35,677 nucleotides of DNA from Lentilactobacillus parabuchneri DSM 5707 = NBRC 107865 (GTDB taxonomy: Bacteria > Bacillota > Bacilli > Lactobacillales > Lactobacillaceae): positions 1-35,677 of the forward strand of contig NZ_AZGK01000021.1 of NCBI RefSeq assembly GCF_001435315.1, read 5' to 3'. Below the pieces are notes generated by a model. That model saw only the letters and a program-made list of their open reading frames with translations. It was not told the DNA's origin and made no database searches. This document shows positions 1 through 35,677 of the stretch, one piece after another. Positions within the stretch are counted from its first letter, which is position 1, and each line of letters starts with the position of its first letter. Position numbers and translations under genes: made by a program.

Positions 1-40
1 CCAAGCCTACAAATAATGATTTCTTCAAACTAGATTTCAT
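1..40 (-). CDS. S-layer-like secreted protein, N-terminal 13 codons only
   Basis: The reverse strand opens with ATG at 40-38 and reads MKSSLKKSLFVGL before leaving the window. A GGAGG ribosome binding site lies at 51-55. The start resembles the signal peptides of S-layer and surface proteins of Lentilactobacillus (Lys-rich n-region, then a hydrophobic core). A promoter lies about 130 nt upstream, giving a long leader, as is common for S-layer genes. Only the start is visible, so the product is an inference from the signal peptide. Confidence 0.55.
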   Translation of the reverse strand, partial: MKSSLKKSLFVGL

Positions 41-166
41 TATTGCGTCTCCTCCAATATGATAAAAAATTTTGTAGTTCACTAGGTTTATGTAACCCGT
101 ACCCATAGTGTACCCATTAAAGGGGTCGCTTCAAGCACAAGCTAGTCCAAACTTTCTACATTTCTA

Positions 167-195
167 ATTCTAGCTTCTTATAACAAATATCGCAA
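167..195 (-). promoter_or_regulatory. SigA-type promoter of the S-layer-like gene
   Basis: Reverse strand: -35 TTGCGA (195-190), 17-nt spacer, -10 TAGAAT (172-167). The predicted leader to the ATG at 40 is about 120 nt and contains two direct GGGTAC repeats near 90-110. Inferred from sequence only. Confidence 0.5.
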
Positions 196-274
196 GGTAA
201 TTGAACTGAAGTATTTTATTTGATACTTTTGAAACATTCTTGTAATACAGTGCACAATGCCAACATGCCAACGC

Positions 275-319
275 AAAAAGCCCGTCAACCGAGTTTGATA
301 ACTCAATTGACGGGCTTTT
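275..319 (-). terminator. Intrinsic terminator downstream of the DUF2922 gene
   Basis: Stem AAAAGCCCGTCAA / TTGACGGGCTTTT with an inner GAGTT/AACTC hairpin. On the reverse strand it ends in a T-run, right after the DUF1659-DUF2922 pair. Confidence 0.85.
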
Positions 320-375
320 CACACCGTTGTTGCTATATGTGATGATTCCGAGCTTGTTATTAGTTAGTGAATCAA

Positions 376-603
376 TTATTCACCACGAGTGTCGAATAAT
401 TTGTCGATCTCAGTCTTGCGATACTGAGCAGCGATTGGGGTGGCGTATGGGTCAATGCCATCGCGGTCGAACATCTTCAATTTGGAGATTTCTTCCATCG
501 CTTTAGTGACAGCTTCTGCAGACAAGTCGCCGTTGGCATAGTTGATTGACAATGTCTTGAGCTTCTCATCTGAGGTTTTAAATACCAATTCTAATTTACG
601 CAT
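376..603 (-). CDS. DUF2922 family protein
   Basis: A 75-aa protein starting MRKLELVFKTSDEK, with the two-strand start and short helical middle typical of DUF2922 (small Firmicutes proteins of unknown function). It starts at ATG 603 after an AGGAGG site. It lies 29 nt after the DUF1659 gene on the same strand and shares its terminator, so the two form one unit. DUF1659 and DUF2922 genes are often neighbours in Firmicutes. No catalytic residues or membrane segments are visible and the function is unknown. Confidence 0.8.
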   Translation of the reverse strand: MRKLELVFKTSDEKLKTLSINYANGDLSAEAVTKAMEEISKLKMFDRDGIDPYATPIAAQYRKTEIDKLFDTRGE

Positions 604-632
604 GTGTGTTTCCTCCTATTAGTCCGTTATGA

Positions 633-881
633 TTACGCTTGTGGTGCGGCTGGTGCCGGTTGGGTCTGTGGTGCGTCGCTTAATTCAACGTGGTCGGTTG
701 AAGATACGGCTGCGTCAGTAATGTTGCCGTCAACGAGGCTTTCAAGGATCTTAGCGAATGAGGCAACTTTTTCTGCCGTCACATTTTGAGCAACGTACGC
801 AAAAGAATGCTTAACGCCCTTCTTGTGATCCTCATTAACCAACGTATAGGTAACATTTGACTTCATCCAATCTTTTTTCAT
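633..881 (-). CDS. DUF1659 family protein
   Basis: An 82-aa protein with the DUF1659 pattern: SNVTYTLVNEDHKKGVKHSFAY, then a helix (AEKVASFAKILESL), then VDGNITDAAVSSTDHVEL. The C-terminus is a short Pro/Ala/Gln tail. ATG at 881 follows an AAGGAG site. It sits between the sigma-factor gene (986-1522) and DUF2922 on the same strand. The 104-nt gap to the sigma gene shows no clear terminator, so co-transcription is possible. Function unknown. Confidence 0.8.
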   Translation of the reverse strand: MKKDWMKSNVTYTLVNEDHKKGVKHSFAYVAQNVTAEKVASFAKILESLVDGNITDAAVSSTDHVELSDAPQTQPAPAAPQA

Positions 882-985
882 CGTTCATTCTCCTTCGTGT
901 TTTGAATAGTTTGTAAGTCGGTGGCGCCAACCCTTACATATACTAGTAACGAATTGAGGGGGCCAAAGTGTTCAGATTTTTTTGA

Positions 986-1522
986 TTATTTTTGGAACTT
1001 TTTGATCACCCCACGCCGCCACTGGTAAACAGTCGTTCTCGAGCAGTGGCATTCTTTGGCAATTTCGGTGATGTTCATCCCATAATCGTAGGCCAAGCTC
1101 AAGTAACGGGCTTCTTCTCGGGTCAATTGAGTCATCAATTCGTCGGAGATAATGTGGGTATCGTAGTAACCGACGGACTTCTTCTTATCTTCCAGCTCTG
1201 CTAAAAGATCCGTCTCGTCATCAGGTTCTTCGATGCCGGCTCGGTGGCGCATTTCTTTTCTGAGGCAATCCAGCAAATGCCAGTAGACGCCTTGATAGAT
1301 GAATAACAGGTAAGATCCCGGGGATTTTTTGAGGTTGATGGCTTGGATGTACTTTTCGGCGAAGGCAACCATCCCCTCTTGAACTAAGTCGTCGTAATAT
1401 GGATTATCGTGGCGGATGTGCAGTTTCTTCAACACCCCATAGACCACCAGCTCATGGTCGCCGTCCAGTAGGAAATTAAAGGCATCTTGGTACAGTTCGA
1501 TTTGCTTCTTGTTGTTTGTCAT
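986..1522 (-). CDS. Small sigma-70 family factor (ComX/SigH-like)
   Basis: A 178-aa sigma-70 family protein. Region 2 is visible at about residues 45-90 (NPYYDDLVQEGMVAFAEKY, then YWHLLDCLRKEMRHR). The region 4 helix-turn-helix is at the C-terminus (ITEIAKECHCSRTTVYQWRR). Region 1 and a long region 3 are missing, as in the alternative sigma factors called ComX or SigH in lactobacilli. I place the start at ATG 1522, which has AAGGA at a normal distance. An in-frame ATG at 1555 lacks a good site and would add 11 residues. A SigA-type promoter lies at 1577-1605. In L. sakei a homologous factor drives late competence genes, so that role here is an inference by family. Confidence 0.8.
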   Translation of the reverse strand: MTNNKKQIELYQDAFNFLLDGDHELVVYGVLKKLHIRHDNPYYDDLVQEGMVAFAEKYIQAINLKKSPGSYLLFIYQGVYWHLLDCLRKEMRHRAGIEEPDDETDLLAELEDKKKSVGYYDTHIISDELMTQLTREEARYLSLAYDYGMNITEIAKECHCSRTTVYQWRRGVIKKFQK

Positions 1523-1576
1523 TATGAATCCATCCTTGTGATTGAATTGATCCATTGGCCAATGTCACAAGAAGCC

Positions 1577-1605
1577 AGTATATATAGAAGAAAATGGGGA
1601 AACAA
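1577..1605 (-). promoter_or_regulatory. Promoter of the sigma-factor gene
   Basis: Reverse strand: -35 TTGTTT (1605-1600), 17-nt spacer, -10 TATACT (1582-1577). It is close to consensus and lies 55 nt from the chosen ATG. Confidence 0.6.
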
Positions 1606-1716
1606 CGGCGGAGATTTTATTGTGTGAGGGCCTATAAATAAAGCATTGGTGGGGGCTCACTTTGGTGGAAGTTGCCGACTTTTTACGAAATTAGCAAAAC
1701 TTCGGGAATTTTTCCG

Positions 1717-1722
1717 TATAAT
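1717..1722 (+). promoter_or_regulatory. -10 box of the prolyl-tRNA editing gene
   Basis: A consensus TATAAT 24 nt before the ATG at 1747. No good -35 is visible at 16-18 nt upstream, so the promoter is only partly supported. The short leader also argues for the start at 1747 rather than 1672. Confidence 0.45.
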
Positions 1723-1746
1723 ATGTCCTTAAATGAGGTGATCTGC

Positions 1747-2232
1747 ATGAAAATGGCAACTGAACAAGAAGCACTGGATTTATTGAAATCAGTCGGCGTT
1801 GACTATCGCCGCGTCGACCACTCGGCTATTTGGACGATGGATGATCCAAACACACCGGAAGGGTTGCCTGAGGTGAAGAACTTACTGCTGAAGGATAAGA
1901 AAAGCGACCGGTATTATCTGTACTTGACCGACAATCATCGTGTCGACTTTAAGTCATTAACCAATCAGCTGGGGTTGGGCCACAGCCGCCTGGCATTTGC
2001 CAGTGAAGCCCAATTGGAAGCCCTGCTCGGCGTCGTGTCCGGCATGGTGACACCGCTGGCACTGATGCACGACACCGACGACCAGGTAACTGTCCTGCTA
2101 AACAAGTCGCTGCAAAGCCTCCCCGAAATCTCGGCCCACCCAAATATCAATACGGCGACGATTTTGATGTCGTATGCTGATTTGGTGCGGGTGTTGCGGG
2201 CTATGGGGAAAGTGCCCGTGGTGATTAACTAA
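1747..2232 (+). CDS. YbaK/ProX-type prolyl-tRNA editing protein
   Basis: A 161-aa free-standing aminoacyl-tRNA deacylase of the YbaK/EbsC/ProX superfamily. Such proteins clear mischarged tRNA (typically Ala- or Cys-tRNA(Pro)) in trans. Family marks: VDYRRVDHSAIWTMDD near the N-terminus, the Lys-containing strand VKNLLLKDKK that supplies the essential lysine, YYLYLTDNHRVDFKSL, and the GMVTPLAL loop. The start chosen is ATG 1747 after GAGGTG. The longer frame from 1672 would overlap the -10 box. The gene is monocistronic and ends at a strong terminator. Which tRNA it edits cannot be told from sequence. Confidence 0.85.
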   Translation: MKMATEQEALDLLKSVGVDYRRVDHSAIWTMDDPNTPEGLPEVKNLLLKDKKSDRYYLYLTDNHRVDFKSLTNQLGLGHSRLAFASEAQLEALLGVVSGMVTPLALMHDTDDQVTVLLNKSLQSLPEISAHPNINTATILMSYADLVRVLRAMGKVPVVIN

Positions 2233-2284
2233 AAAAGTCTAGCCCCACATTCGATGAAGTTCGAGTGTGGGGCTAGACTTTTTT
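2231..2284. terminator. Bidirectional intrinsic terminator
   Basis: AAAAAAGTCTAGCCCCACA pairs with TGTGGGGCTAGACTTTTTT around a short loop. It serves the ProX-like gene and the convergent gene at 2289-2741. Confidence 0.9.
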
Positions 2285-2288
2285 GTCG

Positions 2289-2741
2289 TTAATCTAAGAC
2301 ATCCGGATACTCATAATGAATTCCGGGAATCTGCAGGGTGTTGATCATGTCGATTGACAAGTAATCCAAAATCGCTTCGGGAACGTCAGGCGATACCAGA
2401 ACGGCAACGCTTCTTGAGGCGACCGTTCCCTTTATCAGGGTCTTATCCTTGCCGTCCACTTGGAAGTGGGCCTCGTCAACCGGGTCGTACGAGTAGCCCA
2501 AGCCGCCTTTGACACCACCGCTTAAAACGTCTTCGACTTCGGTGTCAGGGTCATCTTCGTAATGATGAATCAGGCCGATGATTTCCCCGTGGCCCCAGTC
2601 AAATAATGAGAACTGATCGTCAGGGTCGCTGATGACGGTGGTCAGTGCTGGTACAATTTCACTTAATCGTTTGCGGTCAAGTTTATTATTTTCGTTTTCC
2701 ATATCTCTCATCCCATAATTAGATTTTATTAGCGCTTTCAT
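2289..2741 (-). CDS. Hypothetical acidic protein
   Basis: An acidic protein of up to 150 aa that I do not recognise. It is predicted soluble, with no signal peptide or membrane segment. It has an Asp-rich stretch (HHYEDDPDTEVEDV), a Gly-rich turn (SGGVKGGLGYSYDP) and a conserved-looking strand (SRSVAVLVSPDVPEAILDYL). The start is uncertain: ATG 2741 has AAGGG almost touching it, ATG 2711 has little, and ATG 2702 (MENENNK) has GGGATGAGAG upstream and may be the real one. It is monocistronic and convergent with the ProX-like gene. Confidence 0.6.
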   Translation of the reverse strand: MKALIKSNYGMRDMENENNKLDRKRLSEIVPALTTVISDPDDQFSLFDWGHGEIIGLIHHYEDDPDTEVEDVLSGGVKGGLGYSYDPVDEAHFQVDGKDKTLIKGTVASRSVAVLVSPDVPEAILDYLSIDMINTLQIPGIHYEYPDVLD

Positions 2742-2887
2742 CCCTTATGATACTTCAATTGATTTCTGCCGACAAGCGTTGGAATTGGTGTGTTGCAAAG
2801 CCAATCGCGCTAAACAGATTAAAGGCGGCACGCAAGTCAGTTTGCATGTCGCCTCTTAAGGAGCCTGTTATTTAAATGAAGCCTGTC

Positions 2888-3178
2888 TTACGCATCGGCA
2901 CTTTCCTGCACCTGCTCAACGATTCCTTCTTTTTCCAAGTATGTATCAATTCCTACCATGGCTTCTCTTTCATCCTCGCCACTGGCCGAAATTTCGACAT
3001 AGCTGTCCTGGGGAACACCCAGTGACATCACACCCATGATTGATTTCAAATTAACAGTGTGATCGTTATACGTGAGCTTGATATCGGACTTAAACTCCTG
3101 TGCTGCCATGACGAGTCTGGTTGCTGGCCGTGACATGATGCCTGTTTCTGCTAAAACTTTGAATTTATGCATTTCCAT
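2888..3178 (-). CDS. HPr-like protein with Met at the His15 position (Crh-like)
   Basis: A 96-aa protein of the HPr fold that aligns with HPr without gaps from residue 1. The active-site loop of HPr, GIHARPAT, reads GIMSRPAT here: the phosphate-carrying His15 is Met15 and Ala16 is Ser. The regulatory site is intact: Ser46 in NLKSIMGVMSLGV, the HPr kinase target and CcpA contact surface. HPr normally accepts phosphate from enzyme I at His15, so this protein should not carry phosphate in the PTS but could act after Ser46 phosphorylation, as Crh does in Bacillus. It has an 8-residue acidic tail beyond normal HPr. It is not next to ptsI. ATG 3178 follows AGAGG. A cre-like box overlaps its promoter region. 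Confidence 0.85.
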   Translation of the reverse strand: MEMHKFKVLAETGIMSRPATRLVMAAQEFKSDIKLTYNDHTVNLKSIMGVMSLGVPQDSYVEISASGEDEREAMVGIDTYLEKEGIVEQVQESADA

Positions 3179-3236
3179 TTGACTTCGCCTCTTAGATTGA
3201 TTGACTTGATTGTTGAACTAATATATTAACTGACAT

Positions 3237-3250
3237 TGTAAGCGTTTACT
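3237..3250 (-). promoter_or_regulatory. cre-like site upstream of the HPr-like gene
   Basis: TGTAAGCGTTTACT on the plus strand matches the cre consensus (WTGNAANCGNWWNCAW) except for one base. It lies 59 nt upstream of ATG 3178, over the likely -35 region of a -10 TATATT. A CcpA dimer bound here would be expected to repress. This is an inference from sequence. Confidence 0.65.
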
Positions 3251-3527
3251 AGTCAATATTCAATAGGTTTCACAACATTTTTCGAACTTAGTCAAAAAAT
3301 ATAAGAGGTTTATGATATTTCATAAAAAAGATCAGTATTTCGTCGTGAGAACAACATTTTGATGATGCTTGTCAATCGCTATATCAAATTTTTAAGCTTC
3401 TCTACCAAATCTTTAACAGGATTACAGACCGCAATCTTTCGTCAACGGAACTCAATTATTTTGTAACTTGCTTGAAAAGTATGGGCGTTATGATGACACC
3501 ACAAATATTAAAACGAGGTGTTCTTCA

Positions 3528-4070
3528 TTGAAATTCACGAAATTCATTTTGAGTGCTGCAGTTGCCGGAGCGATTATGGGCGGCGTGGTTACTCAAGCAA
3601 GCGCAGATACTTATAACAATCAAACCCAGCCACAACAGGCAAGCACCACCTACTACAATCCAAATGCCGGCACCACCAAGGCGACCGTCAATAGTGCGAC
3701 GTCAAAGGCGGACGCCGTGGTCAGCTTGGCCAAGCAACTGGCTTCGCAAAACATCCCCTACGTTTGGGGTGGCGAATCCCTTCAAGGAATGGACTGCTCA
3801 GGATTGACCGACTACGTCTACCAAAAGGCAGCCGGCATCTCACTCGGGCACTATACGGTTACTCAGGAAAGCCACGTTACAACAGAAGCCGTGTCGGAGG
3901 CTCAACCAGGTGACCTGTTGTTCTGGGGAGAGCACGGCGCAACCCACCACGTAGCCATCTACATTGGCAATAACCAGTATGTCGCCGCACCGCAACCGGG
4001 CCAAAATGTCGATATTGAAACGATTAACAGTGCCTTTATGCCAAGTTTTGCGGGTAAGGTCACTGGGTAG
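3528..4070 (+). CDS. Secreted NlpC/P60 family peptidoglycan hydrolase
   Basis: A 180-aa secreted cysteine peptidase that is expected to cleave stem peptides of peptidoglycan. Signal peptide: KFTKFILSAAVAGAIMGG, cleavage after QASA at residue 26. A Thr/Asn/Gln-rich linker (27-60) precedes the catalytic domain (about 61-180). The catalytic Cys90 lies in GMDCSG and the His141 in HHVAIYIG, with the usual PGDLLFW strand between. There is no LysM, SH3 or other wall-binding domain. The start is TTG 3528, preceded by GAGGTG; the upstream ATG at 3468 would put 20 polar residues before the signal peptide. Monocistronic. Confidence 0.85.
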   Translation: MKFTKFILSAAVAGAIMGGVVTQASADTYNNQTQPQQASTTYYNPNAGTTKATVNSATSKADAVVSLAKQLASQNIPYVWGGESLQGMDCSGLTDYVYQKAAGISLGHYTVTQESHVTTEAVSEAQPGDLLFWGEHGATHHVAIYIGNNQYVAAPQPGQNVDIETINSAFMPSFAGKVTG

Positions 4071-4078
4071 TGTGCGAC

Positions 4079-4174
4079 AAACGGCGGTTAGCTTCCAAAG
4101 TATAAGTTGATTTGCCAAACACCCTGGGCTTGGATGATTGGCAAATTGACTGATACGGCCGGAAGCTGCCGTTT
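4079..4174. other. Nested inverted repeats in the NlpC/P60 3' region
   Basis: AAACGGC...AGCTTCC (4079-4096) pairs with GGAAGCT/GCCGTTT (4161-4174). An inner TTGATTTGCCAA (4107-4118) pairs with TTGGCAAATTGA (4138-4149). No T-run follows, so it is not a normal terminator. It may be a structured 3' UTR or a decayed repeat. Confidence 0.5.
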
Positions 4175-4223
4175 GCCAAGTAGGCTGCCGTCGGCTCACG
4201 ATTCAGCTAGATATAAAAACACC

Positions 4224-4265
4224 AATGAGGTGAACCTCTCAACAAGTTGAGAAGTCCACCTCATT
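4224..4265. terminator. Bidirectional terminator between NlpC/P60 and tenA
   Basis: AATGAGGTG (4224-4232) pairs with CACCTCATT (4257-4265), with inner CTCAAC/GTTGAG and T- and A-runs on both sides. Confidence 0.85.
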
Positions 4266-4278
4266 TTTTCATACCCTT

Positions 4279-4992
4279 TTAGATCATCGGTCCACCCTTA
4301 CCTTCAAGGGCAACAGCTTTCCAATTATCCCAAGTAATTTCCTTGTAGGCGGCGTCCCAAAAATACCACTCCAGCAGGCAGCTCTTCAAGAAGGTCTGCT
4401 TGGCCTGTTCCTGCTCGCGTGCGGTCGCCGACTCAGCTTCGTGATCAATGATGTTGAAGAACTGTTGAATGTAGCCATTGGGCCCTAAGAAGGCATCCCC
4501 ACTCATGGACAGGAAACTTTGAAACGGCTCTTTTTGAACTCTCGTCTGCTTGGCCATAAATTTGCCCAACTCAACATACATCCACTCCCCCGCCGCAAAC
4601 GATGGCAAAATTTGCAGAACGCTGTGGGTCTGGATAGTGGCCGCCATGTGCTGACGATACATCTGGTTAATCGGCTGAATTGGCGTTTGCTTGAGCGTTT
4701 CCCAATCATGCGGCATCGACTCCGGCTCTCGTTTTAACCAATCCCGCAGCATCGTCAGCTGCATATCCTGGCGCTTTTGAAACAGCAGCGCCTGCTCGGT
4801 GGATGTACTGTAGTTGATCAACGCATTAATCACCGCGACTTCATTATATTCAAAGGCAATATCCTGCTCGTCATAATAGCGCAGCTGACCCGACGTGAGT
4901 TGACCGCTGATGATTCCCTGAACAAACGGATGTTTTTCGTTGGCAATCAAATACGGTTGGGCGTCAAACAATATATCTTGAGACAATGACAT
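4279..4992 (-). CDS. tenA: TenA family aminopyrimidine aminohydrolase (thiaminase II)
   Basis: A 237-aa TenA/THI-4 family protein. TenA hydrolyses aminopyrimidine breakdown products of thiamine to HMP for salvage. Family features include HPFVQGIISGQL, the RYYDEQDIAFEYN segment, and the helical C-terminal part LLEWYFWDAAYKEITW. ATG 4992 has a strong AGGAGG site; the reading frame extends upstream but that part covers the riboswitch leader. It stands alone and is controlled by the TPP riboswitch at 5119-5190 with a terminator at 5026-5062. Its product HMP could be used by ThiD at 21790-22605. Confidence 0.9.
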   Translation of the reverse strand: MSLSQDILFDAQPYLIANEKHPFVQGIISGQLTSGQLRYYDEQDIAFEYNEVAVINALINYSTSTEQALLFQKRQDMQLTMLRDWLKREPESMPHDWETLKQTPIQPINQMYRQHMAATIQTHSVLQILPSFAAGEWMYVELGKFMAKQTRVQKEPFQSFLSMSGDAFLGPNGYIQQFFNIIDHEAESATAREQEQAKQTFLKSCLLEWYFWDAAYKEITWDNWKAVALEGKGGPMI

Positions 4993-5025
4993 AATCGTTC
5001 CTCCTGTAGTGGCACGGGAGCCGAT

Positions 5026-5062
5026 AAAAAAAGACCAGTCGACAAATGGATTGCCGCTGATC
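5026..5062 (-). terminator. Leader terminator of the tenA riboswitch
   Basis: On the reverse strand GATCAG (5062-5057) pairs with CTGGTC (5038-5033), followed by seven T. It sits between the TPP aptamer and tenA, as expected for transcriptional control. The stem is short, so the exact fold is uncertain. Confidence 0.55.
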
Positions 5063-5118
5063 AATGACAGTTGATGATAACATGTGACACCTGCAGCCAA
5101 ATGAATTGGTTGCCAATT

Positions 5119-5190
5119 GATCTTCCTGCGACAGTCCTAACTGCATCAGGTTCAATGGGTATCATCTCAGCCGTAAGGGCACCCCAGACC
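5119..5190 (-). promoter_or_regulatory. TPP riboswitch (THI element) of tenA
   Basis: The reverse strand carries the conserved TPP aptamer pieces in order: GGGGTGCC, GGCTGAGATGATACCC, GAACCTGATGCAGTTAG and AGGAAGATC. Terminal pairing is GGTCT with AGATC. It lies 127 nt upstream of tenA. Confidence 0.95.
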
Positions 5191-5216
5191 ACGTTTTATT
5201 TTGTTTTACACAGTTG

Positions 5217-5244
5217 ATTATAGTGGGTTGGCGGTGAAATACAA
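5217..5244 (-). promoter_or_regulatory. Promoter of the tenA riboswitch transcript
   Basis: Reverse strand: -35 TTGTAT (5244-5239), 16-nt spacer, -10 TATAAT (5222-5217), about 27 nt before the aptamer. The rest of 5245-5530 is AT-rich, and I see no gene in it. Confidence 0.65.
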
Positions 5245-5530
5245 CTAAAAAATATATAGTGTCACATTATTATTTTGTTTTCCTCATGATGTACCCTAAT
5301 TAAAAATTTGACTGACACCATGTACAAATCACAGTCGTCATATTAGTAAGTACGTGGTTTCCCCTAGATATATTCAAGAGCTCAAAATAATTGCCAACTT
5401 CCCTGATAATTTCAGTATACCTGACCACTAAATTTTCCCCAACAAATTTGCAGACTTATTCCATGCTTTTTTCGCCACATTGGCTTACAATCAATTCCAA
5501 TAAATAAGCATACCGTTTGGAGGGATCCAC

Positions 5531-5950
5531 ATGATATCAGAGTACTTAACGATCATTGGTGTCGCCTTCATCGGCCTACTGGTCATCGGGTTGAGTATGC
5601 TGACGGCAGATTATGATGAGCTCGAACCGGTTCCGGCTGGCCCCAAGCTGTATGAAGGCCGGACACCGGAGTTTGACGTCGAAGTCGAGCCCGGCACCTA
5701 CCAGTACGATCCGATAACAGGCGAAACAAACATTCCGGAAAATGTCTTTAGTTTGTATCAGCTGTACACTATCGATAATATTTCTTCGTTTGACGAATTG
5801 CGGTTAAACGAAGCCGATGAAGCATTAACCCGGAAGTTGAAACAGTCAACCAGTGGCTGGGATCAGTTTCCAGACAACGTTCGCAATCTATCGCACGTTT
5901 GGACGATCGCCGGTCATGGAAATGTATTGTTAAAGTTGAATGAAGGATAA
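5531..5950 (+). CDS. Hypothetical membrane-anchored protein
   Basis: A 139-aa protein that I do not recognise. Residues 3-26 (SEYLTIIGVAFIGLLVIGLSMLT) form one hydrophobic segment, and the rest is acidic and polar with no second segment. A single-pass N-terminal anchor is likely, topology unknown. ATG 5531 follows GGAGGG. The gene is monocistronic and ends at a bidirectional terminator. Confidence 0.7.
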   Translation: MISEYLTIIGVAFIGLLVIGLSMLTADYDELEPVPAGPKLYEGRTPEFDVEVEPGTYQYDPITGETNIPENVFSLYQLYTIDNISSFDELRLNEADEALTRKLKQSTSGWDQFPDNVRNLSHVWTIAGHGNVLLKLNEG

Positions 5951-5952
5951 TA

Positions 5953-5986
5953 AAAGGACTCGAAGCGAGGTGGCTTCGGGTCCTTT
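5953..5986. terminator. Bidirectional terminator
   Basis: AAAGGACTCGAAGC pairs with GCTTCGGGTCCTTT around a 6-nt loop. It serves the gene at 5531-5950 and the convergent DUF5776 gene. Confidence 0.85.
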
Positions 5987-6000
5987 CAGCTTTCAGGTAA

Positions 6001-7881
6001 TTAGTCATTACCCTGGATAACGAATTTTTTATTAGCCGTTACATAGTGCCCATTGGTGAGCTGATAACGGGTGGTCAAGTTGTGCTTAACGAGTCGCTTA
6101 ACGTGAAGGCGAGCCCCTTTCTTGTAGTGATTCGACTTACCTGTCAGACTAGCTGTCCGGTAAGCGTTACCCCCCTTCTTAGCAATCACAGTAAGATGCT
6201 TATTCTTCGGCAGAGTACGGTAGTAAACGCCACTAACGTAGTTCTTGTTAGCCGTAATATAGCCAGTCTTGCCGTAAGTCTTCGCTCCCTTGTTCACATC
6301 GCGAACCTTATAGCGAAGCGCACCGTTGTTGGAACGTGCATAACCGGTGACGACAAACATTGGCCGGTTAACCCGTGCCTTCTTGGTATATTTGGCAACT
6401 CGGTTATGCTTGGTGAAGTTTGGTGTCCGATACATGTAAATTGCCTTAGTGGCATATACAGCGGCACCTTTGACGCTGGCATAGTTCGGAAGGCCTGTGC
6501 TGCCATCTGTTTGTTTAGGTGTCGTTGGATTCCAAGTGTTATTGGTGCTTGGAGTGGTGTTGGTTGTTGTCGATGTATTCGAACTTGACGAACCATTTCC
6601 ACCATTATTAGGCTTTGCGGGGAGTGGAACCGGCGTTACCTTGTACAATCGGAGGTTAATACTGCCGATGCCATTTGTGCCCATCCCACCACCGTTGCCG
6701 CCAGTGATGTTAGGAGTTACCCCTGAAAAACGATAGTAGTATGAAGTGGCCGTCTTGTTGGTTGTTGAATCAGGCGCAAAGTCATAGCCTAAAGCCTGTA
6801 AATTTCGTTCCAATGTATAGCCATTGGCCGACTTAACAGCGCCAAGCTTCTGCAAGTCCAAATAGAAATACGATCCAGTAAACCCAACCGTATCGAGCTT
6901 TTTGAATAAGGCGGTTTGAGCATCTCCTTGAACGGACCCACTACCATAGCTGCCATCATACAAATTATCCCAAATCACTTCCCCATTTGCGCCAATTTGC
7001 GGCATCAAATCCTCAACATTTTGAGGAAGCGGTGTGAAACTGCCGTCATTATTTTCAATGGTTGCTAAATATTTGCCGCCATTGAGACTATCCTGCTGGG
7101 CAATTCTGATATAGGTTGTCAATGTTGGCCCAGAGTATGAGTTAGGGGCATATGAATTATCGACGACTTGAGCCCATTTTGAATCGTATAGGTACTCATC
7201 AAGCGCCGTCGCATCAGTAATATTTAATTTCAGTGGAATCTTAATACTCCAGTGTTGACCTGCTGAAAGCGTTCCTTTTACTCGAAACCTATCCATTGTT
7301 GACCAGTCGGAGCCTGCCGGAATTGCGTCTAACGAATACTCGTGTTTATCAATATAGGCTGTTAACGCCATGCTGCTTTGGCTACCACTTTCTGGTGCAA
7401 TCGTTGAATGACCGCGATCGTTGTCAAATACCAACGGAGTACTGTCATCTGAATACTTTGGCAAGCAAACAATTTCATTCACAATTTTGTCGTCCGTTGT
7501 ATTGTTATTAATTGTGAAGTTTAAGGTTAAATCTTTGTAGTTGTCACTGTTAATAATTGTCTTCAGTGGCGTTGACGTTTCAGGATCCACAGCATAGTTC
7601 GAATCTTGTAAGTTACCACTCTTATCAGTTGCCTGGAAATACAAAGAATGTTCAAATCCATTTGCGATTTGCGGGGACGTCACTGACTGGGTGCTTGGTG
7701 TATTTCGATATATGGTTCCAGTAAATGTTGTGTTCACCGACGCATTGGAACTTACCTGTGATGTTGAATCCGCTAGTGCACTGCCCTGTTGCCCGACAAT
7801 CGGCGCACTCAATAACAACCCAGCAAGAACCGCTGCACTTAAAGATAATTGCTTAAAAAATATTGCATGTTTACTCTTCAA
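6001..7881 (-). CDS. Secreted DUF5776 surface protein, copy 1
   Basis: A 626-aa secreted protein. The signal peptide is SLSAAVLAGLLLSAPIVG with cleavage near ALA at residues 36-38. An Asn/Thr-rich region (40-430) of unknown fold contains WDNLYDG and SYFYLDLQKLG segments. A Ser/Thr/Asn linker follows (GGNGSSSSNTSTTTNTT). The C-terminal domain (about 470-622) is rich in Lys and Tyr and matches DUF5776 of lactobacilli (KGAAVYATKAIYMYR, RYKVRDVNKG, NLTTRYQLTNGHYVTANKKF). It has no LPXTG or transmembrane anchor; the basic domain may bind the wall by charge (inference). The start is TTG 7881 after GGAGGGG. It is paralogous to the gene at 9649-11496. Confidence 0.8.
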   Translation of the reverse strand: MKSKHAIFFKQLSLSAAVLAGLLLSAPIVGQQGSALADSTSQVSSNASVNTTFTGTIYRNTPSTQSVTSPQIANGFEHSLYFQATDKSGNLQDSNYAVDPETSTPLKTIINSDNYKDLTLNFTINNNTTDDKIVNEIVCLPKYSDDSTPLVFDNDRGHSTIAPESGSQSSMALTAYIDKHEYSLDAIPAGSDWSTMDRFRVKGTLSAGQHWSIKIPLKLNITDATALDEYLYDSKWAQVVDNSYAPNSYSGPTLTTYIRIAQQDSLNGGKYLATIENNDGSFTPLPQNVEDLMPQIGANGEVIWDNLYDGSYGSGSVQGDAQTALFKKLDTVGFTGSYFYLDLQKLGAVKSANGYTLERNLQALGYDFAPDSTTNKTATSYYYRFSGVTPNITGGNGGGMGTNGIGSINLRLYKVTPVPLPAKPNNGGNGSSSSNTSTTTNTTPSTNNTWNPTTPKQTDGSTGLPNYASVKGAAVYATKAIYMYRTPNFTKHNRVAKYTKKARVNRPMFVVTGYARSNNGALRYKVRDVNKGAKTYGKTGYITANKNYVSGVYYRTLPKNKHLTVIAKKGGNAYRTASLTGKSNHYKKGARLHVKRLVKHNLTTRYQLTNGHYVTANKKFVIQGND

Positions 7882-7940
7882 AATAACCCCTCCATACCCA
7901 ATAATCGATAAATGAAATACTAATGAGATTTGTACGTATA

Positions 7941-7969
7941 ATTCTAATCTTATCGGTAAGCTTTGTCTA
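7941..7969 (-). promoter_or_regulatory. Promoter of DUF5776 copy 1
   Basis: Reverse strand: -35 TAGACA (7969-7964), 17-nt spacer, -10 TAGAAT (7946-7941), 60 nt before the TTG start. Each box is one base off consensus. Confidence 0.6.
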
Positions 7970-8103
7970 TCATTTTCGTAATGAAAACATTAACTTAGTT
8001 GTAATTAAAGTTAGGATTTCTAAAATCTGTCAACCAGAAGCTTCTAGTGACTCAAAAAAGCCAAAAATAAAAGACCGTGCGAGGTCATTTCCCCATCACG
8101 ATC

Positions 8104-8601
8104 TTAGTCATCCATCAATTTCTTCAAACGATTCTTCGCCGACAGCCAAAACAAAATTGACTGGACAGCGTCATATTGCATCAAGGTCGCCTGGCCGGCT
8201 GACCTTAATTCTAAACTAGTCGGGTCAGACAACTCTTTTCCGGCTTTGGCAGCCTGCTCGTTGAACATGACGACAAAGTTATTATAGCCGGTCTTGGGCG
8301 TCCCGTTTCCAAGCAGCGCCAGTAAGCCCGCCTTGATTTCGTTTAGCGTAAAGACATTTTTTAATAAGCCAATCACAATCGCCCCCGCCAATTGGGTCCG
8401 GTGATATTTGCTTTTCACCGGCGGGACCAGGATTCTGGCTTTGAAATAATTTTGCAGCATCGTTTTGGTAATCTTATCGCCAATGATTGGCTCCAGTACT
8501 TCATTTGTCAGGTCCAATAACTGGTCCAGATGAAGTGAAAATGCGGGCAACTCTTCCCACATCGGTAATCTAATTTCCAGCTCGGTGGTCGTTTTTGGCA
8601 T
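8104..8601 (-). CDS. DUF1836 family protein
   Basis: A 165-aa protein of DUF1836, a family of probable DNA-binding or regulatory proteins. A MerR-like N-terminal helix-turn-helix is suggested by ITKTMLQNYFKARILVPPVKSKYHRTQLAGAIVIGLLKNVFTL. ATG 8601 follows GAGGGG; an upstream in-frame ATG at 8631 would overlap the end of the DegV gene. It is 16 nt downstream of DegV on the same strand, so the two form an operon. DegV-DUF1836 pairs occur in lactobacilli. Confidence 0.8.
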   Translation of the reverse strand: MPKTTTELEIRLPMWEELPAFSLHLDQLLDLTNEVLEPIIGDKITKTMLQNYFKARILVPPVKSKYHRTQLAGAIVIGLLKNVFTLNEIKAGLLALLGNGTPKTGYNNFVVMFNEQAAKAGKELSDPTSLELRSAGQATLMQYDAVQSILFWLSAKNRLKKLMDD

Positions 8602-8617
8602 CAAACCGCCCCTCTCG

Positions 8618-9484
8618 TTATTCACCTTCACCTATCTGGACACCAACGCCGACAAGACCCGGACCGGTGTGAACCCCCAAGGCAGGTGAAATACTTCCTC
8701 TATAGATTTTAAGTTGTGGGAAGTCAGCATGCAAGCGGTCGTAAACTTTTTCTTGCAGCGGGACGTCGGCACCGTTGACAACGCCGACACGGACGCTTTT
8801 ATTGGCGGCAATTCGATCCGCCACTAAGTTGACCATCTTGGAGATGGCTTTTTGCTCCGAGCGGGCTTTGGCGACTGGGAAATAAATGCCGTCTGAATCG
8901 GTTGCGATGACCGGCTTAATGTTTAGGACGGAACCGATGAGACCGGCCACCCGACCAATTCGTCCACCTGCACGAAGATATTTTAAGCTGGGAATATAGA
9001 AAAATGTCCGACTATTCTTAACCGATTGCTTGAGAAACTTCATCGTTTCGTCAAATGACTGGCCGCTGTCGATCATTTCTTCTGCGTACACCGCAAACAG
9101 TCCGCTGCCAATCCCAATGTTCTTGGTGTTGACCACGTCCATTTGAATATCGGTCGTCTCTCTGGCAACGTTGGTAAACGTGCCAAACGAGGTCGAAAGG
9201 TGCGCCGATACCGTGATGCCGATGATGTGATCAAAGCCACGTTGACGCAACTTATCGACTTGGGCTTCAACACTTCCCTGTGTGGGCGCAGCTGTCTTCG
9301 GCAACTCATCAACATGGTCCAGGGCGGCGTAAAATTCTTCCGGGGTAATATCAACATTGTCGCGGTATTCTTTACCGTCCATGGTGACGATCATTGGGGC
9401 AACTTCGATATTATCGTATGAGTTCAATAATTCAGCAGGCACATCAGAACCGGAATCAGCTAGAATGGCAATCTTTTCGGGCAT
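8618..9484 (-). CDS. DegV family fatty-acid-binding protein (FakB-like)
   Basis: A 288-aa DegV/FakB family protein. FakB proteins hold a fatty acid while FakA phosphorylates it for phospholipid synthesis. Family motifs: ILADSGSDVP at the N-terminus, TAAPTQGS, the ligand loop TVSAHLSTSFG, LKYLRAGGRIGRVAG in the middle, and ALGVHTGPGLVGVG at the C-terminus. ATG 9484 follows AAGGAG. No fakA gene is in the window. The promoter carries a perfect inverted repeat. Confidence 0.9.
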   Translation of the reverse strand: MPEKIAILADSGSDVPAELLNSYDNIEVAPMIVTMDGKEYRDNVDITPEEFYAALDHVDELPKTAAPTQGSVEAQVDKLRQRGFDHIIGITVSAHLSTSFGTFTNVARETTDIQMDVVNTKNIGIGSGLFAVYAEEMIDSGQSFDETMKFLKQSVKNSRTFFYIPSLKYLRAGGRIGRVAGLIGSVLNIKPVIATDSDGIYFPVAKARSEQKAISKMVNLVADRIAANKSVRVGVVNGADVPLQEKVYDRLHADFPQLKIYRGSISPALGVHTGPGLVGVGVQIGEGE

Positions 9485-9525
9485 TTTCGTTCTCCTTAGA
9501 TATTGGCGTAGTTTTAATTACTATT

Positions 9526-9561
9526 TATGTAGTATTGTATACTACATAGGTGGGTTGTCAA
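9526..9561 (-). promoter_or_regulatory. DegV operon promoter with overlapping operator-like palindrome
   Basis: Reverse strand: -35 TTGACA (9561-9556), 16-nt spacer, -10 TACAAT (9539-9534). A perfect inverted repeat, TATGTAGTAT-TGT-ATACTACATA (9526-9548), covers the -10 box. This placement fits a repressor site. The repressor is not identified. Confidence 0.7.
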
Positions 9562-9563
9562 TA

Positions 9564-9630
9564 CTAAAAAGGTCCCAGTAACTGAGCAGTCGCATTTCTG
9601 CGGCAAACCCAGGTACTGGAACCTTTTTAG
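9564..9630. terminator. Terminator of DUF5776 copy 2
   Basis: CTAAAAAGGT.CCAGTA (from 9564) pairs with TACTGG.ACCTTTTTAG (to 9630) around a GC-containing loop. On the reverse strand it follows the stop of the gene at 9649-11496 and ends in a T-run. Confidence 0.75.
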
Positions 9631-9648
9631 CTAAATGAAATTTAGTGC

Positions 9649-11496
9649 CTAGTGTTGAATCACAAATTTCTTGTTAGCTGTCACGTAGTAGCCGTTACTT
9701 AGTTGATAACGTGTGGTTAGGTTATGCTTCACAATCTTTTTAACCGTCAGCTTCGTGCCCTTCTTGTATGTCTTGGAACGACCATTCAAGCTTGCACTCT
9801 TATACGCATGGACACCATTTTTAGCAATCACAGTGATCTTCTTGCTCTTTGGCATCGTCTGGTAATAAGCATTGACGACGTATTTCTTGCTGGAAGTGAT
9901 GTAACCAACCTTACCGGCGGTCTTCTTGCCATGGTTCACGTCACGAACCTTGTAGCGTAAAGTGCCGTTGCTGGATTTTACGTAGTCAAGAACCACAAAC
10001 ATCGGTCGGTTGACCCGCTTTACTTTTGGATAAACGGCAATTCGTTGTGACTTCTTGAAGTCAGCGTGCTTATACATGTAAATCTTCTTGGTAGCATAAA
10101 CTGCGGCGCCCTTCACAGCCGCATAGTTTGGAAGCCCTGTTCCGTTGGTAGCAGTTGGATTGGACGGATTCCAAGCGTTATTGGTTGGGTTGGTGGTAGT
10201 TGAATTATTAGTAGTAGTCGTCGTTGTTGAGCTGCCGGAACTACCGCCACCATGATTGTTGTTATCGGTGGGTTTTACCCAGTTTGGAATTTTGGAGAAC
10301 ACAAGGTAGAAATTACCAACACCATTACTGCCAAGTGGGTTCGCAATGGTCTTTCCATCTTTGGTAAAGGTTGGGGTATCACCGTAAACGTAATTGAAGA
10401 GCGATTGCGTTGTCCCGTCTGCGTTTGTTGGTAGTGTGTACCCATAATTCTTCTTAAGGTTATCCAGTAGGGATGCTCCCGTTGAATCCAAGAGTTTGGA
10501 CTCGTCAATGTAGTATGATAGTTTGCTAGTCGTATAAGGAACCTGTTGAAGTGTATCAAAATTGGTGTTCACTGTACTGTCAAAACCAATCATCCAAAAA
10601 TCATCAAACCTCAATGAGCCATTATTGTTAGCAATATTTGGCATGACAGATTGAATATCACTTATTGGCGTATATGAACCGTCAGCATTCTTGACAACAG
10701 GTAAAAATTTACCAGTCAGTGGAACTTGCTCTGCAAATCTTGCCCGAGCAACAGCTGTATCTATAACTTCCTTGTTGTTTGCAATCGGTGTTCGAAGTGC
10801 ATTAGCTAGATATAAGGTATTACCATCACTATTATCAGAATAGTTTATATTGTCTGCTACCTTTAAGGGAACCTTAAGAATATAAGTTCCTTTGGGGCCA
10901 AGAGTCCCTTGTGTTTTGAGTATGGCCACTGAGTCCACTGTGAAATACTGTTGATCCTTTGCTTTAAAATCGGTTAATGTGTAAAATTCTCCCGAATGAT
11001 ATATTTGAGGCCCATCTGTGAACCCTGAAGCCGGCGTATAATTGGTTGCCTTCTCTGTCCAATTAAAGCTTGCAAGAAGTACATTGGAAGGAAGACCTAT
11101 CTTTCGAAGCGAAAATTGATTATTAACCGGCTGATCGGTATTGGTTGGATTGTAAATGACATATTTTGCATACAACTGACCCTTCAACTTGTCTTTATCA
11201 ATAATGGAGTGAGATTCTGGATCTAAATACTTCATTGTGGTTCCATCGTAGTGCGAGGCATAAGAGCCGTAGTTCGAAGTTGCTGACTCATCCTCATTTG
11301 TAAAGTATACCGAGAATTGTAACTGTGATCCCTGGAACTCAACAGGTGTGTAATTTGGCTGCTCTCCATTATAAAAGGGAGATGAACTATCTGCCGATGC
11401 CTGCTGCGTTGACGTAACCGCAAAACCAACAAGTGCTGCCATGGAGATTGTTACTTTAATTATCGTTTGAGCCAAGTGTATCTTTGTTATCTTCAT
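9649..11496 (-). CDS. Secreted DUF5776 surface protein, copy 2
   Basis: A 615-aa secreted protein with the same plan as copy 1. The signal peptide ends near QASA (residues 32-35). A variable region (36-410) and a Gly/Ser/Thr/Asn linker (GGGSSGSSTTTTTTNN) follow. The C-terminal DUF5776 domain (about 460-613) is highly similar to copy 1 (KGAAVYATKKIYMYK, RYKVRDVNHG, NLTTRYQLSNGYYVTANKKF). The N-terminal regions differ far more than the C-termini, so the domain swaps or diverges in its outer part. ATG 11496 follows GGAGGGG. An extended -10 promoter and a perfect cre site lie upstream. Confidence 0.8.
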   Translation of the reverse strand: MKITKIHLAQTIIKVTISMAALVGFAVTSTQQASADSSSPFYNGEQPNYTPVEFQGSQLQFSVYFTNEDESATSNYGSYASHYDGTTMKYLDPESHSIIDKDKLKGQLYAKYVIYNPTNTDQPVNNQFSLRKIGLPSNVLLASFNWTEKATNYTPASGFTDGPQIYHSGEFYTLTDFKAKDQQYFTVDSVAILKTQGTLGPKGTYILKVPLKVADNINYSDNSDGNTLYLANALRTPIANNKEVIDTAVARARFAEQVPLTGKFLPVVKNADGSYTPISDIQSVMPNIANNNGSLRFDDFWMIGFDSTVNTNFDTLQQVPYTTSKLSYYIDESKLLDSTGASLLDNLKKNYGYTLPTNADGTTQSLFNYVYGDTPTFTKDGKTIANPLGSNGVGNFYLVFSKIPNWVKPTDNNNHGGGSSGSSTTTTTTNNSTTTNPTNNAWNPSNPTATNGTGLPNYAAVKGAAVYATKKIYMYKHADFKKSQRIAVYPKVKRVNRPMFVVLDYVKSSNGTLRYKVRDVNHGKKTAGKVGYITSSKKYVVNAYYQTMPKSKKITVIAKNGVHAYKSASLNGRSKTYKKGTKLTVKKIVKHNLTTRYQLSNGYYVTANKKFVIQH

Positions 11497-11568
11497 TGAA
11501 ATCCCCTCCAGAATCTAAATATAAGCATCATGTGACCGGTCATGTATTGCTTAACTTAAGTATGAATA

Positions 11569-11577
11569 ATTATAGCA
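11569..11577 (-). promoter_or_regulatory. Extended -10 promoter of DUF5776 copy 2
   Basis: Reverse strand TGCTATAAT (11577-11569), an extended -10 with a weak -35. A 10-bp palindrome, TGACCGGTCA (11533-11542), lies in the leader between promoter and start and could be an operator or a 5' hairpin. Confidence 0.55.
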
Positions 11578-11712
11578 TGGTGTAAAGCGAAATGGCATGA
11601 CTTACATAATAAATGAATTATGCCAATTTCTTGAATATTCCATCATATTTATTAATTAAAGAATTATTTATATATAGATATGTATATCATTTAAATGCCT
11701 ACATCTGAATAA

Positions 11713-11726
11713 TGTAATCGCTTGCA
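11713..11726 (-). promoter_or_regulatory. Perfect cre site upstream of DUF5776 copy 2
   Basis: TGTAATCGCTTGCA with flanking A and T fits the cre consensus at every fixed position. It lies 217 nt upstream of ATG 11496 and overlaps a weaker possible promoter on the reverse strand (TTTTCA, 17 nt, TACATT). The rest of 11580-11798 is AT-rich and I see no gene in it. Confidence 0.6.
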
Positions 11727-11798
11727 TTTCTTATGAAAAGATAAATTAATAATTCACTATAACGTCAAAGAAGCCCGCAAAGCTAACTAATCATAAGC

Positions 11799-11840
11799 AA
11801 AAAAAGAGCCTGAAAGGAAAAATAATTCCTTACAGACTCT
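11799..11840 (-). terminator. Terminator of the ABC transporter gene
   Basis: Reverse strand AGAGTCTGTAAGGAA pairs with TTCCTTTCAGGCTCT, followed by seven T, 50 nt after the stop of the transporter gene. Confidence 0.85.
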
Positions 11841-11890
11841 CGTATATTAATTAACCAGAATAACTATTTATACATAATTTTTAATTCCCA

Positions 11891-13831
11891 TTATTCATAA
11901 CTCAAACTCTCAATTGGATCCAACCTTGCTGCTTTGCCCGCTGGCGCGAGAGCTGCCAAGAGTGAGATGACGATGGCAACGACAAAGCCAAAAGTGATAT
12001 TTCCCGGCGTGATCTGCATGATGGAATAACTGATTCCCGCTTGTGCAATGTGGTTGGCCACCACCTGCAGGAGTTCAGCCAAGGCAATCGCCAAAATTGA
12101 CGAGAACAGGCCGATGAAGAAGGCTTCAGAGAAGAACAGGTTTCTGATGCTGCCTCGAGAAGCGCCCAATGCCCGGAGAATCCCGATTTCTTTGGTTCGC
12201 TCGGAGACACTGATGTAAAGCACCACGATGATCATGATGGCCGATACCAGCAGCGAGATGCCAGCAATCGTAGCCAAGACGTTCACGGCCAATGTAATAT
12301 ACGTGTTCAGGGTGTCCACGAAGCCACCGACACCAGTGATTTCGTATGCTGATTTTTTCTTGTCGTTCTTGAAAGCCTTGATCTTATTTTCAACCGGCTT
12401 GACGTTCTTCACATCCCCTGCAATTTCAACCGTCACGAAGTTTGGCTGAATCTTGATGCCCTTTGATTTGTACAGAGCTTTCATTGTTGCGTAGGTGATG
12501 GACGTCGACCCAGTATTGGCCTTGGCAATCCCACTAACCGTCAGCGTTTTGGTCAACATGACCGGGCGCTTCTTGCTATTGAGGGTGTTTTGATAGAAGG
12601 TCACCTTTTTGCCAATCAAAGAATACGGGTGCTTTTTATTGAGCTTCTGAGCGTATTCCTTGGTCAGCATGATTTCGTTGTTCTTAGGCGCGTGGCCTTT
12701 GGAAATACTCTTAGCCAGCATGGTCTTGTTATGGGTCTGCATAAACGAAATTGAAGCCGTCTTGCGGCCCATCCGCAATTGCGTACCACCTTGGACAAAG
12801 TAACCGTCATCAATGCTCTTGACGTTCTTGATATCCTTAATCCGATTCTTGTCTTTACTGGTAATGTTAATCTTGCTGAGGTCCGGACTGGAATCGCCGG
12901 AAACGTTTTGACTCACTTGGACGGCATTCGGATTCACCTGCGAATAAATTTCGTGGTTGATATATCCCTGAACCCCGTTCCCCAATCCCAGCATGACGAT
13001 CACACTGAAGATGCCAATCGCGGCCCCAAAGACAATTAGAAGGTTCCGTTTCAAGTTGTAGCGCATGTTTTCCAACGCCATTTTAAGGGTGGCACCAAAT
13101 CTCAGCGTGTGAGTCGATAATTCATTCGCTTGGGATTTTTCGTACCCGGCCTTTAAAGTCGTGTCCTCACTGATTTTGCCATCTGCCAAACGGACAATTC
13201 GCGTTCCATGATTGGCAACGGTCTCCGAGTGGGTTACGGTAATGACGAGTTTACCATCCTTAGCAATTTGGTCCAGCAAGCCCAAAATTTCTTGAGTGTT
13301 TTGACTGTCCAACGCCCCAGTCGGCTCATCGGCAATAATAATTTCCGGATCAGAGGCCAGCGCCCGGGCAATCGCCACCCGTTGCTTTTGGCCGCCGGAC
13401 AGCTGATTGGGATATTTGCGCATGTGGTCCTTCAACCCCACCTGATCTAACAGTTGACGGGCACGGGCTTCTTGTTGCTTATGGCTCAATTTAGTCATTT
13501 GCAGCGAAACCATGACGTTGTTAAAAACCGTCAGGTGACTGATCAGATCGAAGTTTTGAAAAATAAAGCCAATTGTCTGGCGCCGGTATGCGTCCAGCTG
13601 CTTGTTGGTATCGTGGCGAAGTGATTTGCCGTTTAAAACAACATCCCCGGAATAGTTGCTATCGAGTCCGCCGATGATGTTCATCAGAGTGGTTTTCCCA
13701 CCGCCGGATTCTCCGACGATTGAGACGAATTCGCCTTGGTTAAATGACAGGTCAATCCCGGTTAAAACGGGGAATTCCTGATTTTCAAGATAATATGATT
13801 TTTTAATGTTGTGCAGTTCTAAGTAACTCAT
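11891..13831 (-). CDS. MacB-type ABC transporter, ATPase-permease fusion
   Basis: A 646-aa fusion protein. The N-terminal ATPase (about 1-230) has Walker A GESGGGKTT, the signature LSGGQKQRVAIARAL, Walker B IIIADEPTG and an H-loop VTHS. The permease half has four hydrophobic segments: one after the ATPase (NLLIVFGAAIGIFSVIVMLGLG), then a large extracytoplasmic MacB_PCD-like domain, then three near the C-terminus ending in the FtsX domain. Such proteins work in mechanotransmission export or antimicrobial peptide resistance. ATG 13831 follows GGAGG; a TTG 12 nt upstream is less likely. There is no MacA-like partner or two-component system next to it, so the substrate is unknown. Confidence 0.9.
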   Translation of the reverse strand: MSYLELHNIKKSYYLENQEFPVLTGIDLSFNQGEFVSIVGESGGGKTTLMNIIGGLDSNYSGDVVLNGKSLRHDTNKQLDAYRRQTIGFIFQNFDLISHLTVFNNVMVSLQMTKLSHKQQEARARQLLDQVGLKDHMRKYPNQLSGGQKQRVAIARALASDPEIIIADEPTGALDSQNTQEILGLLDQIAKDGKLVITVTHSETVANHGTRIVRLADGKISEDTTLKAGYEKSQANELSTHTLRFGATLKMALENMRYNLKRNLLIVFGAAIGIFSVIVMLGLGNGVQGYINHEIYSQVNPNAVQVSQNVSGDSSPDLSKINITSKDKNRIKDIKNVKSIDDGYFVQGGTQLRMGRKTASISFMQTHNKTMLAKSISKGHAPKNNEIMLTKEYAQKLNKKHPYSLIGKKVTFYQNTLNSKKRPVMLTKTLTVSGIAKANTGSTSITYATMKALYKSKGIKIQPNFVTVEIAGDVKNVKPVENKIKAFKNDKKKSAYEITGVGGFVDTLNTYITLAVNVLATIAGISLLVSAIMIIVVLYISVSERTKEIGILRALGASRGSIRNLFFSEAFFIGLFSSILAIALAELLQVVANHIAQAGISYSIMQITPGNITFGFVVAIVISLLAALAPAGKAARLDPIESLSYE

Positions 13832-13969
13832 GTGGTCCTCCAATTTATGATGCTCAGGATTTGCGTATTGGTTTATTTTACCGCAGTTTGGGGCGCTTGG
13901 GTACCTTGTGGCTTATATGGGGGTAAGAAAAAAGCCAGTGTTCAGGTAAGGCTGGTCTCCTTGCTCTCT

Positions 13970-14069
13970 GCTACTTGGATAAAACGAGCTCCGACGGCCG
14001 CAAACGCAGTGTAGCGCCTAGTCCTGTGGGCGACGGCCGCAAACGCAGTGTAGCGCCTAGTCCTGTGGA
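13970..14069 (+). repeat. Leader module and 39-bp tandem duplication before element E1
   Basis: A 39-bp unit beginning CGACGGCCGCAAACGCAGTG occurs twice in tandem (13992-14030 and 14031-14069), differing only in the last base; a third start (CGACG) runs into E1. Before it, GCTACTTGGATAAAACGAG (13970-13988) plus CTCCGACG recurs at 22686 and 22789. The same unit, diverged, precedes the repeat at 30919. The stretch 13832-13969 shows only a weak -10 (TAAAAT) for the transporter gene. Confidence 0.85.
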
Positions 14070-14177
14070 CGACGACACTGCCCCCTAACATCTAAGAAAA
14101 AATCATCAACAAAGAACAAGAATCGTTCTTTATTGATGATTTTCTCTTAGACACCAGGGGCAACACGTGTCTCGTCG
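14070..14177 (+). repeat. Nested inverted-repeat element E1
   Basis: A 108-bp element with three concentric stems. Outer CGACGACAC pairs with GTGTCTCGTCG. Middle TGCCCC pairs with GGGGCA. The inner TCTAAGA...AAATCATCAA.AAAGAAC pairs with GTTCTTT.TTGATGATTT..TCTTAGA around a 7-nt loop. The plan, though not the arm sequences, is shared with E2 (22811-22913) and E3 (31200-31305). Confidence 0.85.
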
Positions 14178-14222
14178 CTCCAACAAAATGAGCTCCTCGA
14201 ACCAACTTTCTCCGCTTAGTCC

Positions 14223-14265
14223 AATAACGGCCTTCAACGCAAAACCAGCGTTAAACGCCGTTATT
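14223..14265. repeat. Short inverted repeat downstream of the SecB-like gene
   Basis: AATAACGGC (14223-14231) pairs with GCCGTTATT (14257-14265), with inner AACGC/GCGTT. No T-run follows, so termination is uncertain. CGAACCAACTTT just before it recurs at 22748. Confidence 0.55.
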
Positions 14266-14303
14266 AAACTAATGCTCAAAAGTTAACCGGTTCGTTCCGC
14301 TCT

Positions 14304-14741
14304 CTATGCTTTTCTCCCAAACAGCGTATCAATCAATGGCTCACGCTTCAGGATTGTTGGTGTACCAAATGCCTTCAGGGTTGTGTCCGCAAACACTGCC
14401 AGCATGTAATCGACAACTGGTTGTGCGAAACTGTCCTTTAAGTTTTTGTCATCGTCAATTGCCTTTTGAATGGCGTCGTTATCCTTCAATGAATCAGGTA
14501 CTTGATAAACGCCGGCAATCGTTGCCGTGAAGTAAGGCTTTGACAATTCGTCATCATACAGGCTGAACTTCGAGATCACCTGGATCACGTTCAAAGTTGA
14601 TGAATCGTCTGGATGCCCTGGTAATGTCAATTGCGTTTCCGCATTAACTTGGGGTGCCTTTTGAGGATCGTAATTACTTCTATCAAAACTCAAGCCATCC
14701 AAGCGAACGGCCATTAACTGCCAATTATTATTTTCTGCCAA
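14304..14741 (-). CDS. SecB-like chaperone of a toxin-antitoxin-chaperone module
   Basis: A 145-aa protein with the SecB pattern: the first strand RLDGLSFDRSNY, VNAETQLTL, strands LNVIQVISKFSLYDD and YFTATIAGVYQV, then helix AQPVVDYMLAVFADTTLKAFG, and the C-terminal PLIDTLF, equivalent to the NFDALF end of SecB. SecB is normally absent from Firmicutes export, so this is more likely a SecB-like chaperone of the TAC type that protects an antitoxin. It is third in line after the toxin (15410-15811) and antitoxin (14848-15393). The start is TTG 14741 with AAGGTGG 8 nt upstream; GTG 14753 overlaps that site. Confidence 0.65.
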   Translation of the reverse strand: MAENNNWQLMAVRLDGLSFDRSNYDPQKAPQVNAETQLTLPGHPDDSSTLNVIQVISKFSLYDDELSKPYFTATIAGVYQVPDSLKDNDAIQKAIDDDKNLKDSFAQPVVDYMLAVFADTTLKAFGTPTILKREPLIDTLFGRKA

Positions 14742-14847
14742 TTTATATACCACCTTATAGTTGTTCGATTATTGCTACACGTTCATCGTATCATACACGT
14801 GGTTACATTTGCAGTACTTCTGGACGGATTTAATGATTTACTAGGCT

Positions 14848-15393
14848 TTACATCTGTAATTTGTCATCATCCCAGTTCTGTTGAGCGTGTATCTTGTTGA
14901 TAATTTGCTGATACCCGTTAGGTCCAAGTTTTAATTGAATTAATTGCTTGTGATCTTCAATGATTTTCACCAAGAAATACGGGTGCAGTAACATCCTCAA
15001 CAAATTATCCTGAATTTCTGATTGAAGTATAACGCCATTTTCAATTTCTGAAAGCGTGCTGTAACTGATTCCCAATATGGCCGACGTCTCTCGTAAACTA
15101 AAGTTTAGTTTCTGTCGAATTTTTTTAATGTGTTCCGGAGACAAAAATCCCACTTTGTCGCGATAAACACAATAATCAGATTTCAAGTTAACATCCGGAT
15201 CATCAAAAGGCACTTCATAGTTCTGAGGATTCTCTGGACTTTTACCGTCTTGAACCAAGTACGTATGTTGGTTGATAAAATTGAGCTTTCGAATAGTGAC
15301 CGATTCGTTGAGTGTAATTTCCTGGTAGTCAATCCTTTGATCTGAAAAAGGGTCGTATTCGCTCACCTTAGATTTAATTGTAATTTTGCTCAT
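14848..15393 (-). CDS. MqsA-like antitoxin with helix-turn-helix domain
   Basis: A 181-aa protein. Residues about 84-140 are an XRE/MqsA-type domain (SPEHIKKIRQKLNFSLRETS, ILGISYSTLSEIENG, LLRMLLHPYFL). The N-terminal 80 residues lack the paired CxxC zinc motifs of classical MqsA (only one Cys, at 75). The C-terminal tail 150-181 (QLIQLKLGPNGYQQIINKIH, then acidic) extends past the DNA-binding domain, where TAC antitoxins carry a chaperone-addiction segment. ATG 15393 follows GGGAGG, 16 nt after the toxin stop. It probably represses the operon by binding the inverted repeats at 15825-15872. Confidence 0.7.
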   Translation of the reverse strand: MSKITIKSKVSEYDPFSDQRIDYQEITLNESVTIRKLNFINQHTYLVQDGKSPENPQNYEVPFDDPDVNLKSDYCVYRDKVGFLSPEHIKKIRQKLNFSLRETSAILGISYSTLSEIENGVILQSEIQDNLLRMLLHPYFLVKIIEDHKQLIQLKLGPNGYQQIINKIHAQQNWDDDKLQM

Positions 15394-15409
15394 TCTATTT
15401 GCCTCCCAA

Positions 15410-15811
15410 TCAGTAAAGATCCATGAAATTATTTAGGCCCGGTTTGTCCGATTCATGAAAAGATTCAAACACGATAAACTGTCGTCCATGTCTCACAATA
15501 AACGAAAACTTGATATACATACTCGAATCATAAAGTGGAACCAAAAAGTCAAAAATAACGCCATCAGGTTGGCCCGGAAAATAGCTCTTTGAAGGGCCTC
15601 TGAATTTTACATCTTTCGAGGTTGTTAATGCCTCAACAGAATCTGCCAATGCCTTTTGAAAAGTAATACCATGTTGTCGGAAATACGTTTCTGTCTTTTT
15701 CGAATGAAGCTCATATTCATTGTTTCCGGGACGCATTCGAATTTCTCCATGTTGAAAAGCAATTTCGATTTGTTTGATCGCAAGCTTCGCATAAGAACTG
15801 TTGAACTGCAC
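15410..15811 (-). CDS. Putative MqsR-like toxin of the TAC-type module
   Basis: A 133-aa protein with a helical N-terminus (YAKLAIKQIEIAFQHGEIRM) and a C-terminal sheet in the MqsR/RelE style: VIFDFLVPLYDSSMYIKFSFIV, then FIVFESFHE. The order is helix, then strands ending in a basic or acidic SFxE motif, as in MqsR (VSFKEK). Classical MqsR is about 98 aa, so this protein is longer. The identification rests on position before the antitoxin and on weak fold similarity. It is first in the operon with GTG at 15811 after a modest AGGCGG. MqsR cleaves mRNA, but the activity here is an inference. Confidence 0.5.
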   Translation of the reverse strand: MQFNSSYAKLAIKQIEIAFQHGEIRMRPGNNEYELHSKKTETYFRQHGITFQKALADSVEALTTSKDVKFRGPSKSYFPGQPDGVIFDFLVPLYDSSMYIKFSFIVRHGRQFIVFESFHESDKPGLNNFMDLY

Positions 15812-15824
15812 GTGAAATACCGCC

Positions 15825-15873
15825 TGTTACTGTAGAGTAACATTATCGTATCATCTGTGCTAACACTTAGCAA
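15825..15873 (-). promoter_or_regulatory. TAC-type operon promoter with two inverted repeats
   Basis: Reverse strand: -35 TTGCTA (15873-15868), 17-nt spacer, -10 TACGAT (15850-15845). TGCTAA-CAC-TTAGCA (15858-15872) overlaps the -35 and spacer. TGTTACT-GTAG-AGTAACA (15825-15842) lies just downstream of the -10. Both are perfect, and the positions fit autorepression by the antitoxin. Confidence 0.7.
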
Positions 15874-16001
15874 CTAATTTGTGCCTTTTTATGTGCCATT
15901 GAAAGCTCAAAATCATCACCCTCTCAATCTAATTAGAATTCTCCGCCAATTTGTCATATCATAGATAAGAACAATTTAAAATAATTCAATGGAGTTGAAT
16001 C

Positions 16002-16373
16002 ATGACAATTACTGAAATGATGGCTGAAATTAAGTCATATCAAGAAAAGTTAAATCTGAATGACGATTATTTGTTTAACATCGTGGAGTTTACTCCGGAT
16101 GAAGTCCAGGCTTTCCGCGCGCAAAAAGCACCTGAAAGTGCCTACCAACAAACCTTGACGCAGATTCAGCGGTTGTACTTACTGAGTTTGTCACCTAAGG
16201 AATTGATTGACCGCATCAATGTCGCCCGTGAAAAGGCCGGCTTTTCGGAAGCTGACGCCTTCAGGACAATGGGGATTGGTGATGATCAACTCGCAGATTT
16301 TAAAAACGGCGCGCTGCCAACCATGAACTATGTGACCGGGCTCAATGCGTTACAAAGTGCGGCTGAAAATTAG
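16002..16373 (+). CDS. Hypothetical protein with tandem helical halves
   Basis: A 123-aa protein that I do not recognise. It looks like two similar all-helical halves, IKSYQEKLNLNDDYLFNIVEFTPDEVQAF and INVAREKAGFSEADAFRTMGIGDDQLADF, each with the spacing of an XRE-type helix-turn-helix. A regulatory role is possible but unproved. ATG 16002 has GGAG at 10 nt. It is divergent from the toxin operon and ends at an intrinsic terminator. Confidence 0.65.
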   Translation: MTITEMMAEIKSYQEKLNLNDDYLFNIVEFTPDEVQAFRAQKAPESAYQQTLTQIQRLYLLSLSPKELIDRINVAREKAGFSEADAFRTMGIGDDQLADFKNGALPTMNYVTGLNALQSAAEN

Positions 16374-16381
16374 AGATAGTA

Positions 16382-16422
16382 AGGGGCTGTGACAAAACAG
16401 CTAGTTTTGCCGACAGCCCCCT
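16382..16422 (+). terminator. Intrinsic terminator with GACAAAAC/GTTTTGCCGAC core
   Basis: AGGGGCTGT pairs with ACAGCCCCCT outside, CAAAAC with GTTTTG inside. The same inner core with another outer stem recurs at 26408-26443. Confidence 0.8.
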
Positions 16423-16464
16423 ACTTTTCCATTTTATATATAGTTGAAACGTGTGTCAGTACGC

Positions 16465-17112
16465 TTATTTTTTCGCAAACGACACCGCTTCAATAATCGC
16501 CGTCAAATCCTGATTGATCCGTTTAGTCACGTCCGAAATGAGATGATACTGATCGGACTTCATGACTTCCTTTAATCGCAGCTCAACGGTTTGGGCCTCA
16601 TCTTTTGGAAAAATCTGCCGAATCAGCCCCGAATTGACCAGCAAAATCGCCAGCATGGAATTTTGTTCGGAAGGTTCATTTTTGGAAACCGCGTCGCTAT
16701 ACAATTCCTTTAAGATCCGATCGGTCAATGTTTGATTGTCATAGTAGGTCTTATGGTCTTCTTCAAGATAGCCATCCTTAACCAGCGAATCACACACCGC
16801 TTGGGCAATCCTGGTAATTCGTCGTTTACGAACCGATAAAACGGCATCCCGGACATAGTTGTTAACGGATTGCGGCTGGCTTTTTTTGATGTCCTCGGTG
16901 ATCGGCACCAGGTAATCCTTGGGCGCCTTGTTGACTGGCGCAATGACCATCCGATTGGCCGGTGTGAGTGCCATTGTCCCATCACGCAGCAGCTCGACAA
17001 TTTCCGATAGTAACAAGCACGCCGCTACTTTCCGCTCCTTAAACGCACTGACTTTTGGCTTTTGATTTAACACACATAACACGAACTCCTGGGTATAATT
17101 TAACCCTTTCAT
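16465..17112 (-). CDS. Hypothetical protein, possibly GPP34-like
   Basis: A 215-aa predicted all-helical, soluble protein. The start YTQEFVLCVLNQ...RKVAACLLLSEIVELLRDGTMAL and the repeated VRKRRITRIAQAVCDSLVKDGYL pattern recall GPP34 (Golgi phosphoprotein 3-like) proteins of bacteria, but the match is weak and from memory. ATG 17112 follows GAGGGGGG; the frame can also start at TTG 17136. Monocistronic. Confidence 0.55.
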   Translation of the reverse strand: MKGLNYTQEFVLCVLNQKPKVSAFKERKVAACLLLSEIVELLRDGTMALTPANRMVIAPVNKAPKDYLVPITEDIKKSQPQSVNNYVRDAVLSVRKRRITRIAQAVCDSLVKDGYLEEDHKTYYDNQTLTDRILKELYSDAVSKNEPSEQNSMLAILLVNSGLIRQIFPKDEAQTVELRLKEVMKSDQYHLISDVTKRINQDLTAIIEAVSFAKK

Positions 17113-17251
17113 GGCGACGACCCCCCTCGGCTTCAAAGTTATCTCTACCTAAAAAATAGCGTATTTACCGTGGCTTATCAAGAAATTACTTTTATTTTTC
17201 CAAAAGGAACTACTATACTAAATCATAGAAACAATTGAGGAGGAACTTACT

Positions 17252-17602
17252 GTGCTTTATGTCAATATTCATTTAATTTCTTGGATTTTATTAATTATTA
17301 CGGCCGCATTAGCCTTTATATTAAAAGATAAGCTCGCTACGATTTTCATGATGATCACCCGAGTTGTTTACATCCCAATTTTAGTTTCCGGCTTTATGCT
17401 GGCACTGTTCCGGGTCCCACGTGATCCAGTCTTAGGCAGTCTCAAGGTGATTTTGGGGTTAGCCGTCATCGCCCTTTTGGAAATCGGCTTTGCACGCAAA
17501 AATCATCACAATTTATCAGCCAACATCATTTGGACATTGGTCATCGTCTTTGCATTAACTAGTGTTCTGGGATTGTATTTGGCTAATTGGTACTTCTTTT
17601 AA
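17252..17602 (+). CDS. DUF1516/YisL family membrane protein
   Basis: A 116-aa protein with four hydrophobic segments: residues 2-22, 30-50 (MMITRVVYIPILVSGFML), 60-80 and 92-112, typical of DUF1516 (YisL). GTG 17252 has a strong GAGGAGG. A -10 TATACT lies about 35 nt upstream of it. Monocistronic with a strong terminator. Function unknown. Confidence 0.85.
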   Translation: MLYVNIHLISWILLIITAALAFILKDKLATIFMMITRVVYIPILVSGFMLALFRVPRDPVLGSLKVILGLAVIALLEIGFARKNHHNLSANIIWTLVIVFALTSVLGLYLANWYFF

Positions 17603-17621
17603 ATAGCCATTTAGGAATGAG

Positions 17622-17658
17622 GGCGGACAACGCGAAAACGTTTTGTCCGCCTTTTTTT
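17622..17658 (+). terminator. Intrinsic terminator
   Basis: GGCGGACAA (17622-17630) pairs with TTGTCCGCC (17643-17651), followed by seven T. Confidence 0.9.
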
Positions 17659-17763
17659 GCTCAAATATGAGTCCTGGCCGAGTCAAAAACAAAATAGCAG
17701 CTTTAGTCTACGGTCATTATTTTTCACAGTCTCAATAACTATCACTTTTCAATTATATGCATA

Positions 17764-17791
17764 TTGTTTTTGCGTGATATGATGTTATACT
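17764..17791 (+). promoter_or_regulatory. Promoter of the metalloprotease gene
   Basis: -35 TTGTTT (17764-17769), 16-nt spacer, -10 TATACT (17786-17791). It lies within the extended reading frame, which supports the ATG at 17866 as the true start. Confidence 0.6.
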
Positions 17792-17865
17792 TATTTATTG
17801 ATAGCAAGTCGATCGTTGGGGGCAAGGTTGATGAGCTAAATATTGTTCATTATGGAGCGCAGAGT

Positions 17866-18597
17866 ATGGATAAATTCGCTAAACAGTTACTGATGATCTT
17901 GACAATATGCACATCCTTGCTGGCGTCTGTTGCCTTCAGTTCAAACATCGCCAAAGCTGAACCGACGATCAATACGGTCATCGAGTATTCGAAGCGGGCC
18001 AATTCACGCAAGCCCAAGCGTCAACCCGTTAAACAGCCGAAAAATCCGACTCAACTTACGGCTGACGACAAAAGTTCTGACACCAGCCCGCAACCGGTGT
18101 TGGAACAATCGGCAGCCCCATCCCCACAAGTAACACCAACACCCGCGAAATACCGTTGGGCAGATAAGACAATTACATACAAGGTTGACACCTCGTCCAA
18201 CTATTACCAAAACATTTGGAAACTGGCGGTCAATCAATGGAATCAAACAAACGTGGTCAACTTAGTCGAGGTGTACTCTGCCAAGCCCGATATTACCCTG
18301 ACTGTTGAGGATACCGATAACCTTCAGTACGCTGGCATGACGACACTTCACTACGACAACTCCCGGATAAACGGCTTGTTTACCTTGGGCCCGACCACGG
18401 CAACGATTTATGCCAATAACTGTTCCTTGTTCCAGTACACAACCACAGAAAAAATCCACGTTGCCGAACATGAGCTGGGGCATGCTTTGGGATTGCAGCA
18501 TTCATCTTCACCGGACAGTATCATGTCCCCCACCGTTTGCGATAACGATATTTCCGCAGGCGACGTTGCCGGCTTGGCTGCAGCTTATCCATCATAA
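17866..18597 (+). CDS. Secreted matrixin-type zinc metalloprotease
   Basis: A 243-aa secreted protease. The signal peptide is KQLLMILTICTSLLASVAFS with cleavage after AKA (residues 31-33). A basic and Pro/Gln-rich linker (50-100) comes next, then the catalytic domain. The zinc motif HELGHALGLQH has all three His and the Glu base, followed by the Met-turn SIMSP: a metzincin of the matrixin (M10) type. Start ATG 17866 has GGAG upstream. A promoter lies at 17764-17791 and a strong terminator follows. Substrate unknown; such enzymes in lactobacilli are predicted extracellular. Confidence 0.85.
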   Translation: MDKFAKQLLMILTICTSLLASVAFSSNIAKAEPTINTVIEYSKRANSRKPKRQPVKQPKNPTQLTADDKSSDTSPQPVLEQSAAPSPQVTPTPAKYRWADKTITYKVDTSSNYYQNIWKLAVNQWNQTNVVNLVEVYSAKPDITLTVEDTDNLQYAGMTTLHYDNSRINGLFTLGPTTATIYANNCSLFQYTTTEKIHVAEHELGHALGLQHSSSPDSIMSPTVCDNDISAGDVAGLAAAYPS

Positions 18598-18607
18598 AAG
18601 TGATCTA

Positions 18608-18641
18608 AAAACCCGCGAGCAATTGAATGCTCGCGGGTTTT
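18608..18641. terminator. Bidirectional terminator
   Basis: AAAACCCGCGAGCA pairs with TGCTCGCGGGTTTT around six bases. It serves the protease gene and possibly the gene at 18706-20280. Confidence 0.85.
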
Positions 18642-18705
18642 GTGTCGCATGTGGCGCTGAACTGAAACGTGTTTAACACATTATCGCCAATTCTGAATGA
18701 TTTTA

Positions 18706-20280
18706 TTAATTCAACGGCTCAGTCGATTGCATCAACTCAGGTGGCCACAATGCTAACAAGTAGCCGTAACCATCTTGGTCAAACGCCAAGCTTTCGAATT
18801 CACGTCCGGAATTGAAGGCTTGATAGTGAATATCGTCAGCGGAGAAGTTACCGCTTTGAACACCTGATGTTGGCACTGAAGTCAAGATATCATCAGAAAC
18901 GAAGTAGAGGCGGTTGTTTGCCGGGTTGACTGCAACCCCTTGGTTCGTTGATCCACCACGTTTGCCGACCATAGATGATGAAGCTTGGAAGCTAACACCA
19001 TTTTCGTCGAGGCGTCCGTAGAAGAACATGTAACCGCCGTTGAGCTTACGTCCCCAATAAGCATTACCATTCTTGTCAAATGCCAATGTGTGCAATTGAA
19101 GGTTGGCAGAATCGCCGTGGTACATCTTGAAGTTGTATTCACGGATTGGTTTCAACGTGTTTGGGTCCATTTCGAGAACCGTGTTGTTATCATCACGCGA
19201 AGCAAGGTCGGTCAAAGTGTTGTCTTCGGCCAGGTAGATGTGCTTGTTCTGTGGGTTGTATGACAATGTTTGACCATGGCCAATATCAACTTCTGGAGAC
19301 AATTGCGCTGTTTGGGCAATGTCAACGTACTTAAACATGTCAGGATTTTGTGCCTTGGCATCGTCGATTTGTCCTTGATAAGTATCAATCTGTGATTGAA
19401 TGCTGCTAATTTTGGTGTTGTACTTGGCAATCTTAGCCTTGTGCATCTTGTAAGACTTCATCCAACGCGCCATCTTGGCTGTGGCTGTCTTAACCGTCTT
19501 CTTAGCTTTTTGACGGGTATTGTATGAATACCTGTAAGATTTGGCAATCTTTTGGTACTTGGCCTTCTTGCTCTTCCAGCTGTAGTACCACTTTTGAGCA
19601 TTCTTCATGTAGTTGTTCTGGTTATTTTGCCATGACTTATTCTGGTTCAACGTCGTGGTCAATGTTTGAACCTTATCAAATGCGCCTTGTAATTGCGCGT
19701 TGACTTGGTTGTATTCATCGTTATGTGCCTGCCCGTCGGTCGTGTACGGGTTAAAGTAATCAAATGCCCGCCATAACAGTAAAACGTCAGAGCCGACACC
19801 TAATTGCTGTAACTTGGCCATATTGAACTTAACGATCGCACCCTGGTTGGTGTTGGTACCGTTTGATTCAATAAAGTAAATGTTGCCGTCACCATCCAAC
19901 GTGACACTTTGGAAGTTACCATGTTGGAAGTTGGAAACGTTGAAGCCATCCGGCAGGAAGAATTTAGTCTTGAATGTATTGGTTTGAGAACTTCCGGCAA
20001 TCGTATTGTATGAATTACCGTAGTTGTAACCAGTTGGATCCAATGAATACTTCGTATACTTCTTACTTGTGTTCCCCGCTGGTGTCGAATTATTGACGAC
20101 GTTCAACGAATTTTCGTTGTAGTCTTTTAAAACGTTACCAGAATTAACCTGCGGTATCGATCCTGCTGTTCCAGGATTGACGATCACATCGGCACTGGCA
20201 GTTGGTGCCGCAACACCAAACAAACCAGCGGACACGAATAGAAACGCCGCCGCAACGGCTAACTTAAAATGTCCCTTCAT
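18706..20280 (-). CDS. Secreted beta-propeller-like protein with coiled-coil insertion
   Basis: A 524-aa secreted protein. The signal peptide is FKLAVAAAFLFVSAGLFGVAA with cleavage near ASA (28-30). Residues about 60-190 and 320-515 carry propeller-like blades: FQSVTLDGDGNIYFIES, TLAFDKNGNAYWGR, GVAVNPANNRLYFVSDD, ESLAFDQDGYGYLLAL. Between them (about 195-310) is a Lys/Tyr/Trp-rich alpha-helical coiled coil (NNYMKNAQKWYYSWKSKKAK, AKMARWMKSYKMHKAKI, ISSIQSQIDTYQGQIDDAKA). There is no anchor motif. ATG 20280 follows GGGGTGAG. The product is not assigned to a named family. Confidence 0.75.
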   Translation of the reverse strand: MKGHFKLAVAAAFLFVSAGLFGVAAPTASADVIVNPGTAGSIPQVNSGNVLKDYNENSLNVVNNSTPAGNTSKKYTKYSLDPTGYNYGNSYNTIAGSSQTNTFKTKFFLPDGFNVSNFQHGNFQSVTLDGDGNIYFIESNGTNTNQGAIVKFNMAKLQQLGVGSDVLLLWRAFDYFNPYTTDGQAHNDEYNQVNAQLQGAFDKVQTLTTTLNQNKSWQNNQNNYMKNAQKWYYSWKSKKAKYQKIAKSYRYSYNTRQKAKKTVKTATAKMARWMKSYKMHKAKIAKYNTKISSIQSQIDTYQGQIDDAKAQNPDMFKYVDIAQTAQLSPEVDIGHGQTLSYNPQNKHIYLAEDNTLTDLASRDDNNTVLEMDPNTLKPIREYNFKMYHGDSANLQLHTLAFDKNGNAYWGRKLNGGYMFFYGRLDENGVSFQASSSMVGKRGGSTNQGVAVNPANNRLYFVSDDILTSVPTSGVQSGNFSADDIHYQAFNSGREFESLAFDQDGYGYLLALWPPELMQSTEPLN

Positions 20281-20387
20281 TCAATCTCACCCCAAATTTA
20301 ATTATTAGAAACTTAATACGTGTACATATCCATTAAAACGACTTTCCGTGAAAATCACAAGTCTTATGACTGGATTTTATCCAAACC

Positions 20388-20405
20388 TAACAATTGTAAT
20401 TGTTA
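20388..20405. promoter_or_regulatory. Palindrome between two divergent secreted-protein genes
   Basis: TAACAATT-GT-AATTGTTA, a perfect inverted repeat with 8-bp arms. It lies between a -10-like TATAAT on the reverse strand (about 20432) and both genes. It could be an operator for either. The regulator is unknown. Confidence 0.5.
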
Positions 20406-20525
20406 AGTAATATTGTTTTCAGACCATATTATACATATTTGATACCCAATTTTTACACTTATTTTACATCACTGCGGTACTCTTTAGGTGTTGATACAGA
20501 CGGATCATTCTGAGGAGCGATCATC

Positions 20526-21017
20526 ATGAAGAAGTCTTCGATTACGATTATTTTAACATTACTGTTTGTCGCCACAATCGGCATTCCCGGGGTCGTCTCA
20601 CACCGCCGAAATGATGCCTCGGCTTCCAACCCCAACGAAGTTTCCAAATCGTTTCGGGGAACTTGGTATGGCAATCAAGCCGACATTTATTTTGGTAAGC
20701 ACAGCGTCAGTTATCATTCCGACCAAACATTTTATGAACGGTCCGGTAATTATTTTGTCTTCGGACCAACCTCGACAAAAGATTGGCGCGCATTTGGGAC
20801 ACCAAACACCAGTGATGTTAATTTAGCCAGGGTCACGAATCAGGATGTCGCTGGATTCGTCCAGCCGGTATTGGAAACTTACAAGGGCAATCCGCATTCT
20901 TCCGGTCCCTACAAAGTCTATTACTACACCCGAAACAGCACCGACGTCATGAAGACGATGACAGGCGAGGTCGACCGCCTGCCTAAGGCCAATGTTGAAG
21001 GCTTCAATATGGAATAA
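20526..21017 (+). CDS. Hypothetical secreted or membrane-anchored protein
   Basis: A 163-aa protein. Residues 5-24 are hydrophobic (ITIILTLLFVATIGIPGVV), a signal peptide or anchor. The mature part has RGTWYGNQADIYFGKHSVSY, typical of small lactobacillus extracellular proteins that begin with a GTWYG motif. No lipobox Cys. ATG 20526 has GAGGAG. Monocistronic. Function unknown. Confidence 0.75.
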   Translation: MKKSSITIILTLLFVATIGIPGVVSHRRNDASASNPNEVSKSFRGTWYGNQADIYFGKHSVSYHSDQTFYERSGNYFVFGPTSTKDWRAFGTPNTSDVNLARVTNQDVAGFVQPVLETYKGNPHSSGPYKVYYYTRNSTDVMKTMTGEVDRLPKANVEGFNME

Positions 21018-21077
21018 GTATCGTCATTTAAACACCAGCCAGCAGCCGGAAGAAAAGCAGCCTCCTGCCATAAAAAC

Positions 21078-21117
21078 AAATTAGCCAATCATCCAAACCA
21101 GGATGGTTGGCTAATTT
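21078..21117. terminator. Bidirectional terminator
   Basis: AAATTAGCCAATCATCC pairs perfectly with GGATGGTTGGCTAATTT. It serves the gene at 20526-21017 and thiE. Confidence 0.95.
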
Positions 21118-21131
21118 ATTTATCCCATATG

Positions 21132-21788
21132 TTATTTCTTAAACGTCTCATTCATCACTTGAACGGTTCGAAAGACATCGTCACTCTGGGCGATCATCGA
21201 AATGACCGACACGCCGGAAACCCCGGTTTTTGGCAGCTCGACAATGTTTTCTTCCGTAATGCCGCCAATGGCAACGACTGGGAGCTTGCTTTCTTTGACC
21301 AGCGTTGCCAGGCCGTTAACCCCGATGACCGGATCGGCGTCCGCTTTTGAACCAGTCGGAAAGACCGGCCCGCTGCCAATATAACTGATTCCGGCAGTCT
21401 GGTTGGCAATGTCGACTTGTTCCTTAGTGTCACAGGACAGCCCAACAAACATGGTGCTGTCCACCTGGTCGATGACTTTTCCAACCCGCTCATCTTTTTG
21501 GCCAACATGTACCCCGTCTGCCTTGGTCTTAATGGCTAAGTCCACGTCGTCGTCAACGATAAATGGAATTTCGTAATCGGCACACATGTCACGCAAATCG
21601 GCTGCTAGTTGGTCTCGTTTTTCTCCGCTTAACGAGCCCGGTCCCTTCTCACGATACTGAAAGGCAGTGATGCCAGCTTCCATGGCTTGTTTGGCAACTT
21701 CTTGGAGGGTTTTGGTTGGATCTTTGATATCTTGCGTTCCGGCAATAAAATAGCTTCGTAACATCCCTGATTCAAATTTCAGCCCCAT
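21132..21788 (-). CDS. thiE: Thiamine-phosphate synthase
   Basis: A 218-aa enzyme that joins HMP-PP and HET-P to thiamine phosphate. Motifs: FQYREKG (pyrimidine site), FIVDDDVDLAIKTKADGVHVGQKD, SYIGSGPVFPTGSKADADP (phosphate loop) and LPVVAIGGI near the C-terminus. ATG 21788 comes one base after the thiD stop, with AAGGAG in the thiD end at a slightly long distance; ATG 21764 is an alternative. It is last in the thiMDE operon. Confidence 0.92.
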   Translation of the reverse strand: MGLKFESGMLRSYFIAGTQDIKDPTKTLQEVAKQAMEAGITAFQYREKGPGSLSGEKRDQLAADLRDMCADYEIPFIVDDDVDLAIKTKADGVHVGQKDERVGKVIDQVDSTMFVGLSCDTKEQVDIANQTAGISYIGSGPVFPTGSKADADPVIGVNGLATLVKESKLPVVAIGGITEENIVELPKTGVSGVSVISMIAQSDDVFRTVQVMNETFKK

Positions 21789-21789
21789 G

Positions 21790-22605
21790 CTAATCACCGT
21801 CTCCTTCAAAGGTTGCCCAGTGGTTCAATGGTCCGTGCCCATGGCCGACTTGAATCCCGTTGGCAATGGTTGCTTGAACGTATTTCTTACCAATCCGAAT
21901 GGCGGTTTCGACGTCTTTTCCCTTGGCAATTTCAGCCGTGATGCACGAGGACAACGTATCGCCGGTTCCATGAGTCCGCACGGTATCAATTCGAGGCGAG
22001 CTGACCCAAAACGATTTGCCATCCTCAAGTAAAATAAAGTCTGATGATTCAGCGGATTCGGTCTGGTGGCCACCCTTGATTAAAACGTTCTTAACGCCTA
22101 AATCCTGGAGCTTCTTAGCGGCTTCAATCATTTGATCCTTGTCTTCAATCTTCATACCGGTCAGTTCTTCTGCTTCAGGCAAATTGGGCGTTAAAATATC
22201 AGCCAACGGCAGTAATTCTTCTCTCACGGTATTAATGGCATCTTCGGAAAGTAGGCGGGCACCGCCCTTGGCAACCATGACCGGGTCAACCGTTAAGGTG
22301 CCGAGGTCGTACTTTTTCAGGTTGGCAACAACGGCTTCAACGGTTGCCACATCAGCTAACATTCCTGTTTTACATGCCCGAATCTTTAAATCTGAAGCTA
22401 CTGAAGCAAATTGCTCATCAATGAGTTTCTTTGGAATTGGCATGAAGTCTTGCACGCCAATTGTATTTTGTGCGGTCACCGCAACAATGACCGCTGCAGA
22501 AAAGACGTGGCGCATTTGCATCGTCTTGATGTCGGCCATCACACCGGCACCACCGCCACTATCCGTTCCAGCAATCGTCAATGTTTGAATTGTTTCGTTA
22601 ACCAT
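21790..22605 (-). CDS. thiD: Hydroxymethylpyrimidine (phosphate) kinase
   Basis: A 271-aa ribokinase-fold enzyme that phosphorylates HMP and HMP-P. Motifs: TIAGTDSGGGAGVMADIKTM, VTAQNTIGV, VDPVMVAKGG, LTPNLPEAEEL and THGTGDTLSS. The anion-hole residue is Asp216; most ThiD proteins have Cys here (GTGCTLS). ATG 22605 has TAGGAGG. It is separated from thiM by 317 nt holding repeat E2, so a promoter of its own cannot be excluded. Confidence 0.93.
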   Translation of the reverse strand: MVNETIQTLTIAGTDSGGGAGVMADIKTMQMRHVFSAAVIVAVTAQNTIGVQDFMPIPKKLIDEQFASVASDLKIRACKTGMLADVATVEAVVANLKKYDLGTLTVDPVMVAKGGARLLSEDAINTVREELLPLADILTPNLPEAEELTGMKIEDKDQMIEAAKKLQDLGVKNVLIKGGHQTESAESSDFILLEDGKSFWVSSPRIDTVRTHGTGDTLSSCITAEIAKGKDVETAIRIGKKYVQATIANGIQVGHGHGPLNHWATFEGDGD

Positions 22606-22685
22606 GATTTTTTAGTCCTCCTAATTTTTGTGTGGGGTTTGTTAAATATGCTTGAAGTTGTCTGGTTCAGTGCTGTCGCTCTCAT

Positions 22686-22815
22686 GCTACTTGGTTTGAA
22701 CGTGCTCCGACGACCGTAAACGAAGTGCAACGTCTAGCCTACTGGCGCGAACCAACTTTGACGCAAAATCGCGTGAGGTTTCTCCCCTGCTACCTAGATT
22801 AAACGTGCTCCGACG
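22686..22815 (+). repeat. Repeat modules ahead of element E2
   Basis: Two copies of GCTAC(T/C)TxGxTTxAACGTG + CTCCGACG (from 22686 and from 22789) flank a stretch with TAAACGAAGTGCAACGTCTAG and CGAACCAACTTT, both related to the E1 locus. These lie between thiM and thiD. Confidence 0.7.
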
Positions 22816-22913
22816 CAACTGACGCTAACTTCTAAGACAACTTTAATCGAAGCCCCAAACCCAGGGACTTCAATCAAAGTTATCTTAGAAACCGCGTCAC
22901 CCGTTGCTCGTCG
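22811..22913 (+). repeat. Nested inverted-repeat element E2
   Basis: A 103-bp element. Outer CGACGCAAC pairs with GTTGCTCGTCG, middle TGACGC with GCGTCA, and inner TTCTAAGA.AACTTT.AT.GAAG.CCC with GGG.CTTC.AT.AAAGTT.TCTTAGAA. It ends 10 bp before the thiM stop. Confidence 0.85.
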
Positions 22914-22922
22914 CACTCTGCC

Positions 22923-23711
22923 CTATTCAAAATTCGCATACCTCTCCACCGTCTTCACGTCTATCAAGTGGAGTTCATCTATCAATTGGACGCCAAACGA
23001 TCCCGCCAGCGGCTTTTTCATCGCCTTTGCGACCACCTCTCCTGCCACGTCAAAGATGACCGTTGCCGCCTGGGCCGCCTCAAAATAATCTTTTTCAACG
23101 CCACAGAAACAGCCAATCGTACTCGACAGCATATCGCCCGAACCCACGTGGAGCTTGAACAAATCGGTTTCATTGAACACCCGGACGACCGCTTCTCCAT
23201 CCGTGATGATGTCGGTCTTACCGCTTTCCACGACGACACAGTTTCGCTTCTTTGCGAGCTTCTTTGCAATTTCCACCAAATCGCCGCTTCCTTCACCGGC
23301 GTCAATTCCCTTGGCATTCCAATCCACGTCCGCCAGCGCCGCAATTTCACCTGCATTGCCCCGAATAACGGCTACATCAATCTGATCCAGCAGTTCGTTG
23401 CATCTTTCCTTTCGGTATTCCACCGCACCCACTGCGACCGGATCAATCACGATTGGCTTTTTGTACTGATTAGCAAACGTCGTGACCGCCGCAATCTGGT
23501 CCAGCTGGCTCTCAGTAAACGCCCCCAGATTCACGGTCACCGAATCAGCCATTTGGACCATGGGTTCTGCTTCGTTTTTTTCCTCCGACATGATTGGAGA
23601 AGCCCCAATCGCATTAATACCGTTCGCAACATCTTGAACCGTCACGAAGTTTGAAATGTTAAAAGCAATCGGATTCTTTTCTCGCAATGTGTTCAGTAGA
23701 TCAATTTTCAT
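22923..23711 (-). CDS. thiM: Hydroxyethylthiazole kinase
   Basis: A 262-aa kinase that phosphorylates HET from salvage. Motifs: NPIAFNISNFVTVQDVANG, IGASPIMSE, VTVNLGAF, IVIDPVAVGAVEYRK, IRGNAGEIAAL and HVGSGDMLSS. The usual Cys of GTGCMLS is Asp193 here, matching the same change in the neighbouring ThiD. ATG 23711 has AAAGGAA. First gene of the riboswitch-controlled thiM-thiD-thiE set. Confidence 0.92.
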   Translation of the reverse strand: MKIDLLNTLREKNPIAFNISNFVTVQDVANGINAIGASPIMSEEKNEAEPMVQMADSVTVNLGAFTESQLDQIAAVTTFANQYKKPIVIDPVAVGAVEYRKERCNELLDQIDVAVIRGNAGEIAALADVDWNAKGIDAGEGSGDLVEIAKKLAKKRNCVVVESGKTDIITDGEAVVRVFNETDLFKLHVGSGDMLSSTIGCFCGVEKDYFEAAQAATVIFDVAGEVVAKAMKKPLAGSFGVQLIDELHLIDVKTVERYANFE

Positions 23712-23756
23712 CAGATAAACTTCCTTTCTTTTCCAGGTAACCATTATCAACGTATC

Positions 23757-23800
23757 AAAAAGCCGGAGCAAAAGACACTTGGATGTCTGCAGCTCCGGCT
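23757..23800 (-). terminator. Leader terminator of the thiM riboswitch
   Basis: Reverse strand: AGCCGGAGC (23800-23792) pairs with GCTCCGGCT (23769-23761), with an inner GACA/TGTC, then a T-run. It is strong and lies between aptamer and thiM. Confidence 0.85.
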
Positions 23801-23890
23801 GGGATTTTTAACCTAACGTGGGTTTTGTCGTGAACGATTGCAACCCCATTCACGACACTTCTTGCGACAAAATGATTCTGTCGCATCAGC

Positions 23891-23978
23891 CACTTTCCTT
23901 CCCCAGTCCTAACTGACAGGTTCCAAGGGTACGGGCCTTTCAGGCTCATCTCAGCTGCTTTCAGCAGTTCCCCCAGTG
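23891..23978 (-). promoter_or_regulatory. TPP riboswitch of the thiMDE operon
   Basis: Reverse strand has the TPP aptamer parts: GGGGGAACTGC, GCAGCTGAGATGAG, CGTACCCTTGGAACCTG, CAGTTAGGACTG and GGAAGGAAAGTG. The P3 region between them is slightly longer than in the tenA copy. The 90 nt to the terminator (23801-23890) contain GTCGTGAA/TTCACGAC, a possible competing hairpin. Confidence 0.93.
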
Positions 23979-24011
23979 TGCTTGGATTTGATATTCAATT
24001 CATACGCTATG

Positions 24012-24872
24012 CTAGCGATTGGCACCAGTTTCTCGATTAACAACTTGTTGGGCATATTTGTTCAGGGCTTCGAAAAATGCGTCCATGCAACGATCAGGCA
24101 AGAAACGTTTCATCAGCATTGCCGGTTTGGCGCCGGCACCAATCGCATAACGTGTCTTGGGTCTTCTTGAAAAGACCGCTCTGTCAACTGCTCGGGCCAC
24201 CACTCTTGGCGCTGACGCAAACTTGTATGACATCGCAAAGAAGTCAGCCGAGCGTCTTGCCAGGGTCGCATACGGGCCATTTCCCGACGCGTCGATCATC
24301 CGATCCATGGCACCATCTTTCCATTCGGATTGAATGGCCCCGGGCTCAATGACAGCAACATCAATGCCAAACGGTTTGAGTTCCTGACGGAGTGAGTCAC
24401 TGATGCCTTCAACGGCAAATTTGGAGCCGACATACCAACTGCCGAGAAGAATATTGCTGATTTTTCCAGCCATCGATGACATGTTGATAATCCGGCCACT
24501 GTGTTGCTGTCTCATGGTTGGAAGGACTGCTTGAATCATTTTGACCAGGCCGAAAACGTTGACCTTGAATTCGTACTCGCCTTCACTCAGCGTCACTTCT
24601 TCAACCGAGCCAAAGGCCCCCAAGCCGGCGTTATTAACCAAAACATCAATTCTGCCGGTTTCGGCAACAATTTCGCTGACGACCTTATCGATCTCGTCGT
24701 GGTCGGTCACATCCAGATGCATGGTGTGGATGCCTAAATCGTCCAACTCGTTCATGGCATATACCCGGCGGGCCAGCGCATAGACTTCCATCCCGTTTCG
24801 ATAGAGGTTCTTGGCAATCTGCATGCCGATTCCAGATGACGCGCCTGTAACAATCGCAACTTTTTGATCCAT
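24012..24872 (-). CDS. SDR family oxidoreductase
   Basis: A 286-aa classical short-chain dehydrogenase/reductase. The cofactor motif TGASSGIG (residues 9-16), NNAG, the catalytic Ser in NMSSMAG and YVGSK (Tyr-x-x-x-Lys) are all present, so it should be active. Arg residues after the first strand (LARRV) suggest NADP. A C-terminal extension (about 235-286) with Arg/Lys-rich helices goes beyond the SDR core. ATG 24872 follows GGAGGG. Substrate unknown. An extended -10 promoter is at 24908-24916. Confidence 0.85.
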   Translation of the reverse strand: MDQKVAIVTGASSGIGMQIAKNLYRNGMEVYALARRVYAMNELDDLGIHTMHLDVTDHDEIDKVVSEIVAETGRIDVLVNNAGLGAFGSVEEVTLSEGEYEFKVNVFGLVKMIQAVLPTMRQQHSGRIINMSSMAGKISNILLGSWYVGSKFAVEGISDSLRQELKPFGIDVAVIEPGAIQSEWKDGAMDRMIDASGNGPYATLARRSADFFAMSYKFASAPRVVARAVDRAVFSRRPKTRYAIGAGAKPAMLMKRFLPDRCMDAFFEALNKYAQQVVNRETGANR

Positions 24873-24907
24873 AGTAATCCCTCCCGAACCTGTTTTAAAT
24901 TAATTCA

Positions 24908-24916
24908 AGTATATCA
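24908..24916 (-). promoter_or_regulatory. Extended -10 promoter of the SDR gene
   Basis: Reverse strand TGATATACT, an extended -10 36 nt before ATG 24872. The -35 is poor. Confidence 0.5.
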
Positions 24917-25000
24917 CGATAAAGCGGTCACATGGGCTTTACTCTGCAATTCTAATAGTGTTAATATGCTAATCAAACACAATGAAATGGAGACGGTAAA

Positions 25001-25483
25001 ATGGTTAGAATCAGGCCAATTAAACCCGCTGATGACGCGCCCTTGGCGACCATTATCAGAACGTCATTAAAATCTTACGGGCTGGATATCCCAGGCACCG
25101 CCTATTTTGATAAGGAATTGGATCATTTGAGTGACTTCTACGATAAATCAGCTCAGCGGGAATACTTTGTCGCCGTAAACGAAGTCGACACCGTCCTGGG
25201 TGGCGCCGGAATTGCAGAATTTGACATCGCAAATCAAGTTGCCGAACTGCAAAAGCTTTACTTAACAGAAGCCGCCCGTGGCCAACACTTAAGCTATCGG
25301 CTGCTGGACACCGCAGTCGGCTTTGCCAAGGGTGCCGGATACAAAACTATTTATTTGGAGACTCACCATTCATTGGTGGAAGCCATTCACCTCTATCAAG
25401 ATTATGGCTTTTCGGACCTCGGCCACCCGCTGAATAACGGCGAGCACTCATCAATGGATAAATTTTTTGTACTTAATCTCTAA
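25001..25483 (+). CDS. GNAT family N-acetyltransferase
   Basis: A 160-aa GNAT fold protein: MVRIRPIKPADDAPLATI at the N-terminus, VLGGAGIAEF, LQKLYLTEAARGQHLSYRLLD (acetyl-CoA loop; R/Q-x-x-G region slightly atypical), IYLETHHSLVEAIHLYQDYGF. ATG 25001 has GGAG. A downstream aldo/keto reductase starts 45 nt later with its own strong site, so both may be one transcript. Substrate unknown. Confidence 0.8.
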   Translation: MVRIRPIKPADDAPLATIIRTSLKSYGLDIPGTAYFDKELDHLSDFYDKSAQREYFVAVNEVDTVLGGAGIAEFDIANQVAELQKLYLTEAARGQHLSYRLLDTAVGFAKGAGYKTIYLETHHSLVEAIHLYQDYGFSDLGHPLNNGEHSSMDKFFVLNL

Positions 25484-25527
25484 AACACTTTAAAATAAGA
25501 CTAGATACAGATTAGGAGGCAAACAAA

Positions 25528-26376
25528 ATGGCACTAACAGATACGTACACTTTATATAATGGCGTCAAGATCCCCCAAGTCGGCTTTGGTACCTGGCAGT
25601 CTGCAGACGGAGATGAAGCTTATCACGCCGTTTTGGCAGCTTTAAATGCCGGTTATCGCCACATTGACACTGCTGCGGCGTACGGCAACGAAGAAAGCGT
25701 CGGCCAAGCAATCAAAGATAGTGGCGTTCCCCGAGAGGATTTGTTCGTCACAACCAAGCTTTGGAATGCGGATCACGGCTATGAAAAGACTAAGCAGGCT
25801 TTTGGACGCTCTCTGGAAAAATTGAAATTGGATTACGTGAACCTCTATCTCATTCACTGGCCAAATCCAGTTGACTTCCGGGATAATTGGCAGGAAGCAA
25901 ACGCCGAATCATGGCGGGCAATGGAAGAATTTTACGAGCAGGGTGCCGCCAAGGCGATCGGTGTTTCCAACTTCAGGCCTAAGCATTTGAATGCCCTATT
26001 GGAAACCGCCAAAGTTAAGCCGATGGTCAACCAGATGTTCATTAATCCATCGGATATGCAGCCAGCCGTCGTGGAATATAATGACGACCACGATATCTTG
26101 ACGGAAGCTTACAGCCCACTGGGAACCGGCGAAATCTTCAAGATTCCTGAATTGACTGAAATCGGTCGAAAATACGACAAGACACCTGCTCAAGTGGTCC
26201 TCCGTTGGTCACTGCAGCACGGCTTCTTGCCATTACCGAAGTCGGTCCACGAAAAGTACATCAAGGAAAATGCCGACATCTTTGATTTCAACTTATCAAA
26301 TTCAGACATGAAAACAATTGATGGCTTCCACGGAAAAGCCGGTTTGGCAACAGATCCGGATCAGGCAACCTGGTAA
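25528..26376 (+). CDS. Aldo/keto reductase
   Basis: A 282-aa NADPH-dependent aldo/keto reductase of the 2,5-diketo-gluconate reductase type. The catalytic tetrad is visible: Asp and Tyr in YRHIDTAAAYGNEE, Lys in VTTKLW, His in YLIHWPNP. NADP loop: LRWSLQHGFLPLPKSVHEKYIKENADIF. Full length. ATG 25528 follows TTAGGAGG. Substrate cannot be told. Confidence 0.9.
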   Translation: MALTDTYTLYNGVKIPQVGFGTWQSADGDEAYHAVLAALNAGYRHIDTAAAYGNEESVGQAIKDSGVPREDLFVTTKLWNADHGYEKTKQAFGRSLEKLKLDYVNLYLIHWPNPVDFRDNWQEANAESWRAMEEFYEQGAAKAIGVSNFRPKHLNALLETAKVKPMVNQMFINPSDMQPAVVEYNDDHDILTEAYSPLGTGEIFKIPELTEIGRKYDKTPAQVVLRWSLQHGFLPLPKSVHEKYIKENADIFDFNLSNSDMKTIDGFHGKAGLATDPDQATW

Positions 26377-26407
26377 CATTTTTCAGCTAAATAACCACAA
26401 CTCATTT

Positions 26408-26443
26408 GGGACCGTGACAAAACACTGTTTTGCCGACGGTCCC
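26408..26443 (+). terminator. Intrinsic terminator with GACAAAAC/GTTTTGCCGAC core
   Basis: GGGACCGT pairs with ACGGTCCC around an inner CAAAAC/GTTTTG. Same core as at 16382-16422. Confidence 0.8.
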
Positions 26444-26552
26444 TTTACTATTATTTTGCAAACCGGCAACCACTCATTTTGGCTCGCCCACATACGAATT
26501 TTATGCGCGATGTGCTATCATACTAGTAACTACAAATATTAAGGACGGTTCA

Positions 26553-27938
26553 ATGTATAACAATAATTCTGAAGTTCACGTAGACGAAGGTGAACACTTA
26601 ACCATTCAAATTAAGCGCCTTGGAATCAATGGTGAAGGGATCGGTTATTACGAGCACAAATTGGTGTTTGTACCCGGCGCCCTGCCAACCGAAAAAGTCG
26701 TCGTTGAAGTGACCGACGATTTGAATAATTTCATTCGCGCAAAATTAATTGAAATTCTCACAAAAAGTCAGGACCGGGTGGATCCCGTTGACGCTTATGC
26801 AAATGAAGTCGGCGGCTTTGAGCTGGAGAATTTGGCGTACCCGAAACAGCTGGAATTCAAGCGGGATGTCGTCCGTGACTCCCTTGAAAAATTCAAGCCC
26901 ACCGGTTATCGCAAATTTAAATTATTACCTACTATTGGGATGGATGATCCGACCCACTACCGCAACAAGGCCACCTTTCAAATTCGTAAGGATGAAGACG
27001 GCAACACCATCGCCGGCCTATACAAAGCCCGCAGTCACGATGTGGTCGATTTAAAAACATCCGCGCTTCAATACCCGTTGACGATGAAAGTCATGCGGGC
27101 AGTCGTGGCAATGATCGATGAATTAGGGATTCCTGCGTACGACGAAGAAAAAAACAGCGGCATCATCAAAACGGTTGTCGTTCGGGCAGCCATTGCTACT
27201 GACCAAGTCCAGGTCACGTTTATCACCCAAAGCCAAAAGCTGCTCAAAAAGCATCAGTTATTGGAACGAATCAAAGCTGAACTACCCGAAGTCATATCGG
27301 TTATGCAAAACGTCAATCCGGGTAAAACATCCCTGATTTGGGGCGATGAAACCATTCATTTGGCAGGTCGTGAGACAATCACCGAAGTCCTCAACGGCTT
27401 AAAGTTTGATTTGTCTGCCAGAGCCTTCTTGCAGGCGAACCCGGAAATGACCCGGGTTCTCTACGATGAAGCCTTCAAAGCCCTTGATCTCAGGGGAAAC
27501 GAAAAGCTGGTCGATGCTTATTCCGGCGTTGGAACAATTGGTTTATCCGTCGCCAAACAAGTCCGTGAAGTCCGCGGAATGGATACCATCAAAGCAGCGG
27601 TGGATGACGCAAATGCCAATTCAGTTAGAAACGGCATTTTTAACTGTCTGTATGAAGTTGGTGAAGCTGAAAAGCTCTTACCCGAATGGATTGACGGTGG
27701 CTGGACACCAACCGCGTTAATTGTTGATCCGCCACGGACTGGGCTGGCCGATTCACTGATTGACACCATTTTGGATATTGTGCCAAAGAAATTTGTCTAT
27801 ATTTCTTGTAATCCATCGACTTTGGCACAGGATTTAGTAAAATTAACGCAGAAGTACAATGTCGAATACATCCAATCAGTTGATTTGATGCCACAAACAT
27901 CGCGCTGTGAATGTGTTGTGAAATTTAAAAAGAAGTAA
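26553..27938 (+). CDS. rlmD: RlmD/RumA-type 23S rRNA uracil-5-methyltransferase
   Basis: A 461-aa enzyme that methylates C5 of uridine in 23S rRNA. An N-terminal TRAM domain (about 12-70) precedes the catalytic region with LVDAYSGVGTIGLSVA (SAM site), IVDPPRTGL and catalytic Cys419 in YISCNPSTL; the Glu base lies in SRCECVVKF. The Fe-S motif CGGC of RumA is VGGF here (residues near 85) and no other Cys lies in the first 300 residues, so it should lack the cluster. ATG 26553 has AAGGACGG. Whether the target is U747, U1939 or both is not visible. Confidence 0.85.
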   Translation: MYNNNSEVHVDEGEHLTIQIKRLGINGEGIGYYEHKLVFVPGALPTEKVVVEVTDDLNNFIRAKLIEILTKSQDRVDPVDAYANEVGGFELENLAYPKQLEFKRDVVRDSLEKFKPTGYRKFKLLPTIGMDDPTHYRNKATFQIRKDEDGNTIAGLYKARSHDVVDLKTSALQYPLTMKVMRAVVAMIDELGIPAYDEEKNSGIIKTVVVRAAIATDQVQVTFITQSQKLLKKHQLLERIKAELPEVISVMQNVNPGKTSLIWGDETIHLAGRETITEVLNGLKFDLSARAFLQANPEMTRVLYDEAFKALDLRGNEKLVDAYSGVGTIGLSVAKQVREVRGMDTIKAAVDDANANSVRNGIFNCLYEVGEAEKLLPEWIDGGWTPTALIVDPPRTGLADSLIDTILDIVPKKFVYISCNPSTLAQDLVKLTQKYNVEYIQSVDLMPQTSRCECVVKFKKK

Positions 27939-27964
27939 CCAAGTAGTCTGAAAGGAGGTTCCCC

Positions 27965-28414
27965 ATGCAAAACCCATTTGGTAACGGCAATAACGACGAC
28001 AATAATCAAAACGATCCCAACACTCCGGGTAATTTGCCGATCCCACCAAATTTTGCCACCGTGGTGAACAAGGAAAACGGCCAGATTCGAATTGCCAAGG
28101 TCGGCCCGTCGTTTACGGCCTTATTCTTTAACCTCTGGGTGCCAATTTTTCGGTCAGACTGGTACAACCTGTTATGTATGGCGGGCGTCGAAATCATTGC
28201 CGGAATGGCGCTCTCACTTGGAATGGGCGAACCGTTTCAAGTCGCCTATTCCGTTGGCTCATATGGTCTGGGAATCGTTTGGATGCTGATATACAATATG
28301 ATGTACTTCAAACATTTGTTTAACTTGGGATTCGTTCCCGCCGACGAGCATTCCAAGGAAATATTAACGGACGCCCGATATTGGAAAGAACCAACTGACA
28401 AAAATGACGCATAG
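27965..28414 (+). CDS. Small membrane protein with N-terminal Asn/Pro tail
   Basis: A 149-aa protein: Asn/Asp/Pro-rich tail (1-40), then SFTALFFNLWVPIFRSDWYNLL and two hydrophobic segments (about 65-85 and 90-115). The FTALFFNLWVPIFRSDW pattern resembles small bacterial membrane proteins annotated as DUF2628 or HrgC-like. ATG 27965 has AAAGGAGG. It is 26 nt after the methyltransferase gene, so they are probably one operon. Function unknown. Confidence 0.7.
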   Translation: MQNPFGNGNNDDNNQNDPNTPGNLPIPPNFATVVNKENGQIRIAKVGPSFTALFFNLWVPIFRSDWYNLLCMAGVEIIAGMALSLGMGEPFQVAYSVGSYGLGIVWMLIYNMMYFKHLFNLGFVPADEHSKEILTDARYWKEPTDKNDA

Positions 28415-28415
28415 C

Positions 28416-28457
28416 AAAAATCCTTCAACTTCTTGATTCACAAGTTGAAGGATTTTT
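28416..28457. terminator. Bidirectional terminator
   Basis: AAAAATCCTTCAACTT pairs with AAGTTGAAGGATTTTT. It serves the membrane protein gene and glpK. Confidence 0.9.
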
Positions 28458-28483
28458 CTGTCTTTCGGGCATGTTGTTCCCGT

Positions 28484-29995
28484 TTAAATTTTAACTTTAT
28501 AGGCTCTCGTAGCATCCACAGCAGCTTGCCAGCCCCGATAGAGCTTGGCCCGCCTTGAATCTTCCATGTTGGGCTTAAAGGTTCGGCCAGGTTCTGCGAG
28601 TTCTTTGACTTCATCAATATCCTTCCAAAAACCAACTGCCAGCCCTGCTAAAATGGCGGCCCCAAACGCGGTGGTGTTTTCGTCCGCCGCCCGTTGGATT
28701 GGGATATTTAAGATGTCTGCTTGAAACTGCATTAAGTAACTGTTCCGAGACGCACCACCATCAGCCATCAGTTCGGGAATATGCATACTGGTGTCTTTTT
28801 CCATGGTTTGGATGATATCTTTTGTGCCATAGGCGATCGACTGTAGCGTTGCCTTGACGAAGTCATCCTTAGTGGTTCCCCGAGTCAGCCCAAACACTGC
28901 CCCACGGACGTCTTGTTCCCAGTATGGCGCACCTAACCCGTTGAAGGCAGGCACTACGTATACTTCATCGTCATCTTCCGAATTCATGGCGGCCTGACGG
29001 GATTCCGGTACGTTATCGATCAGTTGCAGACTATCAGCTAACCATGACAAGGCCGTTCCGGCAGCAAAAATCGAGCCTTCAAGTGCATATGTGACTTTGC
29101 CATTAAAATTATATGCAATGGTTGTCAACAGATTATCATCTGAAATTTCTGGTTTGGAACCAGTGTTCATCATGATAAAGGCACCATCACCATAAGTATT
29201 TTTGATCATCCCGGGTTCAAACGCGAGCTGGCCAATCAATGCAGCCGACTGGTCACCGGCAATGCCGGCAATTGGGACTTCGATTCCATAAAATTGATAA
29301 TTCTTTGTCGTTCCGTAAAGTTCGCTGGAAGTCTTCACTTCGGGCAGCATCGACTTTGGAATGTTTAATAATTTCAAGATATCGTCATCCCACTGGAGGG
29401 TATGAATGTTAAACAGCATCGTCCGGCTGGCATTGGAATAATCAGTGACGTGATATTCGCCGCCAGAGAGTTTCCAAACCAACCAGGTATCAACCGTCCC
29501 AAAAATCAGCTCACCTTTTTCTGCCCGTTCTTGAGCACCGTCAACGTGATCCAAAATCCAACGGGCCTTGGTAGCTGAGAAATACGAATCGATAATTAGG
29601 CCCGTCTTCTTATGGACCATCCCTGAATAGCCCTCATTCTTCAATTTACGGGCCAATGCGGCCGTTTGCTTAGACTGCCAACCAATTGCATTATAAATCG
29701 GTTCACCGGTCTCCTTGTCCCAGATAATCGTCGTTTCACGTTGGTTAACGATTCCAATTCCCTCAATATCTTCGGGATGGATCCCAGCATCAATGAACGC
29801 AGACGAAATCACGTTCAGAACGGATGTCCAAATTTCATTGGGATCCGTTTCAACCCAATCGTTATGTGGAATGACTTGCTTAACCGGCTTGGATGCTTCG
29901 ATCACCTTTCGACCATTGTGATCAAATATCATAGCTCGCGTGGAAGTCGTCCCTTGATCAATTGATAATACGTACTTTGGTCTGTCTGTTAACAT
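28484..29995 (-). CDS. glpK: Glycerol kinase
   Basis: A 503-aa FGGY-family kinase making glycerol 3-phosphate. Motifs: [77 protein letters not shown] and [30 protein letters not shown] keeps the His whose phosphorylation by HPr activates Gram-positive GlpK. The ATP loop is KNTYGDGAF, where most GlpK have KNTYGTG. ATG 29995 follows GGAGGG. Monocistronic, without glpF or glpD nearby. A cre site lies just upstream. Confidence 0.93.
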
Positions 29996-30014
29996 TAAAT
30001 TCCCTCCGATCACT

Positions 30015-30028
30015 AGAAAGCGATTACA
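30015..30028 (-). promoter_or_regulatory. cre-like site upstream of glpK
   Basis: Reverse strand TGTAATCGCTTTCT, one base off the cre core, 20 nt upstream of ATG 29995 and downstream of the promoter, so CcpA could act as a roadblock. Confidence 0.65.
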
Positions 30029-30096
30029 TCTTTTTTGAAAAAATTTTAAATGCGCAACTTTTTGATTTTTGATCGCACCTTTATTGTATTAAAAAA

Positions 30097-30136
30097 GCAC
30101 ATTATGAACTATACCATAACGTGCATTGCAATTCAA
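30097..30136 (-). promoter_or_regulatory. glpK promoter with inverted repeat over the -10
   Basis: Reverse strand: -35 TTGAAT (30136-30131), 17-nt spacer, -10 TATAGT (30113-30108). GCACATTATG (30097-30106) and CATAACGTGC (30115-30124) are inverted arms with one mismatch, centred on the -10. Confidence 0.6.
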
Positions 30137-30182
30137 ATTGCCTGTTCAATAACTTTTGTGAAGTGTTACTCAACTAGACCAA

Positions 30183-30422
30183 TTAACGTTTTACTTGAAC
30201 GTGAATGTCGTCACCGTTGTCATTGAGCTCTTCGTTATAACTAAAGTTGGCTTCAGTGAAGTAATCTTTGATTTCTTTGTTGACGTTTTCCAACGGACGA
30301 TGGTCCCCGTCTTGTCGGTTAATCACGATTTCGTATTCCTTCTTATCATCGTCGGTGTTTACAAAATTGTAGATCACATCAACTGTATTTAAAATTTCTT
30401 GAATCAATTGGCGTTCAGTCAT
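30183..30422 (-). CDS. Hypothetical small acidic protein
   Basis: A 79-aa protein that I do not recognise. It has helix-forming start TERQLIQEILNTVDVIYNFV, then strands (KEYEIVINRQDG, SYNEELNDNGDDIHVQVKR). No membrane segment. ATG 30422 has AAAGGGG. The promoter contains a 12-bp palindrome. Function unknown. Confidence 0.7.
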   Translation of the reverse strand: MTERQLIQEILNTVDVIYNFVNTDDDKKEYEIVINRQDGDHRPLENVNKEIKDYFTEANFSYNEELNDNGDDIHVQVKR

Positions 30423-30445
30423 TTTAATACCCCTTTCACTTTACC

Positions 30446-30473
30446 TATATATCCACTTTAGCGCTAAATGCAA
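30446..30473 (-). promoter_or_regulatory. Promoter with 12-bp palindrome
   Basis: Reverse strand: -35 TTGCAT (30473-30468), 16-nt spacer, -10 TATATA (30451-30446). The spacer holds the perfect palindrome TTTAGCGCTAAA (30457-30468), a likely operator. Confidence 0.6.
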
Positions 30474-30520
30474 AAAAATGTTATAAAAATATTCTAAAGT
30501 TTCGCTTGTGAGAAAAATTG

Positions 30521-30550
30521 TTTACATTCAGCAGATTTGTGAACTATACT
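30521..30550 (+). promoter_or_regulatory. Promoter of the small protein gene at 30574
   Basis: -35 TTTACA (30521-30526), 18-nt spacer, -10 TATACT (30545-30550), 24 nt before the start. Confidence 0.6.
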
Positions 30551-30573
30551 TAAGTTTATCATAAGAGGTGACA

Positions 30574-30780
30574 ATGATGACTATTGCAACTAAAGAAATT
30601 TCAAATGAATTGATGAATGCGTACAAAAGCAAAAAGTTGGTACGAATTGAAACCGGTGACGGCACGCTGACAGGAAGTGTCGCCGCGGTTAACGATGACC
30701 AGGCTTTCATCAACCGTCCCGCAAAGGGCGTAACGGTCATCAAGCTCGATACCATCGAAAAAGTCAGCTTGTTGGGTTGA
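30574..30780 (+). CDS. Small beta-rich protein, possibly Sm-like
   Basis: A 68-aa protein. The N-terminal helix TKEISNELMNAYKSKK is followed by five predicted strands (LVRIETGDGTLTGSVAAV, QAFINRPAKGVTVIKLDTIEKVSLL). Helix plus five short strands with a final I-x-L-x-x-I pattern recalls Sm/Hfq-like or YopX/DUF2187-type barrels; this is an inference only. AAGAGG lies 5 nt before ATG 30574; ATG 30577 is also possible. Monocistronic. Confidence 0.65.
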   Translation: MMTIATKEISNELMNAYKSKKLVRIETGDGTLTGSVAAVNDDQAFINRPAKGVTVIKLDTIEKVSLLG

Positions 30781-30888
30781 ACTGACGTGAAATGTGAATG
30801 AACCGGATTGTGATGCGCTTTAGCTGCTGGAGTGAACTGGTGGCTGGGGGCGTTTTTTTGTGGTTATTTTCTGGATTTTGTGTTGATC

Positions 30889-30978
30889 GCAAACACAGTG
30901 CAGCACCTAGTCCTGTGGACGACACCCCTGACCCTTACTACAGAAGGTAAAAAAACTGGCGATGAACAAAATCGTTCA
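30889..30978 (+). repeat. Truncated copy of the nested repeat (E3')
   Basis: GCAAACACAGTGCAGCACCTAGTCCTGTGGACGAC (related to the E1 leader unit) leads into CACCCCTGACCC...AAACTGGCGATGAAC, loop, then only GTTCA of the right arm. Its left arm and loop match E3 except for A-run lengths. The right arm is lost. Confidence 0.8.
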
Positions 30979-31024
30979 GACGCTCTACTGATTCAGAGTC
31001 AAGAATTTTTCAGGTTTAGATCGG

Positions 31025-31203
31025 TTATTTGATTTTGCGTTCCCTTCTGCCTCTCAATCACGCTCCGACGACCCAGGGCCCTACTGCATAAGATCGACAA
31101 ACAAAATCTTTGAGTGCTCTAGTAACTTACAGTTTAATATTTTACCCAGTTCGATCGTTTATTTGATTTTGTGGTTCCTTCTGCCTCTGAGCTATGCTCC
31201 GAC
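31025..31203 (+). repeat. Direct repeats leading into E3
   Basis: TTATTTGATTTTG...TTCTGCCTCT...GCTCCGAC occurs at 31025-31069 and 31159-31203. The first is followed by CCAGGGCCC instead of an element, so one element was lost or rearranged. I see no gene in 30781-31309. Confidence 0.7.
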
Positions 31204-31305
31204 ACCCCTGACCCTTACTACAGAAGGTAAAAAACTGGCGATGAACAAAAATCGTTCATCACCAGTTTTTTACCTTCTGCTCCAGGGTCAACCCGGGGTT
31301 TGTCG
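31200..31305 (+). repeat. Nested inverted-repeat element E3
   Basis: A 106-bp element. Outer CGACA pairs with TGTCG, then CCCC with GGGG, TGACCC with GGGTCA, and the inner CAGAAGGTAAAAAACTGG.GATGAAC with GTTCATC.CCAGTTTTTTACCTTCTG (one mismatch). It ends 5 bp before the stop of the reverse-strand gene and may also end transcription. Confidence 0.9.
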
Positions 31306-31309
31306 CACA

Positions 31310-31930
31310 CTATTTGTTTTTCTCATACATCACATTTTCAAACTTCTTACGCAGCTTCTCCGTCAATAAAATAATGTTTTTTGGTGGTCTGTTGACGCTG
31401 AAATCGAAACAGAATCTTAACGGGACGCCCATATTGAAATCCTGTTCAAACGTCGTTACCTGCTTTGGATCAATATCCGGCTTATAGCCCATCAAGACCT
31501 GCATTCCTAATCTTTTATGCGCATCCCAATTTTTAGTTTCTCTATGGCCATCCAACAGCTGGCGGACCTTGATCGTATCCAGCGCCCTAATCAACGTATC
31601 CACATTACTAATTTTGTGTTGAACACCCAAGAAAATAAAATATCTTCTCATCACCGGGATAACCGACGTAAAAAAAACGTTTGTCGCGGCGATCTTCTCT
31701 GGGAACAACGTTAAAACAACTTCTTTGACCGATGTTGCAGTATAACGCCTCGGATTACGTAATTGATATTTATAGGCCAATCCGACAAATGCCTGCGTAA
31801 TGTATCCAGCAGCTGCCCTTTCCGGCTTCGTTAACTTTCGATATGAGCGGGTTGTTTGAAACCGTCTAAACCATAAACGATTGTTTTCGAAATGTTTTTC
31901 AGCTTCTACTTCCGAATATTGTTGTTCCAC
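31310..31930 (-). CDS. Hypothetical protein
   Basis: A 206-aa basic protein that I do not recognise. N-terminal FRRFQTTRSYRKLTKPERAAAGYITQAFVGLAYKYQLRNPRRYTATSVKEVV is helical and Arg-rich; the C-terminal part FNMGVPLRFCFDFSVNRPPKNI looks like a strand with Lys/Arg. No signal peptide. The start is GTG 31930 with GAGGAGG. Monocistronic, next to the repeat cluster. Confidence 0.65.
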   Translation of the reverse strand: MEQQYSEVEAEKHFENNRLWFRRFQTTRSYRKLTKPERAAAGYITQAFVGLAYKYQLRNPRRYTATSVKEVVLTLFPEKIAATNVFFTSVIPVMRRYFIFLGVQHKISNVDTLIRALDTIKVRQLLDGHRETKNWDAHKRLGMQVLMGYKPDIDPKQVTTFEQDFNMGVPLRFCFDFSVNRPPKNIILLTEKLRKKFENVMYEKNK

Positions 31931-32013
31931 AAGACCGCCTCCTCTAAAACAGATATTAACACGATTGACTAAAGAACAGTATCAATTTGACCCGACGCTT
32001 GATAAGCCCGATA

Positions 32014-32042
32014 TTTTCAAACCGAATTAATTATTATACAAT
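32014..32042 (+). promoter_or_regulatory. Promoter of the YczE-type gene
   Basis: -35 TTTTCA (32014-32019), 17-nt spacer, -10 TACAAT (32037-32042), 38 nt before the start. The -35 is weak. Confidence 0.5.
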
Positions 32043-32079
32043 GGAGTTCATTGGGAATTTAAGGAGATTATCGTACATA

Positions 32080-32736
32080 ATGGCTAAAATGAAAGATTTC
32101 AAACAGCGCCTTTATTATTTAGGCCTTTCAATCATCATCAATTCGGCTGGAAACGCGCTGGCCATTTCTTCAAACCTGGGAAGTGCCGTTTGGACCGGTT
32201 CTGCCGTTAACCTCTCGAAATGGATCAACATCCCACTGGGAACGACCCTGTTTCTTTACGGAATTATTGTGACCATTTCCAACCAGTTACTCTTGGGTTC
32301 ATTTGACCGGCGGCGATTCTTTTCCAACCTGCTGTTCACCGTACCGTTCAGCTACCTGGTTGCCTTTTTTACCTGGATTTTTAACACAATCAGCGTTCCT
32401 GAACAAGATTTCTACATTCGACTAATCCTCGACATCATTGGCCTGTACTGTGTTGCGATGGCCGTTTCAATGTATTCTCGGTCTAATTTGATTATGCATC
32501 CAAACGATGATTTGGCTTACATCATCCGCTTTAAATACATTCATGGCAGTGCCGTCATTTCACAGTGGCTCAGTTATATCCCGCCAATTTTGATTATCGG
32601 TGCTTCCTACGTCTTTACTGGCAAGCTTTACGCAATTGGCTTCGGGACAGTTTTTGCCCTCCTTTTCCAAGGGGCAATGATGAAATGGTCGGACACCCAC
32701 GCCTTTCCAAAGCTTAAGCACCACGTCGATCTTTGA
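32080..32736 (+). CDS. YczE/YyaS/YitT family membrane protein
   Basis: A 218-aa protein with about five hydrophobic segments (LYYLGLSIIINSAGNALAISS; IPLGTTLFLYGIIVTIS; LLFTVPFSYLVAFFTWIF; LILDIIGLYCVAMAVSM; WLSYIPPILIIGASYVF). The N-terminal GNALAISSNLGSAVWTGSAVNLS pattern is characteristic of YczE-type proteins. ATG 32080 has AAGGAG about 13 nt upstream, a little far. Its 3' end overlaps the convergent esterase gene by 23 nt. Function unknown. Confidence 0.8.
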   Translation: MAKMKDFKQRLYYLGLSIIINSAGNALAISSNLGSAVWTGSAVNLSKWINIPLGTTLFLYGIIVTISNQLLLGSFDRRRFFSNLLFTVPFSYLVAFFTWIFNTISVPEQDFYIRLILDIIGLYCVAMAVSMYSRSNLIMHPNDDLAYIIRFKYIHGSAVISQWLSYIPPILIIGASYVFTGKLYAIGFGTVFALLFQGAMMKWSDTHAFPKLKHHVDL

Positions 32737-33571
32737 TGAACTCAGCAATTTGTCTAAAGGTCTTTTTTGTTTCCGACAACTTGAACCACAATGTGTAATC
32801 ATGCCAAGCATCCTTAAAGGTGGTTGGCAGTGGATTGGCGCCCTCCGCTTGGGCCATGGCATCAATCAACTTCAAATCAGAAGGAACCAGCATTTCATTT
32901 TCTCCATAAAAGATCTGAACGTCACCAATATTTTTTAAGTTGGCCGAATTAAAAACGTCCTGCCATTTTTCGGCAGATGCCCCATCAGTAAACCAGCCGC
33001 CAATTTCCTGTAATGTTGGCAGATCCAGCAAAATATCATTTTCAGCACGCTTGGCAATTTCAGGATCGGTCAGCTTCATGTCCAGCCATGGTGAAATCAG
33101 ACTGGTTCCTAAAACCTTGCCTGGATTGTCCATGAGTAGCTGAAGAGCAAGCTTTGCCCCCGCTGAGTCGGCCACGATAAATAGTGGCAAGTCATCGTTG
33201 ACGACCTTATCGAAGACGGCTTGCGAAAAGGCCAACATATCATCAGCTGAGTTTGTTGGCAGCAACGGAAAATCCGCAATCTGTAGACGGCTATTCGCAG
33301 CCTGGGCAATTTGGGTAATCATTTCCAGTTGGTCCTCATTCATCGGGACGGTAAAAGCACCCCCGTGGAAGTACAAAATCTGACTGGTGGGATCCGCGAC
33401 CGTCTCGATGGTCACGAGTTGTCCTTTTTTAACCGGATAAATTTTGTATTCGTTTTCATTTTTCCGGAAAAGATTGATCTTTTGATTGGGTTTGATAAAA
33501 CTATGGGCGACACTTTTCTTGTAGTCCTCAGCGCGAAACTTCCTAAGATACCTTTTCGCCATAAAACTCAT
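32714..33571 (-). CDS. Alpha/beta hydrolase of the esterase (HSL) type
   Basis: A 285-aa hydrolase. Oxyanion loop YFHGGAF, nucleophile Ser in VADSAGAKL, Asp or Glu in IFYGENEML, His in DAWHDYTLWF: a full triad. The HGGAF and DSAG motifs place it in the hormone-sensitive-lipase group. No signal peptide. ATG 33571 has AAGGAGG; the frame could start 24 nt earlier. It overlaps the YczE-type gene tail to tail. Substrate probably short-chain esters. Confidence 0.85.
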   Translation of the reverse strand: MSFMAKRYLRKFRAEDYKKSVAHSFIKPNQKINLFRKNENEYKIYPVKKGQLVTIETVADPTSQILYFHGGAFTVPMNEDQLEMITQIAQAANSRLQIADFPLLPTNSADDMLAFSQAVFDKVVNDDLPLFIVADSAGAKLALQLLMDNPGKVLGTSLISPWLDMKLTDPEIAKRAENDILLDLPTLQEIGGWFTDGASAEKWQDVFNSANLKNIGDVQIFYGENEMLVPSDLKLIDAMAQAEGANPLPTTFKDAWHDYTLWFKLSETKKTFRQIAEFIKDRRGA

Positions 33572-33659
33572 TGCGATTCCTCCTTCAAAAACCATTTGTT
33601 GGTATCAATTGTAATACAAATCAAATTTATCGCACAAATTGTGGTCAAACTCAGAAAAG

Positions 33660-33713
33660 TTCACAAAATCTTCACAAATTATTCAAAGTTTAAACACATT
33701 ATTTCGCTATAGT
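33660..33713 (+). promoter_or_regulatory. Pho-box-like promoter A
   Basis: Hexamers TTCACA (33660), TTCACA (33671), TTCAAA (33682) and AACACA (33693) at exact 11-nt steps; -10 TATAGT at 33708, 15 nt after the last hexamer start. There is no -35 of its own, as expected for an activator-dependent promoter. TTCACA direct repeats at this spacing resemble PhoP boxes; the regulator is an inference. Confidence 0.8.
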
Positions 33714-33719
33714 ATTAGG

Positions 33720-33857
33720 TGAAACATAAAGTGATGTATCACTTTGTGCGAGCAATAGATTAAATCCCCCTTTAATTTATTACTTTTGTATTCATATTCT
33801 TCCCCTAGAATAAATATAGGTAAACGGAAATAAGGCATCCCCGTGCCTTATTTTTTT
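33720..33857 (+). ncRNA. Putative small RNA A
   Basis: Predicted transcript of about 138 nt from the promoter above. Hairpin 1 AAAGTGA/TCACTTT (33728-33745). Hairpin 2 ATTAAA/TTTAAT with loop TCCCCC (33759-33776). Hairpin 3 TATTCT/AGAATA with loop TCCCCT (33795-33812). Terminator AATAAGGCA/TGCCTTATT with loop TCCCCG and a T-run (33829-33857). No open reading frame with a ribosome binding site. Three loops carry runs of C that could pair with GGGGA of ribosome binding sites. Ends are estimates. Confidence 0.7.
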
Positions 33858-33885
33858 ATCCATAAATCTTGACCGCATCGATAAA

Positions 33886-33939
33886 TTCACAAAATCTTCA
33901 CAATTTGGTCACACTTTATTCAGATTTATTTAGTATCAT
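33886..33939 (+). promoter_or_regulatory. Pho-box-like promoter B
   Basis: Hexamers TTCACA (33886), TTCACA (33897), GTCACA (33908) and TTCAGA (33919) at 11-nt steps; -10 TATCAT at 33934, again 15 nt after the last hexamer start. Confidence 0.8.
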
Positions 33940-33945
33940 AGTAAC

Positions 33946-34078
33946 TGTAAAGTTGTAAGCAGACAACTTTCACTTCGCAAATTGTCATAATGATAAATTC
34001 ACTTTTGATTAAACCTTATCTCCCCCTCAAAAGATTAAGGTCTTAAAGAAGCCGGGCGCGTTAGTCATGGCTTTTTTT
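33946..34078 (+). ncRNA. Putative small RNA B
   Basis: Predicted transcript of about 133 nt. Hairpin 1 AAAGTTGT/ACAACTTT (33949-33970). A hairpin with CCTTATC (34014-34020) and GATTAAGG (34033-34040) exposes TCCCCCTC in the loop. A weaker terminator, AAGCC/GGCTT plus seven T, ends at 34078. No coding capacity seen. Confidence 0.65.
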
Positions 34079-34168
34079 GTTGGCTAAAAAAGCATTTTGG
34101 GTGTTCACTACCATTAGAATCACTTTACATAAGCAGTCCGATGAACATTGCATTTTGTTTTACTAATA

Positions 34169-34222
34169 TTCACAAAAGTTTCACACTTTATTCGCACATT
34201 ATTTACATTTTTACGTTATATT
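34169..34222 (+). promoter_or_regulatory. Pho-box-like promoter C
   Basis: Hexamers TTCACA (34169), TTCACA (34180), TTCGCA (34191) and TTTACA (34202) at 11-nt steps; -10 TATATT at 34217, again 15 nt after the last hexamer start. Confidence 0.8.
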
Positions 34223-34228
34223 ATAGAC

Positions 34229-34391
34229 ATGAGCAAGAGATAAACAGTGATTTATTTCTACTCACCCCCAATAATATTGAGAAGTAAGTTAATGCTGCCA
34301 TTGATCTACTTTTCACAGCAACCCTTATAATTCATATTCCCCTCAGAATATTGAACGAAAAGGTCTGACACCCCCCTGTCAGGCCTTTTTT
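34229..34391 (+). ncRNA. Putative small RNA C
   Basis: Predicted transcript of about 163 nt. A short 5' hairpin ATAAA/TTTAT, then CTCA/TGAG with loop CCCCC, then ATATTC/GAATAT with loop CCCTCA (34334-34351), then terminator CTGACA/TGTCAG with loop CCCCCC and T-run (34361-34391). ATTCATATTC...CCCCT.AGAATA is shared with RNA A, so they are paralogues. It is 66 nt before the toxin gene. Confidence 0.7.
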
Positions 34392-34456
34392 CATGTCGTA
34401 TTTTATCGCAATAAGAGGATATAATTAAATTAAACTAACCCGAAAGGAAAACCGTA

Positions 34457-34726
34457 ATGCCAAAATACCAGCCAAAGTATCAATCCAGATTCAAAAAACA
34501 CTATCAAAATATGATCAGAGCGAATCGCTACACTGAAGCTGAATTCAAAGTTGTTGAAGACCAAATTTTAAGCGGAAAGCCGGTGGCTGAAAAATACGAT
34601 GACCACGTCATTAAAAGCCGCAAACCGCAACGCGCCTTATTTATCAAGGGCAGTTGGCTACTCATTTATGAGGTAGTGGGTGATACGGTGCGCTTTTTAG
34701 ATACCGGCAGACATGGCGAAATTTAA
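34457..34726 (+). CDS. YafQ-family toxin, without visible antitoxin
   Basis: An 89-aa protein of the RelE/ParE superfamily, YafQ type: basic helical start SRFKKHYQNMIRANRYTEAEF, then YDDHVIKS, strands PQRALFIKGSWLLIYEVV and DTVRFLDTGRHGEI, where the C-terminal TGRHGE equals the catalytic TGSHSD region of YafQ. YafQ cleaves mRNA at the ribosome. The usual upstream DinJ-like antitoxin gene is absent: only the sRNA array lies upstream. ATG 34457 has AAAGGAAAA. A -10 TATAAT is at 34420-34425. It may be an orphan or be controlled elsewhere. Confidence 0.8.
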   Translation: MPKYQPKYQSRFKKHYQNMIRANRYTEAEFKVVEDQILSGKPVAEKYDDHVIKSRKPQRALFIKGSWLLIYEVVGDTVRFLDTGRHGEI

Positions 34727-34739
34727 GAGACAGCAAAAC

Positions 34740-34783
34740 GAGTTGGAAGTCAGTGGCTGAACTGATTTTCCAACTCTTTTTTT
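34740..34783 (+). terminator. Intrinsic terminator
   Basis: GAGTTGGAA (34740-34748) pairs with TTCCAACTC (34768-34776), followed by a T-run. Confidence 0.9.
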
Positions 34784-34891
34784 AGTCCACATAACCAAAC
34801 GTCAAAATCGTTGCAAAATTGCGCATCGTCCGCCATGATAAAGCCATTAAATTAAACTGCATCAAACACTACAAACCTAAGGAGTACGCAC

Positions 34892-35677
34892 ATGAAAGCA
34901 GCAATTATCAATGATTTTACAAGAGGTCCTGAATATGGCGAGTTTCCCGATCCGCCCGTTAACGATGGTGAAGTCGAACTTCACGTTTTAGCAGCGGCCG
35001 TCAGCCAACTAGCCCGTGCCCGCGCAAACGGCACTCACTATTCGGCAACCAGCACGTTGCCCATCGTTCCGGGCGTTGACGCGGTTGGGGAGACCGATGA
35101 TGGTGAACATTTTTATTTCAATAGCGGCAATCCCGTTTATGGCACCTTTGCGGAAAAAGCGGTTGTCAATCGAAGAGCCTTGTTTCCAATCGACAACGCG
35201 GCTGACCCCGCAACAGTTGCCGCCACAGCCAATCCGGCAATGTCATCTTTTATGGCAATCAAAGAACGGTTGGGAGAAGATAAGGTTCGGGGCAAACGTG
35301 TTTTGGTATTGGGCGCGACTGGTGCTTCCGGTCAGCTGGCGATTCCCATCAGCATTGGTTTCGGGGCATCAGAAGTGATTGGTGTTGGCCGAAATCCCGA
35401 AAAATTAGCAAAATTAAGCCGATTCGGTGCCTCGTCGACGATTAAATTGACGGATAATGACGACGATTTAAAAGCAAATTTGGAAAAGATTGGCGACGTC
35501 GACGTGGTTTTGGATTACCTGTGGGGAGACGTTGCGGCCACGATGATTGCCAACATGATTTCGCAACGCAAAGACCCGCAGCACACTTTAACTTGGATTC
35601 AGATCGGCTCAATGGCAGGCCAGAGCGCCCCATTAAAGGGCAGCCTCTTTAGAAGCTGTCTAAAATCTCTTAAGTAA
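34892..35677 (+). CDS. MDR (quinone oxidoreductase-type) protein, short C-terminus
   Basis: A 261-aa zinc-free medium-chain dehydrogenase/reductase. N-terminal GroES-like part (MKAAIINDFTRGPEYGEFPDPP, VPGVDAVGE), then the NADPH fold with VLVLGATGASGQLAIPI. It stops at TAA on the last bases of the window after GSLFRSCLKSLK. Family members usually run about 60-70 residues further, so it could be truncated or frameshifted. ATG 34892 has AAGGAG. Substrate unknown. Confidence 0.75.
   Translation: MKAAIINDFTRGPEYGEFPDPPVNDGEVELHVLAAAVSQLARARANGTHYSATSTLPIVPGVDAVGETDDGEHFYFNSGNPVYGTFAEKAVVNRRALFPIDNAADPATVAATANPAMSSFMAIKERLGEDKVRGKRVLVLGATGASGQLAIPISIGFGASEVIGVGRNPEKLAKLSRFGASSTIKLTDNDDDLKANLEKIGDVDVVLDYLWGDVAATMIANMISQRKDPQHTLTWIQIGSMAGQSAPLKGSLFRSCLKSLK

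Follow-up and report, generated by a model that had tools for sequence, protein, structure and literature searches.

What do three successive promoter-like units produce, and which regulator would switch them on, at positions 33596–34456 of the Lentilactobacillus parabuchneri DSM 5707 window (the whole stretch of DNA that was analysed, 35,677 nucleotides)? The initial annotation proposed an undescribed family of tandem small RNAs (sRNAs), possibly responsive to phosphate. The explanation that we favour, with a probability of about 0.72 for the whole, is that the three units are separate genes for trans-acting sRNAs, belonging to a family present in several genera of the Lactobacillaceae, which would be activated by a YclJ-like response regulator and would block Shine–Dalgarno (SD) sites. 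The promoter elements of the three units are the following.

33660–33698, forward strand: activator box of unit 1, four hexamers at 11-nt steps (sequence reading and shuffles)
33708–33713, forward strand: −10 box of unit 1, TATAGT
33886–33924, forward strand: activator box of unit 2 (sequence reading)
33934–33939, forward strand: −10 box of unit 2, TATCAT
34169–34207, forward strand: activator box of unit 3 (sequence reading)
34217–34222, forward strand: −10 box of unit 3, TATATT

The regular layout that had been described was confirmed, with four hexamers at exact 11-nt steps in each unit. The hexamers start at 33660, 33671, 33682 and 33693 in unit 1 (TTCACA, TTCACA, TTCAAA, AACACA), at 33886, 33897, 33908 and 33919 in unit 2 (TTCACA, TTCACA, GTCACA, TTCAGA), and at 34169, 34180, 34191 and 34202 in unit 3 (TTCACA, TTCACA, TTCGCA, TTTACA). 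The constant distance of 15 nt to the −10 box also holds for all three, provided that it is counted from the start of the fourth hexamer; the −10 box lies 9 nt past the end of that hexamer. When the window was scored for four TTCACA frames at 11-nt steps, the top three sites were units 1–3 (21, 22 and 22 of 24), and a score of 21 was reached by none of 100 Markov-1 shuffles of the window searched on both strands. No TTGACA-like −35 element 17 nt upstream of the −10 box was seen in the base table of 52 related units. Direct-repeat boxes together with the lack of a −35 hexamer give the layout of an activator-dependent promoter of the OmpR type. This layout is kept in related species, which supports the proposal of OmpR-type direct-repeat promoters in front of tandem C-rich sRNA genes.

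Each promoter is followed by a structured predicted transcript with C-runs and then by a terminator-like end.

33720–33857, forward strand: predicted sRNA of type A (unit 1), about 138 nt, four hairpins (start placed from the −10 box; fold, alignment A1, covariance model R1)
33946–34077, forward strand: predicted sRNA of type B (unit 2), about 132 nt, with the C-run UCUCCCCCUC (fold weakest of the three; relatives)
34231–34391, forward strand: predicted sRNA of type C (unit 3), about 161 nt (fold, alignment A2 of 13 sequences)

The computed folds of units 1 and 3 are far more stable than those of shuffled sequences (z = −6.2 and −8.5; equalled by 0 of 200 shuffles in each case), and that of unit 2 is modest (z = −2.5; 4 of 200). 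In unit 1, the C-runs occupy two internal loops (UCCCCC and UUCCCCUA) and the terminator loop. In type C, they are found in a single-stranded stretch, in one hairpin loop and in the loop of the terminator, and one C-run loop present in relatives has decayed. Hairpins with C-run loops followed by a terminator had been described for all three units; in unit 2 the fold is modest, and this strain lacks a C-run in the terminator loop. No Rfam family exceeded its threshold at 33596–34456. The weak matches there, BTnc231, rli43 and SCARNA7 (E up to 1), lie far under threshold and were taken as chance. A literature search through titles and the starts of abstracts, with most subscription journals outside its reach, found no lactobacillus sRNA regulon of this kind among the matches listed. 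Within this scope, the family is indeed undescribed.

The locus was matched in 24 of 24 Lentilactobacillus genomes, our own included (blastn E ≤ 0.001; weakest match about 5e-5), and the RNA-only covariance model of type A, R1, also matches all 24. A locus holds up to three consecutive units of types A, B and C, and type A occurs twice in some genomes. The type A core is almost invariant: two hairpins carry C5 and C4 in their loops, and the loop of the terminator is C4. In the type A alignment, A1 (23 sequences from 20 genomes), 98.2% of the cells are paired and four pairs carry changes in both partners, the consensus structure being derived from the same alignment on which the pairs were counted, as was that of the eight-copy alignment below. 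The paired cells, changed pairs, changed cells and covariation score of A1 each lie above all 500 shuffles, and its number of further pair types was reached by 102 of 500. The spacing of the promoter is kept as well. A hexamer-only scan (at least 18 of 24, no −10 box required) gave 41 forward-strand matches in the 24 genus sequences, and TANNNT stands at offset 48 in 41/41 of them, against 0 to 9 at the other offsets from 36 to 74; with G020, which is nearly identical to the window, left out, the count is 38/38. At this threshold the scan had no match in G011, G012, G018 and G019. These four are included in a looser list of 52 units from 23 sequences (without G020), which required a −10 box and two downstream C-runs, hence leans towards these features, and from which unit 2 of the window is absent. 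The listed units were picked with a TTCAYA consensus that tolerated a single mismatch in the first hexamer and two in the second; these two hexamers read TTCACA, N-TTT follows, and position 3 is C in 52/52. Hexamer spacing and loops are thus conserved in related species, as the sRNA proposal demanded.

Relatives outside the genus were sought by running R1 and a second model, R2, on 397 genomes of the family drawn evenly from a larger group; both models describe the RNA only, with no promoter included. Beyond the genus, R1 gave three weaker matches. Two of them, in genus g4, belong to clusters, one of five copies and one of at least three, whose TTCAYA boxes keep the register; the third, in G222 (L093), has a best box score of 14 of 24 and was taken as chance. 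R2, built from eight g4 copies without their promoters, matches 38 of the 397 genomes in seven genera. Among the matches listed, 27 of 30 R2 loci have the promoter upstream (at least 19 of 21), a score reached by 3 of 1178 random stretches of the same loci. Loci L432 and L433 are cut by contig ends, and their promoter became visible after longer sequence was taken; L296 scores only 17 of 21. Eight further places with weak R2 matches were read. Four of them have a box (G150 and G125 of g9, G090 of g35, G065 of g4), and four have none and were taken as chance (G159 and G306 of g23, G180 of g22, G138 of g25). Promoter-bearing members are thus seen in four genera: g1, g4, g9 and g35. The covariance search therefore extends the family from the genus to three others with the same promoter upstream. 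Copy number can be high, with seven units within one 3.5-kb piece of G385 (L434). In the eight-copy alignment, 94.3% of the cells are paired, and none of 500 shuffles equals it in paired cells or covariation score; its changed pairs were reached by 39 of 500 shuffles and its further pair types by 153. A 37-copy alignment (A4), in which the terminators were misaligned and only 4 pairs were predicted, was kept out of the evidence. Neither the window locus nor the seven-copy cluster matched any plasmid record. An exact 18-base scan of named genomes returned 21 stretches, 17 of them from Lentilactobacillus or Lactobacillaceae; the other four (an archaeon, a Flavobacteriaceae member, Nostoc and Clostridium) are unrelated and were taken as chance. 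The family is thus found in every searched genome of a food and silage genus and recurs in three more genera.

What the computations show is the box geometry and how well it is conserved, the structure of the RNA, its distribution, and the difference from the pst boxes; for transcription, the regulator, signal, mode of action and targets we infer the following course of events. An OmpR-type regulator other than PhoP would bind the TTCA(C/T)A direct repeats, spaced at 11 bp, just upstream of a −10 box with no usable −35 element. Its most likely identity is a YclJ-like response regulator, with the histidine kinase encoded next to it. Once the signal arrives, several copies of the C-rich RNA would be made at once, and their C-run loops would pair with G-rich SD sites and thereby keep a set of mRNAs from being translated. 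Plausible targets are cydA, ndh2, pntAB, the second GAPDH gene and SLAP-type surface proteins. The same regulator would probably switch on the glsB-amaP-asp23 stress operon directly.

Judged from the boxes and the regulators encoded, an OmpR-type protein other than PhoP is the likelier regulator, and the best candidate, which we think is probably right, is the YclJ-like response regulator at G000:C1:68014–68742 (the L178 type). A histidine kinase with a HAMP domain is encoded next after it. Proteins of this type share 54–56% identity with what we take to be the B. subtilis YclJ sequence, and 44–47% is reached by the next best type, WalR. Ogura and colleagues reportedly found in 2010 that YclJ binds TTCATANTTT repeats; the consensus TTCA(C/T)A-N-TTT would fit this motif. 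Among NCBIfam models, PieR scores best for the protein, at 259.8 bits against a cut-off of 450, and none of the 25 matches listed exceeds the cut-off of its family. The L178 type has the recognition helix RTVDAHVKKLRQKIE, which none of the seven other OmpR-type proteins in our genome shares.

The YclJ-like regulator is present in one copy in 33 of 40 tested genomes. All 17 tested genomes with promoter-bearing sRNAs have it once (71–79% identity outside our own genome). It is missing in G159, G306 and G180, which have weak R2 matches without a box, and is present in G138, whose R2 match likewise has no box; it also occurs in 15 of the 19 tested genomes in which neither R1 nor R2 has a match. 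By genus, the tested genomes that lack the gene are one each from g2, g7, g8, g16 and g22 and both of those from g23. We read this distribution as consistent with that of the sRNAs rather than as proof. Presence does not single out the YclJ-like regulator, because WalR, the CovR/LisR-like and the VanR-like types occur equally with the L178 type in all six genomes whose regulators were read. Autoregulation gave no pointer to the regulator: upstream of 39 regulator genes in the six genomes (up to 900 nt), no TTCACA box was convincing, the best scoring 18 of 24 (L216).

Another common OmpR-type regulator, of the CovR/LisR-like L181 or the VanR-like L183 type, could instead drive the sRNAs. Both types are found in all six genomes read, including that of L. 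laojiaonis (G012), and TTCACA boxes at the glsB operon and at surface-protein genes would suit an envelope-stress regulator; the L183 type adjoins a gene for a D-Ala-D-Ala carboxypeptidase-like protein. Against this, their recognition helices, VVDVYIRYLRNKID and TVMVHVSHLRDKIE (by eye), differ from RTVDAHVKKLRQKIE of the YclJ-like protein, and the CovR motif, ATTARA, does not fit the boxes. There is a precedent in LhrC, a multicopy C-rich sRNA under LisRK control (PMC4132741, partial text). On balance we consider such a regulator unlikely, though a serious competitor. Control by CiaR is also unlikely: the box differs from that of CiaR (PMC3091779, partial text), and G012 encodes no CiaR-like protein. 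We keep the YclJ-like protein as the candidate activator. The biological role of the YclJ two-component system is not known even in B. subtilis according to the available part of PMC7961091, in which Ogura et al. 2010 is cited for YclJ. If the YclJ-like assignment holds, the function of that system becomes directly testable.

The initial annotation had matched the TTCACA repeats to PhoP boxes. If so, the sRNAs would belong to the Pho regulon, with PhoP binding the boxes in answer to phosphate starvation. We compared them with the pst promoters of the genus at 30 loci, those listed out of 50 pst matches; the scan left position 3 open to A, C or T but demanded a −10 box. The likeness is close: the pst promoters have the same 11-nt steps, their −10 box lies at the same 15 nt from the start of the fourth frame, and TTCACA is one base away from TTTACA. 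However, in 29 of the 30 loci frames 2 and 4 are TTTACA and frame 1 is TTTACA or TTTACG, the exception, L134 of G011, being irregular. Position 3 is T in these 29 loci, and it is C in hexamers 1 and 2 of the sRNA units (52/52), so that PhoP-type and sRNA boxes differ consistently by one base. The second argument comes from G012. PstS was matched in 23 of the 24 genus genomes, the exception being G012, which is rated 88% complete while the L. laojiaonis record is a complete 1.24-Mb chromosome. By reading, its four OmpR-type regulators are WalR, a CovR/LisR-like, a VanR-like and an L178-type protein, with no PhoP-like or CiaR-like protein among them. Yet G012 keeps the sRNA units and the box geometry. 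The repeat spacing is therefore that of the pst promoters, the hexamer type is not the TTTACA of the pst boxes, and the sRNAs are not restricted to genomes with PhoP. On box identity and on G012 we reject PhoP and phosphate control, now an improbable reading. Spacing identical to that of a Pho box need not mean a Pho box; here two regulons of one cell seem to be told apart by a single base. As a separate observation, an OmpR-type protein with a degenerate-looking receiver (G000:C12:197905–198132, L184) is encoded divergently from one pstS gene, and a similar protein is found in G310 (L210).

The boxes are not confined to sRNA genes. In the 24 genomes, TTCACA-N5-TTCACA occurs 103 times (sRNA boxes included), against 11 for the reversed pattern. 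We read 20 regions around matches outside the sRNA loci and named the genes from their translations. The glsB-amaP-asp23 operon has a TTCACA pair upstream, and all 7 of the loci read keep TANNNT in the sRNA register; the sRNA regulator probably activates this stress operon directly. Other pairs, between genes for SLAP-type surface proteins and upstream of a gene for a 171-aa protein before an rmlB-like gene, have no −10 box in the sRNA register. At L263, L264 and L265, in three genomes, a four-frame TTCACA/TACACA box between SLAP-type genes is followed by an inverted repeat, and no −10 box was seen at the usual place beside these three. L251 and L252 carry TTCACA pairs near SLAP-type genes in other arrangements.

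The units share the traits of multicopy C-rich sRNAs driven by response regulators, taken as a functional kind: there is more than one copy, and every copy has a direct-repeat promoter to itself, C-runs and an end that resembles a terminator. The streptococcal csRNAs under CiaRH are likewise several short sRNA genes, each with an 11-bp direct-repeat promoter, a −10 box and a terminator, and they carry sequences complementary to SD sites (PMC3091779, partial text). The CiaR box is NTTAAG-N5-TTTAAG with the −10 box ten nt after it (same partial text), whereas the Lentilactobacillus units have TTCA(C/T)A in several frames with the −10 box nine nt after and have no Rfam match; G012 keeps the sRNA while missing a CiaR-like protein. 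LhrC1-5 of Listeria monocytogenes are also multicopy and controlled by a two-component system, LisRK, and the lapB SD region is bound by their UCCC sites in the two loops and the segment joining these (PMC4132741, partial text). The hairpins here differ from those of LhrC in number and form, and none of the three weak Rfam matches in 33596–34456 is to LhrC. No LisR consensus for comparison is given in the available part of PMC4132741. RoxS/RsaE of Bacillus and Staphylococcus (ResDE/SrrAB) have C-rich regions as well; they are activated by an OmpR-type regulator of the oxygen/NO response and have redox-related targets (PMC4409812, partial text), and the candidate targets here include cydA, ndh2 and pntAB. 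The Rfam covariance model of RsaE/RoxS does not match the locus. By analogy, the family may work like csRNAs, LhrC and RoxS/RsaE; the tests made do not show it to be a member of any of them.

Blocking of SD sites by the C-run loops is the most likely mode of action on the sequence comparisons made. In our genome, AAGGGGG-N4-10-ATG occurs 47 times, against 6 in the control, an excess due in part to SD sites being G-rich anyway. The G-run sites precede 38 start codons that open frames of 60 codons or more, with one site entering the count twice. By reading of translations, the genes concerned include cydA, the divergent ndh2, pntA, a second transhydrogenase gene and the second GAPDH gene, as well as two 3-hydroxyacyl-CoA dehydrogenase-like genes, dltA and several surface-protein genes. 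The cydA site is conserved. The gene is found in 18 of the 24 genus genomes, and its leader has at least five Gs in all 18 and six Gs in 17; the six genomes that lack cydA keep the sRNA. The G-run of the second GAPDH gene, gap2, is kept in 10 leaders and in L377, and not in the copies of other species. In its 10 leaders seen, the other GAPDH gene carries AAAGGAGG (among the 30 loci listed out of 44 GAPDH matches). The ndh2 site was seen in our own genome only. Predicted duplexes of type A with nine G-run leaders range from −20 to −33, and among 22 background leaders of window genes the best value is −32 and the median −17. These energies are favourable but overlap the background, and the targets are thus a lead, not a result. 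G-run SD sequences may also have other causes. The proposed pairing with ribosome binding sites has some backing from the excess of G-run SD sites, the genes behind them and the conserved cydA G-run, and the duplex energies are not decisive.

The C-rich RNAs might mainly bind a protein or titrate another RNA, rather than cover SD sites. Repeated C-run loops in each molecule and several copies per genome would suit such a role, and an RNA sponge of B. subtilis RoxS has been reported (PMC8216469, partial text). On the other hand, for LhrC on lapB, pairing of C-run sites with the SD region has been tested as the mode of action (PMC4132741, partial text), SD pairing has been suggested for the csRNAs (PMC3091779, partial text), and the cydA G-run SD is conserved; we give protein binding or titration little probability. 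With SD blocking kept as the preferred mode, a more specific picture may be drawn, although we hold it to be doubtful in its full extent: the little-studied YclJK-type system would drive from one to at least seven tandem sRNAs against aerobic respiration (cydA/ndh2), pyridine-nucleotide metabolism and surface proteins, and would activate glsB/asp23. If true, this would be a Lactobacillaceae counterpart of the RoxS and csRNA circuits, acting through G-run SD sites.

That the units code for short peptides, or form a functionless repeat element, is highly improbable: tandem copies vary in number and a TTG-started frame of 9–15 codons is open in 15 of the 23 aligned unit-1 sequences, but this frame is missing in 8 of the 23, no reading frame of at least 8 codons is common to all 23 (which upholds the earlier description of units without a reading frame), loops and stems are near-invariant in these 23 sequences from 20 genomes, and the promoter is found in units of 23 genomes.

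The sRNA cluster has the following divergent neighbour.

32714–33595, reverse strand: alpha/beta hydrolase (PF07859)

The hydrolase gene adjoins the locus divergently in 23 of the 24 sequences compared, the exception being G012, and it is not thought to be part of the sRNA mechanism. Directly 3′ of the cluster lies a YafQ-type toxin gene (PF15738; window 34457–34726, forward strand), for which no antitoxin partner was recognised. It follows the cluster in 13 of the 24 sequences compared, some of which end soon after the cluster. Elsewhere in the window, the only Rfam match over threshold is a TPP riboswitch (RF00059, 65.3 bits) at 5106–5196 on the reverse strand, and the frame downstream of it (4279–5100, reverse strand) looks by eye like a TenA-type thiaminase.
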